Of a stretch of 64,000 nt of DNA, positions 1 to 64,000 are shown piece by piece; position 1 is the stretch's first letter, and the number at the start of each line of letters is the position of its first letter. The stretch is taken from assembly GCF_024172085.1 (NCBI RefSeq), contig NZ_JAMZDZ010000001.1:6820001-6884000 (forward strand), in the 5' to 3' direction. The notes below the pieces were generated by a model that saw only the letters and a program-made list of their open reading frames with translations, was not told the DNA's origin and made no database searches. The translations under genes and the position numbers were made by a program. The stretch is from Hamadaea flava (lineage in GTDB: Bacteria > Actinomycetota > Actinomycetes > Mycobacteriales > Micromonosporaceae).

Positions 1-41
1 GTCGTGGGTGGTTGGGGCTAGTGGGGTTGGACGGGATGGGT

Positions 42-848
42 ATGCACACCGTTGCCGTAGTGGGTGCGGGGAAGATCGGTGAGGTTCTGCTCTCCGGTCT
101 GGTGAAGGCGGGCTGGCCCGTTGACCGTTTGATCGCCACAGCCCGGCGTCCGGAACGAGCCGACGAGCTTCGGTCTCGGTACGGCGTTCGAGTGCTGGAG
201 AATGCGGAGGCGGTCGCCTCGGCTGACGTCGTCGCGATCGCGGTGAAGCCGCAGGACGCCGGCGCTCTGATGGCTGAGCTTGGGCCGCTCATGAGTTCGG
301 ACAAGTTGCTCGTTTCGCTGTGTGCCGGCCTGCCCACGTCGTTCTTCGCGAAGTATCTCCGGGACGAGGTCCCCGTTGTTCGGGTCATGACGAACACGCC
401 AGCGCTTGTCGATGAGGCTATGACGGCCATCTCGGCGGGGGCGCATGCGACTGCCGCGCATTTGTCGCTGGCGGAGGAGATGTTCAAGCCGCTGGGGCGG
501 ACTATACGGTTGCCTGAGTCTCAGCAGGACGCGGTTACCGCGTTGAGCGGGTCGGGGCCGGCTTACTTCTACTTCCTGGTCGAGGCGATGACGGATGCCG
601 GGATTCTGCTCGGGTTGCCGCGGCAGGTGGCGCACGATCTGATCGTGCAGACCGCCATCGGCTCGGCGGTGATGCTGCGGGACTCGGGGGAGCACCCCGT
701 CAAGCTGCGCGAGGCGGTCACCTCGCCGGCCGGCACGACGATCTCCGCGATCCGTGAGCTGGAGAACCACGGCGTACGCGCGGCGCTGCTCGCCGCGCTG
801 GAGGCGGCCCGGGACCGGGCGCGCGAACTCGCCGCACAGAACACCTGA
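42..848 (+). CDS. proC: Pyrroline-5-carboxylate reductase
   Basis: Catalyses the NAD(P)H-dependent last step of proline synthesis in the cytosol. The 268-residue product opens with a Rossmann dinucleotide loop (VVGAGKIGE, about residues 6-14) and has the family signature ALSGSGPAYFYFLVEAM in the C-terminal helical domain, followed by SPAGTTISAIRELE near the end, all typical of ProC, as is the length. I chose ATG 42 (MHTVAVVG) because it starts just before the first beta strand and has a purine-rich stretch upstream; ATG 36 (two residues longer) and TTG 12 are also in frame. The upstream gene lies outside the window, so operon membership cannot be judged. A GC hairpin follows the stop codon. 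Confidence 0.95.
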   Translation: MHTVAVVGAGKIGEVLLSGLVKAGWPVDRLIATARRPERADELRSRYGVRVLENAEAVASADVVAIAVKPQDAGALMAELGPLMSSDKLLVSLCAGLPTSFFAKYLRDEVPVVRVMTNTPALVDEAMTAISAGAHATAAHLSLAEEMFKPLGRTIRLPESQQDAVTALSGSGPAYFYFLVEAMTDAGILLGLPRQVAHDLIVQTAIGSAVMLRDSGEHPVKLREAVTSPAGTTISAIRELENHGVRAALLAALEAARDRARELAAQNT

Positions 849-878
849 CAGCCCGTCACCCTTGCGTGGGTGGGATGC

Positions 879-901
879 CCGGATTGCGTGAATGAATCCG
901 G
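879..901 (+). terminator. Hairpin downstream of proC
   Basis: A perfect 7-bp stem (CCGGATT / AATCCGG) with a 9-nt loop lies 30 nt after the proC stop. There is no T tract, so it is at best a factor-assisted terminator or mRNA 3' stabiliser. Confidence 0.35.
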
Positions 902-969
902 TTCAGCCTTCCGTCTCGGTCTTGCGCCGCCTTACCGTCGGTTCAGGTCCGAACACAGTGGAGGCGATC

Positions 970-1341
970 ATGCGTCGAGCAGTCATCTTCTCGGGCACGG
1001 TTCTCGCCGTACTCGCGGTATCTTCCCCCTCGTACGCGTTCGCTCACAACGCGGTGCGAAACCCGGTCTGGCACGCCGTTCTCGACGTCTTGACGCTCGC
1101 GGTGGTCAGCGCTCCACTGTGGACGGCGTACGCCTGGGGCGGCCGGCGGCGTGGCGCCCTCATGGCGTTGATCGGGCTCGTGCAACTCCCCGTCGCCGTG
1201 ATCGGGTTCGTCCCGATCGCCAACCCAGTCCTGCACACGGTCCTCTTCGGATTCGCGCTGACGGTGACCGTGGCAGCCATCGTCTCCGTCCGCCGGCTGT
1301 CGCGAGCCGGCCAGGAGACGCCCGTACGCGCCGGACACTGA
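970..1341 (+). CDS. Small membrane protein of unknown function
   Basis: A 123-residue protein I do not recognise. The start at ATG 970 is preferred over the in-frame ATG 892 because a GGAGG ribosome site sits a few bases upstream and because the protein then begins with a positively charged, hydrophobic signal-like segment (MRRAVIFSGTVLAVLAVSS). Two or three further hydrophobic stretches (about residues 37-56, 62-84 and 88-107) suggest a small polytopic inner-membrane protein. The basic C-terminus probably faces the cytoplasm. It stands alone between proC and a convergent gene, and nothing nearby indicates its job. Confidence 0.6.
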   Translation: MRRAVIFSGTVLAVLAVSSPSYAFAHNAVRNPVWHAVLDVLTLAVVSAPLWTAYAWGGRRRGALMALIGLVQLPVAVIGFVPIANPVLHTVLFGFALTVTVAAIVSVRRLSRAGQETPVRAGH

Positions 1342-1421
1342 CCCGCACGGGGTCCGGCGCACCTTCCCGCTGTCGGCCGCGACTGTGTGAGGGGCAGTCG
1401 TGGTCGACGGCGGCCGGCTGC

Positions 1422-1509
1422 GTTGATCAGGGAGCCGCGGAGTCGATCAGGGCGCTGTGGACACGACACGCCGGTCGACAACGACCGAAGGTTCATGATC
1501 AACCGGAAA
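1422..1509 (+). repeat. Dispersed 88-bp GATC-rich element, copy A
   Basis: First of seven copies. It shows the shared skeleton GATCA-N14-CGATCAGGG, then GGACACGACACGCCGG, and ends with TTCATGATC. On the minus strand it overlaps the 3' end and stop codon of the small gene that follows the sulfatase. Confidence 0.8.
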
Positions 1510-1800
1510 GGGTGGGGGAAGGGCGGCGAGGACGAGGGTGGGGTCGGGGCAGCCGGGGTGGGGATCCGTCCAGGACCCGTCCGGCTGCCGATAGGCCGTC
1601 CAGCGACAGTGCGCTTCATCGGCGTACCCCCAGGCCATGAAGATCTCGCTGGCGCCGAAGCGATAGACGCCGACGGTCGCGACTCGCGCGGAGTCGGGGC
1701 GGCTGTAGTAGGTGGCGTGGAGACCGGGCACCGGGATGCCCTCGACGGTGACGTCGAAGGCCTCCCGGTGCGGTCGGTAGAGCGCGAGGTCGGGCCTCAC
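1447..1800 (-). CDS. Hypothetical protein coupled to the sulfatase
   Basis: A 117-residue product not matched to any family I know. It begins at GTG 1800-1798, which overlaps the sulfatase stop as GTGA, so the pair is probably translationally coupled. The body is compositionally normal and rich in aromatic residues (for example FMAWGYADEAHCRW and DGSWTDPHPGC), unlike an accidental frame. The last 18 or so residues (…DHEPSVVVDRRVVSTAP) are encoded by the reverse strand of repeat copy A, so the element has probably replaced or extended the original C-terminus. No signal peptide or transmembrane segment is evident. It could be an accessory or binding protein for the sulfatase, but that is only a guess from adjacency. 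Confidence 0.6.
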   Translation of the reverse strand: MRPDLALYRPHREAFDVTVEGIPVPGLHATYYSRPDSARVATVGVYRFGASEIFMAWGYADEAHCRWTAYRQPDGSWTDPHPGCPDPTLVLAALPPPFPVDHEPSVVVDRRVVSTAP

Positions 1801-3170
1801 GGGCAGGCCGAGCCCGTGCAGCGGCGGGCCGTGGCGAGTTTGTCGCGCAACGCGTCGCCCAGCTTGCGGTCGGCGTCGGAGACCTTGCCGTGCAGGACGT
1901 TCGTCAGCTCGCCGGGATCGATGTCCGTGTGGTACAGCTCGCGGAACGTGGTCTTGCCCTGCTCGTCGTAGTTCTCGAGGTAGTGCGTCTTGCCGTCCCA
2001 CAGCGCGGCCCAGGTCGGCACCTTCGAGTTCTTGAGGTCGTACCAGTACTCCGTCAGAACCGGCCCGCTCCGCGCTGGGCCGAGCAGCGACCGCCCGTCC
2101 TGCTTGCCGCCGCTCACGCCGGCCGCCGCCAGAAGCGTCGGCATGATGTCCACACTGCTGGCCATCCGGTGGTCCGTGCTCGCGGTGACGTGCCCGTCCC
2201 AGCGCAGCAGCAGGGGTACGCGCACCGAGGGCAGGTAGCCGACGAACTTCTCGGTACGCCCATGCTCGCCCCAGAGGTAGCCGTTGTCGCTGGTGAAGAT
2301 GACGATCGTGTTCTTCAGGACGCCCCGCGAGTTCAGGTCGCTCAGCATCCCGTCCACGGCGTCGTCGGCGCTGAGCAGCGTACGCAGCATCTTGTGGCAG
2401 ATCTCGTCGTAGGCGGCCGGATCCGGCTTGGTCCACTTGAGCCAGATCGGCTTGTCGGAGACGTCGGACTCGCCGCTCTGCAGGCACTTGCCGACGTCGG
2501 ACTCGGCGTACTTCGGCTCCGGAGTGGACGGCCGGTGCGGGGAGTAGGGCGCGTAGTAGGCGAACCACGGCTTGCCGCCCGCCTGGTCGAAGCCGCGCAG
2601 CCAGCCCTTCAGCTTGTTCGCGTACCAGGTCGTCGAGTACGCGTTCACCCACTCCAGCTTGCCGTCGGTGTACGTCTTGAAGCCCTGGTAGCCGCCGTGC
2701 ATGGCGCTGTAATGGTCGAACCCGGGTGGCGCGGAGTCCAGCGGCCACGAGTTCAGGAACTTGCCCGCCATCGCCGTCCGGTAGCCCGCCTTGCGGAGCA
2801 GCACCGGCAACAGCTCGCCCTGGTGCACCTGCTGCCCGTCGGTCTGCAGGTGGACGTCGGTGTTGTGGGCGTACTGGCCGGTCAGCATGCTGGCCCGGCT
2901 CGGGCAGCAGGACGGGATGCTGACCGTGGCCCGGTCGAAGTTCCGGGCGCCCCGCAACCACTTCATGGTCTTGGGCATGACCCGCATGGTGTCCCAGCGC
3001 TGGTCGTCGGTGTTGATCAAGAGGATGTTGGGCTTGGCGACCTCTGCCGCCTCCGCCGCCGGTGCTTTTCCGGCGGCTGCGGCGGTTCCCGCGGTTCCGC
3101 CGCCTACGGCGGCTGCTGCTGCTGCGCCCGCGAGGGCGAGCGCTACTACGATAAGTGGACGAATACGCAC
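1797..3170 (-). CDS. Secreted sulfatase (formylglycine type)
   Basis: Hydrolyses a sulfate ester, substrate unknown, outside the cytoplasm. The 457-residue protein starts with a hydrophobic signal peptide followed by an Ala/Gly-rich stretch (residues 1 to about 45). The core contains ILLINTDDQRWD (metal-binding aspartates near 54-56), the type I sulfatase signature CCPSRASMLTGQ with C88 in the C-x-P-S-R position that is converted to formylglycine, and FTSDNGYLWGEHG, the distal Asp-Asn metal site. Start is GTG 3170. A dispersed repeat (copy B) lies directly upstream and a small coupled gene directly downstream. Family members include N-acetylglucosamine-6-sulfatase-like and heparan-type enzymes; I cannot assign the substrate. 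Confidence 0.9.
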   Translation of the reverse strand: MRIRPLIVVALALAGAAAAAAVGGGTAGTAAAAGKAPAAEAAEVAKPNILLINTDDQRWDTMRVMPKTMKWLRGARNFDRATVSIPSCCPSRASMLTGQYAHNTDVHLQTDGQQVHQGELLPVLLRKAGYRTAMAGKFLNSWPLDSAPPGFDHYSAMHGGYQGFKTYTDGKLEWVNAYSTTWYANKLKGWLRGFDQAGGKPWFAYYAPYSPHRPSTPEPKYAESDVGKCLQSGESDVSDKPIWLKWTKPDPAAYDEICHKMLRTLLSADDAVDGMLSDLNSRGVLKNTIVIFTSDNGYLWGEHGRTEKFVGYLPSVRVPLLLRWDGHVTASTDHRMASSVDIMPTLLAAAGVSGGKQDGRSLLGPARSGPVLTEYWYDLKNSKVPTWAALWDGKTHYLENYDEQGKTTFRELYHTDIDPGELTNVLHGKVSDADRKLGDALRDKLATARRCTGSACP

Positions 3171-3180
3171 AAATCACCAG

Positions 3181-3269
3181 TGTTCCGCGCGATCATGAAC
3201 TTACGCGCGTGCTCGCTCGGCGTGTCGTGTGACCAGCACCATGATCGTTCCTTTTCGCAGGTGATCACC
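3181..3269 (-). repeat. Dispersed 88-bp GATC-rich element, copy B
   Basis: Minus-strand copy filling the divergent gap between the sulfatase and the DAHP synthase gene. It keeps the GATCA-N14-CGATCA spacing, ACACGACACGCCG, and the terminal TTCATGATCGCGCGGA, but its central part has diverged. Confidence 0.75.
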
Positions 3270-3315
3270 TGGCGGGATGCACCCGGGCGGTCACCGTGGT
3301 TCCCCATCGCCGCAC

Positions 3316-5758
<2,443 letters not shown>

Positions 5759-5764
5759 ACCCGC

Positions 5765-5818
5765 GATGATCTAGGCGAGAAACGGTCGCCCAGGCCGCCA
5801 TTTCCCGCCTAGATCATC
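5765..5818. repeat. Intergenic palindrome 1 (terminator-like)
   Basis: Arms of about 21 nt begin with a perfect 13-bp stem GATGATCTAGGCG / CGCCTAGATCATC, then one mismatch, four more pairs (GAAA/TTTC) and a short loop. It sits between convergent genes and contains the stop codon of the minus-strand membrane protein. Probably acts as a bidirectional terminator. Confidence 0.6.
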
Positions 5819-6276
5819 TGCGTTCCCGCTGATCTTGAATGGAAACCGTCGCCATGGCGACGCCAACGATTCAAGATCAACGTGCCCGCTCGGGCGGATC
5901 CGTGCGTGATGGTCGCAAAAGCCACCAGCGGTATGAGGCTGAGCGCCGCGAGCACCAGCGAGACCGTGCCCCAGGCCAAGGCGGCCACGGCGAGCGCCAC
6001 AGTGAAGCCGCCGAGCGTCACGACGGGGGCCCAGCGCCAGCGCGTACGCCGTGCGACGAGCTCGCCGATCGCGACCGTCGGCAGCAGCACGGCCACGGTC
6101 AGGGCGACGCCCAGCAGGGCGGCCGCGAGGATCATGAACGGACCGGCGAGCGGCCCGCCGAGGCCGGCGTCGGTGATCGTGGCGAAGACGACCAACGCCA
6201 GATATGCGAGCGCGGCCGTCACCGGGTACAGGACCCAGGCGACGGCCGCGCCGAGCAGGTAACGCGCGAGCCACAC
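5809..6276 (-). CDS. Polytopic membrane protein of unknown function
   Basis: A 155-residue protein with about four hydrophobic segments: WLARYLLGAAVAWVLYP onward, PFMILAAALLGVALTVAVLL, a stretch in the middle with VTLGGFTVALAVAALAW, and VLAALSLIPLVAFA. The start GTG 6276 was chosen because it is the first usable start after the upstream bacterioferritin stop (6303); the spacing of 26 nt suggests co-transcription with bfr. No conserved motif is evident and I do not recognise a family. The last 15 or so residues (RRHGDGFHSRSAGTQMI) are encoded by palindrome 2, and the stop codon lies in palindrome 1, so the C-terminus is probably an acquired tail. Confidence 0.6.
   Translation of the reverse strand: MWLARYLLGAAVAWVLYPVTAALAYLALVVFATITDAGLGGPLAGPFMILAAALLGVALTVAVLLPTVAIGELVARRTRWRWAPVVTLGGFTVALAVAALAWGTVSLVLAALSLIPLVAFATITHGSARAGTLILNRWRRHGDGFHSRSAGTQMI
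5830..5879. repeat. Intergenic palindrome 2
   Basis: Outer 11-bp stem TGATCTTGAAT / ATTCAAGATCA enclosing a perfect 16-bp palindrome CGTCGCCATGGCGACG. It lies 11 nt from palindrome 1, and overlaps the 3' coding end of the minus-strand membrane protein. Confidence 0.65.
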
Positions 6277-6302
6277 GCGCGTGAGCCTAGCGAACGAGCC
6301 GG

Positions 6303-6782
6303 TCAGGGCTCGGGGTGCTCGGTGACGTTCTGGAGGTAGAGCTGCTCGCCGAGGGTCTCGATCAGGTCGAGCTGCGTCTCCAGGTAGTCGATGTGGTGCT
6401 CCTCGTCCTCGAGGATGTCCTCGAAGATGTTGGCCGAGGTGACGTCGCCGACCGAGCGCATGTACTCGATGCCGCGGCGGAGGCGTTCGATCGCCTCCTC
6501 CTCGATCTTCATGTCGCACTTGAACTGCTCTTTGACCGTCTCGCCGATGCGCAGCGGGAACAGCTTCTGGAAGTTCGGCAGGGCTTCGAGGAAGAGGATG
6601 CGCTCGGCGAGCCGGTCGGCGTGCTTCATCTCGTCGATCGACTCGTGCCGGGTGTACTTCGCCAGCTTCGTGAAGCCCCAGTTCTCCTGCATGCGGTAGT
6701 GCAGCCAGTACTGGTTGATGGCGGTCAGCTCCGCCGTGAGCTGTTCGTTGAGGAATTCGATGACGCGGGCGTCGCCTTGCAT
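6303..6782 (-). CDS. bfr: Bacterioferritin
   Basis: Iron-storage 24-mer subunit that oxidises Fe(II) at a di-iron centre and stores it as mineral. The 159-residue product, starting at MQGDARVIEF, has every expected ferroxidase ligand at the canonical positions: E18, E51, H54, E94, E127 and H130, plus M52, the haem ligand at the subunit interface. Length is normal. The start ATG 6782 has GGGAGG 12-17 nt upstream; longer in-frame extensions have no family support. The Bfd ferredoxin gene lies 110 nt upstream on the same strand and a membrane protein gene 26 nt downstream. Regulation by iron through the candidate boxes in front of bfd is plausible. Confidence 0.97.
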   Translation of the reverse strand: MQGDARVIEFLNEQLTAELTAINQYWLHYRMQENWGFTKLAKYTRHESIDEMKHADRLAERILFLEALPNFQKLFPLRIGETVKEQFKCDMKIEEEAIERLRRGIEYMRSVGDVTSANIFEDILEDEEHHIDYLETQLDLIETLGEQLYLQNVTEHPEP

Positions 6783-6892
6783 GGCCGTGTGAACCTCCCA
6801 GTGAGATATCCCGGAAGGCAATCTACGCGCGTATGTCCGAAACATCGCGCTAAGGCATGAAACGGCGCGCCGAGCGCGGTCGAGCCAGAGCG

Positions 6893-7069
6893 TCAAGCAG
6901 GCACTGCGGAGAAGTAGTCCTCGATCATGTCGCGCAGTCGGTCGTGGCAGGTGAAGCAGTTGGTGCCCGCTTCGCACTCGTCGCCGATCTTCTCCAGGTC
7001 GTGCGCGCCGCACTGGATGGCCGAGTGAACCTCTTCCTCACTCACTCGGTTGCAGATGCACGCGTACAC
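6893..7069 (-). CDS. bfd: Bacterioferritin-associated ferredoxin
   Basis: A 58-residue [2Fe-2S] protein that, in its family, delivers electrons to bacterioferritin so that stored iron is released. The product begins MYACICNRVSEEEVHSAI and carries the four-cysteine Bfd pattern C4-x-C6 and C38-x2-C41 (TNCFTCHDRLRDMI). Start is GTG 7069, with AGGAAGGA a few bases upstream. The gene lies 110 nt upstream of bfr on the same strand, the usual pairing. Candidate DtxR/IdeR-type iron boxes sit just upstream of its ribosome site, suggesting iron-dependent control. Extra cysteines at 20 and 32 are present. Confidence 0.93.
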   Translation of the reverse strand: MYACICNRVSEEEVHSAIQCGAHDLEKIGDECEAGTNCFTCHDRLRDMIEDYFSAVPA

Positions 7070-7091
7070 CGGGGTCCTTCCTGAGGGGGGC

Positions 7092-7122
7092 GGTTAGCCT
7101 TGCCTCAGTAAGGGTGCCCTAA
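7092..7122 (-). promoter_or_regulatory. Candidate tandem iron boxes (IdeR/DmdR type) before bfd
   Basis: Read on the minus strand, two overlapping-type sites occur: TTAGGGCACCCTTA (near-palindrome) and TGAGGCAAGGCTAACC. The latter matches 13 of 19 positions of the IdeR consensus TTAGGTTAGGCTAACCTAA. Placement 20-50 nt before the bfd start suits a metal-dependent regulator. Match by eye only. Confidence 0.5.
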
Positions 7123-7131
7123 AACCCCAGC

Positions 7132-7977
7132 TCACGCAAGATGTGGTGACACACTGCGCAGTGCCGCGAGATCATCGGCGTGGGATTCGGCCGGGGTTTC
7201 GACGATCACGGGGAGGCCGGCGGCCGCCGGATGGGCCAGCAGCTCCCGGAACGGCTCCAGCCCGATCATGCCCTGCCCGATGGCCTCGTGGCGGTCGCGC
7301 GTCGACCCCACCGGGTCCTTGGAATCGTTGGCGTGCACCAGTTCCAGCCGCCCCGGGCCGACCGCCGTGACCAGCGCGTCGAGGGTGGCCGTCATGCCGC
7401 CGGGGGTGGCCAGGTCGTGCCCGGCCGCCCAGGCGTGACAGGTGTCGAAACAGACACCCAGGGCCGGGTGGTGGTCGACGGCGGCGAAGTACTCCGCGAG
7501 GTGCTCCACCCGGGCCGCCAGCGACCTCCCGCCGCCCGCCGAGGGCTCGACCAGCAACCGCGGCCAGCCCGCCGCCGACGACTTGTCCAGCAGCGGCAGG
7601 AGCGCCTCGCGTACCTGCTTCCAAGCCTGATCGGTGTGGCTGGGGTCGACCGAGCTGCCCGCGTGGAAGACCACGCCCCGTGCGCCGATGGCCTGACCCC
7701 GGATCAGGGCGTGCGAGATGGCGGCCTCCGACTGGGTGACCGTCGCGGGCGTGGGTGATCCCAGGTTGACCAGCAGGGGAGCGTGGATGAACGACGGGAT
7801 CGCGCGCTCGGCGCAGCCGGCGAGGAAGGCCCCGTCCTGGACGGGATCCCCGGCCGACTGCCGCCAGCTGCGGGCGTTGCCGATGTAGACCTGCACAGAG
7901 CCCGCGCCGACCTGATCGACGTACGCCAAAGCCGTCTTCGCCAACCCGCCGGCCGAGTTGGAGTGCACTCCGAGCAT
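7132..7977 (-). CDS. nfo: Deoxyribonuclease IV (AP endonuclease, Nfo type)
   Basis: Incises DNA 5' to abasic sites during base-excision repair. The 281-residue product starts MLGVHSNSAGGLAKTA and has the AP endonuclease family 2 TIM-barrel hallmarks: FIHAPLLVNLGSP, the zinc-binding LLVEPSAGGG region, GVCFDTCHAWAAGHD, LVHANDSKDPVGSTRDRHE, and a final VIVETPAE. The zinc ligands (His, Glu, Asp) of these segments are visible. Start ATG 7977 overlaps the kinase stop by one base (TGATG), so the two genes are translationally coupled. Some actinobacterial relatives are annotated only as sugar phosphate isomerase/epimerase; the DxxDRHE and VETP motifs favour Nfo. Confidence 0.9.
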   Translation of the reverse strand: MLGVHSNSAGGLAKTALAYVDQVGAGSVQVYIGNARSWRQSAGDPVQDGAFLAGCAERAIPSFIHAPLLVNLGSPTPATVTQSEAAISHALIRGQAIGARGVVFHAGSSVDPSHTDQAWKQVREALLPLLDKSSAAGWPRLLVEPSAGGGRSLAARVEHLAEYFAAVDHHPALGVCFDTCHAWAAGHDLATPGGMTATLDALVTAVGPGRLELVHANDSKDPVGSTRDRHEAIGQGMIGLEPFRELLAHPAAAGLPVIVETPAESHADDLAALRSVSPHLA

Positions 7978-9941
7978 CAGACGACCCGGCAGCGGATCAC
8001 GACCTGCTGCCCCTGGTTGACCATCGTGCCCGGCTTGGGGTCCATGTCGCGCACCCAGCCGCTCTCGCCCATCTGCCCGTCCACCTGTACGCCCAGGTTC
8101 ATGCTCTCGAGCTGCCGCTTGGCGTCGCCGCAGCCCCAGTTCATCACGTCGGGCATGGCGAACGAGGTCTGGTTCTCGCTGACCGTCAGGGTGATCGTCT
8201 GGCCCTTCTCCACGCCCGAGCCGTCCACCGGGTCCTGGGCGATGACCTGGCCGTTGGGCTTGTCTGACTTCTGGAAGGTGATGGCGACCTTCAGCCCCAT
8301 GCCTTCCAGCGTGGTGCGGGCGACGCCCTGATCCTGGCCGACCAGGTTGGGCACGGTCAGCGGGGCCTTGCCCTTGCTCAGGATGAGCGTCACCTTGTCG
8401 CCGGGCTTCAGCTCGGTGCCCACGGTCGGCTGGACCGCGATGACGGTGTTGGCGGGGACGGTGTCGCTGTACTGCCCGGCGCCCTTGACCGGCTGGAGCT
8501 TCACCGCCGACAGGTCGACGACGGCCAGTTCCCAGGTCTTGCCGACGATGTCGGGCACCTGGTAGCGCTCCGGGCCCAGGGACAGGGTCAGGTCGATGTC
8601 GCTGCCCTTGACGACCTTTTCGCCGGGTGGAGGGTTCTGCTCCAGGACGGTGTCCTTGGCGATCTCCTCGCTGAACCGGCCCTGCTCGAAGTGTGCGGTG
8701 AAACCGGCCTTGCGCGCCAGCGCCTCGGCGGAGGCGCGGTCGAGCCCGGTCAGCTTCGGGGCGGCCTCGTAGCGGCCGAAGCCGAGCCACCAGCCACCGA
8801 CCAGCACCAACAGGGCCAGCACGACGAGGCTGGCGGTCAGCGCCATCCGGCCGCGCGGCGAGCCCTTCACCCGCGCGTACGCGTCGCGGGCGCGCTCGAC
8901 GAGCGTCGGGTCCTCGTCGGGGTACTGCTGCTGCTGTTGTGGGGCGGGACGGCCGCGGGTGGCCGGGCCGGGTGACGGCAGCCGGGCCCAGGACGGCCGG
9001 TCCGACGGCCTGACCTGCCCGACGACCATGGTCGGCTGAGCGGACGGCCGGGCGCGGGCGGCCGCGGCGATGATCACTTCGCGCGCCTGCTGCACCTCGG
9101 CGAGCATGGCGCCCGCGTCGGTGGGCCGCAGCGCGGGATCACGCCGGGTCGCGCGGGCCACGAGGTCGTCGGTCACCGGCGGCAGCCCCGGCACGAATCG
9201 CGACGGCGGCGGCACGTCCCGGTCGACGTGCTGCCAGGCGATGTCGACCGGCCGGTCCCCGTCGTAGGGAACCCGGCCCGTGAGCATCTCGAACAGGACG
9301 ATGCCGGCCGCGTACACGTCGGACCGGGGGTCGGCGACACCGCTGGTCACCAGCTCGGGAGCCACGTACGCCACGGTCGCCATGAGCTGACCGGAACCGT
9401 CGTCGGCGCTGGCCGCGACCGCGCGGGCGAGCCCGAAGTCGGCCACCTTGACGACGGCGTCGACGAGTTCCGCCGAGCCGCCCGGAGCCTCGGCGATCAG
9501 CACGTTCTCCGGCTTGACGTCCCGATGCACCAGGCCCGCGCGGTGCGCGGTGGCGATCGCGGAGAGCATCTGCTCCAGCACGGCGAGCGCCTCGATCGGG
9601 CTGAGCCGGCGGCGTTCGGCGAGCAGATCGCGCAGCGTCCGGCCCCGGACGTATTCCATCACCAGGTAGGGCAGCCCGTTGTGGTTGCCCTGGTCGTAGA
9701 CCGCGACTACGTTCGGATGGGTCAACCGGGCGACGGTCTTCGCCTCGTCGGTGAACCGTTCGACGAACTGCGGGTCAGTGGCGCGACCAGTGTGAATGAT
9801 CTTGATCGCGACGGTTCGTTCGAGGCGCTCGTCGGTCGCGGTGTAGACAGTCGCCATCCCGCCGCGGGCGACGCGCCCGCGGATGCGGTAGCGGCCGTCC
9901 AGCAGCGACCCGAGGAGATTGTCGGCGACCTGAGTGTCCAT
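7977..9941 (-). CDS. Transmembrane Ser/Thr protein kinase with four PASTA domains
   Basis: Phosphorylates proteins on Ser/Thr and senses cell-wall fragments through extracellular PASTA domains. In the 654-residue protein the kinase domain spans about residues 18-290: Gly loop GRVARGGMATVY, K47 in VAIKII, HRDVKPEN with D141, and D168-F-G. A Pro/Gln-rich juxtamembrane linker with QQQQQ follows, then one transmembrane helix at about 366-388 and four PASTA repeats to the C-terminus. The start ATG 9941 follows TAGACT by 8 nt, suggesting a leaderless mRNA. Position between aroG and an Rv2175c-like gene equals that of M. tuberculosis pknL, although PknL itself lacks PASTA repeats. The nfo gene is coupled downstream. 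Confidence 0.95.
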   Translation of the reverse strand: MDTQVADNLLGSLLDGRYRIRGRVARGGMATVYTATDERLERTVAIKIIHTGRATDPQFVERFTDEAKTVARLTHPNVVAVYDQGNHNGLPYLVMEYVRGRTLRDLLAERRRLSPIEALAVLEQMLSAIATAHRAGLVHRDVKPENVLIAEAPGGSAELVDAVVKVADFGLARAVAASADDGSGQLMATVAYVAPELVTSGVADPRSDVYAAGIVLFEMLTGRVPYDGDRPVDIAWQHVDRDVPPPSRFVPGLPPVTDDLVARATRRDPALRPTDAGAMLAEVQQAREVIIAAAARARPSAQPTMVVGQVRPSDRPSWARLPSPGPATRGRPAPQQQQQYPDEDPTLVERARDAYARVKGSPRGRMALTASLVVLALLVLVGGWWLGFGRYEAAPKLTGLDRASAEALARKAGFTAHFEQGRFSEEIAKDTVLEQNPPPGEKVVKGSDIDLTLSLGPERYQVPDIVGKTWELAVVDLSAVKLQPVKGAGQYSDTVPANTVIAVQPTVGTELKPGDKVTLILSKGKAPLTVPNLVGQDQGVARTTLEGMGLKVAITFQKSDKPNGQVIAQDPVDGSGVEKGQTITLTVSENQTSFAMPDVMNWGCGDAKRQLESMNLGVQVDGQMGESGWVRDMDPKPGTMVNQGQQVVIRCRVV

Positions 9942-10027
9942 CGGCGTGCAGTCTAAGTCAGTCTCGGCCGTCCAGACACCATTGGGCCGTTGTACTGGAC
10001 TGGAGCGCGCCGCGCCGATGGGCTCGA

Positions 10028-10702
10028 TCACCGGGTGGCCCCGGCTCCGGGGCTCTCCGTCGACCCTGGAGTCGCTGTGGGCGAAGTCACACCGGAGGGG
10101 GACGCGGTCGGCGTACCGGACGGGCTCGGGCTGGCCGACGTGCCGGGGCTCGGCGGCTGCGTACAGCTGCACGTGGGCACCGGCGCGGGCGTGGGGACCG
10201 GCGGCTTCGGGGTCTTCGTGGTCGCGTGCGGTCGCTTCGTCACCGCGACGGGCGTACCGGGCGCCGTGGTCATCACGACCGGCACGCGTACGCCCTCCGA
10301 CGGCGTCGGCGACGGGGCGGGCGCGGCATGCGCGGGCAGTCCGGCCGGGGGCGCGCCCGGATCGAGCAACGCCCGCATTCCGGTGATCATCGCGAGGACT
10401 CCGCCGGCTGACAGCGCCAGCAGCACCAGTCCCGCCGCGGCCAGCGTCGTGCGCTGCCGGGCGGGGGAGCGTACCGGATCACCTGGGCGCGGGCCCTTGG
10501 GCCGGCGGCGGCGATGGCCCTTCGGCGGCGGCGGCGCGACGGCCCGCGGGGCGCGCAACTCCACCTCGGTCTCGGACCAGGAGTCGGCCCACGGATCGGC
10601 CGGGTTCTCCCCGTCGGCCGACGAGGAGCGCTTGCGCAGGTCGTATCGGACCGAGCGCCAGGCGCCGGCCACCTCTCGCTGGATCACACGCAGGGGGTTC
10701 AC
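10028..10702 (-). CDS. Single-pass membrane protein with Pro/Thr/Ser-rich exterior
   Basis: A 224-residue protein not assignable to a family. The N-terminal 85 residues are hydrophilic and end in a basic patch (GHRRRRPKGPRPG), followed by one hydrophobic helix (TLAAAGLVLLALSAGGVLAMI, about residues 86-106), and then a long low-complexity Pro/Thr/Ser/Ala region with a CSC pair, presumably exported and disordered. Start GTG 10702 has GAGGAA 8 nt upstream. It is transcribed toward the PASTA kinase (86-nt gap) and diverges from the Rv2175c-like gene, so it may be a substrate or scaffold for that kinase; this is inference from position only. Confidence 0.7.
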   Translation of the reverse strand: MNPLRVIQREVAGAWRSVRYDLRKRSSSADGENPADPWADSWSETEVELRAPRAVAPPPPKGHRRRRPKGPRPGDPVRSPARQRTTLAAAGLVLLALSAGGVLAMITGMRALLDPGAPPAGLPAHAAPAPSPTPSEGVRVPVVMTTAPGTPVAVTKRPHATTKTPKPPVPTPAPVPTCSCTQPPSPGTSASPSPSGTPTASPSGVTSPTATPGSTESPGAGATR

Positions 10703-10774
10703 GTCGCGGTTCCTCGGGTGCGGGATCCCAGCCGGGCTGGTGGATCGGCCCGGCCGATGTGGGATCGTGTACGG

Positions 10775-11113
10775 GTGACTGAGAACGTCTCAACGTGGGT
10801 GAACCTCCCCGACGTGGCCGAACGCTTCGGCGTGCCGATCACGAAGGTCCACCAGTGGAGGAAGGAAGGCTCGCTGCTGGCGGTGCGCCGGGACGGCGTC
10901 CTGCGGGTGCCCGCGGAGCTGGTGGCGAACGACACCGTGCTCAAGCACCTCCCCGGCGTGCTGACGTTGCTGCGGGACGCCGGGTACAACGACGAAGAGG
11001 CGCTGCGGTGGCTCTACACCGCTGACGACACCCTTCCCGGCACGCCCGCGCAGGCACTCGGCGGAGACTTGGCGCGTGAGGTCAAGCGACGCGCGCAGGC
11101 GCTCGCGTTCTAG
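10775..11113 (+). CDS. Rv2175c-like helix-turn-helix DNA-binding protein
   Basis: A 112-residue protein resembling M. tuberculosis Rv2175c, a small winged-helix DNA-binding protein that is a substrate of PknL. Visible signatures are WVNLPDVAERFGVPITKVHQWRKEG (helix-turn-helix), VRRDGVLRVPAEL, and HLPGVLTLLRDAGYNDEEALRWL, the part that is best conserved in this family. It lies divergently next to the kinase operon, the same neighbourhood as in mycobacteria, supporting a kinase-substrate relation. Start GTG 10775 is chosen since homology begins there; ATG 10757 would add six residues. Lycopene-cyclase genes follow 14 nt downstream and are probably co-transcribed. Confidence 0.88.
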   Translation: MTENVSTWVNLPDVAERFGVPITKVHQWRKEGSLLAVRRDGVLRVPAELVANDTVLKHLPGVLTLLRDAGYNDEEALRWLYTADDTLPGTPAQALGGDLAREVKRRAQALAF

Positions 11114-11127
11114 ATCTCGCGTTCTCG

Positions 11128-11436
11128 ATGGCGCTGACCTACCTCGCGGTCCTCGCGGGCTGCCTGATCTGCGCGATCTGGCTCGAACCCGTCCTGCACG
11201 TCGGGGTGCTGCGCCAGGTCCGGCGGCTGGCGCTCACCATCGCGCCGGTCGCGGCCCTGTTCCTGATCTGGGACCTGGCCGCGGTCCACTCCGGCTGGTG
11301 GTCCTTCGACCCCGCGCAGCTCCTAGGCGTACGCATACCGGGCGGGCTGCCGCTGGAGGAGGCGCTCTTCTTCGTGGTGGTGCCGCTGTGCGCCGTGCTC
11401 GGCTTCGAGGCGGTGCGGCAGGTCCTCAAGCGATGA
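11128..11436 (+). CDS. Lycopene cyclase subunit, CrtYc-like
   Basis: A 102-residue, three-helix membrane protein of the heterodimeric (CarR-type) lycopene cyclase family, which forms end rings on lycopene or related C40/C50 carotenoids. Family motifs seen: FLIWDLAAVHSGWWSFDPAQLLGVRIPG and LPLEEALFFVVVP, the PLEE element being characteristic. Its stop overlaps the start of the second half as ATGA, so the two subunits are made together. It follows an Rv2175c-like gene by 14 nt. No phytoene synthase (crtB) or desaturase (crtI) gene lies in the window; the prenyl diphosphate synthase idsA is about 2 kb away. Confidence 0.85.
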   Translation: MALTYLAVLAGCLICAIWLEPVLHVGVLRQVRRLALTIAPVAALFLIWDLAAVHSGWWSFDPAQLLGVRIPGGLPLEEALFFVVVPLCAVLGFEAVRQVLKR

Positions 11437-11738
11437 CGTACACGGTCTCGGTGGTCCTGGGGCTGCTGGCCGCCGTCGCGATCGACCTCTGGGTGCTGCG
11501 TACGCGGCTGGTGGCCGGGGTCGTGTTCTGGGCGACCTATCCGATCGTGCTGCTGTTCCAGTTGCTGTCCAACGGCGTGCTCACCGGGCGCGGCGTCGTC
11601 GTCTACGCCGACTGGACGATCCTGGGCCTGCGGATCGCGTACGCCCCGGTGGAGGATCTGCTGTTCGGCTTCGCCCTCGTGCTGCTCACCCTGTCGGTCT
11701 GGGTCTGGCTCGGACGGCGTACGCCAGCAGGGCGATGA
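11433..11738 (+). CDS. Lycopene cyclase subunit, CrtYd-like
   Basis: Second half of the two-component cyclase, 101 residues with three hydrophobic helices. Recognised by TYPIVLLFQLLSNGVLTG, and IAYAPVEDLLFGFAL, where PxED is the counterpart of PLEE in the partner. Starts at ATG 11433 within the partner's stop (ATGA). Its 3' end overlaps the convergent mannosyltransferase gene by 53 bp, so the last 17 codons are antisense to that gene. Function as a cyclase requires the CrtYc-like partner. Confidence 0.85.
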   Translation: MTYTVSVVLGLLAAVAIDLWVLRTRLVAGVVFWATYPIVLLFQLLSNGVLTGRGVVVYADWTILGLRIAYAPVEDLLFGFALVLLTLSVWVWLGRRTPAGR

Positions 11739-13113
11739 CGGCCGCGAGCGCGGCGAAGGCCCCCGGCCCCTTCGTCAGCACGGCCAGCCCCAATCCGTTG
11801 GGCAGGACCAGGAAACACAGCCCGACCGTGACGGCTATCCGCGTACGCGTCCACGCCTCGGTCCCGGCGGCGGCCAGGACGGCCAGCGGCGCCAAGGCGT
11901 ACCAGGGGTAGAAGACTGGACCGAGGACGGCCAGCGCCGCCAGCACCCAGCCGCAGGCGGCGATCACCGTCGCGGCCGGCGCCCGCCAGGACTTCCTTAT
12001 CGCGTACAAGCCGATGATGAGGAGGGCGATCAGGCCGAGCGCGCGCGCCACCGTGATGGACGCGGACATCGCGTCGATCCCGAACGCGCGGAGCAGGTAG
12101 CCGACCGCCATGCCCGCGCCGGTCGGCAGTGAGGTCCACTGCTGGAGGTCCCCGGTGTCGCGCAGGCCGTTCACCCAGCCGAGGCCGAGCCCCGACGCGA
12201 GGGTGAGCGCGGCGAACGTGCCGACGCTCGCCGCGAGCGCCGCCCAGCGCTGCCGCCACGGCGGGAGCAGCAGCAGCACGAACGGCAGCGCCACCAGGGC
12301 GGTGACCTTGATCGCCACCGCGCCGCCGATCAGCACCCCGGCGATGAGCCAATCGTTCTTGCGCTTGCTCGTGGCAGCCGCAAGCCCAGCCACGATGAGC
12401 CCGGCCAGCACCGCGTCGTTGTGCGCGCCGGAGACGGCGTGCAGCGCCACCAGCGGCGTGAGCAGGCCGAGCCACCAGCCTTTCCCGTTGCGACCCAAGG
12501 TTTTCAGACCCCAGCCGAGCAGCGCGAGTCCGCCCAGCGCGATCAGGCGGAGCACGGTGACCGCGATCGTCAGCTGCGTGTCCAGATCGGTGGCGACGAA
12601 CTTCGCGATCGCCACCGCAGCTCCACTCAGGACGATCGCGAGCGGGCCGTACGGCGTCGGGGTGTGCCACCAGAGCTCCGGCACACTGGGCGTCCACAGA
12701 CAACCGCCGTCGGCGACGCCGAGCTTGTAGGGATCCAACCCGGCGAGCCAGATGTCGCCCTGACACGCGTACGCATACACGTCCCGGCTGGCCAGCGGCG
12801 GCGCGAACAGCAACGGCGCGAACCAGAGCACACTCGGGTTCCTGCTCCGCCACCAGATCAAGCCCAGCGCCGCCGTCGCGACCAGCCACAACAGCAGGCC
12901 GAGCTGGAACCGGCCGCTCGTGGAACCCAAGCCCGCCAGGCGGAGCGTCGGCGCGGGATCACCCGACGGCAGCGCACCGGCCAGCCACGCCGCCACCGCC
13001 AGCACCGCTGACGCCGCCAGGCCCGCTGCCGCTGCTCGCCCCGCTCCCGCTGCTCGCACCGCTCGCCCCGCCCTCGCTCGCCGCTTTCCGCGCGATGCTT
13101 TCCGCGCGATCAT
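11686..13113 (-). CDS. Polytopic mannosyltransferase (MptA/MptB family)
   Basis: Probable polyprenyl-phosphomannose-dependent alpha-1,6-mannosyltransferase building lipomannan-like glycans on the outer face of the membrane. The 475-residue protein has about 12 hydrophobic segments and the GT-C signature region LASRDVYAYACQGDIW (D111) with HTPTPYGPL, AVSGAHNDA and VFYPWYALAPL downstream. The M. tuberculosis counterpart mptA lies at the same place, between Rv2175c and idsA2. The annotated start ATG 13113 falls in dispersed repeat copy C, and the first 27 or so residues (MIARKASRGKRRARAGRAVR…) are basic low-complexity sequence encoded by the repeat and its tail; the native start may have been further downstream. 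Confidence 0.85.
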   Translation of the reverse strand: MIARKASRGKRRARAGRAVRAAGAGRAAAAGLAASAVLAVAAWLAGALPSGDPAPTLRLAGLGSTSGRFQLGLLLWLVATAALGLIWWRSRNPSVLWFAPLLFAPPLASRDVYAYACQGDIWLAGLDPYKLGVADGGCLWTPSVPELWWHTPTPYGPLAIVLSGAAVAIAKFVATDLDTQLTIAVTVLRLIALGGLALLGWGLKTLGRNGKGWWLGLLTPLVALHAVSGAHNDAVLAGLIVAGLAAATSKRKNDWLIAGVLIGGAVAIKVTALVALPFVLLLLPPWRQRWAALAASVGTFAALTLASGLGLGWVNGLRDTGDLQQWTSLPTGAGMAVGYLLRAFGIDAMSASITVARALGLIALLIIGLYAIRKSWRAPAATVIAACGWVLAALAVLGPVFYPWYALAPLAVLAAAGTEAWTRTRIAVTVGLCFLVLPNGLGLAVLTKGPGAFAALAAVIALLAYAVRARPRPTG

Positions 13114-13186
13114 GAACTAACGGTCGTGGTCGACCGGCGTGTCGTGTCCGCCCCACCATGATCGATCCCGCCCGCCCGTGATCGAC
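13099..13186 (-). repeat. Dispersed 88-bp GATC-rich element, copy C
   Basis: Minus-strand copy with GATCA-N14-CGATCA, GGACACGACACGCCGG, a CGGTCG/CGACCG hairpin-like pair, and TTCATGATCGCGCGGAAA. Its last block is repeated once more next to it (a GCGCGGAAAGCATC unit of 15 nt), and then a GAGCGG-type low-complexity tail continues into the mannosyltransferase coding sequence. The ATG in CATGATCGCG is that gene's start codon. Confidence 0.85.
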
Positions 13187-13253
13187 AGCGGCGGGCCGAC
13201 GGGGACATGGTCGCATCCGCGTCCGGCGCGTGAGCGCATGGCACACTGCCCGG

Positions 13254-13697
13254 ATGGAGATCAGCCGGCGTCGCCTGCCCGTCCTCGTCGCCGTGGCGTC
13301 GGTGCTGATCGTGGTCCTCGCGACCGTGCTGGGCTTCTGCGCCGGCCGGTCGGCGGACACCCCGGCCGGCTCGCCGACGTCAGCGATGTCGGCCTCGGCA
13401 GCGAAGACCCCGGTCTCCGGCCTGCCCACCGTGGCCGTCGCGAAGTTGCCGCAGCAGGCCCGGGACACCCTCGTGCTGATCGACAAGGGTGGTCCCTACC
13501 CGTACGACCGGGACGGGATCGTCTTCGGCAACAACGAGCGCCTGCTGCCCCAACAGACCCGCGGCTACTACCACGAGTACACGGTCCCCACCCCGGGGTC
13601 ACGAGATCGGGGCGCCCGGCGGCTGGTCGTCGGCCAGGGCGGCGACATCTACTACACCGACGATCACTACGCGTCGTTCCGGCAGGTGCTCAGGTAG
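13254..13697 (+). CDS. Secreted guanyl-specific ribonuclease (RNase Sa/barnase fold)
   Basis: Extracytoplasmic endoribonuclease cleaving 3' to guanosine. The 147-residue protein has a basic N-terminus and one hydrophobic segment (about residues 8-30, signal or anchor), a Ser/Thr/Ala-rich linker, and a complete microbial RNase domain: LPQQARDTLVLIDKGGPYPY, DGIVFGNNERLLP, GYYHEYTVPTPGSRDRGARR and YYTDDHYASF. The catalytic triad is visible as E108, R122/R123 and H138. Start ATG 13254 is preferred to GTG 13230. It diverges from the mannosyltransferase gene across repeat C and its 3' end overlaps idsA by 8 bp. No barstar-like inhibitor gene is adjacent. Confidence 0.92.
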   Translation: MEISRRRLPVLVAVASVLIVVLATVLGFCAGRSADTPAGSPTSAMSASAAKTPVSGLPTVAVAKLPQQARDTLVLIDKGGPYPYDRDGIVFGNNERLLPQQTRGYYHEYTVPTPGSRDRGARRLVVGQGGDIYYTDDHYASFRQVLR

Positions 13698-14772
13698 CCC
13701 GCCGGGTGCTGGCCTCCGCGAGCCGCAACAACATCCGCTCGCCGTCGGCGTCCAATTCCGCGCCGCGCAACGCGTCCAGCGCCGCGCCGGTCAATTCCGC
13801 GATTCTCTCCTCGGTACGCGCGAGAGCGCCCGTGCCGACGATGATCTCGCGGAGGGTGGCGACGCCCGCGGCGTCGAGGTCCGGACTGCCGAGCCGGTCG
13901 AGCAGCGCCTCCCGCTCGGCGGGGGTGGCCCGGTCGAGGGTGGCCGCGATGAGATAGGTGCGCTTGCCTTCCCGCAGGTCGTCGCCCGCCGGTTTGCCGG
14001 TGACCAGCGGGTCGCCGAACACCCCGAGGATGTCGTCGCGCATCTGGAACGCCTCGCCCAGCGGCACCCCGAACCCCGAGTACGCCACCCGCAGCGCCAC
14101 CGGGGCGTCCGCGATCGCCGCGCCGAGCAGCAACGGGCGCTCGACGGTGTACTTCGCCGACTTGTACCGGGCCACGGTCCCGGCCCGGCGCATCGAGGTG
14201 TCCCCGGTCGCCTGGGTGAGCACGTCGAGGTACTGCCCGGCGGTCACCTCGGTCCGCATCGCGTCGAAGACCGGGCGGCAGCGGGCCAGCGTCACCGGGT
14301 CCAGCCCGCCCGCGTGCAGCAGTTCGTCCGACCAGACCAGGCAGGCGTCGCCGAGCAGGATCGCGGCGGATGCGCCGAAGTCGGCCGATTCGCCGTGCCA
14401 GGCGTTCTTCAGGTGCAGTTCGCTGAACCGCCGGTGGGCCGCGGGCTCGCCGCGCCGGGTGTCGGAACGGTCGATGAGATCGTCGTGGATCAGGGCGCTG
14501 GCCTGCACCAACTCCAACGACGAGACGGCGGCCACGACGGCGTCCGAGTCCACGCCGCCGGCCGCCCGATATCCCCAGTACCCGAACGCCGGCCGAAGCC
14601 GCTTGCCGCCGCCCAGCACGAGCGCGTCGATCGCGTCGGAGAGCGGGGCCAGCTCAGGGTCGATCGCGACGAGCTGGGCCCGCCGATCGGTGAGGAACGC
14701 ACGCAGCGCCCCGTCCACCCGACGGCGCAGATCGGCCTCGTCGGTGGGGTGGGGCACCGCCGATGAAGTCAC
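13690..14772 (-). CDS. idsA: Polyprenyl diphosphate synthase (GGPP/FPP type)
   Basis: Elongates isoprenoid diphosphates by head-to-tail condensation of IPP onto allylic primers, feeding carotenoid, quinone or polyprenol-phosphate synthesis. The 360-residue protein has the two aspartate-rich motifs: LIHDDLIDRSDTRRG (D97, D98, D101) and FQMRDDILGVFGDP (D246, D247), with GGKRLRP and GKPAGDDLREGKRTYL. The residues before the first motif would decide chain length, which I cannot fix by eye. Start GTG 14772 is 7 nt after TAGAGT, so a leaderless transcript is likely. The place next to a mannosyltransferase and metF matches M. tuberculosis idsA2. Confidence 0.93.
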   Translation of the reverse strand: MTSSAVPHPTDEADLRRRVDGALRAFLTDRRAQLVAIDPELAPLSDAIDALVLGGGKRLRPAFGYWGYRAAGGVDSDAVVAAVSSLELVQASALIHDDLIDRSDTRRGEPAAHRRFSELHLKNAWHGESADFGASAAILLGDACLVWSDELLHAGGLDPVTLARCRPVFDAMRTEVTAGQYLDVLTQATGDTSMRRAGTVARYKSAKYTVERPLLLGAAIADAPVALRVAYSGFGVPLGEAFQMRDDILGVFGDPLVTGKPAGDDLREGKRTYLIAATLDRATPAEREALLDRLGSPDLDAAGVATLREIIVGTGALARTEERIAELTGAALDALRGAELDADGERMLLRLAEASTRRAT

Positions 14773-14825
14773 TCGTCAGACTCTATAGGCGTACGCCGCC
14801 TTCCTTGATCCGGGCCGGTTCCCGG

Positions 14826-14847
14826 TGTCATACGTCTCGGGTAGGTT
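14826..14847 (+). promoter_or_regulatory. PafBC (RecA-NDp)-like promoter of sigG
   Basis: TGTCA (14826-14830) lies 11 nt before a TAGGTT -10 element (14842-14847), the geometry of the motif TTGTCRGTG-N8-TAnnnT. The GTG start follows after 7 nt (leaderless). The GTG part of the motif is not matched. Confidence 0.5.
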
Positions 14848-14854
14848 CCCTTTC

Positions 14855-15838
14855 GTGACTGTCATCGCTGATCACGGCAACGATCACCGGGCAGAGCAGC
14901 TCGAGCCCTATCGCGGCGAGCTGACGGGTTACTGCTATCGGATGCTCGGCTCCGGCTTCGAGGCCGAGGACGCCGTGCAGGAGACCATGGTGCGGGCCTG
15001 GAAGGCGTACGACCGGTTTGAGGGGCGTTCGGCCCTGCGGTCCTGGCTCTATCGCATCGCGACCAATGTCTGCCTCGACATGGTCGGCGGCGCGCAGCGC
15101 CGGGCCCGGCCGATGGACCTCGGCCCGGCCTCGACCGCGGCCGGCCTGCCCGACGCGCCGCTGCCCGAGCCGACCTGGCTGATGCCGGTGCCGGACAGCC
15201 AGGTGCTGCCGTCCAACGGCGACCCCGCCGACGTCGCGGTCGCGCGGGACAGCATCCGGCTCGCCTTCGTCGCCGCGTTGCAGCATCTCGCGCCCCGCCA
15301 GCGGGCCGTGCTCATCCTGCGCGAGGTGCTCCAGTGGTCGGCCGCCGAGACGGCCGAGCTGCTCGACACCACCGTCGCCTCGGTCAACAGCGCGCTTCAG
15401 CGGGCGCGGGCGACGCTCGCCACAGTCGACACCACCCGGTCTGACACCCTCGACGCGCTCGACGAGGCGCAGCAGGAGTTCCTCGGCAAATACGTCGCCG
15501 CCTTCGAGAGCTACGACCTCGACGCGCTGGCCAGACTGCTGCACGACGACGTCGTCCTGTCGATGCCGCCGCTGGAGATGTGGCTGCGCGGCCCAGTGGA
15601 GATCCGGGCCTGGATGCTCGGCACCGGCAACGGCTGCCGCGACTCCCGGCTGGTCCCGACGGCCGCCAACGGGAGCCCGGCGTTCGGGCAGTACCGGCCG
15701 GCGGCGAACGGCCAGGGGCACGAGCCGTGGGCGTTGATCATCCTGGAGATCGTCGACGGGAAGATCTCGCACGTGAACAACTTCCTGGACACCGAACGGC
15801 TGTTCCCCCTATTCGGGCTCCCGCCCCGGCTCGACTAG
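14855..15838 (+). CDS. sigG: ECF sigma factor of the SigG type with C-terminal SnoaL-like domain
   Basis: Redirects RNA polymerase to its own promoter set; in mycobacteria sigG is DNA-damage inducible. The 327-residue product has a sigma2 domain (YRGELTGYCYRMLGSGFEAEDAVQETMVRAW and LRSWLYRIATNVCLD), a sigma4 domain (RLAFVAALQHLAPRQRAVLIL with VLQWSAAETAELL), and a C-terminal NTF2/SnoaL-like domain (AFESYDLDALARLLHDDVV, VNNFLDTERLFPLFGLP). These segments closely resemble mycobacterial SigG as I remember it. No anti-sigma gene is adjacent, as usual for ECF factors with such C-terminal domains. GTG 14855 chosen because TAGGTT ends 7 nt upstream. It diverges from idsA. Confidence 0.9.
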   Translation: MTVIADHGNDHRAEQLEPYRGELTGYCYRMLGSGFEAEDAVQETMVRAWKAYDRFEGRSALRSWLYRIATNVCLDMVGGAQRRARPMDLGPASTAAGLPDAPLPEPTWLMPVPDSQVLPSNGDPADVAVARDSIRLAFVAALQHLAPRQRAVLILREVLQWSAAETAELLDTTVASVNSALQRARATLATVDTTRSDTLDALDEAQQEFLGKYVAAFESYDLDALARLLHDDVVLSMPPLEMWLRGPVEIRAWMLGTGNGCRDSRLVPTAANGSPAFGQYRPAANGQGHEPWALIILEIVDGKISHVNNFLDTERLFPLFGLPPRLD

Positions 15839-15924
15839 ACGGCGCCCGCCGTCCTGGTGCGTTCGCCGGACGGGCGTCGGAGACGGGTCGGGCGTCGGGA
15901 TGGACCGCAGCCAGGACGGAGGAG

Positions 15925-16227
15925 TCAGTCGAGGGGGAGGAGACCGTCGACGCCGATCAGCGAGACGAGCAGGAGGAGCCTCGGGCTCGCCCCGGTGATC
16001 ACGATGCGGCGTCCGCGCCGCCGGGCGGTCAGCTGCAGGCGGGCCAGGGCGTCCACGGTCACCGCGTCCGGACGACAGACCGCGCTGACGTCGAAGACCA
16101 CCACCCCGTCGACGGCGTCGAGCAGGGTCGTCAGCCGTTCGCAGAGCACCGGGATGTCGGCGCGGACCAGCACCGGGCCGAGCGTCCAGACGACCGGCTC
16201 GGGCGGCGGCGTCTCTGGGCTGAGCAC
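15925..16227 (-). CDS. STAS-domain protein (anti-sigma antagonist-like)
   Basis: A 100-residue protein consisting of one STAS domain, the fold of anti-anti-sigma factors. Visible elements: VLVRADIPVLCERLTTLLDAV, VVVFDVSAV, and VDALARLQLTARRRGRRIVITG. The DSSG phosphorylation motif of classic SpoIIAA proteins is replaced by a CRPDAVTVDAL stretch, so phosphorylation on the usual Ser is unlikely. It is convergent with the sigG gene (86 bp between the ends) and divergent from metF. A link to sigma-factor control is suggested by neighbourhood only. Confidence 0.75.
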   Translation of the reverse strand: MLSPETPPPEPVVWTLGPVLVRADIPVLCERLTTLLDAVDGVVVFDVSAVCRPDAVTVDALARLQLTARRRGRRIVITGASPRLLLLVSLIGVDGLLPLD

Positions 16228-16381
16228 GGTCGGCCTCCTGTCGTCGGGGTCACCACTACTGACGACTGGCAGGTCCGGAACTCATCGCCGCCGGCCCGAT
16301 CCGTCGGAGGAAGGGCGTGCGGGCGGCCACCGATTGGGACGGATGCGGCCGTTTGTCCTGGTCGGCGCTAGAGTGACGGGC

Positions 16382-17299
16382 ATGACCCTAGGCGCCCCCT
16401 CGACCTTGCCCGGCGACCGGCCGACCGTGGGACATCTGCTCGCCTCGGCGGAGCCGACGATCTCGTTCGAGTTCTTCGCGCCCAAGACGCCGGCCGGCGA
16501 CGTGCTGCTCTGGCAGGCCATCCGCGAGCTGGAGGCGCTGCGCCCGGCGTACGTGTCGATCACCTATGGCGCGGGCGGCACGACCCGCGACACGACCGTG
16601 GCCTGGACCGAGCGGATCGCCGGGCAGACCACCCTGGTGCCGATGGGCCACCTCACGGCGGTCAACCACTCCGTCGCCGAGCTGCGCAACGTCATCGGGC
16701 ATTACGCGGACAGCGGCGTACGCAACGTCCTGACGGTGCGCGGCGATCCGCCCGGCGATCCGCAGGCCGAGTGGATCGCGCATCCGAAGGGCCTGACCCA
16801 CGCCGACGAGCTGGTCAAGCTGGTCCGCGAGAGCGGCGACTTCTGCGTGGGGGTGGCCGCGTTCGTCGAGCAGCACCCGCGCTCGCGGTCGCTGGCGGAG
16901 GACGTCGACACTCTGGTGCGCAAGTTCCAGCTCGGCGCCGACTTCGCGATCACCCAGATCTTCTTCAACTGGGAGGACTACGCCCGGCTGCGCGACGCGG
17001 TCGCGGCGCGCGGCTACGACAACCCGATCGTGCCCGGCGTCATGCCGGTTACGAACGTCTCGCAGATCGAGCGGTTCGCCCAGCTCACCGGCATGGTCTT
17101 CCCCGCGGATCTGGCCGTGCGGCTGCGCGAGGTCGCCGACGATCCCACGGCGGTACGCGCGATCGGCGTGGAGGTGGCGACCGCGCTGAGCGACCGACTT
17201 CTCGTCGAGGGCGCACCCGGATTGCACTTCATCACGTTGAACAGGTCGACATCCAGCCGGGAGGTCTGGCGCAACCTGCGAGAGGGTGCGCTCGTGTAG
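16382..17299 (+). CDS. metF: Methylenetetrahydrofolate reductase
   Basis: FAD enzyme reducing 5,10-methylene-THF to 5-methyl-THF for methionine synthesis. The 305-residue protein has ISFEFFAPKTPAGD at the N-terminus of the TIM barrel (catalytic Glu in FEFF), SITYGAGGTTRDTT, NVLTVRGDPPGD, the LGADFAITQIFFNWEDYARL segment, and PGVMPVTN. ATG 16382 follows a TAGAGT -10-like element by 7 nt, suggesting a leaderless mRNA. A metF-like gene (Rv2172c) occupies the same place in M. tuberculosis. No folate, SAM or cobalamin riboswitch was seen in the 154-bp gap to the divergent STAS gene. A membrane-protein gene starts 19 nt downstream. Confidence 0.93.
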   Translation: MTLGAPSTLPGDRPTVGHLLASAEPTISFEFFAPKTPAGDVLLWQAIRELEALRPAYVSITYGAGGTTRDTTVAWTERIAGQTTLVPMGHLTAVNHSVAELRNVIGHYADSGVRNVLTVRGDPPGDPQAEWIAHPKGLTHADELVKLVRESGDFCVGVAAFVEQHPRSRSLAEDVDTLVRKFQLGADFAITQIFFNWEDYARLRDAVAARGYDNPIVPGVMPVTNVSQIERFAQLTGMVFPADLAVRLREVADDPTAVRAIGVEVATALSDRLLVEGAPGLHFITLNRSTSSREVWRNLREGALV

Positions 17300-17318
17300 G
17301 AAGCGACAGCGGGGGATC

Positions 17319-18068
17319 ATGATCGGCGACGGCGCGACGGACTGGACGGAGACCGAAGGCGAGGTACCCGCCGAGCCCGCCGTGAACCCGCGGGCGATCA
17401 TGGACTGGCCGAGGTTCGTGACCGCCTGGGCCGCCGCCAACGACGGATTCGACCTGCGGCACGCCGGACCTGGGCAGCGCTGGTGGGCTCGGCTGGCGTA
17501 CCGGTGTGGGATCGCACTGACCCGGATCGGGGGCACCGCCGCGGTGACGACCGCCGGAGCGGTGCTGGCCGCCCTGTTTGTCCCGCTGATCGCGGCGGGC
17601 GGCGGGCGCTGGCCGTTGCTGGCCGTCGTCCTCATGGCGATCGGGCTGCTGGCCGAGGGGGCCAGCCGGGCGGTGAGCGTACTGCTCGGCGGGCCGATGC
17701 GCCGGGAAGCGTTCTACCGCAGCCTCGCCGAACGGGCGGCCGAGCTCTGCTGGCTGTGGGCGGCCGCCGCGCTGGGCGCGGCCACGCTGCTCATCCTGAT
17801 CTGTGGCGTGCTGATGGCAGCGCACGAGTACGTCCGCGCGCGAGCCATGGCCGGTGGCATGCGCCCGGCCGGCACGTCGACGGTAGGCGACCGTCCACTG
17901 CGGATCGCGTGCACGTTCGCCCTGCTGATCATCGCCGCCGTCGTTTCCCCGCTCGCCGAGGATCTGCCCGCCGGCACCAGCACTCTAGTGCTCGCCCTGT
18001 GGGCGTTGCTCGGTCTGTTCGGGTTCGTCCAGCTGCTGGCGGCCGCCCGCAAGGGACTCCGCTTCTGA
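17319..18068 (+). CDS. Membrane protein of unknown function
   Basis: A 249-residue protein with a hydrophilic N-terminal 70 residues containing the motif DWPRFVTAWAAANDGFDLRHAG, then about five hydrophobic helices (two between residues 70 and 115, one near 150, two near the C-terminus) and a short basic end. I do not recognise the family. ATG 17319 was chosen since GGGGG precedes it and the gene begins 19 nt after metF, suggesting co-transcription; an ATG at 17286 would overlap metF. The gene ends just before a long palindrome shared with the convergent acetyltransferase gene. Confidence 0.65.
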   Translation: MIGDGATDWTETEGEVPAEPAVNPRAIMDWPRFVTAWAAANDGFDLRHAGPGQRWWARLAYRCGIALTRIGGTAAVTTAGAVLAALFVPLIAAGGGRWPLLAVVLMAIGLLAEGASRAVSVLLGGPMRREAFYRSLAERAAELCWLWAAAALGAATLLILICGVLMAAHEYVRARAMAGGMRPAGTSTVGDRPLRIACTFALLIIAAVVSPLAEDLPAGTSTLVLALWALLGLFGFVQLLAAARKGLRF

Positions 18069-18088
18069 CCCGTCCCTCTCCCGGCTGC

Positions 18089-18141
18089 AGATCAGGGTTA
18101 CGCATGCCTCCGGGGGCGATGTCGGCACGCGTAACCGTGAT
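18089..18141. repeat. Intergenic palindrome 3
   Basis: 19-nt arms GATCAGGGTTACGCATGCC and GGCACGCGTAACCGTGATC pair at 17 of 19 positions around a 15-nt loop, between the convergent ends of a membrane-protein gene and the GNAT gene. Likely bidirectional terminator; the GATC ends resemble the other palindromes in the window. Confidence 0.65.
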
Positions 18142-18166
18142 CCGCCCGCTTGAAGAGCGCCGGGGA

Positions 18167-18712
18167 TCAGTCCAGCGGCAGCGGACGGCCCAGCACGGCG
18201 AACGGACGGAAGTCTCCCGGGAAGAGGAAATGACGCAGCACATCGGAGAAGCCGAACCGGCGGTAGAGCCGCCAGGCACGGGACTTCTGCTCGTCCGCCT
18301 CCGGTGTGGACAGCAGCGCGGTCTCCCCGGTCGCCATCTTCAGCAGGGCGCTGAGCTGCTGGGCGCCGATGCCGTGGCCCTGCGCCGCCGGGCGTACGTG
18401 CAGCTCGACGATCTCGAACGGATCGGTCATCCAGAGTTTGCGCTGGTCGGCGTCGAGCGCCGAGCTGACCTGGTCGTGCCACCACTGGCCGGGCCCGCCC
18501 GGATAGCCGTAGCCGAAGCCGAGCAACTGCCCGTCCGTCGTCAGGGTGGCGACGCCCCGCACGTCGGGACGGCGTACGTGGGCGGCGAAGCGCCCGGCCC
18601 GAGCCTGCAGGTCGGCGCCGGAGTGTCCCATCGCCTCCCCGTAGACCTCGATGACTTCGGACAGCCGCCGTTGCAGGTCTTCCGGAGTCCAGGCGATCAG
18701 CCGGATGCCCAT
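18167..18712 (-). CDS. GNAT family N-acetyltransferase
   Basis: Probable acetyl-CoA-dependent acetyltransferase, 181 residues. The GNAT core is visible as IVELHVRPAAQGHGIGAQQLSALL (motif A, acetyl-CoA binding R/Q-x-x-G-x-G/A), with an earlier strand TLTTDGQLLGFGYGY and a later SRAWRLYRRFGFSDVLRHF. Substrate unknown. M. tuberculosis Rv2170, at the equivalent position, is also a GNAT enzyme. The YbaK-domain gene lies 3 nt upstream on the same strand, so the two form an operon. Confidence 0.85.
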   Translation of the reverse strand: MGIRLIAWTPEDLQRRLSEVIEVYGEAMGHSGADLQARAGRFAAHVRRPDVRGVATLTTDGQLLGFGYGYPGGPGQWWHDQVSSALDADQRKLWMTDPFEIVELHVRPAAQGHGIGAQQLSALLKMATGETALLSTPEADEQKSRAWRLYRRFGFSDVLRHFLFPGDFRPFAVLGRPLPLD

Positions 18713-18715
18713 GGG

Positions 18716-19204
18716 TCAGTTCACCTTCACAGGTACGCCGCCGGTGATCCGCAGCAGCTCGGCGTAGGTGGTGGGGAATACCGACTGGGGCACTCCGCCG
18801 GCCGCCCAGACCTCGGCGTACCCTTCGAGTGCCTGATCGACGATCGTGCGCACCGGCTTGGGATGACCGAGCGGCGCGACGCCGCCGATGGCTTGGCCCG
18901 TGTGCTCGCGGACGAACTCCGGCGTAGCTCGGTCTATACGCGACAGTTCGAGGGTCCGGGCGATCAGCTTGGTGTCCACGCGGTGCGCGCCCGAGGTGAG
19001 GACGAGGAGGGGATCGCCGTCGGCGGAGAAGATCAGCGAGTTGGCGATCTGGCCGACCTCGACGCCGAGCGCGGCCGCGGCCAGCGCCGCGGTGTGCACC
19101 GCCTCCGGGAGGATGCGGACGGTGCTGGGGCGGCCGCTGCCGTCCACCGCGTCGGCGCAGGCGAGGGCGTCCTGCACGGCGCGGACGTTGGGGTGGTCAT
19201 GCAT
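18716..19204 (-). CDS. YbaK/EbsC-type aminoacyl-tRNA deacylase
   Basis: A 162-residue stand-alone editing-domain protein of the YbaK/ProX superfamily, whose members hydrolyse mischarged aminoacyl-tRNA such as Ala- or Cys-tRNA(Pro). Signatures: LGVEVGQIANSLIFSADGDPLLVLTSGAHRVD, with the conserved Lys-equivalent region ANSLIF, ATPEFVREHTGQAIGGVAPLGHP, and the C-terminal VPQSVFPTTYAELLRITGG. Length is normal. It is the upstream gene of a two-gene unit with the GNAT enzyme, and diverges from the mutasome operon across a 499-bp gap. Confidence 0.88.
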   Translation of the reverse strand: MHDHPNVRAVQDALACADAVDGSGRPSTVRILPEAVHTAALAAAALGVEVGQIANSLIFSADGDPLLVLTSGAHRVDTKLIARTLELSRIDRATPEFVREHTGQAIGGVAPLGHPKPVRTIVDQALEGYAEVWAAGGVPQSVFPTTYAELLRITGGVPVKVN

Positions 19205-19268
19205 CCCGCGATTGTCCCACTTGGCGGCTGGAAGGGGGTCCGGCAGCGCGCCGCCGCGAGGTCGGTTT

Positions 19269-19291
19269 TTGTCGTACCTTCGCGGTAGACT
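19269..19291 (+). promoter_or_regulatory. PafBC (RecA-NDp)-like promoter of the imu operon
   Basis: TTGTCG (19269-19274) is separated by 11 nt from the -10 element TAGACT (19286-19291), as in the PafBC-dependent consensus TTGTCRGTG-N8-TAnnnT; the GTG triplet is TAC here. Predicted transcription start near 19298, just upstream of the LexA-type boxes. Confidence 0.5.
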
Positions 19292-19303
19292 TGCCCAAGA
19301 GTT

Positions 19304-19317
19304 CGAACGAGCGTTCT
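19304..19317 (+). promoter_or_regulatory. LexA (SOS) box 1 of the imu operon
   Basis: CGAACGAGCGTTCT differs from the actinobacterial/Bacillus SOS consensus CGAACRNRYGTTCG only in the last base. It lies right after the predicted transcription start, an ideal repressor site. Confidence 0.75.
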
Positions 19318-19324
19318 AGACTTT

Positions 19325-19337
19325 CGAACAGTGTTCG
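19325..19337 (+). promoter_or_regulatory. LexA-type box 2, one base shorter
   Basis: Both half-sites are perfect (CGAAC and GTTCG) but the spacer is 3 nt instead of 4. Centre-to-centre distance to box 1 is about 20 nt, roughly two helical turns, so cooperative binding is possible. Whether LexA tolerates the shorter spacer is not known. Confidence 0.45.
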
Positions 19338-19341
19338 AATA

Positions 19342-19641
19342 GAGTGTCCTGCAGGGGGAGCGGTTCGCGGCCGTGACCCCGCAGGCGGCGCGCTTGCGCA
19401 GCGCGCCACTCCAGAACCGAAGGACATTCGCGGTGTTCGCGGTTCTGACAGGCGGGATCGCCATCCGCCGCCCACCCGACCCCCGGGTGGCGGATGGCGT
19501 ACCCGATCGGTTGGCCGGTCGGGTGTGGTGTGGGGAAGCTCCACACCCCCCGGCCAGCCGGCGAGGCGGTGGCGGCGACGCCGACCACCGCCACGCCCCC
19601 GCCTTGCGTACGCGAGGTGTGGTGAAGCAGCCGCGAGCTGC
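19342..19641 (+). ncRNA. Candidate structured leader RNA of the SOS mutasome operon
   Basis: The about 400-nt 5' leader forms a row of strong hairpins. GAGTG (19342-19346)/CACTC (19407-19411) closes a junction holding CCTGC+GGGG/CCCC+GCAGG (19348-19385) and GCGCGC/GCGCGC (19388-19406). Then CAGAACCG/CGGTTCTG (19412-19447), a bulged stem CGCCATCCG/CGGATGGCG with inner CCACCCG/CGGGTGG (19459-19499) and outer CGGG/CCCG, GGTTGGCCGG/CCGGCCAGCC (19509-19559), GGCGGTGG/CCACCGCC with inner CGGCG/CGCCG (19565-19592), and GCAGC/GCTGC (19627-19641). No protein-like frame with its own ribosome site was found, and it does not match a family I recall. It could be a cis-regulatory leader, a processed small RNA, or an inserted structured element. 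Confidence 0.5.
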
Positions 19642-19703
19642 TGCGTCTTCCCCCGCAGTGGTGTGTTCGACCAGACCGTCGACCGCCGAATGGAGACGCA
19701 CAG

Positions 19704-20153
19704 ATGACCACGCCATCGCTGATCGCGGGTGCCGCCCGTACCACCGTCTCCGCTCATCTGCTGCCGCATCGCACCCCCGTCGAGCTGATCGCGCTCGCTC
19801 GCCGCGGCCTGCTCGAAGCCTCCGCCGCGCCGTCGGCCGCCCAGCGATACGCCACCGCTCACCTGGCCGCCCTGCGCGCGGCCGCCGCCGTTCTCGCCAT
19901 GCGCGCTCAGCCCGTCGCCGGTCGTCGCCGGTCCCGGGTGACCAGCGCCTGGCTCCTGCTCATCAAGGTCGCCCCGGAGCTGGCGGAGTGGGCCGAGTTC
20001 TTCGCCGTCGGCGCCGCCAAGCGGTCGGCCGCCGAGGCCGGCATCGCCAAGGTGACCACCCGGGAGGCCGACGACCTGGTGCGCGCCGCCGGCCAGTTCA
20101 TCGACGTCGTCCAGGGCTCGCTGGGCCTGTCCCATCCCGCCCCGGTCGCCTGA
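19704..20153 (+). CDS. SAV_6107-type HEPN domain protein
   Basis: A 149-residue all-helical protein of the SAV_6107-like HEPN family, found beside imuA'/imuB/dnaE2 in actinobacteria; its role in mutagenesis is not established. Recognised by TPVELIALARRGLLEASAAPSAAQRYATAHLAALRAAAAVLAMR, and the second conserved part SRVTSAWLLLIKVAPELAEWAEFF, with a C-terminal helical segment. A GGAG site precedes ATG 19704. As first gene of the operon it lies directly after the LexA boxes and the structured leader; imuA' starts 28 nt downstream. Confidence 0.85.
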   Translation: MTTPSLIAGAARTTVSAHLLPHRTPVELIALARRGLLEASAAPSAAQRYATAHLAALRAAAAVLAMRAQPVAGRRRSRVTSAWLLLIKVAPELAEWAEFFAVGAAKRSAAEAGIAKVTTREADDLVRAAGQFIDVVQGSLGLSHPAPVA

Positions 20154-20181
20154 CACACCGAGCCGGGGGAGCAGCACAACC

Positions 20182-21159
20182 ATGTCCAGCGCGCGGCGGG
20201 CGGCGGAACTCGCCGAGCTGGTGGCCTCGTCCGGGGCCGGGCCGATCACGGTCGCCTCGGCCGCACGGGGGCGACGGCTGACGCCCGGTTCCGGAGGCTC
20301 CGCCGGTTCGCCCGGCGGCGGGCCTAGAGCAGCGACCAGCGTGGCCGTCGCGGCCGAGTCCGTGACCACGGCCGGGGAGCTCGCCGGCGACGACGTCAGC
20401 CGCATGCTCCCGGTGACGGCCGCGTTGCAACCGCTGCTCCCCGGCGGTGGGCTGCGGCGGGGCAGCACGGTGACGATCACCCGGGCACTGCAGACCCCCG
20501 GCGGGGACGGCTCGCCGGGCGGGGCGCTGCGCGCGGCGGCGACCAGGGCAGCCGCCGCACGCAGCGCTCGAACCCCGAGGCTGACCCCGTTGCGGTCGGC
20601 CGAGCGGACGAGCTGGGGCGGGACCTCGGTGATGCTCGCGTTGCTCGCCGAGGCGTCGCGCGCGGGTTCCTGGTGCGCCATCGTGGGGCTGCCCGAACTC
20701 GGCGTGGCCGCCGCTGCCGAACTGGGCATCGTCCTCGAACGACTGGCCCTGGTGCCGCAGCCCGGCACCAAGTGGCCGGAAGTCGTCGCCACCCTGCTCG
20801 ACGGGTTCGACCTGGTGGTCGTGGCCGTCCGCGAGCAGGTGACCCCGCAGAACGCCGCGCGGCTGTCCGCCCGCGCCCGGCTGCGGGGCAGCGTCCTGCT
20901 CCCGATGGGGCCCTGGGACTCCGCCGACCTGGTCCTTGAGCCAGTCGGCGCGCAGTGGCAGGGGCTGGGTCCCGGGCACGGCCGGCTGCGGTGCCGGCAC
21001 CTGACGATCGCCGCCCGGGGCCGTGGAACGGCCGCCCGGCCCCGGGAGGTCGACGTCTGGCTGCCCACCGAGACGGGCGGGATCCGGCCCCACGTCACCG
21101 AGACCACAGTGGACCCCCGGTCTTCGCGCGGCCACCTGCGCGCGATCTCCGGTGGCTGA
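20182..21159 (+). CDS. imuA': ImuA'-like mutasome protein (RecA-like fold)
   Basis: Accessory factor of the damage-inducible mutagenesis complex with ImuB and DnaE2. The 325-residue product matches the actinobacterial hypothetical protein upstream of imuB: VTAALQPLLPGGGLRRGSTVTI, SVMLALLAEASRAGSWCAIVGLPELGVAAAAELGI, LERLALVPQPG, FDLVVVAV and LLPMGPWDSADLVLE. A low-complexity Gly/Ala/Arg insertion of about 45 residues separates the GSTVTI strand from WGGTSVMLALL, and no intact G-x4-G-K-[ST] Walker A is seen, so ATP binding is doubtful. It overlaps imuB by 8 nt. Control by the upstream LexA boxes is expected. Confidence 0.85.
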   Translation: MSSARRAAELAELVASSGAGPITVASAARGRRLTPGSGGSAGSPGGGPRAATSVAVAAESVTTAGELAGDDVSRMLPVTAALQPLLPGGGLRRGSTVTITRALQTPGGDGSPGGALRAAATRAAAARSARTPRLTPLRSAERTSWGGTSVMLALLAEASRAGSWCAIVGLPELGVAAAAELGIVLERLALVPQPGTKWPEVVATLLDGFDLVVVAVREQVTPQNAARLSARARLRGSVLLPMGPWDSADLVLEPVGAQWQGLGPGHGRLRCRHLTIAARGRGTAARPREVDVWLPTETGGIRPHVTETTVDPRSSRGHLRAISGG

Positions 21160-22690
21160 CGCCGGGCGTACGGCGGTGGTGTGGTGTCCCGACTGGCCGG
21201 TGATCGCCGCCGAGATCATCGACGGAGTGGACGCGGCGGGACCCGTCATCGTCCTGCAGAACAACCGGGTGCTGGCCTGCTCGGCGGCGGCCCGGGCGGA
21301 CGGCGTACGCCGGGGGATGCGCAAACGCGAAGCGCAGAGCACCTCGCCCCGGTCGGTGGCGGTCGACGACGACCCCGGACGTGACGCGCGCGCCTTCGAA
21401 CCGGTGATCGCCGCCGCGGAGGAAGTGGTCGCGGGGGTCGCCGCGCTCCGCCCCGGGACGTGCGCGTTCGCCGTACGCGGTCCGGCCCGCTACTTCGGCG
21501 GTGAACAGATCGCCGCCGAACAGGTCGTCGAGCACATCGCCCAGGTCTGCGGCGTCGAAGCCCAGATCGGCATGGCCGAAGGCGTGTTCGCCGCCGGGAT
21601 CGCCGCCCGGGCCGGCCGGCTCGTCCCCGCCGGGCAGACCGCTGCGTACCTGGCGGGACTGCCGATCGGCCTGCTCGACGGCTTCGGCGGCCGGGCCAAA
21701 CTCATCGACCTCCTGCGTCGCCTCGGCGTACACACCCTGGGGGCGTACGCGGCCCTGCCGCCGTCGGACGTGCTGGCCCGGTTCGGTCTCGACGCCGCCG
21801 TCGCGCACAAGCTCGCGGCCGGACTCGACACCCGCCCGCTGGCGATCCGCAGCGCCCCGCCCGACCTGGCGATCGGCGAGGAGTTCGAAGAACCGATCGA
21901 CCGGGTCGACGTGGCCGCCTTCGCCGCCCGATCACTCGCCGAACAGCTGCACGAACGGCTGGCCGCGTACGGGATGGCCTGCACGCGGCTGGCGATCGAC
22001 GCGGTGACCGTGCACGGGGAGGAACTGCACCGGACCTGGCGGCACGACGGCATCCTGACCGCCGCCGGGATCGCCGACCGGGTCCGGTGGCAGTTGGAAG
22101 GCTGGCTGCTGCGCCCCGAACGGCCGACCGGCGGAGTGCTGCGGCTGACGCTGACGCCGGACGGCGTGTTGCGGCAGGTGGGGCTGCAGCCGGGGCTGTG
22201 GGGCGAGACCGGGCCGGAGCGGGACCGGGCGAACCGGGCGGCCACCCGGGTGCAGGGCCTGCTCGGCCCGGACGCGGTGCTCACCCCGGCGCTCGGCGGC
22301 CGCCAGTACGGGCGGCTCGTCCCGTGGGGGCTGATTCCTTGGGGAGACGAGCGACCGCCGCCGGACGACCGGCCCTGGCCAGGGCGTACGCCCGCCCCGT
22401 CGGGTGCGCTGCTGGCGGTCCCGCAACGGCCGGTGCGGGTCCTCGACGAACACGGCGAACCGGTGACGATCGACGGGCGACTACGGATGAGCGCGCCGCC
22501 CGCCGCCCTGCTCCTCGACGGGGCAGCCGTCCCGATCGTGGGCTGGAACGGACCCTGGCCGATCGACGACCACTGGTGGGACGGCCGGGTCGCCGAACGG
22601 TCGGCCCGGCTCCAGGTCCTGCTCGACGACCGCGCGGTGGTCGTCACGCTGCGCGGCGGCGAGTGGTACGCCGCAGTCGTCTTCGACTGA
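21152..22690 (+). CDS. imuB: ImuB, Y-family polymerase-like mutasome scaffold
   Basis: A 512-residue Y-family homologue that in mycobacteria acts as a hub joining ImuA', DnaE2 and the beta clamp rather than as a polymerase. It starts GRTAVVWCPDWPVIAAEI, where active Y-family enzymes have an acidic DxDxFFA segment, so the catalytic aspartate is missing. Other family parts are intact: GVRRGMRKREAQ, CGVEAQIGMAEGVFAAGIAARAG, LRRLGVHTLGAYAALPPSDVLARFG (helix-hairpin-helix), and the little-finger region. A clear QLPLW-type clamp motif was not located; PWGLIPWGDE follows the expected region. Start GTG 21152 is within the imuA' end. Confidence 0.92.
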   Translation: MADAGRTAVVWCPDWPVIAAEIIDGVDAAGPVIVLQNNRVLACSAAARADGVRRGMRKREAQSTSPRSVAVDDDPGRDARAFEPVIAAAEEVVAGVAALRPGTCAFAVRGPARYFGGEQIAAEQVVEHIAQVCGVEAQIGMAEGVFAAGIAARAGRLVPAGQTAAYLAGLPIGLLDGFGGRAKLIDLLRRLGVHTLGAYAALPPSDVLARFGLDAAVAHKLAAGLDTRPLAIRSAPPDLAIGEEFEEPIDRVDVAAFAARSLAEQLHERLAAYGMACTRLAIDAVTVHGEELHRTWRHDGILTAAGIADRVRWQLEGWLLRPERPTGGVLRLTLTPDGVLRQVGLQPGLWGETGPERDRANRAATRVQGLLGPDAVLTPALGGRQYGRLVPWGLIPWGDERPPPDDRPWPGRTPAPSGALLAVPQRPVRVLDEHGEPVTIDGRLRMSAPPAALLLDGAAVPIVGWNGPWPIDDHWWDGRVAERSARLQVLLDDRAVVVTLRGGEWYAAVVFD

Positions 22691-22757
22691 CCGATCCGCC
22701 AGACCCCGAGCGGGTGACGGACGGGGCAGCGCGGGGGGCCATCGACAGGCATGCTGT

Positions 22758-22970
22758 GTGGCCGTGGAGATGGTGTTCCGGATTCTGTTCACGATCGGGG
22801 CGATGGAGTGCGTGGCGTACGTCGTCGCGGTTTCGCTCCGGGCACGGGGCAAGAGCGGCGACGCGTTGCGGCTGCTGGCTCACCCGCGCGTCCTCGCGAC
22901 CGGGTTGGCCCTGGGCATCGGCGGGCTGGTCGTCGACTACCTCTGGACCATGTTCGCCTTCCCCTTCTGA
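22758..22970 (+). CDS. Small two-helix membrane protein
   Basis: A 70-residue hydrophobic protein between imuB and dnaE2, on the same strand. Two membrane segments are clear: FRILFTIGAMECVAYVVAVSL and ATGLALGIGGLVVDYLWTMFAF, joined by a basic loop (RARGKSGDALRLL). GTG 22758 or GTG 22764 could be the start. No family is recognised. Its place, 67 nt after imuB, suggests it belongs to the damage-inducible unit or simply sits in the gap. It precedes repeat copy D. Confidence 0.55.
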   Translation: MAVEMVFRILFTIGAMECVAYVVAVSLRARGKSGDALRLLAHPRVLATGLALGIGGLVVDYLWTMFAFPF

Positions 22971-22985
22971 CCGTTCGCGTGCCGA

Positions 22986-23074
22986 GTTGATCATTGAGTT
23001 AGGGGAACGATCAGGGCGCTGCGGACACGACACGCCGGTTGATCACGACCGTTAGTTCATGATCGCGCGGAAAA
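22986..23074 (+). repeat. Dispersed 88-bp GATC-rich element, copy D
   Basis: Best-preserved copy: GTTGATCATTGAGTTAGG at the left, CGATCAGGGCGC, GGACACGACACGCCGG, and TTAGTTCATGATCGCGCGGA at the right. It ends 28 nt before the dnaE2 start codon, directly upstream of the dnaE2 -10 element. Confidence 0.9.
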
Positions 23075-23087
23075 CCCGCGGGGGGTT

Positions 23088-23101
23088 AGTACAATTGTTC
23101 G
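23088..23101 (+). promoter_or_regulatory. dnaE2 -10 element with overlapping degenerate LexA box
   Basis: TACAAT (23090-23095) is 7 nt from the GTG start, giving a leaderless mRNA. Overlapping it, AGTAC-AATT-GTTCG matches the SOS consensus with a perfect right half-site and 3 of 5 bases in the left. It would let LexA control dnaE2 separately from imuA'/imuB. Confidence 0.45.
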
Positions 23102-23102
23102 G

Positions 23103-26100
23103 GTGAGTCGGTTCAATGGTGGTGAGGCGCTGCCGTGGAAGGAGCTGGAGCGGCGGCTGTCCGGGCCCGAGGCGGGCCGGGTGGTGGATCCGCTGGCCGA
23201 GGACGAGATCGGTCCGCAGAGCCGCAAGCGGGAGCGCCCGCAGGCGCCGGCGCTGGTCCGGCGGCAGGCCGAGGTCGCGTACGCCGAACTGCACTGCCAC
23301 ACGAATTTCAGTTTCCTCGACGGGGCGAGTCATCCGGAGGAACTGGTCCGGGAGGCTGTCCGCCTGGGGTTGACCGGGCTGGCGGTGACCGATCACGACG
23401 GGATGCCGGGCGTGGTGCGGTTCTCGGAGGAGGCCCGGGACTGGGGCCTGCCCACGATCTTCGGCTCCGAGTTGAGCCTGGATCTGCCGGGCGCCCAGGC
23501 GGGGGAGCCTGATCCGGCCGGCCGTCATCTGCTGTTGCTGGCCCGGGGCCAGCACGGGTACGCGAGGCTGTCCGCCGCGATCGCGGAGGCGCAGCTGGCC
23601 GGGGGTGAGAAGGGGCGCCCGAAGTACGACGTCGAGCAGATCGCCGCCGCCGTCAAGGATCACGCGGTGGTGCTGACCGGCTGCCGGAAGGGCCACGTTC
23701 CCCAGGCGCTCGCCCGGCAGGGGGAAAGCGCCGCGGAACGGGAGCTGGATCGGCTGGTCGACCTGTTCGGGCGGGAGAACGTCGTCGTCGAGCTGATCGA
23801 CCACGGCGACCCGTTCGACGTCGACCGCAACGAGGCGCTCTTCGCGTTGGCGGAGAGCCGGAGGCTGACCGCGGTCGCCACCAACAACGTGCACTTTCAC
23901 GCGCCGGGGCGACGGCGGCTGGCGACGACGCTGGCGGCGGTCCGGGCGCGGCGGTCGCTCGACGAGATCGATCCGTGGCTGCCCGCCGCGGGTACGGCGT
24001 ACCTGCGGTCGGGGGAGGAGATGGCGGCGCGGTTCGCGTACTTCCCGGGGGTGGTCGCCAACGCCGCCCGGCTGGGCGAGGAACTCGCCTTCGACCTGCA
24101 CCTGGTCGCGCCGAACCTGCCGCCCTATCCGGTCCCGCCGGGCTATGACGAGAACTCCTACCTGCGCAAGCTCGTCTACGAGGGGGCCGAGGCCCGCTAC
24201 GGGCCGAACCATCCGGCGGCGTACGCCCAGATCGAGCACGAGCTGGCGCTGATCGCCAAGCTCAACTATCCGGGGTATTTCCTGATCGTCTACGACATAG
24301 TGAAGTTCTGCAAAGAGAACCGGATCTACTGCCAGGGCCGGGGCTCGGCGGCCAACAGCGCGGTCTGCTACGCCCTCTGGATCACCAATGTGGACTCCGT
24401 GGCGCATCGTCTGCTGTTCGAGCGGTTCCTCGCCGAGGAACGGGACGGCCCGCCGGACATCGACGTCGACATCGAGTCCGACCAGCGGGAGAAGGTCATC
24501 CAGTACGTCTACGAGAAATACGGGCGGCGGCACGCGGCCCAGGTCGCCAACGTCATCTCGTACCGGCCGCGGTCGGCGGTCCGCGACATGGCCCGCGCCT
24601 TCGGCTTCTCCCCGGGCCAGCAGGACGCCTGGTCCAAGCAGCTGGACCGGTGGTCGGGGATCGACGCCCAGGACGGCCGCAACGAGGGCATCCCCGACCA
24701 CGTGGTGGAGTTCGCCAACCAGGTGATGACCTTTCCCCGGCACCTGGGCATCCACTCCGGCGGCATGGTGATCTGCGACCGTCCGGTGATCGAGGTGTGC
24801 CCGGTGGAGTGGGCGCGGATGCCCGGCCGGACCGTGCTCCAGTGGGACAAGGACGACTGCGCCGCCATCGGCCTGGTCAAGTTCGACCTGCTGGGGCTCG
24901 GCATGCTCTCGGCGCTGCGGTACGCCTTCGAGTTCCTCGGTGAGGAGATGGATCTCGCGAACATGCCGATGGACGACCCGGAGGTCTACGACATGCTGTG
25001 CCGGGCCGACTCGGTCGGCGTGTTCCAGGTGGAGAGCCGGGCGCAGATGTCCACCTTGCCCCGGCTGAAACCCCGCGAGTTCTACGACCTGGTGGTGGAG
25101 GTCGCGCTGATCCGCCCCGGCCCGATCCAGGGCGGTTCGGTGCATCCCTACATCCGCCGCAAGAACAAGCTGGAGGAGCCGACCTACCCGCATTCGCTGA
25201 TGCGCAACGCGTTGGAGAAGACCCTGGGCGTACCGCTGTTCCAGGAGCAGATGATGCAGCTGGCCATCGACGTCGCGGGGTTCACCCCGAACGAGTCCGA
25301 CCAGCTGCGCCGGGCGATGGGCGCCAAGCGGTCGGTCGAGAAGATGGCCCGGTTGCGCGATCGGCTCTACGCCGGGATGGCGGCCAACGGGATCACCGGC
25401 CCGGTCGCCGACGACGTCTACGCCAAGCTGGAGGCGTTCGCCTCCTACGGCTTCCCGGAGAGCCACGCGATGAGCTTCGCGTACCTCGTCTACGCCAGCT
25501 CCTGGCTCAAGCGGTACCACCCGGCCGCGTTCCTCGCCGCGCTGCTCAACGCGCAGCCGATGGGGTTCTACTCGCCGCAGTCGCTGACCGACGACGCCCG
25601 GCGCCACGGAGTCGAGGTACGCCGCCCGGACATCAACCGGAGCCACGCGAAGGCCACTTTGGAGAGTGAGGGGGCTGCCCGCTGGGGGTCGGTCGCCGGT
25701 GAGCCGCCGAGCCGCTGGGGACTGGGCGGCCCCGCTGTCCGGCTCGGGCTCGGCGCTGTGCGTAACCTTGGGGAGGAAGTGGCCGAGCGCATCGTGACGG
25801 AACGGGACCGCGGCGGCCCTTATCGCGATCTGGCGGACCTGGCGCGGCGTGCGGAACTGACCACCGCGCACCTGGAAGCCCTGGCCACCGCGGACGCCTT
25901 CGCCCCACTGGGCCTGGACCGGCGGGCCGCGCTGTGGGCCGCCGGGGCCGCCGCGCAGGACCGGCCGGACCGCCTGCCCGGGACCATCGCGGGCCTGGAC
26001 GCGCCGGCGTTGCCCGGGATGGACGATGTGGACAAGCTGGTCGCGGACGTGTGGGCGACCGGGATGAGCCCGGACGACCACCCGATCCGGCTGGTCCGCG

Positions 26101-26432
26101 CGATGCTGGACGGGCGGGGCGCCATCCCGATCGCGCAGCTGGGCCGGGCGCCCGACGGCACCCGCGTGCTGGTCGGCGGGCTTGTCACGCACCGCCAGCG
26201 GCCCGGCACCGCCGGCGGCGTGACCTTCCTCAGCCTGGAGGACGAGACCGGCATGCTCAACGTGGTCTGCTCGCCGGGTCTGTGGGTGCGGCATCGCCGG
26301 GTCGCCCGCACCAGTGGCGCCCTGCTGATCCGGGGACGGCTGGAGGTCGCGAGCGGTGTCGTCAATCTGTCCGCGGAACGGCTGGAGCATCTCCCGATCG
26401 CGACAAGACCGTCCTCACGCGACTTCCGGTAG
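23103..26432 (+). CDS. dnaE2: Error-prone DNA polymerase DnaE2
   Basis: C-family translesion polymerase responsible for damage-induced mutagenesis together with ImuA' and ImuB. The 1109-residue product has an N-terminal PHP domain (ELHCHTNFSFLDGASHPEEL, TDHDGMPG), the polymerase palm with catalytic aspartates in PPDIDVDIESDQREK (D452, D454, D456), GRGSAANSAVCYAL, the helix-hairpin-helix region, and a C-terminal OB fold (GGLVTHRQRPGTAGGVTFLSLEDETG). Length is typical for DnaE2. The first 55 residues are a variable N-terminal arm. GTG 23103 is preferred given the -10 element 7 nt upstream. Located 130 nt beyond a small membrane protein gene after imuB, across repeat D. Confidence 0.96.
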   Translation: MSRFNGGEALPWKELERRLSGPEAGRVVDPLAEDEIGPQSRKRERPQAPALVRRQAEVAYAELHCHTNFSFLDGASHPEELVREAVRLGLTGLAVTDHDGMPGVVRFSEEARDWGLPTIFGSELSLDLPGAQAGEPDPAGRHLLLLARGQHGYARLSAAIAEAQLAGGEKGRPKYDVEQIAAAVKDHAVVLTGCRKGHVPQALARQGESAAERELDRLVDLFGRENVVVELIDHGDPFDVDRNEALFALAESRRLTAVATNNVHFHAPGRRRLATTLAAVRARRSLDEIDPWLPAAGTAYLRSGEEMAARFAYFPGVVANAARLGEELAFDLHLVAPNLPPYPVPPGYDENSYLRKLVYEGAEARYGPNHPAAYAQIEHELALIAKLNYPGYFLIVYDIVKFCKENRIYCQGRGSAANSAVCYALWITNVDSVAHRLLFERFLAEERDGPPDIDVDIESDQREKVIQYVYEKYGRRHAAQVANVISYRPRSAVRDMARAFGFSPGQQDAWSKQLDRWSGIDAQDGRNEGIPDHVVEFANQVMTFPRHLGIHSGGMVICDRPVIEVCPVEWARMPGRTVLQWDKDDCAAIGLVKFDLLGLGMLSALRYAFEFLGEEMDLANMPMDDPEVYDMLCRADSVGVFQVESRAQMSTLPRLKPREFYDLVVEVALIRPGPIQGGSVHPYIRRKNKLEEPTYPHSLMRNALEKTLGVPLFQEQMMQLAIDVAGFTPNESDQLRRAMGAKRSVEKMARLRDRLYAGMAANGITGPVADDVYAKLEAFASYGFPESHAMSFAYLVYASSWLKRYHPAAFLAALLNAQPMGFYSPQSLTDDARRHGVEVRRPDINRSHAKATLESEGAARWGSVAGEPPSRWGLGGPAVRLGLGAVRNLGEEVAERIVTERDRGGPYRDLADLARRAELTTAHLEALATADAFAPLGLDRRAALWAAGAAAQDRPDRLPGTIAGLDAPALPGMDDVDKLVADVWATGMSPDDHPIRLVRAMLDGRGAIPIAQLGRAPDGTRVLVGGLVTHRQRPGTAGGVTFLSLEDETGMLNVVCSPGLWVRHRRVARTSGALLIRGRLEVASGVVNLSAERLEHLPIATRPSSRDFR

Positions 26433-26475
26433 CCGATCTTGACCGGAACGTGACATCCGTCGGCACGGATGGGTC

Positions 26476-26527
26476 TTGCCCGCTGCGTCCACTCGCGACT
26501 ACCTTGCGTTGCAAGTTGCACGGCAAG
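26476..26527 (+). promoter_or_regulatory. Promoter and possible operator of the secreted protease
   Basis: TTGCCC (26476-26481), 18-nt spacer, TACCTT (26500-26505). An inverted pair CTTGC (26503-26507)/GCAAG (26523-26527) with TTGCAA between overlaps the -10 element and start region, a possible repressor site. Confidence 0.35.
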
Positions 26528-26545
26528 CGCGGGGAGGGCATACAG

Positions 26546-27868
26546 ATGCGATCGAGGTCACTCACGGTGGCGGCCGTCGGGATCCTGGTCACGGCGCTGA
26601 TGCCGCTGCCGGCCACGGCGGAGCCGGCCGCTTCGTCCTGTGTGGTCACCGGTGGGACGCCGGCCGTCGCCGCCGCACTGCGCACCGCGGCTCCCGACGA
26701 GGACGGGACATATCCGTATCAGGAATGGCTGGTGGGGGAGAAGGGCCAGCGCGCCACCGCGGCGCTCGTCGGGGTCGAGGACCGGATATTCGGGCACGTG
26801 CCCAGCTCCGCGACGGTCACGAAGAAGGTCACGCGCGGGCTCATCGGCTTCGCCCCGGACTACTCCAGCCAGTCGCTGGTCGCCGTCGTCACTCCCGAGT
26901 ACGCGGGAACGCCCGAACTGGCGAAGCAACTGGCTGACGCGCAGTCCAGCCTTGGGGAAGGCGCGCCCGAACTGCGGGTGCAGACGGGGTGCTTCTCCGC
27001 GACCGCCATCGCCGACGCGTACGCGGTCCTGACGGGAACCGAATGGCGCAACGCCAACTCGAAATTCGCGTACGCCTTCCACCTGGACCCGGTGGACTCG
27101 AAGTTCCACGTCACGGTGGACGCCGCGCAGACCAAGGCGGCCGAGAAGCTCGCCGCCCTGCTCGGCGACCGGGGCGTGGTGGAGCTCGGCCCGGTCGGCC
27201 GCACCGGCCGGCTCAACGACGGCGAGCCCCACTTCGGCGGGGCCGGCATCCGGAAGAACTACAGCTCGAACACCGCGTCCAACACCTGCACCAGCGGGTT
27301 CATGGTGCGCAGCCGGAGCACCAACGGCATCGTCGGCATGACGACCGCCGGGCACTGCTTCGCCACCGGTGACTCGGTCTACTCCTCGACGCAGTACTAC
27401 GGGGTATCGCAGGCCACGATCCAGGGCGAGTACCCGTCGACCGACGCCCGCCGCGTCTACTCCTCGGCCGAGACCTACGACAACGTCATCCACGTCGAGC
27501 CCTGCTCGCCCTGTACGCGTACGGTCACCTCGCGGACCTATGTGACGACCGGGAGCAGCGGCATCTGCTCCAGCGGCATGGTCACCACCGCGATCTGCAG
27601 CCTGACCGTCATCAGCGTCACCGGGCAGATCTGCGACGGCGTCGGCTGCACCGCCGGGCTGCTGGTCCTCTACCGCAACGGCGAGACCATCGTGCGGGCC
27701 GGCGACTCGGGCGGACCGGTCTACCTCCGCAACGGCAGCACCACCGCCTCGGCCGTCGGCCAGATCGTCGGCGGCGCGGGCACCCGCACCAACACCTCGA
27801 CCTACATGTACGCCGAATCGTTCGACTCGATCGAGGCCGCCCTCGACGTGTACATCGCGACCAGCTGA
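26546..27868 (+). CDS. Secreted S1-family serine protease with pro-region
   Basis: Extracellular chymotrypsin-fold protease of the streptogrisin/alpha-lytic type. The 440-residue precursor has a signal peptide (residues 1-28, cleavage near PATAEPAA), a pro-domain of roughly 200 residues, then the mature enzyme beginning near residue 230. The triad is visible: H270 in GMTTAGHC, D312 in ETYDNVIHVE, and S388 in RAGDSGGPVYL. Cysteines are frequent in the mature part (several disulfides likely). Start ATG 26546 has GGGGAGGG upstream. A palindrome follows its stop. Substrate and processing are not known. Confidence 0.9.
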   Translation: MRSRSLTVAAVGILVTALMPLPATAEPAASSCVVTGGTPAVAAALRTAAPDEDGTYPYQEWLVGEKGQRATAALVGVEDRIFGHVPSSATVTKKVTRGLIGFAPDYSSQSLVAVVTPEYAGTPELAKQLADAQSSLGEGAPELRVQTGCFSATAIADAYAVLTGTEWRNANSKFAYAFHLDPVDSKFHVTVDAAQTKAAEKLAALLGDRGVVELGPVGRTGRLNDGEPHFGGAGIRKNYSSNTASNTCTSGFMVRSRSTNGIVGMTTAGHCFATGDSVYSSTQYYGVSQATIQGEYPSTDARRVYSSAETYDNVIHVEPCSPCTRTVTSRTYVTTGSSGICSSGMVTTAICSLTVISVTGQICDGVGCTAGLLVLYRNGETIVRAGDSGGPVYLRNGSTTASAVGQIVGGAGTRTNTSTYMYAESFDSIEAALDVYIATS

Positions 27869-27886
27869 TTGTCTGTGGTTTTTCTG

Positions 27887-27951
27887 GCGCTGGATCAGGG
27901 TTCCCGGTCGAATCTTGAAGGAAGATTCGGCCCAGAACGCTGATCCAGCGC
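27887..27951. repeat. Intergenic palindrome 4 (two-tier)
   Basis: Outer perfect 12-bp stem GCGCTGGATCAG / CTGATCCAGCGC encloses a perfect 8-bp stem CGAATCTT / AAGATTCG. It follows the protease stop and precedes the lipoprotein gene. Probably terminates or stabilises the protease transcript; design is like palindromes 1-3. Confidence 0.65.
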
Positions 27952-27978
27952 TCACGTGAGGTAGGGAGGACGCCGCCG

Positions 27979-28707
27979 ATGCGACGCTCAATCGTGCTCG
28001 CCGCGCTCGTCACCGTCGCCGGCGTGGCCGCCGGTGGCTGCGCCCAGCCGGGGGTGCAAGCGGCCAACGGGCCGGCGCCGCAGGTGCGCCCGACCGACGA
28101 CCCGGCCGACGGGGTGCGCGTCCCCGACGTCAAGGGCCAGTCGGCGCGGTACGCCCTCAAGCTCATCGCCGAGAGCCGGCTCGCCGCCGTCGTCCGGTAC
28201 GCCCCGGAGGTCCTCGTCGACGCCGGCACGGTCATCCTGAGCGAACCGAAGGCGGGCGCCGGGCTCGGCGCGGGCGACGTCGTCGTCCTCGTGGTCGCCG
28301 GGAACCCGGCCAACGTCGGCGGGTTCGACGGGCACCCCGGCGCGAAGGCGCTCACCGACCTGGCCGCGGGCCGGTCCGACGTGTTCGTCGGGGCGGGCTG
28401 GGACGGCGGCGACCCGCGGAAGGCGTATGTCGTGGCCATCGGTCCGACCGCCGACCAGGCGGCCTGGGACGAGCGCATCGCCGTGGCAGCCGGGGCGCAG
28501 GCGTACCGGGTCGTGCGGTGCGACCACAGCCTGGCCCAGCTCAGCGGGGTCAAGGCCGAGCTGCCCGACGCCGGGCTCAGCGACTACTCCTCCTACATCG
28601 ACCCCGTACGCTGCGCCGTCGTGGTCCAGGGCACGTTCACCCGCGACCAGGTCGAGCGCGTACGCCAGCGGTGGGGGACAGCCGTCGCCGTCTCCCCCGC
28701 CCACTGA
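27979..28707 (+). CDS. PASTA-domain lipoprotein
   Basis: A 242-residue exported lipoprotein. The N-terminus is a lipoprotein signal with the lipid-acceptor C21 (VAGVAAGGC). A single PASTA-like domain follows (VRVPDVKGQSARYALKLIAESRLAAVVRYAPEVLVDAGTVI…, about residues 48-110), and the C-terminal 120 residues (DVFVGAGWDGGDPRKAYVVAIGP, VVRCDHSLAQLSGVKAELP, YIDPVRCAVVVQGTFTRDQVERV) have no recognised domain but two cysteines. PASTA domains bind muropeptides or beta-lactams, usually on kinases or PBPs; a free lipoprotein form is less usual. ATG 27979 has AGGGAGG upstream. Transcription may be separate from the protease because of palindrome 4. Confidence 0.75.
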   Translation: MRRSIVLAALVTVAGVAAGGCAQPGVQAANGPAPQVRPTDDPADGVRVPDVKGQSARYALKLIAESRLAAVVRYAPEVLVDAGTVILSEPKAGAGLGAGDVVVLVVAGNPANVGGFDGHPGAKALTDLAAGRSDVFVGAGWDGGDPRKAYVVAIGPTADQAAWDERIAVAAGAQAYRVVRCDHSLAQLSGVKAELPDAGLSDYSSYIDPVRCAVVVQGTFTRDQVERVRQRWGTAVAVSPAH

Positions 28708-28711
28708 CCGC

Positions 28712-28771
28712 CCCGACCGCTCGCTCCCGCTCGCTCGCGCCCTCCGCTCCCGCTCCCTCCCGCGCTCGCGC
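28712..28771 (-). repeat. GAGCGG-type low-complexity tail of repeat E
   Basis: On the minus strand a run of GAGCGGGAGCGAGC-like heptads. Similar purine-biased simple sequence accompanies copies C, F and G, so this is likely the tail of element E rather than a gene part. Confidence 0.5.
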
Positions 28772-28772
28772 C

Positions 28773-28834
28773 GTTGATCATCGAGTTAACTGTGGTGTCG
28801 CCGGTGTGTCATGACCGGAAACTCCATGATCAAC
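28773..28834 (+). repeat. Short variant of the dispersed element, copy E
   Basis: 62 bp bounded by 15-bp inverted repeats GTTGATCATCGAGTT and AACTCCATGATCAAC (14 of 15 match). The left end equals copy D, and the right end shares CATGACCG…CATGATC with the longer copies; the middle CGATCAGGG block is lost. This shows the family ends as terminal inverted repeats. Confidence 0.7.
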
Positions 28835-28956
28835 GCCGGGCGGGCGCCGGACGGGCGGCGGGCGGTCGGCGGGACCGGGGACGGGCGGGCGGCGGGACGG
28901 GGGACGGGCGGGCGGCGGGCGGCCCGATCCGGCCGGGGTCCTTCTATGCTGAGGCG

Positions 28957-29688
28957 ATGGAGGCTGTCCCGATGGAACGCACTCACCACCGCAGCGGCTC
29001 CGCGCGTACCGCCGTGATCTGGGCCGTGCTCCGCGGCGAGCTGGAGCGAGCCGGCGACCGGCAGTTGCGCGTGATCGACGTCGGCGGCGGGACCGGCGGT
29101 TTCGCCGTGCCGCTGGCCGAGGCGGGGCATCGGGTGACCGTGGTCGATCCGAGCCCGGACGCGCTGGCTGCGGCGATCCGCCGGGCGGCCGACGCCAACC
29201 TCAGCTCCCGGCTCACCGCCATCCAGGGCGACGCGGACGGGCTGGCCGACCTGATCGAGCCCGGCTCGGCGGACCTGGTGCTCTGCCACGCCGTGCTGGA
29301 GGTGGTCGACGATCCGGCGCGGGTCGCCGCGGCGCTCGCGACCACGTTGCGGCCCGGCGGCGCGGCCAGCGTCGTGGTCGCCAACCGGGCGGCCGCCGTG
29401 CTGGCCAAGGCCATGTCCGGGCGGATCGCCGAGGCCGAGTCGCTGCTCGCGCCGGGCGCGCTCGACGGCATCCGCCGTCGCTACGACGCCGAGGAGATCT
29501 CCGCGGTGCTGTCCGGCGCCGGGCTGGCCGTCGAGCAGATCCACGGGGTACGCGTCCTCGCCGACCTCGTCTCCGGCCCCATCGCCGACGCCGATCCCGA
29601 GGCTCTCGTGCAGTTCGAGCTGGCCGCCGCGGCCCGTTCGCCGTACCGGGACATCGCGACGCAGTTGCACGTCCTGGCGCGGGCATGA
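28957..29688 (+). CDS. SAM-dependent methyltransferase, class I
   Basis: A 243-residue Rossmann-fold methyltransferase, substrate unknown. Motif I is RVIDVGGGTGGFAVPLAEAG, followed by VTVVDPSPDALAAAI (acidic loop), GDADGLADLIEPGSADLVLCHAVLEVVDDP (motif IV region with the typical CHAVLE), and LRPGGAASVVVANR. ATG 28957 is chosen; ATG 28972 is also possible. The preceding 120 nt is G-rich low complexity. Its stop overlaps the next gene as ATGA, so it is translated with the phosphatase-superfamily enzyme. Actinobacterial relatives are often near dinB, as here. Confidence 0.88.
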   Translation: MEAVPMERTHHRSGSARTAVIWAVLRGELERAGDRQLRVIDVGGGTGGFAVPLAEAGHRVTVVDPSPDALAAAIRRAADANLSSRLTAIQGDADGLADLIEPGSADLVLCHAVLEVVDDPARVAAALATTLRPGGAASVVVANRAAAVLAKAMSGRIAEAESLLAPGALDGIRRRYDAEEISAVLSGAGLAVEQIHGVRVLADLVSGPIADADPEALVQFELAAAARSPYRDIATQLHVLARA

Positions 29689-30866
29689 GCTTTCCGACCT
29701 TCGCCGAGGCAGGCGCCGGCGATGCCTACCTGTTCGACGAGATCGCGCCCGACTACGCCAGGGGCTGGCTGGGCGACGTCCTCCCCGGCGCGCTGACGGC
29801 GTTGGGCGTACCGGGGCTGGAGGATCCGCTCGGCCTCGCCGGGCGGCTGGCCGGCGTACGTCAGGTCGTGGTGCTGCTGCTCGACGGGCTGGGCTGGCAT
29901 CAGCTCGCCCTCGGCCGGGAGCAGGCGCCCGCGCTGGCCGCGCTCACCGCCACTGGGCGGCCGATCACCTGTGGCTTCCCGTCGACCACGCCGACCAGCC
30001 TGATCAGCCTCGGCACCGGGGCGAAGTCGGGCGAGCACGGCGTACTGGCGTTCACGACGATCGTGCCGGGCTCCGACGAGGTCCTCGTCCACATCGCCTG
30101 GCGGGACGACCCGGACCCGCTCGTTTGGCAGCCGGTCACACCGCTGCTCGATCGTGTACGCGCCGGCGGAATGACGACCGCCGTGGTCAACAACCCGGTC
30201 TTCGAGGCGACCGGGCTGACCCGGCGCAGCACCGGCAATCTCGGCTACGTCGGCGCGACCGGTGCGGACGAGATGGTGGCCGGCGTCGCCGGCGCGCTGC
30301 GCTCCGGAGCCCGCTGCGTGTACGCGTACCTGCCCAACGTGGACAAGGCGGCGCACGAACACGGCGCGGGTTCGCCGGAGTGGCAGCTGGCCATGTCGGA
30401 TGTGGACAAAGCCGTGGCCCGTCTGCAGGAGGAGCTGCCGCCGGACAGCGCCCTGCTCATCACCGCCGACCACGGCCATCTCATCTCGCCATGGGATCGG
30501 CGGATCGACCTGGACTCCGTGCCCGAGTTGTCGGCCGGGCTCCGGGCGGTCGCGGGCGAACCCCGCGTCCGGTACCTGCACACCGAACCCGGTGCGCTGC
30601 CGGACGTCCTCGCCGCCTGGCGAGACCTCGCCGGCCACGCCGCCTGGATCGGCGTACGCGAGGAGGCCGTCGCGACCGGCTGGTACGGCCCGATACCGCC
30701 GGCACACGCGGAGCGGCTCGGCGACATCGTGGTGGTCTGCCGGGAGGACTGGTCGATCCAGGCCAGCGCACACGAACCGGCCAGCATCCTTCAGCTCGTC
30801 GGGCTGCACGGGGCGCGGACGCGGGCCGAGATGGAGATTCCGCTGCTCGTCCACTCGACCCTCTAG
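29685..30866 (+). CDS. Alkaline phosphatase superfamily (phosphodiesterase / nucleotide pyrophosphatase-like)
   Basis: A 393-residue metal-dependent hydrolase of the type I phosphodiesterase/nucleotide pyrophosphatase family. Metal and nucleophile motifs: VVVLLLDGLGWHQLA (Asp ligand), GFPSTTPTSLISLGTG (Thr nucleophile region), YLPNVDKAAHEHG (Asp/His ligands) and LITADHGHLISP (Asp-His ligands). No signal peptide is visible, so it may act in the cytoplasm, unlike many relatives. Starts in an ATGA overlap with the methyltransferase gene. Substrate unknown. The direct repeat CTAGCGCCGACC occurs twice just after its stop. Confidence 0.85.
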   Translation: MSFPTFAEAGAGDAYLFDEIAPDYARGWLGDVLPGALTALGVPGLEDPLGLAGRLAGVRQVVVLLLDGLGWHQLALGREQAPALAALTATGRPITCGFPSTTPTSLISLGTGAKSGEHGVLAFTTIVPGSDEVLVHIAWRDDPDPLVWQPVTPLLDRVRAGGMTTAVVNNPVFEATGLTRRSTGNLGYVGATGADEMVAGVAGALRSGARCVYAYLPNVDKAAHEHGAGSPEWQLAMSDVDKAVARLQEELPPDSALLITADHGHLISPWDRRIDLDSVPELSAGLRAVAGEPRVRYLHTEPGALPDVLAAWRDLAGHAAWIGVREEAVATGWYGPIPPAHAERLGDIVVVCREDWSIQASAHEPASILQLVGLHGARTRAEMEIPLLVHSTL

Positions 30867-30907
30867 CGCCGACCTTCTAGCGCCGACCCCCTAGTGGCTG
30901 ACAGTGG

Positions 30908-30930
30908 GTGTCAGACCCGGGCGCTAACCT
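30908..30930 (+). promoter_or_regulatory. PafBC (RecA-NDp)-like promoter of dinB
   Basis: GTGTCAG (30908-30914) precedes the -10 element TAACCT (30925-30930) with exactly 11 nt between TGTCA and TA, as in TTGTCRGTG-N8-TAnnnT. ATG follows after 6 nt, so the mRNA is leaderless. Six of nine upstream motif positions match. Confidence 0.5.
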
Positions 30931-30936
30931 GCGGAC

Positions 30937-32229
30937 ATGGGGCGAGAGCGCGGGCGCGAGGAACGGGACTTCGGCCCCGGCGGCGACGACACCGACTGCT
31001 CCATCCTGCACGTCGACATGGACGCGTTCTTCGCCTCCGTGGAGGTGCGGCGGCATCCGGAGCTGCGGGGCAAGCCGGTCGTCGTCGGCGGCACCGGCGG
31101 CCGGGGCGTCGTCTCCTCGGCGAGCTACGAGGCCCGGGCTTTCGGCGTACGCAGCGCCATGCCGACCAGCCGGGCGCGGGCGCTCTGCCCTCAGGCCATC
31201 TTCATCCCGCCCGACTCCGGGGCGTACGGGGAGGCCTCCCGAGCGGTGATGGCGATCCTGCGTGACGTGACGCCGCTGGTCGAGCAGTTGAGCGTGGACG
31301 AGGCGTTCCTCGACGTGGCCGGGGCGCGGCGGCTGCTCGGGCCGCCCGCGCAGATCGCGATCGATCTCCGCGCCCGGATCGCGCGCGAGTTGCAGCTGCC
31401 CTGTTCGGTCGGGATCGCGCCGACGAAGTTCCTGGCCAAGCTCGGCTCGGCGCGCGCCAAGCCGGACGGCCTGCTGCTCATTCCCCGCGCCCGGGTGCTG
31501 GAGTTCCTGCATCCGCTGCCGGTCTCGACCCTCTGGGGCGTCGGCGAGCGGTCGGCCGAGCAGTTGCATCGGGTCGGCCTGCGGACGGTCGGCGACGTGG
31601 CGCAGGCCCCAATGGGTCTGCTGCGCTCGGCCGTCGGCGACGCGGCCGCCACCCACCTGCACGAACTTGCCTCCGGCCGGGACCCGCGCCCGGTCACCAC
31701 CGGCCGGGAGGAGAAGTCGGTCGGCTCGGAGACCACCTACGACATCGACGTGTCCGATCACGAGCGGATCAAGCAGACCATGCTGGCGTTGTCCGGACAG
31801 GTCGGCGCGCGCCTGCGGGCAGCCGGCCAAAGCGGACGCACGATCGCGATCAAAGTCCGTTTCGCCGACTTCAAGACGATCAACCGGTCCCGGACGCTGC
31901 CGGTCGCCACCGACGTTTCCCAAGAGATCTTCCAGACGGCGTGGACGTTGTTCCGGGCGCTCGGGCCGACCGACCGCATCCGGCTCATCGGCGTCCGCGT
32001 CGAAGGCCTGGCCGGAGCCGAAGGCGCAGCTAGGCAGCTTGCCCTCGGCGAGCCCGAACGCGGCTGGCGGGAAGCGGAACGTGCCATCGACGCGGCGGCG
32101 AGCCGGTTCGGCCGGGCCGCCGTGAAGCCCGCCAGCCTGCTGAAAGCAGGGGACCGCCGGAGGCAGCCGGACAAACGCGCCGAGCCGGACCGACTCGACC
32201 CGCTTTCCGACGGCTTCACCGCCTCGTAG
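30937..32229 (+). CDS. dinB: DNA polymerase IV (Y family)
   Basis: Translesion DNA polymerase, 430 residues. The catalytic residues are intact: SILHVDMDAFFASVEVRR (first Asp pair) and LVEQLSVDEAFLDVAGARR (Asp-Glu), with VSSASYEARAFGVRSAMPT in the fingers, PCSVGIAPTKFLAKLGSARAKPDGL, the helix-hairpin-helix PVSTLWGVGERSAEQLHRVGL, and a little-finger domain. A Q-L-[SD]-L-F beta-clamp motif is not obvious at the C-terminus (…DRLDPLSDGFTAS). The N-terminal 20 residues are a charged extension. Start ATG 30937 is 6 nt after the -10 element. DNA-damage control through PafBC is plausible. Confidence 0.95.
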   Translation: MGRERGREERDFGPGGDDTDCSILHVDMDAFFASVEVRRHPELRGKPVVVGGTGGRGVVSSASYEARAFGVRSAMPTSRARALCPQAIFIPPDSGAYGEASRAVMAILRDVTPLVEQLSVDEAFLDVAGARRLLGPPAQIAIDLRARIARELQLPCSVGIAPTKFLAKLGSARAKPDGLLLIPRARVLEFLHPLPVSTLWGVGERSAEQLHRVGLRTVGDVAQAPMGLLRSAVGDAAATHLHELASGRDPRPVTTGREEKSVGSETTYDIDVSDHERIKQTMLALSGQVGARLRAAGQSGRTIAIKVRFADFKTINRSRTLPVATDVSQEIFQTAWTLFRALGPTDRIRLIGVRVEGLAGAEGAARQLALGEPERGWREAERAIDAAASRFGRAAVKPASLLKAGDRRRQPDKRAEPDRLDPLSDGFTAS

Positions 32230-32357
32230 ACTTGGGGTGCAGCGGCCACCTGGCTGCTGGGAGTCCGTCGACCCCCGCTCGTCGCCTCCGGAGGTGGGAA
32301 CATCCCACCAACCGGCGTCGGTGTGAGTCGACCCGGGGATCACCGGGGAGGAGTGCC

Positions 32358-32753
32358 GTGCCGCTCTCCGAGCACGAGCAGCGTCTGTTCGAACAGATCG
32401 AACGCTCGCTGGCCGAGGACCCGAAGTTCGCCTCGGCGGTGCGCAGCACCGATCCGCGTTTCCACGCGCGTCGGCGCATGATCATCGCAGGCCTGGTGGT
32501 CGCCGCCGGGCTGGCCCTCGTCGTCTGGGGTGCGATCGACGGCAACACCCTGATCGGCGTGGCCGGCTTCGTGGTGATGCTCGCCGCGGCCGCCTTCGCC
32601 ATCCAATCCCAACGCCGTGCGCACAACCGGGAGCTGCGCGCGGTCGACGGCACCGCCGCCCGACGCGTACGCAGCGGTGGCGGTCGCTCCTCCGGCGGCC
32701 TGCTCGGCCGCCTCGAGCAGCGCTGGCGGGATCGGCCCGAAGGCCGCTTCTAG
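32358..32753 (+). CDS. DUF3040 membrane protein
   Basis: A 131-residue protein of the actinobacterial DUF3040 family (M. tuberculosis Rv2169c is a member in the same region). It opens with the diagnostic MPLSEHEQRLFEQIERSLAEDPKFA, followed by two hydrophobic helices (RRMIIAGLVVAAGLALVVWG and LIGVAGFVVMLAAAAFAI) and a basic Arg/Gly-rich C-terminal tail. GTG 32358 has GGGGAGGAG directly upstream. Function unknown. A strong hairpin terminator follows 23 nt after the stop, and the repeat-rich gap starts there. Confidence 0.88.
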   Translation: MPLSEHEQRLFEQIERSLAEDPKFASAVRSTDPRFHARRRMIIAGLVVAAGLALVVWGAIDGNTLIGVAGFVVMLAAAAFAIQSQRRAHNRELRAVDGTAARRVRSGGGRSSGGLLGRLEQRWRDRPEGRF

Positions 32754-32775
32754 CCCAGTCGCTGCACCGCGTGTG

Positions 32776-32799
32776 GCCCTCGTCCAGCGGGACGAGGGC
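32776..32799 (+). terminator. Hairpin terminator after the DUF3040 gene
   Basis: Perfect 10-bp stem GCCCTCGTCC / GGACGAGGGC with a 4-nt loop, followed by CTTTC. A short T run only. Confidence 0.7.
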
Positions 32800-32810
32800 T
32801 TTCGCGTACC

Positions 32811-33018
32811 CCGCCGGCCCTGGCTGTGTCCGCCGTCCGTCGCGCCCGCCGGCCCTGGCTGTGTCCGCCGTCCGTCGCGCCCGCCGGCCCTGGCTGTGTC
32901 CGCCGTCCGTCGCGCCCGCCGGCCCTGGCTGTGTCCGCCGTCCGTCGCGCCCGCCGGCCCTGGCTGTGTCCGCCGTCCGTCGCGCCCGCCACCCTCGCTG
33001 CGTCCGCCGTCCGTCGCG
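32811..33018 (+). repeat. 35-bp tandem repeat array (VNTR)
   Basis: Five perfect copies of a 35-bp unit begin at 32811, 32846, 32881, 32916 and 32951; each opens CCGCCGGCCCTGGCTGTGTC. They are followed by about one diverged unit in which CTGGCTGTG became CTCGCTGCG, and a shorter remnant. No spacers occur, so it is not a CRISPR array. No gene is supported here. Confidence 0.95.
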
Positions 33019-33064
33019 CCCGGCCCTCGCTGCGTCCGCCGTCGGCCGTCCGCCACCCTCGCTG

Positions 33065-33113
33065 CCGTCCGCCGTCCGCCGTCCGCCGTCCGCCGTCCGC
33101 CGTCCGCCGTCCG
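33065..33113 (+). repeat. 7-bp microsatellite
   Basis: Seven head-to-tail copies of CCGTCCG. The same heptamer occurs inside the 35-bp unit (35 = 5 x 7), which suggests the larger array grew from it. The array abuts repeat copy F. Confidence 0.9.
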
Positions 33114-33120
33114 CCGCGGA

Positions 33121-33208
33121 GTTGATCATTGAGTTGGGGGAACGATCAGGGTGCCGGGGACACGACACGCCGGTCGATCACGACCGATAGTTCATGATCG
33201 CGCGGAAA
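33121..33208 (+). repeat. Dispersed 88-bp GATC-rich element, copy F
   Basis: Well-preserved copy: GTTGATCATTGAGTTGGG, CGATCAGGGTGC, GGACACGACACGCCGG, CGGTCGATCACGACCG (6-bp hairpin arms) and TTCATGATCGCGCGGAAA. Confidence 0.9.
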
Positions 33209-33318
33209 GCGACGGGGGCGCGGAGAGCGACGGGGCGCGGAGAGCGACGGGGCGCGGAGAGCGACGGGCGCGCGGAGAGCGACGGGCGCGGAAAGCGACG
33301 GGCGTGCGGAGAGCGACG
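33200..33318 (+). repeat. 16-18 bp tandem tail expanded from the end of element F
   Basis: About seven irregular units of the form GCGCGGAGAGCGACGG, each resembling the terminal GCGCGGAAAGC of the element itself. It suggests tandem amplification of the element's right end. Confidence 0.75.
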
Positions 33319-33330
33319 CGGGAAGCGAGC

Positions 33331-33357
33331 GGGCTCGGCGCCGGAGGCGCCGAGCCC
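33331..33357. terminator. Hairpin after the transglutaminase gene
   Basis: Perfect 12-bp stem GGGCTCGGCGCC / GGCGCCGAGCCC with a 3-nt loop, 27 nt beyond the minus-strand stop codon. No T tract. Confidence 0.55.
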
Positions 33358-33383
33358 GCGAGAGCCCGCGAGTGGAGCGAGCG

Positions 33384-35834
33384 TCATCGGGAGGCGAGTA
33401 GCCGCCGCGGATTGAACCGGAGGAGGAACTCGCGGAGCTGTCCCGTCCGCTGGACGCCACGGCTGAGCCCTTCCAAGAGTCCGATCCGCCACCGGGCCAG
33501 CACCGACGGCGGCATGAGCACGGCGAAGACGCGCGTACGCCGGTCGGAGGTGCTGGCGAGGTGCCGCCGGATGAGCCGTAGCGCGTCCGGCAGTGCTTGC
33601 GGGTCGAGCGGGTTGCGGGCGTACCGGGCGCGTTCTTCGGCGAGGGCGAGCCGTTGGGCTCCGTCGGCTGTCGCCTGGGGCAGTTCCTGTTCGGCGATGA
33701 GTCGCCGGGCCACCGCGCGCGGGGTTTCGGCGGGGTCGGCCGGCACCCGGAAGTCGACCAGGGTGTCGAGCAGTTCGTCCCAGGCGTCGTGGGCCAGGTT
33801 CCGGGCCCGGTCAGCGTTGGTGTCGGAGATGACCACCATCGTCCCGGTCGGGGTGACCTCCAGCGGGTCGGCGGGTATGCCGTCGGACCGGGATCTGCGG
33901 GTTCGCAGCATCCGGCGGCGTACGCCCGGCACGCTGAGCAGCAGCACCAGGGCCACCGCGCCGGCGAGCAGGTACCACGGCCACATCACGGTCTGTTCGA
34001 TGGGCTGGCCGTCGGCGCCGAACTGTGCGTCCGGGTCGTTGGCCCCGAGGCCCTTGTCGGGCAGGTCGTCCCCGGCGTCTCCGCCCGGGCCGGGGCTGAA
34101 CGACGGGTTCGCCGACGGCCCGGTGGTCTGGTTGGGGTCGGGAGCCCACGCGGAGGCGACCGAGCCCGCGACGTAGGTGCTCGGCGTCGCGTCGAACGGC
34201 ACCCAGCCGAAGCCCTGGAAGTAGACCTCGGTCCAGGCGTGCAGGTTGCGGTTGGTCAGCGTGAACGTGTACTGCCCGTTCGCGACGCGCACGTTGTTGC
34301 CCCGGGCGAAGCCGAACGCGACCCGCGCCGGGATGCCCGCCGTACGCACGAGCCAGGCCATCGCGGCGGCGTACTGCTCGCAGAAGCCCGTCTTGTTGTT
34401 CAGGAAGTCGACGATCTTCTGGCCGGACGTGCCGGTCGGCACTTCGAGGCTGTACTTGAAGCCGTTCTTGGCGGAGAAGTAGTCGTAGATCGCACGGACC
34501 TTCTCGTACGGCGTCTTCGCGTCCTTCGTCAGTTCGTCGACCCGCTTGCGGACCTCGGCCACCAGGGGCACCGCGGTGAACTGCCGCCGCATCGCGTTCT
34601 CGGCCGACAGCTCGGGCGCCTCGTTGAGTTCCTGCGGCGTGTAGGTCGAGCGGACGTAGTCGAAGTCGTAGGTACGCCCGCCGGACCGGGATCGCAGTGA
34701 GAAGACGACCTGCATGTTCTGGTCGTAGGACCAGTCCGAGCCGATCTTGCGGGTCTGCACCGGTTCGGCGTACACCGGCAGCAGCGGCATGTCGAACGTC
34801 TTGGACACCTCGACATTGGCCGTGTACTTCTCCCGCGTCACGCCGAACGACGGCCGCTGGTACGGGTCGGGCAGCGGGTTGCCGATGCTCGTGCCGTTGG
34901 GCACCCGCGTGCCGAAGCCGCCCGCGCTCAGCTCGTCGGCCACCCCGAACCGCAGGTAGTAGGGGTTGGCGTCGGTCGTGGTGACCTTGACGAGGTCGAT
35001 GACCTCCTTCTGGTTCAACCGGCCGCTGAGGTCGGCGAACAGGTTGGCCTGCAGGCCGCCCCGGCCGGAGCCGGTGCCGTTCCCGCCTTCGCCGTTCCCG
35101 CCGAACTGGTCGAAGAAACTGGAGCTGAGCTGGGGGATGAGCAGCGGGATGACGATCGCGACGATCACGCTGACCACGCCGAGCCGCCGGCCGGCCGAGG
35201 CCAGCGGGGACGGCTCCCACACGTCGACGTCGCGGCCCTCGCCGGTGAACCGCCGCCCGAATCGGCGTACGCGGTCCACATTGTCGCTGACCAGCAGCCA
35301 CAGGTACGCGGCCGCGGCGAAGACGAACGGGACGACCGCGACCGAGTCGGGGTAGACCGCGATCGGCACGGCATAGATGGCCAGCATCGGCAGCCCGGTC
35401 AGAGCCGGCCGCCGCATCGCGACGGTGAGCAGGTCGTTGATGATCGCGACCAGCCCGATGCCGAACACCGTCAGGAACAGCAGCCCGTCCAGATCGGGCA
35501 CGGGTACGCCGTTGTCCCGGATCTGGTCACCGGCGGTCGACAGCAGCGACGCGAAGTACTTGATCGTGTCCGGCGTCGGGATGATCCCGATCAGCGAGTG
35601 CCCGTTGGAGAACAGCAGGGTCAGGATCACCACCAGGGCGGCGAGCATGCCGAAGCCCTGCGCGGCGGCTCGGCCACGCAGGGCGCGTACCCCTGCCGCC
35701 GTGGCGGCCACGACCCCGACGGCGAACGCGGACTCGATCAGCCAGGTCCACGTCTGGAAGATCCCCGCGAGCGGCGTGGCCGCGAGCAGGGTGGCCGCCG
35801 CGGCGACGAAGCCGAGGTGACGACGGTTGGTCAC
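33384..35834 (-). CDS. Membrane transglutaminase-like protein (TgpA family)
   Basis: An 816-residue membrane protein with about six N-terminal helices (residues 1-230), a long exported domain containing a transglutaminase core, and one C-terminal helix (WPWYLLAGAVALVLLLSVPG) followed by a cytoplasmic tail with a DUF4129-like segment. The catalytic triad region is visible: TGFCEQYAAAMAWLVRTAGIPARVAFGFARG (Cys), NRNLHAWTEVYFQGFGWVPFDATPS (His and Asp). Actinobacterial relatives occur in the same three-gene operon with MoxR and DUF58 proteins, as here; the operon's substrate is not defined. Start GTG 35834. The DUF58 stop is 23 nt upstream. Confidence 0.9.
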   Translation of the reverse strand: MTNRRHLGFVAAAATLLAATPLAGIFQTWTWLIESAFAVGVVAATAAGVRALRGRAAAQGFGMLAALVVILTLLFSNGHSLIGIIPTPDTIKYFASLLSTAGDQIRDNGVPVPDLDGLLFLTVFGIGLVAIINDLLTVAMRRPALTGLPMLAIYAVPIAVYPDSVAVVPFVFAAAAYLWLLVSDNVDRVRRFGRRFTGEGRDVDVWEPSPLASAGRRLGVVSVIVAIVIPLLIPQLSSSFFDQFGGNGEGGNGTGSGRGGLQANLFADLSGRLNQKEVIDLVKVTTTDANPYYLRFGVADELSAGGFGTRVPNGTSIGNPLPDPYQRPSFGVTREKYTANVEVSKTFDMPLLPVYAEPVQTRKIGSDWSYDQNMQVVFSLRSRSGGRTYDFDYVRSTYTPQELNEAPELSAENAMRRQFTAVPLVAEVRKRVDELTKDAKTPYEKVRAIYDYFSAKNGFKYSLEVPTGTSGQKIVDFLNNKTGFCEQYAAAMAWLVRTAGIPARVAFGFARGNNVRVANGQYTFTLTNRNLHAWTEVYFQGFGWVPFDATPSTYVAGSVASAWAPDPNQTTGPSANPSFSPGPGGDAGDDLPDKGLGANDPDAQFGADGQPIEQTVMWPWYLLAGAVALVLLLSVPGVRRRMLRTRRSRSDGIPADPLEVTPTGTMVVISDTNADRARNLAHDAWDELLDTLVDFRVPADPAETPRAVARRLIAEQELPQATADGAQRLALAEERARYARNPLDPQALPDALRLIRRHLASTSDRRTRVFAVLMPPSVLARWRIGLLEGLSRGVQRTGQLREFLLRFNPRRLLASR

Positions 35835-35856
35835 GAGAGCACCAGCCTTTCTGCGG

Positions 35857-37161
35857 TCATCGTCGGCCCGTCGTGGGCAGGGCGGTCTCGGCGAGCGCGG
35901 CGCGCCAGGCGAACCCGGCCGAACCGCGGCCGGCGTGCGGCCAGAGCGCGGCGAGCTTGGCGCCGTGCTCCGCGCCGACCACCCGCCAGCCGTTGTGCAT
36001 CAGGGCGAGCGCGGTGGCGGCCCGGTCGCGGTCGGCGGTCGCGCGGGCCTCGGGTGGCAGGTTGAGCCAGGTCGAGGCGTCGATCGCGAACGCGACACAG
36101 GTGGTGCCGCTGGCCCGCAACCCGGCGAGGATCTGCGTCTCCGGCTCGCCGAGCTGGCCCAGGATGGCGATGATCAGGCCGCCGTCGGACCGCCGCCGGG
36201 AGTGCTCGACCAGGGCGGCCAGCGTGCTCCGATTGCTGGTCTTGACCTCGGCCAGCCGGTCCATCAGGTGCGCCTCGCCGGCCGCGTCGTGCGCGTCGAC
36301 GTCGATGTCTCCGTCGGAGACCAGCCGGATCCGGTATCCGGCGTCGCGCAGGTGCATCGCGATGCTGGCGGCGGCGGACACGGCCCACTCGAAGCTCGCC
36401 GTCGGCCCCTCGCCTCGGTGGGCGACCGCCCGGGAGTCGAGCAGGATCGTCGCCCGGCTCTCCCAGGGCTGCTCCTCACGGCGGACCATCAGCTCGCCGA
36501 CGCGCGCGGTCGAGCGCCAGTGCACCCGCCGCAGGTCGTCGCCGTGCCGGTATTCGCGGGTCGCCGCGTCGTCCTCGCCGTGTACCGACACCGAGCGCGC
36601 CCGGGAGTCGCCCGACCCCGCGAACTCGCCCGCGAGGCGTACCGAGGGAAGCGGCACGACCTGCGGGATCACCACCAGATGGTCGGTGCTCGGGAAGGAC
36701 CGGGTCAGCTCGCACAGCCCGAACGGGTCGGTCATGCGGATCGCGAGCGGGCCCACCTCGTACCGGCCGCGGGCGTCGGCGCGGACCGTGTAGGCGACCG
36801 AACTCGCCTGGCCCGCGCCGAGCCGTTCCAGCACCAGCCGCGGCCGGCTGCCCAGCGCGTACGGGAGGCGGTCCTCCAGCAGCAGCGTCCCGGTGGGCAG
36901 CCGGGACATGTTCGCCAGCCGGAGCACGACCCGGGAGCTGGAGCCGACCGGCACCCGGTGCGGCTCCAGGGTCCGCGTGCAGGACAGCTTGTAGCGCGAC
37001 CGGCCCACATAGGCCGCCGCCAGCAAGGGCAGCACGGCCAGCAGGGCCGCCACGCGCATGAGGTCCCGCTCGCCGAGGATCAGGGACGCGAGCGCGGCAG
37101 CGGCAGCCGCGGCGAAGAACGCTCGCCCCCGCGTGGTCAGGCCGCTCAGCGCCTCGCGCAC
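35857..37161 (-). CDS. DUF58 domain protein
   Basis: A 434-residue protein with two N-terminal hydrophobic helices (AFFAAAAAAALASLILG and LAVLPLLAAAYVG) and a DUF58 domain, a vWA-like fold that works with MoxR ATPases. Diagnostic segment: DDLRRVHWRSTARVGELMVRREEQPWE. Start GTG 37161 is preceded by a strong GGAGGTGATG ribosome site that overlaps the moxR stop, so the genes are coupled (7-nt gap). Middle gene of moxR-DUF58-transglutaminase. Longer in-frame upstream sequence is the moxR shadow. Confidence 0.9.
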   Translation of the reverse strand: MREALSGLTTRGRAFFAAAAAAALASLILGERDLMRVAALLAVLPLLAAAYVGRSRYKLSCTRTLEPHRVPVGSSSRVVLRLANMSRLPTGTLLLEDRLPYALGSRPRLVLERLGAGQASSVAYTVRADARGRYEVGPLAIRMTDPFGLCELTRSFPSTDHLVVIPQVVPLPSVRLAGEFAGSGDSRARSVSVHGEDDAATREYRHGDDLRRVHWRSTARVGELMVRREEQPWESRATILLDSRAVAHRGEGPTASFEWAVSAAASIAMHLRDAGYRIRLVSDGDIDVDAHDAAGEAHLMDRLAEVKTSNRSTLAALVEHSRRRSDGGLIIAILGQLGEPETQILAGLRASGTTCVAFAIDASTWLNLPPEARATADRDRAATALALMHNGWRVVGAEHGAKLAALWPHAGRGSAGFAWRAALAETALPTTGRR

Positions 37162-37168
37162 GGCGTCA

Positions 37169-38212
37169 TCACCTCCGCTCGAAAGCCTGCGTGCCCTGCC
37201 GCCGCTCGCTCGGCACCGGCAGGCGGTGCACCAGATCCGAGACGATGGCATCAGTGGTACGCCGAGAAAGCTGAGCGTCGGCGGTCGGGATGATCCGGTG
37301 CGCCAGGACGGGCACCGCGAGCGCCTGAAGGTCGTCCGGCAGGACGTAGTCGCGGCCGTCCAGGGCGGCGATCGCCTTCGCCGTCCGCAGCAGTTGCAGC
37401 GTGGCCCGCGGCGAAGCGCCCAGCCGCAGGTCGCCCGACTCACGGGTGGCCGTCACCAGGGAGATCGCGTAGTTCTTCACGGCGTCGGAGACGTGCACCG
37501 CGCGTACGGTGGCGATCATCTCGCGGACGCGGGCCGCGTCGGAGACCGCGACCAGGTTCTCCAGCGGGTCCTGGGCCGAGTGCACGTCGAGCATCGCCAG
37601 CTCGGCGTTGGCGTCGGGGTAGCCCATGGCGATCCTGGCGGTGAACCGGTCGCGCTGCGCCTCGGGCAGCGGATAGGTCCCCTCCATCTCGATCGGGTTC
37701 TGGGTGGCGATGACCATGAACGGCGTCTGGAGCGGGTAGGTGACGCCGTCGACGGTGACCTGCCGCTCCTCCATGCACTCGAGCAGCGCGGACTGGGTCT
37801 TCGGCGAGGCCCGGTTGATCTCGTCGCCGACCACCAGGTTGGCGAAGACCGCGCCGGGCTTGAACTCGAAGTCGTGGTTCTCCTGGTTGTAGACGTTCAC
37901 GCCGGTGACGTCGCTGGGGAGCAGGTCGGGGGTGAACTGGATGCGCCGCACGGAACAGTCGATCGACCGCGCGAGCGCCTTGGCGAGCTTCGTCTTGCCG
38001 ACGCCGGGGACGTCCTCGATCAGCAGATGGCCCTCCGCGAGCAGCACGGCGAGCGCCAGCCGGACGGTGGCCGTCTTGCCCTCGATGACCTGCTCGATGT
38101 TGGCGACGATGGCTTCCGCCGCCGACTGGAACTCTTCGGCCGGTAGAGCTGGGTTGAGCTCCTCGCGGCCGCCGTCCCACGACCCAGGCGTCAGGGGGTT
38201 ACGGGTGGTCAA
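37169..38212 (-). CDS. MoxR-family AAA+ ATPase
   Basis: A 347-residue AAA+ ATPase, thought to act as a chaperone assembling or maturing partner complexes. Walker A GVGKTKLAKAL in LLIEDVPGVGKTK, Walker B LVVGDEINRASPKTQSALLECM, sensor 1 VIATQNPIEMEGTYPLPEAQRDRF are all intact. The first 30 residues are variable. Start is TTG 38212, with GAGGAGG upstream. First gene of the three-gene operon; it diverges from the leuS leader. The exact partners in this lineage have not been defined. Confidence 0.93.
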   Translation of the reverse strand: MTTRNPLTPGSWDGGREELNPALPAEEFQSAAEAIVANIEQVIEGKTATVRLALAVLLAEGHLLIEDVPGVGKTKLAKALARSIDCSVRRIQFTPDLLPSDVTGVNVYNQENHDFEFKPGAVFANLVVGDEINRASPKTQSALLECMEERQVTVDGVTYPLQTPFMVIATQNPIEMEGTYPLPEAQRDRFTARIAMGYPDANAELAMLDVHSAQDPLENLVAVSDAARVREMIATVRAVHVSDAVKNYAISLVTATRESGDLRLGASPRATLQLLRTAKAIAALDGRDYVLPDDLQALAVPVLAHRIIPTADAQLSRRTTDAIVSDLVHRLPVPSERRQGTQAFERR

Positions 38213-38361
38213 CGGGCCTCCTCAAGATCGTGACCTCCGGTGCGTCTGTTAGACGCCCCAGCCCCGCCCGTGGGTTGCAGGCCCGCCGTCGGCGAGGCGG
38301 CTCTCAGTGTGGGAGAAGTCTCCCCGAGTTACTTGCTCCCGGCAACAATCCGCGCTACCGG

Positions 38362-38392
38362 TTCGACGCTACCTCTTGCGCAGCGGTACACT
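38362..38392 (+). promoter_or_regulatory. Putative promoter of the leuS leader
   Basis: TACACT (38387-38392) is the best -10 element; a weak -35 TTCGAC (38362-38367) lies 19 nt upstream. The -10 hexamer ends 7 nt before the leader-peptide ATG, so the peptide would be leaderless. Upstream, 38213-38360 holds only a small hairpin GCGTCT/AGACGC and no gene. Confidence 0.45.
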
Positions 38393-38399
38393 GCGGTGC

Positions 38400-38438
38400 A
38401 TGGGCCGGACTTTCGAGCTCCTTAGCGAGCCGTGCTAA
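38400..38438 (+). CDS. leuS attenuator leader peptide
   Basis: Encodes MGRTFELLSEPC, with two adjacent leucine codons CTC CTT at 38418-38423, ending TAA. No Shine-Dalgarno sequence precedes it; the -10 element is 7 nt away. The 3' part of the peptide coding sequence (GCCGTGCT) pairs with AGCACGGC at 38455-38462. Leader-peptide attenuators before leuS have been predicted in Streptomyces; this would be the Micromonosporaceae equivalent. Alternative: a chance short frame. Confidence 0.55.
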   Translation: MGRTFELLSEPC

Positions 38439-38464
38439 CGCCACTTCGAGCGTGAGCACGGCGA

Positions 38465-38489
38465 CCCCTCCTGCGTGAGGGGTTTTTTT
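38465..38489 (+). terminator. leuS leader attenuator (intrinsic terminator)
   Basis: CCCCTC / GAGGGG stem with a 6-nt loop and seven Ts. It lies 87 nt before the leuS start and on its sense strand, so it must be conditional, consistent with attenuation. An uninterrupted second hairpin, TGTGGGCG/CGCCCACA (38489-38508), follows. Confidence 0.85.
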
Positions 38490-38575
38490 GTGGGCGCTTG
38501 CGCCCACAAACGGAATGTCAGCTGCCTGCTTTTGATCTTGATTTGAACTTTGCATCACCCGAGGGGACCTGACAC

Positions 38576-41419
<2,844 letters not shown>

Positions 41420-41432
41420 CCTTCGAGCGTTA

Positions 41433-41485
41433 GATGACAACACTGTCATCCCAGGTGGCGGCCCGTCTACGTGAGGAGACGGGCC
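41433..41485 (+). terminator. Double hairpin after leuS
   Basis: GATGACA/TGTCATC (7 bp, 4-nt loop) and 9 nt later GGCCCGTCT/AGACGGGCC (9 bp, 8-nt loop). No T run; likely factor-assisted terminator between leuS and the next gene. Confidence 0.6.
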
Positions 41486-41571
41486 GTTCGCCGTCTATGG
41501 ACGTACCCCGTGACAAAACTGGGGACATCGGTCGATGATCGCTTCCGGGCGGCGCGACGAAGCTGTGGCTC

Positions 41572-44226
41572 ATGAAGCTATTGGCCACGCGACGTCGCAA
41601 GATAACCGCCGCCATCGCGGCCGTCCTGCTCGTCGGGGCCGGCGGGGCGGCGGCCGCCGGTGAGAAGTTCTGGGAAGAGATCGGGGTGCTCGACGAACCC
41701 GGCGCGGGCACGCCGTTCCAGCCGCACGAGTTCGCCGAGATGATGGCGGGGGAGGCCGGGGAGAATCCGGCCGACGAGGCGTTCGAGGCGCTGACCATCG
41801 CGCAGCAGTTCGCCGACGCCCGCACCTCGCCGGGCATCGTCGCGCCGGGCGCCTACAGCGCGGCGTACGCGCAACTCACCTCGATGCCGAAGACGGCGGG
41901 GACGTGGAGCGAGGTGACCAACAAGGTCTACGACGCCGACGATCCCCGGTATCGCGACTGGTACTCGAACTCCAGCGGCGGCGCGGGGAATGTGACGGGC
42001 CGGATCACCGGTCTCGTCGCCGACAACGCCGGGCACGTGTACGCCGCGGGCGCGGACGGCGGCGTCTGGCGCTCGTCCACCGGCGGCGGCCAGTGGACCC
42101 CGATCGCCGACCAGCTTCCGTCGCTGTCCAGCGGCACCCTCGTCCTCGCCGAGGACGGCTCGCTCTGGTACGGCACCGGCGAGGCCAACACCGGTGGGAC
42201 GGCGTACGCCGGATCCGGGGTGTATCGCCTGGCGGATCCGGTGAGCGGCCAGTTCACTCCGGCCGGCCGGGTCGGCGGGACCGAGCTGGAGAGCAGCGTC
42301 ATCTCCAAGCTGCGCTTCGCGGGCGGCACCGTGTGGGCGGCCACCAACCGCGGGGTCTACAGCCACTCCGCGACGACGGCGACCGGTGCCTGGACCCTCC
42401 AGTACGCCCCCAACCCGTCGTTTCTGCCGGGTGGAGCCGACGCGGGCAACGCGAACGCGGCGTACAAGAACATCGTGAACGACATCGCGCCGGACCCGAA
42501 GGACCCGAAGCACGTCGTGGCCGCGATCGCCTGGCGGTCGGGGGACACCTACAACGGGTTCTACGAGACCGCCGACTACACCCAGGGTTCGGCGAGCTGG
42601 CACAAGGTGAATCCGACCGGGGCGATCCCGGCGGACGACATCGGCCGGGTCACCTTCGCGTACGCCGCCGACGGCAGCGCCCTGTACGCGGTCAACCAGT
42701 CGCCCAAGCTGCTGAACAAGCTGGTCGGCACGGTCAACAGCTACCTCGACGGGGTCTACGTCTCGAACTCGGGTGACCCGGCCGGGCCGTGGTCGAAGAT
42801 CGCGGAGTCGGAGAAGCTGGCGAACTCGGGCTCGGCGTTGAAGCAGTCGGTCGGCGGCAAGGGCTACGGTCCCGGCATCCAGTCCTGGTACAACCACTTC
42901 CTGCAGGTCGATCCGGCCAACCCCAAGCACGTGTGGCTGGGCCTGGAGGAGGTCTATGAGACCACGGACGCCGGGGCGACCTGGAAGACGATCGGCCCGT
43001 ACTGGAACTTCTACTTCGGCTGCTGGGCGATCAGCGACAAGGACAACACCTGCCCGGACAGCACCCACCCGGACCAGCACTCCGTGGCGGTCGGCAGCTA
43101 TCAGGGCAAGGCCTACGTCTACGTCGGCAACGACGGCGGCGTCTTCCGGCGCCCGGTGAACGGCGCGGTCAACCGCGACGGGCACGCGACCGACTGGCAG
43201 AGCCTCAACGACGGGACCATCGACGCCCTGCAGTACTACTCGGTCTCCGTCGGCAAGGACGGTTCCGGCGTCGGGGTGGCGGGCGGCCTGCAGGACAACG
43301 GCGCGTCCATCCTGCGGCCCGGCGACACCGTGATGGGCTCGCACTTCGGCGGCGACGGCGGCGACTCGCTGGCCAACCCGCAGAACTTCTGCCAGCAGGT
43401 CCAGGAGTACACCAACCTGGCGATGCGCTCGACCGAGAACTGCGCGGTGAACCCTGGCGCGGACACGATCGACAAGGCGACCTCGTACGACATCCAGCCG
43501 TACACGAACCGGCCGGGCGACGAGCCGGCCCGCTTCATCGCCCCGTTCTCGCCGGACGCGGGCAACCCGAATGTCTGGGTGGCCGGCGGCCAGCACGTGT
43601 GGGTCAACGACCTGGGCTTCGCCATCCGCACCGGCAAGCAGTGGAAGAGCGTGTTCGACCTGGGGGCCGGGCACACCGCCACCTCGGTCGCGGTGGCCGG
43701 CGGGACGGCGTACGTGGGCTGGTGCGGGCCGTGCAACAACGCCGGGTTCACCCGCGGCGTGGCCACGGGCAAGATCGGCGACCCGACCAGCTGGCACCAA
43801 CTGGCCCTGCCGTCGACCGGCGTCGTGCCGAACCGGTTCGTGCAGGGCATCGAGGTCGACCCGACCGACGGCCAGCACGTGTTCCTCGCGATGAACGGGT
43901 TCTCCCGGCGCTTCACCGAGGGACCGGGCGCGGGATTCGGCCACGTCTTCGAGTCGCACAACGGCGGGGCCGACTGGACGGACGTCTCGGCGAACCTTCC
44001 GGACGTTCCGGCCAGCTCGATCAAGCTGCTGCCCGGTGGCGCGCTGGTGCTCACCACCGACCTGGCCACCTTCTACCGGCCGGGCGGCACGGCGACCTGG
44101 CAGCGGCTCGGGTCCGGGCTGCCGCTGACCGTCGGGATGGACGTGGAGTACTCGACTGTGGACAACTCCGTCTACGTCGCCACCCACGGCCGGGGCATCT
44201 GGCGGCTCAGTCTGGGACAGCTGTGA
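41572..44226 (+). CDS. Secreted beta-propeller (BNR/WD40-YVTN-like) protein
   Basis: An 884-residue exported protein of unknown substrate. It has a signal peptide (MKLLATRRRKITAAIAAVLLVGAGGAAAAG) and then many short repeats of the Asp-box / sialidase-like type: GHVYAAGADGGVWRSSTGGGQWTPI, TVWAATNRGVYSHS, KHVWLGLEEVYETTDAGATWKTIG, YVYVGNDGGVFRRP, SHNGGADWTDVSANLP, and a closing NSVYVATHGRGIWRLSLG. These repeats resemble the xyloglucanase (GH74) and VPS10 propellers, but I see no catalytic signature, so a glycan-binding or structural role is equally possible. Single gene between two terminators. Confidence 0.75.
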   Translation: MKLLATRRRKITAAIAAVLLVGAGGAAAAGEKFWEEIGVLDEPGAGTPFQPHEFAEMMAGEAGENPADEAFEALTIAQQFADARTSPGIVAPGAYSAAYAQLTSMPKTAGTWSEVTNKVYDADDPRYRDWYSNSSGGAGNVTGRITGLVADNAGHVYAAGADGGVWRSSTGGGQWTPIADQLPSLSSGTLVLAEDGSLWYGTGEANTGGTAYAGSGVYRLADPVSGQFTPAGRVGGTELESSVISKLRFAGGTVWAATNRGVYSHSATTATGAWTLQYAPNPSFLPGGADAGNANAAYKNIVNDIAPDPKDPKHVVAAIAWRSGDTYNGFYETADYTQGSASWHKVNPTGAIPADDIGRVTFAYAADGSALYAVNQSPKLLNKLVGTVNSYLDGVYVSNSGDPAGPWSKIAESEKLANSGSALKQSVGGKGYGPGIQSWYNHFLQVDPANPKHVWLGLEEVYETTDAGATWKTIGPYWNFYFGCWAISDKDNTCPDSTHPDQHSVAVGSYQGKAYVYVGNDGGVFRRPVNGAVNRDGHATDWQSLNDGTIDALQYYSVSVGKDGSGVGVAGGLQDNGASILRPGDTVMGSHFGGDGGDSLANPQNFCQQVQEYTNLAMRSTENCAVNPGADTIDKATSYDIQPYTNRPGDEPARFIAPFSPDAGNPNVWVAGGQHVWVNDLGFAIRTGKQWKSVFDLGAGHTATSVAVAGGTAYVGWCGPCNNAGFTRGVATGKIGDPTSWHQLALPSTGVVPNRFVQGIEVDPTDGQHVFLAMNGFSRRFTEGPGAGFGHVFESHNGGADWTDVSANLPDVPASSIKLLPGGALVLTTDLATFYRPGGTATWQRLGSGLPLTVGMDVEYSTVDNSVYVATHGRGIWRLSLGQL

Positions 44227-44256
44227 CCCTGGCCGGCCCGGCCGGCCGGTGATTCC

Positions 44257-44296
44257 ACCCGGTGAGGGCGGCTTCGCACCGCCGCCCTCACCGGGT
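44257..44296. terminator. Bidirectional terminator
   Basis: Perfect 16-bp stem ACCCGGTGAGGGCGGC / GCCGCCCTCACCGGGT with an 8-nt loop between the convergent propeller and Rieske genes; its right edge touches the Rieske stop codon. Confidence 0.8.
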
Positions 44297-44733
44297 CACG
44301 GCTGCAGGACGATCGAGTCGCCGTTGACCGTCACGTTCTTCGCCGGCAGCCCCATGGTGGCCGGTCCCTGTTTGACCGCCCCGTCGGTGATCGAGTACTG
44401 GCTGCCGTGGCAGGGGCAGTTGATGGTGCCGTTGGCCACCGTGCCGACCGTGCAATGCATGTGGGTGCAGATGGCGCTGAATCCCTTGAACGAGCCCGCG
44501 GTCGGTTGCGTCACCACCACCTCCTGAGTCGCGAAGATCTTGCCGCCGCCGACCGGGATGTCCGCCGTCTTGCCCAGCGTGGTCGGGGCGGTCACCTCGG
44601 TCGTGGCCTGCGCCGTCGGCGTGGCGGTCGAACCGCCGCCGTTGCTGCTGCCGCACGCGGCGGCCAATCCGGTCGCGGCGACCCCCGCGGCTCCGGCGAT
44701 CCCGGACACGAAGGCCCGGCGAGTGGATGTCAT
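44296..44733 (-). CDS. Tat-exported Rieske iron-sulfur lipoprotein
   Basis: A 145-residue exported Rieske protein. The N-terminus has a twin-arginine motif (STRRAFVSG) and a lipobox LAAAC with C27 as the lipid-acceptor cysteine, followed by a Ser/Thr/Gly linker. The Rieske domain shows C89-T-H91 with C94, and C106-P-C108-H109-G, the two [2Fe-2S] ligand boxes and disulfide pair. It is probably an outer-face electron carrier, partner unknown. Its ATG overlaps the DUF2231 stop as ATGA, so the two proteins may function together. Confidence 0.92.
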   Translation of the reverse strand: MTSTRRAFVSGIAGAAGVAATGLAAACGSSNGGGSTATPTAQATTEVTAPTTLGKTADIPVGGGKIFATQEVVVTQPTAGSFKGFSAICTHMHCTVGTVANGTINCPCHGSQYSITDGAVKQGPATMGLPAKNVTVNGDSIVLQP

Positions 44734-45185
44734 GTACGCCCCCACACTGATTCGGCGCCGGAGTCCCCGGTACGCACGACGTAATAGGCCGTGACGACGG
44801 CCAGCACCAGCACCACCACCTGTGCTCCGGTCCGCAGCCAGGGTGTCTGCGGGGTGCGCTGAAGCACCCAGAACAGCAGCCCCACGGCCAGACCCAGGGC
44901 CAGCGTCCACCAGAAGGTGGCGGTGCCGAACGAGCGATGCTGCAGCACCTTCAGCGGCTTCTGGGCGGGAAAGCGAGCGGCGATGAACTTGTCGCCGGAC
45001 AGCTTCGCGGCCAGCGCGGCCAGCGGCGCGAGCACCGCCAGCCCGGCGGTCAGCCACCCCGTCTTCGCCCGCCAGCGTGGGACGAAGGCGTACACGATGG
45101 CGAACAGCGCCAGCAGAGGCACGAAGACGACCGCCGCATGCACGAAGAGCGGATGGGCCGGTATGCCCAGAATGTCACTGAACAT
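44730..45185 (-). CDS. DUF2231 membrane protein
   Basis: A 151-residue protein with four hydrophobic helices of the DUF2231 family. Conserved opening DILGIPAHPLFVHAAVVFVPL (His in HPLFVH), then LAPLAALAAKLSGDKFIAARFP and HRSFGTATFWWTLALG. DUF2231 proteins may carry haem or quinone, but this is not shown. Coupled by ATGA overlap to the Rieske gene downstream. A 49-nt gap separates it from the VTT gene upstream, so it may be part of the murT operon. Confidence 0.85.
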   Translation of the reverse strand: MFSDILGIPAHPLFVHAAVVFVPLLALFAIVYAFVPRWRAKTGWLTAGLAVLAPLAALAAKLSGDKFIAARFPAQKPLKVLQHRSFGTATFWWTLALGLAVGLLFWVLQRTPQTPWLRTGAQVVVLVLAVVTAYYVVRTGDSGAESVWGRT

Positions 45186-45234
45186 GACGCCAGTCTGGTA
45201 GATCCCACCTGACCGTGCTGGGCTTTCGCTCAGA

Positions 45235-45900
45235 TCACGAGCGGCGGGACGTCACTCGCCAGTAGACGGCCGCACTCGCGCTGACGAGCGCGCCCAGGGC
45301 GGCGGGCAGATAGGTGAGCAGGGTGACGCCGTCCGGTGAGACGACCGCGGCCCCGATGGCGGCGTACGCGAACGCGCTGGGCGCGCCGCCGAGCGCCGTT
45401 CCCGCCAGGTAATGCCGGAAACGCGTCGCCGAGCTGCCGTACGCGTACCCGACGAGGCCGAACGGTGCGATCGGCAGGAGGCGGACGACCACCACGGCGA
45501 GCGTGCCGCGCTGGGCCAGCCACTCGTCCAACCGCGCGATGCGCCCGCGCAACCGCCGTCGCACGGTTTCCCGGCCCGCCCAGCGACCCAGCCAGAACGT
45601 CGCGATGGCAGCGCCGACCGCCGCGACCAGGGCCACGCCCGCCCCGGCCGTCGCACCGAACAACAAGCCGCAGGCCAACGAGATCGCCGTACGCGGAACG
45701 AGCGCCATGAGCAGGGCGGCTCCGGCGACGACGGCGGCGGCGGGGCCGAACGCGCCGAGCTCGCGTACCTCGTCGGGCACCGAGCCCAGGGGAACTCGAC
45801 TGGCTAGCAACGCCACCGCGCCCACACCGAGAGCGAGGGCGCCGGCACGGATCAGCGCCCGGCGCCGGAAGTCCGCCGCCGGGGTGTCAGCAGTCGTCAT
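45235..45900 (-). CDS. VTT (TVP38/TMEM64, DedA-like) membrane protein
   Basis: A 221-residue polytopic protein of the TVP38/TMEM64 group. Family features are visible as FGPAAAVVAGAALLMALVPRTAISLACGLLFG, the re-entrant-type GAAIATFWLGRWAGRE, VVVVRLLPIAPFGLVGYAYG and GTALGGAPSAFAYAAIGA. Such proteins are linked to lipid-carrier or phospholipid transport across the membrane. ATGA overlap with gatD places it in the murT-gatD operon, where undecaprenyl-phosphate recycling would make sense; this is inference. Confidence 0.85.
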   Translation of the reverse strand: MTTADTPAADFRRRALIRAGALALGVGAVALLASRVPLGSVPDEVRELGAFGPAAAVVAGAALLMALVPRTAISLACGLLFGATAGAGVALVAAVGAAIATFWLGRWAGRETVRRRLRGRIARLDEWLAQRGTLAVVVVRLLPIAPFGLVGYAYGSSATRFRHYLAGTALGGAPSAFAYAAIGAAVVSPDGVTLLTYLPAALGALVSASAAVYWRVTSRRS

Positions 45901-46631
45901 CGGCCGACGGCGGTGAGCCGCTCGGCCCGGAGCCGATCCGGCCAGGTGTCGTCCAGCGGCCCCAGCGACTGTTCGCCGGTCGCCCAGCAGAGCAGGAGAT
46001 CTGCGAGCGCAGGGTTACGAGCCAGGGCCGGGCCGTGTGCGTACGTCCCGAGAATCGTCTCGGACCAGGCCCCCTCCGTGACGCCGTCGTTGCCGACGCC
46101 CGTGGTGACGCGGAGCAGGGGCTTGACGCCGGGGCCGAGATGCGTGCGACCGCCGTGGTTCTCGAAGCCGGTCAGCGGCGGGAGGCCGAGCGTGGGGTCG
46201 ACGTCGCCCGCCAGTTCGCCGACGGCGCGCGAGGGGCCGCGGTCCGAACTGATGTCGATCATGTCGAGGCCGGGGCACTTGTCGCCCTTGGCGAAGAAGC
46301 TGCTGCCGAGGAGCTGGTAGCCGGCGCAGACGGCGAAGACCACGGCGCGGTTCGCCGCCGCGCGGGCCAGCCCGCCGTCGTTGAGCAGCCGTTGCGCGGC
46401 GAGCGCCTGCGGGCCGTCCTCGCCGCCGCCGAGCAGGTAGATGTCGCCCTGCTCGGGCAGCCGCTGGTCGGAGCGGACCTCGACGGTCTGGGCGGGGATG
46501 CCGCGGGCGCGGGCGCGGTGAGCCAGGATCAGCATGTTGCCGCGGTCGCCGTAGGTGGAGAGCAGGTCGGGGTAGACCCAGACGATCTGCAGGCCACCGT
46601 TCACCTCAGAGGCTGGGCTATCAAAGGACAC
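45897..46631 (-). CDS. gatD: Lipid II isoglutaminyl synthase, glutaminase subunit GatD
   Basis: Class I glutamine amidotransferase that supplies ammonia to MurT to amidate D-Glu in lipid II. The 244-residue product opens LQIVWVYPDLLSTYGDRGNMLIL, with LLGGGEDGPQ, nucleophile C102 in VVFAVCAGYQLLG, FENHGGRTHLGPG, and catalytic H199 in ILGTYAHGP. The Cys-His dyad follows the family. GTG 46631 was chosen because GGAG lies 7 nt upstream and it overlaps murT by 11 nt; GTG 46604 is an alternative. Second gene of the murT-gatD operon, followed by the VTT gene. Confidence 0.93.
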   Translation of the reverse strand: MSFDSPASEVNGGLQIVWVYPDLLSTYGDRGNMLILAHRARARGIPAQTVEVRSDQRLPEQGDIYLLGGGEDGPQALAAQRLLNDGGLARAAANRAVVFAVCAGYQLLGSSFFAKGDKCPGLDMIDISSDRGPSRAVGELAGDVDPTLGLPPLTGFENHGGRTHLGPGVKPLLRVTTGVGNDGVTEGAWSETILGTYAHGPALARNPALADLLLCWATGEQSLGPLDDTWPDRLRAERLTAVGR

Positions 46632-47868
46632 GATCCAACTCCGCTCGGATGTCTTGGAAAGCGGTGTAGTTGGCGATGACCTCCAGGCGGCCCTGCGGCA
46701 CCGCACCGACCGCGTCGGCGAAGGTCTTGACGTGCGTGAACGGCACATCGTTGATCTCCAGCCGGACCGCCAGGTCCATCGCCCGATCGCCGCTCACGAG
46801 GACCTGACGCCCCCGGAGCGGGCTGAAGTCCACGTCGTAGAGCCAGCTCGTGTCCAGCCCGTCGGGGTCGCGGGCGTTGATCGCCAGCAGCGTCGGCGCG
46901 ACGTCGGCCATCTCGAACGCCTCGAGCCAGCTCGCCGGGTTCTTCGCCAGCAGCAGCCGGACCAGGCGGCCCTCGCGCTCCACCTGGGCGTAGCGGCCGG
47001 CCACGCTGGCCACCGAGCCGAGCCGGGGGATGGCGTCCACCGGATTCACCCCGAACCGGGCGGCCACGGCCAGCGCGGTCGCGGCGTTGCCCAGGTTGAC
47101 CGTGCCGGGAAGCTGGAGCTTCACCTCGTGCGGCTGGCCCTCGGGGTCGACGACCTCGCCGTCGAGCAACGTCCACTGCGGAGTCGGCCGACGCAGGTCG
47201 CCGTTGGCGCAGGCCCAGCCGCCCGCCTCGCCGCGCTGGATGTGGCCGCCGCACGCCGGGCAGACGTGCGAGTCGTCCTGCCAGCGCTGACCGGCCGAGA
47301 ACCAGGTGACCTCGGCGACGGGGTGGGCGCCGGCGGCGTAGACCACCATCGGGTCGTCGGCGTTGGCCACGATGTGCACCGCCGGGTGCGACGCGAGCGC
47401 CTGCCGCCAGAGGTCGGCCATCATGGCGACCTCCTTGGCCCGGTCGAGCTGGTCGCGCGACAGGTTGAGCAGCGCCACCACCCGGGGCTGGGTCGCCTGG
47501 ATGACCTGGGCCAGGTAGTGCTCGTCGACTTCGAGCACCGCGTAACGGGTGGTCCCGGCGCGGGCGAGCGCGGAGGTGTGCCCGGTCGGCATGTTCGCGC
47601 CGAACGAGTTCGTCGCGACGTCGCCGAGGACGCCCAGCGCCGCGGCGGTGAACCGGGTCGTGGTCGTCTTGCCGTTGGTGCCGGAGACCAGCGCGATCTG
47701 CCGGCCCGCCGCCAGATGGGCGAGCAGGTCGGGGTCGATCATCATGCCGAGCCGGCCGCCGATGACCGAACCGTCGCCTCGCCCGGTAGCGCGCGACAGC
47801 GCGGCCGCCGTCTTCGAGACGGAAACGGCGAAGGCCGTACGCAGCGGCAGCTTCTTCTCGTCCGACAC
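46621..47868 (-). CDS. murT: Lipid II isoglutaminyl synthase, Mur-ligase subunit MurT
   Basis: ATP-dependent Mur ligase-like subunit that amidates the alpha-carboxyl of D-Glu in lipid II with GatD. The 415-residue protein has the ATP loop GTNGKTTTTR (residues 63-72), LEVDEHYLAQ, and NLSRDQLDR. The zinc-ribbon insert has C203-x2-C206 and C220, but the fourth Cys expected in CxCG or CxxCG is Asn or Gly here (WACANGD), so the ribbon is incomplete. GTG 47868 follows TACTCT by 6 nt, suggesting a leaderless mRNA. It diverges from the NlpC/P60 riboswitch gene. Confidence 0.93.
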   Translation of the reverse strand: MSDEKKLPLRTAFAVSVSKTAAALSRATGRGDGSVIGGRLGMMIDPDLLAHLAAGRQIALVSGTNGKTTTTRFTAAALGVLGDVATNSFGANMPTGHTSALARAGTTRYAVLEVDEHYLAQVIQATQPRVVALLNLSRDQLDRAKEVAMMADLWRQALASHPAVHIVANADDPMVVYAAGAHPVAEVTWFSAGQRWQDDSHVCPACGGHIQRGEAGGWACANGDLRRPTPQWTLLDGEVVDPEGQPHEVKLQLPGTVNLGNAATALAVAARFGVNPVDAIPRLGSVASVAGRYAQVEREGRLVRLLLAKNPASWLEAFEMADVAPTLLAINARDPDGLDTSWLYDVDFSPLRGRQVLVSGDRAMDLAVRLEINDVPFTHVKTFADAVGAVPQGRLEVIANYTAFQDIRAELDRVL

Positions 47869-48006
47869 GCGGCTAGAGTACGCGATCTGCCTTCGTGATT
47901 GGTTGTGTGGCCTGAATCACGGACATCTCGGGCAATCTGCCGGGACAATCCGGGCGCTCGTCGCGGCTGCGGGACATCTTGGCTGCTCAGCGGCCCTGCG
48001 GCGGGT

Positions 48007-48035
48007 TTGGCTGGGCGTCGAGGATGCACTAGAAA
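48007..48035 (+). promoter_or_regulatory. Promoter of the first NlpC/P60 gene
   Basis: TTGGCT (48007-48012), 17-nt spacer, TAGAAA (48030-48035). The second NlpC gene has the same arrangement (TTGGCC-N17-TAGAAA), so both are probably read by the same sigma factor. Confidence 0.6.
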
Positions 48036-48109
48036 AAGGACGCCGGTCGATGACCGGTGGACGTTCCGGTCCCGTCGAACCCTGCCCGGCCGGACGTCGA
48101 CCCCCAGAA

Positions 48110-48280
48110 CAGCATCGGGCAGGGGTGGGGGACCCACTTTCGCCTCGCGACTCACGCGGCCGGCCTCGCTTCCCCAGGAGCCGGTCTCGCCGCGCGCGGG
48201 GCTCGGGGTGTAGCCGCGCTCAGCGGCCGGGCAACCCTTCCGCGCCCGAACCCGACAGCTCACCTCACAGGCGTGCTGAA
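48110..48280 (+). promoter_or_regulatory. c-di-AMP riboswitch (ydaO-yuaA type) 1
   Basis: Conserved blocks of this class are present in order: GGGGGACCCACTTTCGCC, CGGGGTGTAGCC, the GCCGGGCAACC region, and the diagnostic end CCGACAGCTCACCTCACAGG with CGT, 11-30 nt before the ATG of a cell-wall hydrolase. In actinobacteria this riboswitch controls NlpC/P60 and Rpf genes, usually turning them off when c-di-AMP is high. No T-rich terminator was seen between the aptamer and ATG, so control may act on translation. Confidence 0.88.
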
Positions 48281-48289
48281 GGGACCCCT

Positions 48290-49081
48290 ATGGCCATCTT
48301 CCGTATGGTCGCCTCCCGCTGGGAGCGTGCTCGAAATCTCCTGCTCGGCGGCCATCGTCGTCTGTTCGGCAGCTGGCGTCTTCTGTTCGGTAGCCGGCGG
48401 CGGGGCTTGGTCACCGCTGGGGCCGCGGCGATCGCAGCGGCTGCGGTCGGCCTCCCGGCGCTCGCCGCCGGACCCGGAGGTTCTCCGGCCCCGTCCGAGC
48501 TTTCGCTGTCGATCGCGCCCTCGGCGTACGCCTCGGTCTCAGCGTCGGCGTCTGGTGCGGCGTCCGCGTCCTCTTCGGCGTCGATGTCAGCTTCGGGCAC
48601 GGCGGGCTTGGGTTCGGCGGCGTCGGCCGCCGCGTCCGCTGCGACCGCTGCTGCGGCCAAGGCTGCGGCACCGGCCAGGGCTGCTGCTGCGTCGGCGGCG
48701 AAGAGAGCAGCGTCCGCTGCCGCCGCCTCGACGAAGGCGGCGATCGTCCTGCGCGAGGTGGCGAAGCTCAAGGGCTCGCCCTACGTGTTCGGCGCGACCG
48801 GACCGCGGACCTTCGACTGCTCCGGGCTGACCCAGTTCGTGTACGCCAAGATCGGCGTCAAGCTCGTCAACTATGTGCCGACGCAGCTCAACAAGGCGAA
48901 GGTCGTCCCGCATGCGAAGCAGCGTCCGGGCGACCTGATCTTCTTCCTGAGCGGCGACTTCGCCTACCACGTCGGCATCTATGCGGGGAACCACAAGATG
49001 TGGGACGCCCCGACCGAGGGGCAGACCGTCGGCCTGCACGAGATCTGGGACGACTCCTACGTCGTCGGCCAGTTCTACTGA
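48290..49081 (+). CDS. NlpC/P60 peptidoglycan endopeptidase 1
   Basis: Secreted cell-wall hydrolase cleaving within stem peptides. The 263-residue protein has a basic N-terminal arm with a hydrophobic signal segment (residues 37-60), a long Ala/Ser-rich linker (about 65-150) that may span the wall, and a C-terminal NlpC/P60 domain with catalytic C177 (TFDCSGLTQFVYAK) and H227 (YHVGIYAG). ATG 48290 has GAAGGG upstream and follows riboswitch 1. The linker's alanine codons are dominated by GCG/GCC/GCT. Divergent from murT. Confidence 0.92.
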   Translation: MAIFRMVASRWERARNLLLGGHRRLFGSWRLLFGSRRRGLVTAGAAAIAAAAVGLPALAAGPGGSPAPSELSLSIAPSAYASVSASASGAASASSSASMSASGTAGLGSAASAAASAATAAAAKAAAPARAAAASAAKRAASAAAASTKAAIVLREVAKLKGSPYVFGATGPRTFDCSGLTQFVYAKIGVKLVNYVPTQLNKAKVVPHAKQRPGDLIFFLSGDFAYHVGIYAGNHKMWDAPTEGQTVGLHEIWDDSYVVGQFY

Positions 49082-49105
49082 GTCCTCTACTAAGTGTTCG
49101 GCTGA

Positions 49106-49152
49106 GTCCGGCTCGTCCGATCGGGGGATCTCCCGGGTCGGCCGAGCCGGAC
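49106..49152 (+). terminator. Hairpin after the first NlpC/P60 gene
   Basis: 10-bp stem GTCCGGCTCG / CGAGCCGGAC around a GC-rich 27-nt loop that itself can fold. Weak T content follows. Confidence 0.55.
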
Positions 49153-49270
49153 GACTTCTGTGGGCTGCGTCACCAACTGAACCGGACATCCCGGCAGGCA
49201 ATATCGGACATCGATGTCTTGACCACTCGCCAAGGGTAGTTTTCCCAGCTCTCAGACCTTCTTCAGGTTC

Positions 49271-49299
49271 TTGGCCAATTCGCAGGTTCTCGGTAGAAA
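49271..49299 (+). promoter_or_regulatory. Promoter of the second NlpC/P60 gene
   Basis: TTGGCC (49271-49276), 17-nt spacer, TAGAAA (49294-49299), the same arrangement as before the first NlpC gene. Confidence 0.6.
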
Positions 49300-49383
49300 C
49301 GATCCGCCGACCGGGTTCACCTGGGCGGCGGCGCCGCGGATACGCCGAATCCCGCCCGTTCGCGGTGCCCACCCCACGCAGCA

Positions 49384-49565
49384 GTGGATGGGCGGGAGTG
49401 GGGGAACCACCTTCGCCGGATCTGGTCGCGGACCCGGCTCGGGGTGAAGCCACCGGCGTCCGCTCAGGACACCCGCCCCCGGTGGACCTCCGTCCTGAAT
49501 GGATGCCGTGGCCGGGCCGCCTTCCCGCCCGAACCCGACAGCTCACTTCGCAGGCGTGCCGGAAG
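49384..49565 (+). promoter_or_regulatory. c-di-AMP riboswitch (ydaO-yuaA type) 2
   Basis: Same ordered blocks as riboswitch 1: GTGGGGGAACCACCTTCGCC, CGGGGTGAAGCCACCGG, GCCCGAACCCGACAGCTCAC and CTTCGCAGGCGT (end at 49557), 16 nt before the ATG. The peripheral helices differ, so the copies are not a recent duplication. Confidence 0.88.
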
Positions 49566-49572
49566 GACGACG

Positions 49573-50202
49573 ATGAAGTCTCAGATCAGGCGGCGTACCG
49601 CCAGACTCCTGCTGGCCGTCGGCGCGGGCGTCCTGGCGGCGACGCTGACGGGGACCCCCACCCAAGCCTCCTCGGTGGACTCGGCTGCCGCGGCGCTCGC
49701 CTCGGCTCCGGCTGCGATCGTCGTGACCGGAGTCGGCGCGGCCGACACGGTCGTGACGGAGAACGCGGCCGTCGCCACGACCGCCGTCGCCACCAACGTG
49801 ACTGCCTCGGCCTTCACCGCCGCTCCCACCGCTGTCAGCTCCCGGGCGGCCAAGGCGGCGAAGGTGATCGCGCTGGCGAAGCAGTACAGCGGCCGTCCCT
49901 ACCGCTGGAGCGCCGCGGGACCCAAGCGGTTCGACTGCACCGGGTACACGAAGTTCATCTACAAGAAGGTCGGCGTCAAGCTCCCCCACAGCGGCGCCCA
50001 GGGCAAGAAGGGGAAGAAGGTCTCCCGGGCCAAGGCGCTTCCCGGTGACCTGGTGATCTTCCGCGACTCCGGCGGTCGCGTCTACCACGTCGGCATCTAC
50101 GCCGGCGGCAACAAGATGTACGACGCCCCGACATACGGCAAGAAGACCGGACTGCACCGCATCTGGAGCAAGAAGGTCGAGTTCCGCCGGGTGCTCGGCT
50201 AA
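49573..50202 (+). CDS. NlpC/P60 peptidoglycan endopeptidase 2
   Basis: Second secreted wall hydrolase, 209 residues. Signal peptide MKSQIRRRTARLLLAVGAGV… (cleavage near TQASS), a short Ala/Thr/Val-rich region (35-95), and an NlpC/P60 domain with catalytic C122 (RFDCTGYTKFIYKK) and H172 (YHVGIYAGG). Shorter linker than its neighbour and different flanks, so the two are paralogues rather than a recent copy. ATG 49573 has GGAAGGA upstream, just after riboswitch 2. An intrinsic-type hairpin lies 53 nt past the stop. Confidence 0.92.
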   Translation: MKSQIRRRTARLLLAVGAGVLAATLTGTPTQASSVDSAAAALASAPAAIVVTGVGAADTVVTENAAVATTAVATNVTASAFTAAPTAVSSRAAKAAKVIALAKQYSGRPYRWSAAGPKRFDCTGYTKFIYKKVGVKLPHSGAQGKKGKKVSRAKALPGDLVIFRDSGGRVYHVGIYAGGNKMYDAPTYGKKTGLHRIWSKKVEFRRVLG

Positions 50203-50255
50203 AGCCCGATCACCCATCCCCCTAAAGACCTCTCACCCATCCCCGTAATGCAGCG

Positions 50256-50289
50256 GGCCCGCACCTGATGGTGCGGGCCTTGCTGTTTC
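50256..50289 (+). terminator. Rho-independent-type terminator after NlpC/P60 gene 2
   Basis: Perfect 10-bp stem GGCCCGCACC / GGTGCGGGCC, 4-nt loop, then TTGCTGTTT. Separates the hydrolase pair from the dcw cluster. Confidence 0.8.
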
Positions 50290-50471
50290 GGCGATCGGCT
50301 GTGCGGTGATCGCTTAACTCGTGCTTAACGAGCGGTAATGGCATCGGTGACGGTGATGTCGGAAACCGGACGATGTTGATCTTCATTGCCCCCCTCCACC
50401 CGAACGTACCTGTTGTGACCTGGCCAAATGGGGAGGGCTCGGGGCGTCGGGGCGGTCGATTTTGGTTGACG

Positions 50472-50497
50472 GTGGAGGGAAGTGGAGTAAAGTGGGG
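50472..50497 (+). promoter_or_regulatory. MraZ operator (three direct repeats)
   Basis: GTGGAG, GTGGAG and GTGGGG start at 50472, 50482 and 50492, an exact 10-bp period, about 92 nt before mraZ. This is the tandem-repeat pattern MraZ binds to repress its own operon in other bacteria (TGGGN-N5 repeats in E. coli). Confidence 0.75.
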
Positions 50498-50588
50498 CCC
50501 ACTGGTGGGGCTGGGAGGCCCGGCCGGCCGGGGGAGCGGCTCGCCGCGAACGAGCTGATCCCGTCTGCGTCATCGGGGGGTGGGGCCG

Positions 50589-51032
50589 ATGTTTCTCGGC
50601 ACGCATACCCCCCGCCTGGACGACAAAGGCCGGTTGATTCTTCCGGCGAAGTTCCGGGACGAGCTGGCGGGAGGTGTCGTGATCACTAAAGGGCAGGAGC
50701 GCTGTCTCTACGTGTTCCCGGTCGCCGAGTTCCAGCGATACGCCGCCGAGCAGTCGGCCCGTCCGATGAGTGACAAGGCGGCCCGGGCGTACACCCGGGT
50801 GCTGTTCTCCGGCGCTCACGACGAGGTCCCCGACAAGCAGGGCCGGGTCACCATTCCGCCGACGCTCCGAGCGTACGCGGGACTGGAGCGAGACCTGGTG
50901 GTGATCGGCGCGAGCACTCGTGTCGAGATCTGGGACAACGCCGCCTGGGAGGCGTACCTCGCCGAAAGCGAGGAATCCTTCTCGGACGTCGACACCGCCG
51001 GCTACGCCGGCCTGCCGACGGAGGCGGGGTGA
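50589..51032 (+). CDS. mraZ: Transcriptional regulator MraZ
   Basis: DNA-binding repressor of the dcw cluster, 147 residues, with two AbrB-like SpoVT halves: [26 protein letters not shown] and [27 protein letters not shown], each ending in a DKGR/DKQGR loop that contacts DNA. ATG 50589 gives the universal MFLGTH start; GTG 50580 would add three residues. The C-terminal extension after [19 protein letters not shown] is short. First gene of the cluster; its operator lies directly upstream. The next gene, rsmH, begins 240 nt downstream. Confidence 0.97.
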
Positions 51033-51137
51033 CGCCGGCCCGACGGTGAGCGCCAGGCGCCTGGAAGCGATGCCGCGAACATCGCAGCACCGGGCACGAA
51101 ACCGGCGTACCGCGAGATCTCCAGCCGCTTGTCGGCT

Positions 51138-51163
51138 CCTGGCGCCACTTCCCCGGCGCCAGG
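51138..51163 (+). terminator. Hairpin between mraZ and rsmH
   Basis: Perfect 9-bp stem CCTGGCGCC / GGCGCCAGG, 8-nt loop, no T tract. It may attenuate or process the transcript between mraZ and rsmH. Apart from this I see nothing in the 240-nt gap. Confidence 0.45.
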
Positions 51164-51272
51164 CGTACTGCTCTCTCGAACCCCTTGGGAACGGGGAACA
51201 AGAGGTGCGAGAAGCGGATGGGGATCTGGCGGTACGCCGGGATCAACGAGAGCAGAACAGCAGGGGGTCGAG

Positions 51273-52253
51273 ATGCAGCAGCCGCGGGGCAAGCACGTGC
51301 CCGTCCTGCTTGAACGCTGCCTCGACCTGCTGGCTCCCGCGCTCACCGTCGACCGCGCCGAGCAGGCCGGCGGCCGGACGTATCACGTCGACGCGACCCT
51401 CGGCCTGGGCGGCCACGCCGAAGCCGTGCTCCAACGCCACCCCGAGACGGTCCTCATCGGGCTCGACCGGGACACCGAGGCGCTGGAGCACTCCCGGCGA
51501 CGGCTGGCTCCCTTCGCCGACCGCATTCATCTGGTGCACGCCGTCTATGACGAGCTTCCGCGCGTACTGCGGGACCTCCGGATCGACCGAATCGACTCGA
51601 TCCTGTTCGACCTGGGCGTCTCCTCGTTGCAGCTGGACGAGGCGGACCGGGGCTTCGCGTACGCGCAGGACGCCCCGCTCGACATGCGGATGGACCAGAC
51701 CCGGGGCATGACGGCCGAGCAGGTGATCAACACCTACGACGCCGGCCAGCTGGCCCGGGTGCTGCGGGTCTACGGCGAGGAGAAGTTCGCGTCCCGGATC
51801 GCGGCGTCGATCCTCAAGGAACGGGCGAAAGGTCCGCTCACCAGCTCGGCGCGGTTGGCTGAACTGGTTCGCGACGCCATCCCGGCGGCCACCCGGCGTA
51901 CCGGGGGACATCCGGCGAAGCGGACCTTCCAGGCATTGCGCATCGAGGTGAATCGGGAACTGGTGGTGCTGGAAGCGGCACTGCCGGCGGCCCTGGACGT
52001 TTTAACGCCTGGCGGCCGGATCGTGGTCATGTCCTACCACTCGCTGGAGGACCGGATCACCAAGCAAGCGTTCGCAGCGCGGGCGCGGTCCACCGGGCCG
52101 ATCGACCTTCCGGTCGAACTTCCCGGCACCGGACCGACCCTGCGGCTGCTGACCAGGGGGGCGGAGCTGCCCAGCGAGTCCGAGGTCGCGGAGAACCCGC
52201 GAGCCGCCTCGGTTCGCCTGCGGGCGGCAGAGAAGATCGGGGGCGAGGCATGA
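51273..52253 (+). CDS. rsmH: 16S rRNA (cytosine-1402-N4)-methyltransferase
   Basis: Methylates C1402 in the ribosomal decoding centre. The 326-residue product has [14 protein letters not shown] at the N-terminus, the SAM-binding [58 protein letters not shown] and the C-terminal [21 protein letters not shown], all typical of RsmH/MraW. ATG 51273 is preceded by GGGGG. It ends in an ATGA overlap with the FtsL-type gene. Confidence 0.97.
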
Positions 52254-52744
52254 GCAACTCCAACGCGGCGCGTGCGCCGCGCGACGACGACCGTCGCTTC
52301 GACCGGGCTCGTGGGGGCGAGCTGCGGAGCGACGCGCGTACCGAGGCTCGTGGTGAGACGGGCCGGACCACACCGGAGCGGCCGAAGCTGCGGCTGGCGC
52401 CGCCGATGCCGGTGTCCGGCCCGCGGGTGCCGTTCGTCGTGATGATCGTGGTCCTGGTGATGGCCGGGGTCGTGGGCATCCTGGCGCTCAACCAGAAGAT
52501 CAACGAGAACGCGTTCAAGCTCGACAAGCTGCGGGCGGAGCAGGCCAAGCTGGACCGGCAGGAGCAGGACCTCAACCAGCAGATCGCCGAGAAGGAGGCG
52601 CCGGGCAACCTGGCGGCTCAGGCTCGCAAGCTGGGCCTGGTCCCGGCGGGCGCGCCGGCCTTCATCCGGCTGCCGGACGGCCGTGTCGTCGGCGTACCGC
52701 AGCCGGCCAACGGCGAGCCGGCCATCACCAGCCAGGGGGGCTGA
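52250..52744 (+). CDS. ftsL: FtsL-like septum protein
   Basis: A 164-residue bitopic protein with a charged, Arg-rich N-terminal cytoplasmic region (1-58), one helix ([20 protein letters not shown]), then a coiled coil ([22 protein letters not shown]…) and an exterior tail. FtsL partners FtsQ/FtsB and activates FtsWI at the divisome. Sequence identity in this family is low; the assignment rests on the position between rsmH and ftsI, length and topology. Both ends overlap neighbours (ATGA with rsmH, TGATG with ftsI). Confidence 0.85.
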
Positions 52745-54909
52745 TGCCGCAGCGGCGTGGCTCCGACGGACGGGGGTCGGACGGGCAGGGCTTCGGCGAC
52801 CGTGGGCGTACCGGCAAGTCCGGTGCGCCCACCGGCCGTTCCTCCGGGCAGAACTCGTCCGGGCAGGACTCGCCGGGCCGGAACCGGAGCGAACTGGGCC
52901 GCGCGCGCGCCTACACCCCCCGCGGCCGCACCGTACGCGAGCAGTCGTCGCTGCGCGTCGTGCCGCCGATCGATCACGAAGAAGCGGAGTCGATCAGGGA
53001 CTCCCGGACACGACACACCGGTGGATCACGACCGAAAGTTCATGATCGCGCGGACAAGGGGGGCGCGAGCGAGCGGGCGGCCCGAGCGGGAGCGAGAGGC
53101 CGGGGAGCGAGCGGGCGCGGAGCGCCGGCGAAGCCGGGGCGGCCGAAGGCGGTCAAGGTGCCGAAGCCGCCCCGTCCGGCGAATCCCCAGCGACGGCTGC
53201 GGCTGGCGGCCGGTCTCGCGCTGCTGATGTTCGCGGCGGTCGGCGTACGCCTTGTCGAGTTGCAGTTCGAGGGCGCGCCCGCGGCGGCCGCTCAGGGTTT
53301 GCAGTCGCGCCTGGCGCACGATGTGCTCTACGCCTCGCGTGGATCCATTTTGGACCGCAATGGCGCGATCATGGTGCACAGCGTCGAGGCCCGGATGGTG
53401 TACGCCGACCCGACCCAGGTCAAGGATCCGGCTGCGGCGGCGGCCCGGCTCGCGCCGTTGCTGGGCCGGCCCGTGTCGGAGTTGCTGCCGCTGTTGTCCC
53501 CGCACACTCAGCCGAACAGCACCGAGCAGCAGCGCTATGAGGTGCTCGCGCAGGGGGTGAAGATCGAGACCGGGGACGCGGTGCAGGGCCTGCGTCTCGA
53601 CGGCGTCGAGGTGGAGCGCAGCGATCTGCGGGACGTGCTGAGCCAGGACGTCGCGGCCAACCTCATCGGCTTCACCAACGCCGACGGCGGCCTCGTCGGC
53701 CTGGAGGCGCGCTTCGACGACCTGCTCGCCGGGAAGAACGGGCTGCGCACATACGAGGTGGGCCGGGGGGATCAGCTCGACAAGGAGATCCCCGGCGGTT
53801 ACCACAACACGGTCGCCGCGCGGAACGGCTCGACCTTGCAGCTCACTGTCGACCGGGATCTCCAGTACGAGGTCCAGCGCATCCTCACCGCGAAGATGCA
53901 GCAGGTCAAGGCGACCTTCGGCAGCGCGACGGTGATCGACGTGAAGACCGGCGAGGTGGTGGCGCAGGCGAGCTGGCCGACCTACGACGCGGCCAACCCG
54001 CTGGCGAGCCGGCCGCAGGACCGGGGCGACGTCGCGAGCAACGAGCTGGTCGACCCGGGTTCGGTGCACAAGGCGATCGTGCTGGCCGGGGCGCTGGAGG
54101 AGGGCGTGATCACGCCGGACTCGACCGTGACGATCGCGCCGACGATCAAGGTCGCCGACAAGACCTATGAGGACACTCACCCGTTCCCGAGCGGTACGAA
54201 GATCACCATGCCGGGGCTGATGGCGTACTCGTCGAACGTGGGCACCATCAAGATCTCGCAGCAGCTGGGCGCGGAGAACCTCTACAAGTACCAGCGGCTG
54301 TTCGGGCTCGGGCAGCCCACCGGGATCTCCATCCCCGGCGAGGCCTCCGGCGTCGCCCGGCCGCCGTCGGAGTGGCAGGGGTCCGACTTCGGCTCGATCC
54401 CGATCGGCAACGGCGTCTCGGTGACCCCGTTGCAGATGACCGCGGCGTACGCGGCGATCGCGAACGACGGCGTCTGGGTCCAGCCGCACCTGGTCAAGAA
54501 CATCATCAGCCCGGACGGCAAGGTGCAGGCGGCCGAGGCCGCGCCCAGTCACCGGGTGATCAGCGCCGAGCACGCCGCCCAGTTGCGGCAGATCATGGAG
54601 CCGGTGACGACGGCGCCGGGCGCGACCGCGCGCAGCGCCGCGATCGCCGGATACCGGGTCGCCGGCAAGACGGGCACCGGGCGCTATTACGCCACGAACG
54701 GGTACGGCAAGGGCGAGGTCGCGTCGTTCATCGGGATGGCGCCGGCCGAGTCGCCCCGCTACGTGATCGGCGTGTTCGCGTACACACCGGGGGGCAACGG
54801 CGGCGCGGTCTGCGGACCGGCGTTCCGGGACATGATGTCGTTCGCGCTCAAGCACTTCGGCGTCGCCCCGAGCGGCGAGAAGCCCCCGACCTTCGTGGCC
54901 ACCCGCTGA
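52744..54909 (+). CDS. ftsI: Septal peptidoglycan transpeptidase FtsI (PBP3/PbpB)
   Basis: Cross-links septal peptidoglycan. The 721-residue class B PBP has an unusually long cytoplasmic N-terminus (about 150 residues), one transmembrane helix (LRLAAGLALLMFAAVGVRL, about 152-172), the dimerisation/pedestal domain and the transpeptidase with S440-x-x-K443 (GSVHKAIV), S496-S-N498 (YSSNVGTIK) and K642-T-G (GKTGTGRY). Residues about 76-104 are encoded by dispersed repeat copy G, and 105-140 by its Gly/Ala/Arg-rich low-complexity tail, joining in frame. The catalytic part is intact. TGATG overlap with the ftsL-like gene; murE follows after 21 nt. Confidence 0.96.
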   Translation: MPQRRGSDGRGSDGQGFGDRGRTGKSGAPTGRSSGQNSSGQDSPGRNRSELGRARAYTPRGRTVREQSSLRVVPPIDHEEAESIRDSRTRHTGGSRPKVHDRADKGGASERAARAGARGRGASGRGAPAKPGRPKAVKVPKPPRPANPQRRLRLAAGLALLMFAAVGVRLVELQFEGAPAAAAQGLQSRLAHDVLYASRGSILDRNGAIMVHSVEARMVYADPTQVKDPAAAAARLAPLLGRPVSELLPLLSPHTQPNSTEQQRYEVLAQGVKIETGDAVQGLRLDGVEVERSDLRDVLSQDVAANLIGFTNADGGLVGLEARFDDLLAGKNGLRTYEVGRGDQLDKEIPGGYHNTVAARNGSTLQLTVDRDLQYEVQRILTAKMQQVKATFGSATVIDVKTGEVVAQASWPTYDAANPLASRPQDRGDVASNELVDPGSVHKAIVLAGALEEGVITPDSTVTIAPTIKVADKTYEDTHPFPSGTKITMPGLMAYSSNVGTIKISQQLGAENLYKYQRLFGLGQPTGISIPGEASGVARPPSEWQGSDFGSIPIGNGVSVTPLQMTAAYAAIANDGVWVQPHLVKNIISPDGKVQAAEAAPSHRVISAEHAAQLRQIMEPVTTAPGATARSAAIAGYRVAGKTGTGRYYATNGYGKGEVASFIGMAPAESPRYVIGVFAYTPGGNGGAVCGPAFRDMMSFALKHFGVAPSGEKPPTFVATR
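52969..53056 (+). repeat. Dispersed 88-bp GATC-rich element, copy G, inside ftsI
   Basis: CGATCA-N14-CGATCAGGG, GGACACGACACACCGG, CACGACCG and TTCATGATCGCGCGGA are all present in the ftsI sense strand. The frame reads RPKVHDRA through the last block. A GAGCGGGCG-type tail continues to about 53150. Confidence 0.85.
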
Positions 54910-54930
54910 CCTCCGGTAGGGTGCTCAAGC

Positions 54931-56481
54931 GTGCCTGTCAGTCTCCGACCCGCGTCCGGCGAGCCCGTGGCGCTGGCCACCCTGGGCGCCCTGTTCGCGG
55001 TCCCGACGCCCGAGCCCGGACCGCTGGTGAGCGGGGTGACGCACGCGAGCGACGAGGTGCTTCCGGGCGATCTCTACGCCGCGCTGCCGGGATCGCGGCG
55101 GCACGGCGCCGAGTTCATCGGCCAGGCCGCGGCGGCGGGAGCGGTCGCCGTCCTGACCGATCCGGCTGGGGCCGCGGCGGCCGCGGCGGCCGGGCTGCCC
55201 GCGCTCATCGTCGACGATCCCCGGGCCGTCCTCGGGCTGGTCGCCGACCAGATCTACGGCGAACCCAGCCGTGATCTCGTGCTCATCGGCATCACCGGCA
55301 CCGCCGGGAAGACGTCGACGGCGTACCTGATCGAGGCGGGGCTGCGGGCCGGCGGGCACGTCACCGGCATCATCGGCACCGTCGAGACCCGGCTCGGCGA
55401 CCTGCGGGTCGTCAGCAAGCGCACCACCCCAGAGGCGACCGACCTGCACGCGCTGCTCGCGGTGGCCCGGGAGAGCGGTGTCACGGCCGTGGTCATGGAG
55501 GTCTCCAGCCACGCGCTGGCCCTCGGCCGGGTCGGTGGCGTCCGGTTCGCGGTGGCGGGCTGGACCAACTTCGGGCTCGACCATCTCGACTTCCACGCCA
55601 GCACCGAGGAGTACTTCGCCGCCAAGGCGTCGCTCTTCGACGGCCGGGCGCGAGCCGAGGTGCTCAACCTCGACGACCCCGCGCTCACCGCGCTGATCAA
55701 GCCCACGACGATCACTTACTCCGCGTCGGGCGACACCAGCGCCATATGGTACGCACAAGGCATATCCGGCGGATACGACCAGAAGTTCACGGCGTACGGG
55801 CCGGGGAGTGTGTCGGTGCGGGCAGGGGTCGCCCTGGCCGGCCGCCACAACGTGGCCAACGCGCTGCTCGCCCTGGCCAGCCTGACCGCCGTCGGAGTGG
55901 ATCCGCAGACGGCCGCCGACGGCGTGGCCGCCTGTCCGGGCGTACCGGGGCGGCTGGAGCGCGTGCCGAGTCCAGCGAACGCCCGGCTGGACGTCGTCGG
56001 GGTGGTCGACTACGCGCACAAGCCCGACGCGATCGTGGCCGCGCTGAAGGCGCTGCGTGAACTGGCGGACTACCGGAACGGGCGGCTCATCTGCGTCATC
56101 GGCGCGGGCGGCGACCGCGACCGGGGCAAGCGCCCGATCATGGGCAAGGCCGCCGCCGACGGCGCCGATCTGCTCATCGTCACCGACGACAACCCGCGTA
56201 CGGAGGACCCGGCGCAGATCCGCGCCGAGGTCATCGCGGGCGTGCCCGATCCGGCCGACGTCGTCGAGATCGCGGGGCGGCGTACGGCGATCGACGAAGC
56301 GGTCCGGCGAGCCCGTCCGGGCGATGTGATCGCCGTGCTCGGCAAGGGCCACGAGACCGGTCAGGAGGTCGGGGGCGAGGTGCTGCCGTTCGACGACCGG
56401 GTCGAACTGGCCGACGCGCTCACCGCGGCCGCCTTGGCGGATCGCGCGAACTCGGATCGCGGGAACGAGGAGTCGGCATGA
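54931..56481 (+). CDS. murE: UDP-MurNAc-tripeptide synthetase
   Basis: Adds the third stem-peptide residue, predicted meso-diaminopimelate, to UDP-MurNAc-L-Ala-D-Glu. The 516-residue Mur ligase has the ATP loop [14 protein letters not shown] (about 120-133), [24 protein letters not shown], and the meso-DAP-binding D420-N-P-R423 in [14 protein letters not shown] 54931 is the start, 21 nt after ftsI. Ends in ATGA overlap with murF. Confidence 0.96.
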
Positions 56482-57923
56482 TCCAGATGACCCTGGCCGA
56501 GATCGCCGAGGCGGTCGGCGGCACGCTCAGCGAGGCCGACCCGGAGACCAGGGTGACCGGCCCGGTCGAGTACGACACTCGCCGCGACCTGACCGGCGGC
56601 CTGTTCGTCGCGTTCCCGGGAGCCAACGTCGACGGCCACGACTTCGCCGCCCGCGCGGTGGCCGACGGAGCCGCCGCGGTGCTGGGTACGCGGGCCGTCC
56701 CGGGTGTGCCGATGGTGCTGGTCGACGACGCGCTGAGCGCGATCGGACGGCTCGCCCGCGCGGTGCTCGACCGGCTGCCGCAGCTGACCGTCATCGGCAT
56801 CACCGGCTCGTCCGGCAAGACGAGCACCAAGGACATGATCGGCCAGCTGCTGTCGCGGCTCGGCCCGACGGTCGCCCCGCCCGGCACGTTCAACAACGAA
56901 CTGGGCCTGCCGCACACCGCGCTCATGGCGGACGAGCAGACCCGGTTCCTCGTTCTGGAGATGGGTGCGCGGGGCGCCGGTCACCTGACCTACCTGTGCG
57001 GCATCGCCCCGCCGAAGATCGGCGTCGTGATCAACGTCGGCGTGGCGCACATCGGCGAGTTCGGGTCGCAGGAGAAGATCGCCGAGGCCAAGGGCGAACT
57101 CGTCGAGGCTTTGCCGGCCGACGGCGTGGCGATCCTCAACGCCGACGACCCATTGGTGGCCGCGATGGCGTCCCGCACCCGCGCTCAGGTCGTCGCGGTG
57201 GGCACCTCGGCGGGCCGGGGAGGCGCTCGCGCCGAGACGCCAGGAGTGCAGTCAGTCGACGTACGCGCCGACGACGTCACCCTCGACGGGCTCGGGCGTC
57301 CGGCGTACAAGCTGGTCTGGCCGGAAGGCGAGACGGCCGTGACCCTGACCGTGGCCGGTGCCCACCAGGTGGGCAACTCGCTGGCCGCGGCGGCCGTGGC
57401 GCGAGCGGCCGGGATGACCGTGACCGAGTGTGGCGAAGGGCTGTCCACGTTGCGCGCGGTCTCCAGCCGAAGGATGGATGTCTTCAACCGTGCCGACGGT
57501 GTCACGGTGATCGACGATTCGTACAACGCCAATCCGGCCTCGACCGCCGCCGCGCTGCGCGCGCTGGCCGCCCTGGGCAGCGCCCCGGACGGACCGGCTC
57601 GCCGCACGGTGGCGGTGCTGGGTTATCACGCCGAACTCGGCGAGCACGAGCGGTCCGGGCACGAGGAAGTGGGCCGGATCGCCGCCGAGTCGGGCGTGAG
57701 CCTGCTGGTCGTGGTGGGCGACAACGCCGCGCCGATTCGCGACGGAGCGACGGCGATGGCGCGATGGGGAGGAGACTCGGTGCTGGTCAGCGATCAGGAC
57801 GCGGCCGTCGCGGTGCTCGGGGAGCGGCTGCGCCCCGGCGACGTCGTGCTGGTGAAGGGCTCGCGCTATCGGACCTGGCAGGTCGTCGACGCGCTGCGCG
57901 CCACCGCGGGGGCCGTTGCATGA
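56478..57923 (+). CDS. murF: UDP-MurNAc-tripeptide-D-alanyl-D-alanine ligase
   Basis: Adds D-Ala-D-Ala to complete the UDP-MurNAc pentapeptide. The 481-residue protein contains [19 protein letters not shown], the ATP loop [40 protein letters not shown] and [13 protein letters not shown], all MurF signatures. Start ATG 56478 overlaps murE; the stop overlaps the mraY ATG (ATGA). Confidence 0.96.
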
Positions 57924-59038
57924 GGGCGGTCTTTGTCGCGATCGTCGTAGCGTTCGCGGTGTCTCTGTTCGGTACGCCGCTGGCGATCCGCGCGTTCACC
58001 CGGCTCAAGGCGGGTCAGCCGATCCGTGCCGACGGCCCGCAGATGCACCAGGGCAAGAAGGGCACCCCGACGATGGGCGGGGTCGTCTTCATCGTCTCCA
58101 CCGTCATCGCCTACGTCGCCGGGCACGTCGCCTTGGTGACGCTGCCCAAGGCGCAGATCGGCCAGGTGCGGCCGACGATCACCGGCCTGGTCCTGCTCGG
58201 CCTGTTCGTGTTCTGCGGCGCGGTCGGGTTCATCGACGACTTCCTCAAGGTCCGCAAGCGCAACAGCGAGGGCCTCACGGAGCGGGGCAAGCTGCTCGGC
58301 CAGCTGATCGTGGGCGCTGTCTTCGGCGTCATCGCGATCTGGCCGATCGACGCCTTCAAGAGCACCAACCAGCAGACGGTGGCCTCGACGAAGCTCTCCT
58401 TCATCCGGGACATCGACTGGCTGGAGCTGGGCCGGATCGGCGCGATCATCGTCTTCGTCCTGGTCATCATGGCGGCCAGCAACGGCGTGAACCTGACCGA
58501 CGGGCTCGACGGGCTCGCCACCGGCGCCTCGTTCATGGTGCTGTCGGCGTACTCGTTCATCGGGTTCTGGCAGTACCGGCACTGGTGCGCCGACCCGGCG
58601 TACAACACGTCCAAGGCGACCTACTGCTACGTGGTCCGAGATCCCCTGGAGATAGCGATGATCGGGGCGGCCGCCGCGGCGGCCTGCGTCGGCTTCCTCT
58701 GGTGGAACGCGTACCCGGCCCGGATCTTCATGGGCGACACCGGCGCGCTCGGCCTCGGCGGCCTGATCGGCGGCCTGGCCGTCTCCACTCGGACGACGCT
58801 GCTGCTGCCGGTCCTCGGCTCGCTGTTCGTCATCGTCACGATGAGCGTCATCATCCAGCGGATCTCCTACAAGACCACCGGTAAACGGGTCTTCCGCATG
58901 TCACCCCTCCAACACCATTTCGAGTTAGTGGGCTGGAGCGAGGTCAACATCGTGATCCGGTTCTGGATCATCGCCGGGGTCGGGGTGGCGGTCGCCCTGG
59001 GCATCTTCTACGCCGACTTCCTGAGCGCGGTCAGCTGA
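57920..59038 (+). CDS. mraY: Phospho-MurNAc-pentapeptide translocase
   Basis: Transfers phospho-MurNAc-pentapeptide to undecaprenyl phosphate, making lipid I at the inner face of the membrane. The 372-residue protein has about ten helices and the active-site motifs [41 protein letters not shown], and [14 protein letters not shown], with SPLQHHFEL near the end. Compared with typical MraY it carries an extra periplasmic-type stretch with [22 protein letters not shown] overlap with murD. Confidence 0.96.
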
Positions 59039-60423
59039 TGACCTCGTACGACGGTCGTGCCGTGCTGGTCGTCGGCTCCGGCACGGCCGGCGCGGCCAGC
59101 GCCCGGGCGCTGCTGAAGCACGGCGCCCGGGTCACCGTCGTCGATCAGAAGCAGACCGACGCGCTGACCGCCCTCGGGGACCTCGGGGCGCGGATCGTCG
59201 TCGCTTCAGGCTCAGACTTCGACTATTTGGGGCTTTTGTCCGGTATTTCGGACGTGGTGGTGTCGCCGGGCGTACCGCCGTATCACCCGTTGGCCGCCGC
59301 GGCGGTCGCCGCCGGGATCGACGTCTACTCCGAGCCCGAGCTGGCCTGGCGGCTACGGGGTCCGGACGCACCCGCCTGGCTCGCCCTGACCGGCACCAAC
59401 GGCAAGACGACCACGGTCACCATGCTGACCGCGATCCTGCGGGCCGCCGGGTACCGGACCGGCGCGTTCGGCAACATCGGCGTACCGCTGGTGGAGCTGC
59501 CGGACGGGCTCGACGTGCTCGCCGTCGAACTGTCCAGCTTCCAGCTGCACTGGTCGTCGCGGCTCGCGCCGGAGGCGGGTGCGATCCTCAACCTCGCCGA
59601 CGACCACCTCGAATGGCACGGCGACTTCGCGGCGTACGCGGGCGCGAAGGAAGCCGTCTGGCGGTCGGCCCGGGCCGGGACCGGAGTCGCCGTGGGCAAC
59701 GCCGACGACCCACGCGTCTTCGCCGCGCTGAACCGGGCGGGCGGGCCGTCGCCCGTCTCGATCACGCTGGGCGCCCCATCGGCTTCGTCCTTCGGTGTGG
59801 CCGAGGGCTGGCTGACCACTCCGGACGGGCAGCCGATCATCGAGGCCGCCCGGATCAAGCCGGCCGGTACGCACAACGTGGCGAACGCGCTCGCCGCCGC
59901 CGCGCTCGCCGTCGCGTACGGGGTGCCGGTCGAGGCCATCCGCGACGGGCTCGCCGGTTACGTGCCCGAGCCGCACCGGAACGCGTACGTGACGACCGTG
60001 GCGGGGGTGGACTATGTGGACGACAGCAAGGCCACCAACCCGCACGCGGCGCTGGCTTCGCTGACCGCGTACCCCCGGATCGTGTGGGTCGCGGGCGGGC
60101 AGTTGAAGGGCGTCGACGTGGACGAGTTGGTCCGCGCGGTCGCCGATCGGCTGTCGGGCGCGGTGTTGCTCGGCGTCGACCGGGAGGAGATCGCGATCGC
60201 GTTGGCGCGACACGCGCCCGCGCTCCCCGTCGTCCAGGTCGCCAGGACGGATGATGGAGCGATGGGGGAGGTCGTCGCCGCCGCCGCGCGGCTCGCGCAA
60301 CCGGGTGACACCGTGCTGCTCGCGCCGGCCGCCGCCAGCAAGGACATGTTCCACGGCTACGACCACCGAGGTTCGGCGTACGCCGCCGCCGTCCGGGCGC
60401 TGACCGGCGGGCACGGCGGCTGA
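59038..60423 (+). CDS. murD: UDP-MurNAc-L-alanine:D-glutamate ligase
   Basis: Adds D-Glu to UDP-MurNAc-L-Ala. The 461-residue product has a Rossmann-like N-domain (VLVVGSGTAGAASARALLKHGA), the ATP loop LTGTNGKTTTVTML, FGNIGVPLVEL, VELSSFQLHW, NLADDHLEWHG and VDYVDDSKATNPHAAL, all conserved in MurD. ftsW starts 9 nt downstream. Confidence 0.96.
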   Translation: MTSYDGRAVLVVGSGTAGAASARALLKHGARVTVVDQKQTDALTALGDLGARIVVASGSDFDYLGLLSGISDVVVSPGVPPYHPLAAAAVAAGIDVYSEPELAWRLRGPDAPAWLALTGTNGKTTTVTMLTAILRAAGYRTGAFGNIGVPLVELPDGLDVLAVELSSFQLHWSSRLAPEAGAILNLADDHLEWHGDFAAYAGAKEAVWRSARAGTGVAVGNADDPRVFAALNRAGGPSPVSITLGAPSASSFGVAEGWLTTPDGQPIIEAARIKPAGTHNVANALAAAALAVAYGVPVEAIRDGLAGYVPEPHRNAYVTTVAGVDYVDDSKATNPHAALASLTAYPRIVWVAGGQLKGVDVDELVRAVADRLSGAVLLGVDREEIAIALARHAPALPVVQVARTDDGAMGEVVAAAARLAQPGDTVLLAPAAASKDMFHGYDHRGSAYAAAVRALTGGHGG

Positions 60424-60432
60424 GGGGCGGGC

Positions 60433-61950
60433 ATGACGCAGGGGACCGGCACACCCGATCCGCCCCCGGCCGGGTCCGCTCGAGCCGAGCGTGAGGACGT
60501 GAGCCGGCCGCATGTGGCAGCCGGGTCCGCTCGAGCCGAGGAGTCCGCTTCGCGGCCGGCGCGGCCGGCGTTCGATCCGCAGCGCACCGTGGTGGCCTTC
60601 GTGTCCGCGCTGCGCGGCCTGCTGGACCGCCCGCTCGCCTCGTACTACCTCCTGCTGGCCTGTGTCGGGCTGCTGCTGATCATCGGCCTGACGATGGTCT
60701 TCTCGGCGACCGCCGTCACGAACTACAGCAAGGGCCTCAGCCCGTACGGCTCGCTGATCCAGCAGCTCGCCGCGGCGGCGGTCGGCCTGGTCGCGTTCTG
60801 GGTCTGCCAGCGGCTGCCCCGGCGTACCTACCGGGCGGTCGCGCGGCTGATGCTGATGATCGCCATCGCGCTGCTGGGCCTGCTGGACCTGATCAACCTC
60901 ATCGCGTCGCTGCGGAACCAGTCCACCGCCCAGTGGGGACCGGTCGAGGCGAGCGGCCTGTGGCTGTCCATCGGCTCGGTCGTCCTCCAGCCCTCGGAGC
61001 TGGCCAAGTTCGCGCTGGTCGTATGGGGCGCCGACGTGCTGGTCCGCAAGGGCGACCGCATCCTGCAATGGCGGGAGCTGTGGACGCCGCTCTTCCCGGC
61101 GGTCGGCCTGCTCTTCGTCCTCGTCGGGTACGCCGACCTCGGCACCATGCTCGTGCTGCTGGCGATCTTCGTCGGCATGCTCTTCGTCGCCGGCGTACGC
61201 GGCCGGGTGTTCGCCGGGATGCTGGGCGTGGCCTTGCTCGGTGTCCTCCTGCTCGTCTTCGCCCCGGGCAAGGATTACCGGAAGGATCGGTTCACCGCCT
61301 TCCTCGACCCGACGAGCACCAACTGCACCGACAACTGTTTCCAGATCAAGCAGGGCTGGTACGCCATCGCCGACGGCAGCTGGTTCGGCGTCGGCCTCGG
61401 CAACGGCTCGCTGAAGTGGAACTGGCTGCCCGAGGCGCACAACGACTTCATCTTCGCCGTGATCGCGGAGGAACTCGGGGTCGTCGGCTGCCTGATGGTG
61501 GTCACGTTGTTCGCCGTGCTCGCGTACACCGGGCTACGGATCGCCCGCCGGGTGCCCGACGCGTTCCGCCGGATCGCGGCGGCCGCCGTGACGATCTGGT
61601 TCATCAGCCAAGCATTGATCAACATCGGCGGCGTGATCCGGTTGCTGCCGGTCACCGGCCTGGTGCTGCCGTTCATCTCACACGGCGGCAGTGCGCTGGT
61701 GGTCTCCCTCGCCGCGGTCGGCATGCTGGCCTCGTTCGCGCGTACGGAACCCGCGGCGGCGGCGGCCCTGCACGCCCGTCCGAGCGGGAAGTGGGTACAG
61801 CTACTCTGGGCCCCGTTGCCCGCGATCGCCCGGCGGCACCGGCCCCCGGACGCCGCCACGCCAACGGCGCCCACCCCCCGGGCGCCCTCCCGCGCCGAGG
61901 CGGGAGCCGGAAAGGGACGGCGAGGCGGCCGCGGGCCGGTCGAGGACTGA
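60433..61950 (+). CDS. ftsW: Septal SEDS glycosyltransferase FtsW
   Basis: Polymerises septal glycan strands together with FtsI. The 505-residue SEDS protein has ten helices; conserved segments are LIIGLTMVFSATAVTN, GLWLSIGSVVLQPSELAKFALVVW, GYADLGTMLVL, NGSLKWNWLPEAHNDFIFAVIAEELG and LPVTGLVLPFISHGGSALVVSL. The cytoplasmic N-terminus (about 50 residues) contains a duplicated 21-bp stretch (60469-60489 and 60520-60540) encoding AGSARAE twice. A basic, Pro/Ala-rich C-terminal tail of about 70 residues follows the last helix. murG begins 11 nt downstream. Confidence 0.95.
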   Translation: MTQGTGTPDPPPAGSARAEREDVSRPHVAAGSARAEESASRPARPAFDPQRTVVAFVSALRGLLDRPLASYYLLLACVGLLLIIGLTMVFSATAVTNYSKGLSPYGSLIQQLAAAAVGLVAFWVCQRLPRRTYRAVARLMLMIAIALLGLLDLINLIASLRNQSTAQWGPVEASGLWLSIGSVVLQPSELAKFALVVWGADVLVRKGDRILQWRELWTPLFPAVGLLFVLVGYADLGTMLVLLAIFVGMLFVAGVRGRVFAGMLGVALLGVLLLVFAPGKDYRKDRFTAFLDPTSTNCTDNCFQIKQGWYAIADGSWFGVGLGNGSLKWNWLPEAHNDFIFAVIAEELGVVGCLMVVTLFAVLAYTGLRIARRVPDAFRRIAAAAVTIWFISQALINIGGVIRLLPVTGLVLPFISHGGSALVVSLAAVGMLASFARTEPAAAAALHARPSGKWVQLLWAPLPAIARRHRPPDAATPTAPTPRAPSRAEAGAGKGRRGGRGPVED

Positions 61951-61961
61951 GGAGGACAGCG

Positions 61962-63073
61962 GTGAGTCAGTTGCGTTCGGTGGTGCTGGCCGGTGGAGGC
62001 ACAGGCGGTCACATCTACCCGCTGCTCGCCTTCGCCGACTGCCTGCGGCGGCACGACCCGGGGATCCGGATCACCTGCCTGGGCACCCCGAAGGGGCTGG
62101 AAACCGAGCTGATCCCGCCGGCCGGCTACGACCTGCGGCACATCCCGGCCTATCAGCTGCCGCGGTCGATCAACATGAACCTGCTGCGTACGCCGGACCG
62201 CATGTTCCGCTCGTCGCGGGCGGCGCGGGCGGTGCTCGACGAGGTCGACGCGCAGGTCGTCGTGGGCTTCGGCGGTTACGTCAGCGTCCCGGCGTACCTG
62301 GCGGCCTGGCGGCGGCACACGCCGATCGTCATCCACGAGGTGAACGTCCCGCCGGGTGTGGCGAACAAGCTGGGCATGCGGTTCACGGAGAACGTCGCGG
62401 TCGGCTTCCCGCACCAGGTGGTCCAGGCGGAGTCGCTGCAGGACGCGACCGTCGTCGGCGTACCGCTGCGCCGCTCGATCACCACGCTGGACCGCGCGGC
62501 CACGCAGGCCGCCGCCCGCAAGCACTTCGGCCTCGACCTCGACCGGCCGACCCTGTTCGTCTTCGGCGCCTCGCAGGGCGCGCGCTCGATCAACCTGGCG
62601 ATGGCCGGAGCCGCCCGCGCGATCACCAACGCCGGCATTCAGGTGCTGCACGTCATCGGGGCCCGCAACGACGACGTCGAGATCCCGGCCGGGCTGGCGG
62701 CGCCCTACGTCACCGTCAAGTTCATCAACGAGATGGAACTCGGGTACGCCGCCGCCGACTTCGTGCTGTGCCGGGGCGGGGCGCTGACCTGCGCCGAGAC
62801 CGCCGCGCTCGGGGTGCCGGCCGCGTACGTCCCGCTGCCCTACGGCAACGGCGAGCAGCGGCGTAACGCGCTGCCGGTCGTTGAGGCCGGTGGCGGCCTG
62901 ATCGTCGACGACGCCGAGTTGAGTCCAGAGTGGATCGCGCGGACACTCGTCCCGCTCGTCACCGATCGCTACCGGGTGGCGGCGATGGGGGCGGCCGCGG
63001 CGGCGTACGGGCGGCGCGACGGCGACGAGGCCCTGCGGGAGTTCGTCCTGAAGGCGGCGGGAGTGAGGGGCTG

Positions 63074-63074
<1 letters not shown>
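61962..63074 (+). CDS. murG: Lipid II synthase MurG
   Basis: GlcNAc transferase converting lipid I to lipid II. The 370-residue GT28 protein has SVVLAGGGTGGHIYPLLAFAD, VVGFGGYVSVPAYLAAW, IHEVNVPPGVANKLG, LFVFGASQGARSIN and the acceptor/donor site LCRGGALTCAETAALGVPAAYVPLPYGNGEQRRNA. Start is GTG 61962 with GGAGG seven nt upstream. TGATG overlap with murC. Confidence 0.96.

Positions 63075-64000
<926 letters not shown>

Follow-up and report, generated by a model that had tools for sequence, protein, structure and literature searches.

A conserved leader RNA built of fixed-loop hairpins precedes the HEPN-imuA'-imuB-dnaE2 mutasome operon in Hamadaea flava and related actinobacteria

The mutasome operon, its promoter elements and its leader

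In the 64,000-nt stretch of Hamadaea flava DNA analysed here (the window), the + strand carries an operon whose first gene encodes a SAV_6107-like HEPN protein (19704-20153; PF18726, E 6e-34), followed by imuA' (20182-21159; NF058630), an imuB-like Y-family gene (21023-22690; PF00817, the open reading frame as listed, with a provisional start) and the error-prone polymerase gene dnaE2 (23103-26432; NF004225, 1508 bits). Mutasome operons are the drivers of mutation after damage, and the usual account places their control at transcription. Like the mycobacterial ImuA'-ImuB-DnaE2 mutasome operon, the one studied here joins imuA', imuB and dnaE2 to a LexA-type box and a damage-type promoter, but an RNA and the HEPN gene stand ahead of them; a word search of one account of the mycobacterial mutasome found no mention of a leader, an untranslated region or a riboswitch (PMC10421592). 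SAV_6107-like HEPN proteins are entered in a table of PMC3710099 as having no HEPN catalytic motif. At loci L145-L151, L154, L160, L181 and L182, from several other families, the first frame opens some hundred bases upstream of the HEPN domain, so that the first gene there seems, by eye, to encode an additional N-terminal domain containing a WRGR-like motif.

Upstream of the operon lie two LexA-type boxes (19303-19318 and 19323-19339, the second with a spacer of 3 nt instead of 4 nt) and, ahead of them on the + strand, a predicted P1/PafBC-type promoter (19269-19291; TTGTCG, 11 nt, TAGACT), the two sequence features of an operon inducible by damage through SOS and PafBC. LexA-type boxes precede most relatives' leaders as well, and among leaders with a recognisable box the pattern TTGTCR-N10..12-TANNNT falls no more than 50 nt ahead of the SOS box in 65/124 leaders from the Micromonosporaceae (hereafter the family) and in 10/78 others. 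All 75 matches have a spacing of exactly 11 nt, as in the published P1 consensus (tTGTCRgtg-8 nt-TannnT, PMC5656591), against a match rate of 0.1% in shuffled sequence. Given the SOS box and the P1-type promoter match, the leader is probably made under the control of LexA and PafBC.

Between these damage-type promoter elements and the operon, positions 19348-19658 form a structured RNA leader. Positions 19340-19703 (364 nt) have a fold energy of -228.2 kcal/mol, where 100 dinucleotide shuffles give -177.5 +/- 6.5 (z -7.8; 0/100 as low). This bears out a sequence-only reading of this DNA that had judged its series of strong hairpins too regular for chance. The same reading had counted at least seven hairpins, rightly, since eight are located by sequence and fold: P1, P2, P3, B, C, two in an insert, and D.

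All of these lie on the + strand. P1 (module A, 19348-19385), assigned from sequence, presents the loop UUCGCGG at 19364-19370, and its loop TTCGCGGC is invariant across 34 aligned Micromonosporaceae leaders. It is followed by P2 (19387-19407), assigned from the fold and from stem covariation in relatives, and by P3 (19412-19447), a second module A with its UUCGCGG at 19427-19433, for which sequence, fold and stem covariation in relatives agree. P4 (module B, 19454-19504) has the loop ACCCGACCCCC at 19474-19484 and P5 (module C, 19508-19560) the octaloop UGGGGAAG at 19531-19538, both from fold and covariation, while P6 (module D, 19641-19658), from sequence and covariation, carries at 19646-19653 the octaloop UCUUCCCC that complements loop C. 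The module loops are near-invariant: UUCGCGG or CUCGCGG in A, CUCGACCC in B, [U/A]GGGGAAG in C and CUUCCYC in D, the last with the fuller consensus [U/C]CUUCC[C/U]C. Some Micromonosporaceae C hairpins contain an asymmetric internal loop, and one leader outside the family (L235, in f39) has a tandem pair of B hairpins. The insert between C and D (19561-19641) adds two hairpins, one within 19561-19607 and one at 19627-19641; it is common to the window and its nearest congener, L004, and is lineage-specific rather than general. A 42-nt segment that is 83% identical to it (G000:C1:3920974-3921015, L002) is its single other occurrence in the genome.

The support for P1 and D as separate hairpins comes from relatives, because in the nested minimum-energy fold of the window sequence alone their strands pair together over a long range and the hairpins of their own are absent. 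Relatives likewise keep P1 and P2 as distinct, adjoining hairpins, and we therefore reject the three-way junction that had been proposed at 19342-19411. Kissing of the A loop with the P2 loop (UUCGCGG with CCGCGAA, for example in L012) suits some genera; we leave it as a lead because the CGCG cores are self-complementary and the window's own P2 loop, UUGCGCA, is unfit for it.

That the leader holds no supported coding frame is also confirmed. At E 0.1, Pfam yields no match for its four overlapping open reading frames, and the spacing between module loops is not kept to multiples of three: modulo 3, values of 0, 1 and 2 occur 30, 10 and 42 times for B-C (82 leaders of relatives) and 27, 43 and 29 times for C-D (99 leaders of relatives). 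We accordingly reject a protein-coding leader. The feature expected of an intrinsic-terminator attenuator is absent too, as the UGGUGUGUUCG that follows D in the window, read by eye, has no U run.

Covariation and conservation

Covariation in homologous leaders, which the sequence-only reading had named as the way to check for a functional RNA, is strong in three alignments and extends to P2 and P3; neither of the two outcomes it had set against such an RNA, an absence of covariation or a conserved protein frame, was found. Our tests were count-based (pairs formed, double changes, shuffles and slid structures) rather than made with R-scape, and we put weight on the slid controls and on independent families because shared ancestry inflates shuffle tests. 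The family alignment of B, C and D (A1) comprises 28 leaders, namely 31 chosen for diversity among 124 (complete D, length at most 165), minus L015, L016, L024 and L127, plus L008. Its 42 named pairs are 94.5% formed and 17/42 are double-changed; 0/500 shuffles do as well, and slid structures form at most 48.5%.

The same picture holds outside the family. Among 25 distinct C hairpins with an 8-nt loop from other families (A3; L198 excluded by hand), 13/14 pairs are double-changed and 89.7% are formed, with a covariation score of 0.645 against 0.206, while the GGGGAAG loop and its closing G-C pair are invariant. Across 32 B hairpins taken from other families (A5, drawn from 54 candidates, L253 excluded), TCGACCC is invariant and 10/10 pairs are double-changed, a count that shuffles match in 214/500 cases; 75% of pairs are formed against 51.6% in shuffles, a figure lowered because the B loop differs in length by one or two bases, and covariation scores 0.593, with 0.227 in shuffles. 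RNAalifold, applied to 34 of 46 distinct P1-P3 regions of the family (A6), predicts P2 and P3 with 10/12 pairs double-changed and does not recover the P1 stem, whose arms are poorly aligned in A6. A cross-family alignment of B, C and D (A2) and a first alignment of B (A4) misplaced the loops and are excluded from the counts.

These stems also bear on whether selection acts on DNA rather than on RNA. Extruded hairpins or a DNA-binding site would fit with the LexA palindromes that adjoin the leader and with the opposite strand of 19340-19703, which beats its shuffles as well (z -4.8). The + strand is clearly the more stable, however, and stems vary through G-U, which is unpaired in DNA (G-U in 10/28 sequences at columns 86/101 of A1), so that we give a DNA-level element scarcely any credence.

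At shorter range, 19348-19560 is identical between the window and L004 (213/213 nt), and the whole leader is identical at 400/404 positions with 3 gap columns, whereas coding identity is 90.0% for the HEPN gene (79.9% at third positions) and 89.0% for imuA', and the intergenic stretch ahead of the leader is 86.0% identical. High conservation also extends to a fragment of the ybaK-like gene upstream, at 97.0% identity. Hairpins of great stability close to the presumed 5' end could in principle do no more than stabilise the mRNA, or be the source of a small RNA excised from the leader; but mere stability needs neither invariant loops nor an identity exceeding that of coding sequence, and we regard either role as very improbable. 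Taken as a whole, the leader is almost certainly a conserved functional RNA.

Distribution and linkage to neighbouring genes

The HEPN gene is present in 194/200 Micromonosporaceae genomes. Our set of 130 family leaders combines the 30 matches fetched, one of them the window's, with 100 hand-picked among the listed places; the divergent genus g12 is excluded. In a motif test, 126/130 have GACCCC and GGGGAAG 20-80 nt apart, although in L109, L118 and L121 the GGGGAAG so found is the Shine-Dalgarno; folding-based scoring gives a C hairpin in 117/130 and B, C and D together in 102/130, and L039 and L113 have B with C and D absent. Automatic module calls are noisy, and D is called in the absence of C at 8 loci of the family and 8 elsewhere, some of these calls being due to chance pyrimidine loops.

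Across the class, PF18726 is found in 197/296 genomes. We scored 96 loci of other families (the 30 best, 60 chosen PF18726 loci and seven earlier loci, minus the family member L164), and B, C and D occur together in 18 of them, spread over 10 families (f5, f10, f13, f21, f22, f25, f37, f43, f52 and f54); C is present in 30, B in 44 and no module in 38. Modules are gained and lost separately, families keeping B alone, A and C, or C and D: B stands without C in f23, f27, f39, f41, f46, f49 and f55, C occurs mostly with module A in f31, and the HEPN operons of f32, f33 and f34 have C in 0/24 loci and one doubtful B. In f8 there is no R1 or R2 match among the matches listed for these two models, described below, and its g51 members are also without a HEPN match.

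Searches blind to gene context mostly lead back to the same operon. The model R1 matches in 18/101 genomes of the order, 7 of them outside the family; downstream of 6 of these 7 lies a clear HEPN gene, and the remaining one (L151) has a weak partial HEPN match at a contig end. A DNA pattern run over a named genome collection returned 42 stretches: 28 lie upstream of a HEPN gene on the same strand (including L262, where the HEPN profile alignment starts before the motif), 5 have the same structure in fetched DNA that ends 13-595 nt downstream, and 9 are unrelated. Among the named carriers are eight Catellatospora records, Motilibacter deserti, Fodinicola feengrottensis, a Micromonospora and many Frankiales MAGs; a C-like hairpin at an unrelated location in Nonomuraea (L271) we take as chance. 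The model R2, built on C alone, matches in 26/101 order genomes, one of which (G003) holds a known leader; the 25 newly fetched loci comprise 22 with HEPN downstream and 3 at contig ends. R2 also matched 26 of 98 class genomes: 15 matches sit beside HEPN places, 4 between nrdR and nrdJ in f41, and 7 are weak. These weak matches (five genomes of f19, two of f44; E 0.017-0.045) look like other intergenic hairpins, with AGGGGAAG loops (L304, L306-L308 and L311; L310 and L312), and were set aside. R2 misses family-type C hairpins, as the window's own C gets just E 0.28, with the next match in that genome at E 1.8. For the B model, 14/15 of the best fetched loci are upstream of HEPN; most weaker matches are not and are taken as chance.

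The leader thus keeps the same strand and the same position between promoter and gene across taxa. A DNA search of its own genome returned the leader itself and the one 42-nt partial match, and R1 gave one significant match there. An inserted element, as had been considered, finds no support in a full leader that is single-copy in its genome and kept with the operon across families, and on the leader DNA, R1 and R2 searches we reject a mobile or repeated palindromic element. We hold it very probable that the leader RNA is a cis-regulator of the mutasome operon.

Apart from the mutasome operon, the context-free searches point to a single clear location, the gap between nrdR and nrdJ in the family f41; 13/41 genomes of f41 have a model match. 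The 14 loci examined (these 13 and one from the class scan) divide into 12 between nrdR and nrdJ and 2 upstream of HEPN, the identity of NrdR and NrdJ being a by-eye reading of the L300 proteins. All 12 nrdR-nrdJ loci have the C octaloop hairpin (L296, L298, L300, L303, L313-L315 and L317-L321) on stems that differ (for example in L296, L315 and L321). Most of these nrdJ leaders have no clear D: a pyrimidine hairpin or tract follows C in L298 and L313, and none does in L300 and L317. In the four nrdJ loci scanned, no Rfam family covers the hairpins. D is not always needed elsewhere either, since C stands without a scored D in 11/117 family and 9/30 other loci having C.

Since C is retained where D is missing and also stands ahead of nrdJ, the main rival to a switch within the leader is a loop-binding factor: the fixed loops A, B and C would be the docking site of an RNA-binding protein, which the operon itself might encode and which would govern how mRNAs for DNA metabolism are translated or degraded, with C-D kissing secondary. 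Stems that change completely around fixed loops, the separate gain and loss of modules and the C octaloop alone in nrdR-nrdJ gaps (12/14 loci) all speak for it. There is no candidate protein, however, and the HEPN protein is not an obligatory binder, as nrdJ leaders with C have no nearby HEPN and the f32, f33 and f34 HEPN operons do without C; on balance we think this rival rather unlikely. We view with still more doubt the wider idea of an unrecognised actinobacterial RNA-level regulon, in which one trans factor would read the [U/A]GGGGAAG octaloop in mutasome and class II ribonucleotide reductase (nrdJ) leaders and so couple mutagenic repair to dNTP supply after damage, D being an exchangeable expression platform.

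A putative translation switch and its meaning

The translation switch that we prefer builds on two sets of possible pairings. Loops C and D could form seven pairs, and a downstream hairpin loop complementary to GGGGAAG occurs in 88/139 distinct leaders with C when G-U is allowed (0.7 in shuffles) and in 17 of 139 with Watson-Crick pairs alone (13 of the 29 outside the family; 0.3 in shuffles). In a permutation control with G-U allowed, GGGGAAG ranks first of 21 (88), with the shifted heptamers GGGAAGG (84) and GGGGGAA (77) nearly equal and several strings at 50-71, because a pyrimidine loop suits many purine strings; the C-D pairing is without covariation because loop C hardly varies. The Shine-Dalgarno region (19692-19700, + strand; GGAGACGCA) could in turn form nine pairs, G-U allowed, with UGCGUCUUC of D (19642-19650). 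Folding of L003 predicts this pairing with P 0.99, and in 86/118 leaders the predicted probability that the Shine-Dalgarno is paired to D exceeds 0.5. Its predicted unpaired value is 0.17, compared with 0.32 when the upstream sequence is shuffled and 0.45 when loop D is blocked. In the related L005, UGCGCUUC faces GAAGCGCA, a change matching the window's pair. D-SD pairing is partly expected because any Shine-Dalgarno is purine-rich; cognate duplexes are better than permuted ones over all leaders (0/2000) and moderately so over 21 cluster representatives (111/5000), and the window's own pair has no advantage (-16.3 vs -16.2). With this signal weak after clustering and none in the window's pair, we offer the predicted exchange among C, D and the Shine-Dalgarno as a tentative model, at modest confidence.

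The best explanation of the whole, at a probability of roughly 0.55, is a conserved cis-acting 5' leader RNA working as a translation switch. DNA damage would start transcription through the LexA boxes and the PafBC-type promoter, from a start placed near 19298, and the RNA would fold into its fixed-loop hairpins with D as the expression platform. In the off state, loop and stem of D would pair with the Shine-Dalgarno of the HEPN gene; in the on state, D would form its own hairpin and loop D would kiss the GGGGAAG of loop C, freeing the start site. The balance between the two states may be set by a ligand or trans factor that contacts loops A, B and possibly C. The analysis establishes the structure, its covariation, the constancy of the loops, the tie to the operon and the complementarity of D to both loop C and the Shine-Dalgarno; the transcript, the pairing exchange, the trigger and the effect on expression are what we infer in this scheme, and the post-transcriptional switch suggested by the sequence-only reading is the best-fitting interpretation, though not a proven one.

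Were the trigger a metabolite or ion reporting DNA stress or nucleotide pools, the leader would be a riboswitch. A conserved leader RNA with a plausible predicted expression platform, and a second home before a ribonucleotide reductase gene, are in keeping with this, but the leader shows no clear multi-helix core that is conserved, its modules being retained in different combinations, and no Rfam riboswitch matches it; we consider a riboswitch improbable. The expectation that no Rfam family would fit the leader holds for Rfam 15, with no match at E 1. At gathering scores the whole window yields just two c-di-AMP riboswitches (RF00379) elsewhere, at 48178-48287 and 49404-49570, 1.2 kb apart, each ahead of a gene that by eye resembles an NlpC/P60-type secreted hydrolase. 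At E 1, six Micromonosporaceae loci give no match and five loci of other families give three weak unrelated ones, away from the RNA. A type III antitoxin RNA is rejected, as the repeat search gives no tandem repeat family and the downstream gene is a SAV_6107-like HEPN gene, not a ToxN-type RNase.

Anti-SD/anti-anti-SD leader RNAs switch a Shine-Dalgarno by alternative pairing, and the leader described here resembles them in that the pyrimidine strand of D is predicted to pair with either the Shine-Dalgarno or an upstream purine loop, but differs in its modular fixed-loop hairpins and predicted loop-loop kissing. ColE1 RNAI/RNAII are kissing-loop RNAs whose loops likewise share about seven complementary bases, whereas here the contact is predicted within one leader, between neighbouring hairpins. 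Leader RNAs are thus known as a kind; the present family is absent from Rfam 15, and we found no description of it, of its modular fixed-loop build or of such an RNA at a mutagenesis operon in a literature search to which most subscription papers were external, so that an earlier description is possible.

The build is unusual, with exchangeable hairpins presenting fixed loops, and the second home, ahead of nrdJ, offers a practical way in to the search for whatever binds the RNA. The leader RNA probably helps set the amount of error-prone repair machinery made. A loop-conserved leader RNA found across many families may thus represent a second layer of control on mutasome operons, and the gating of error-prone repair after the damage signal becomes testable.
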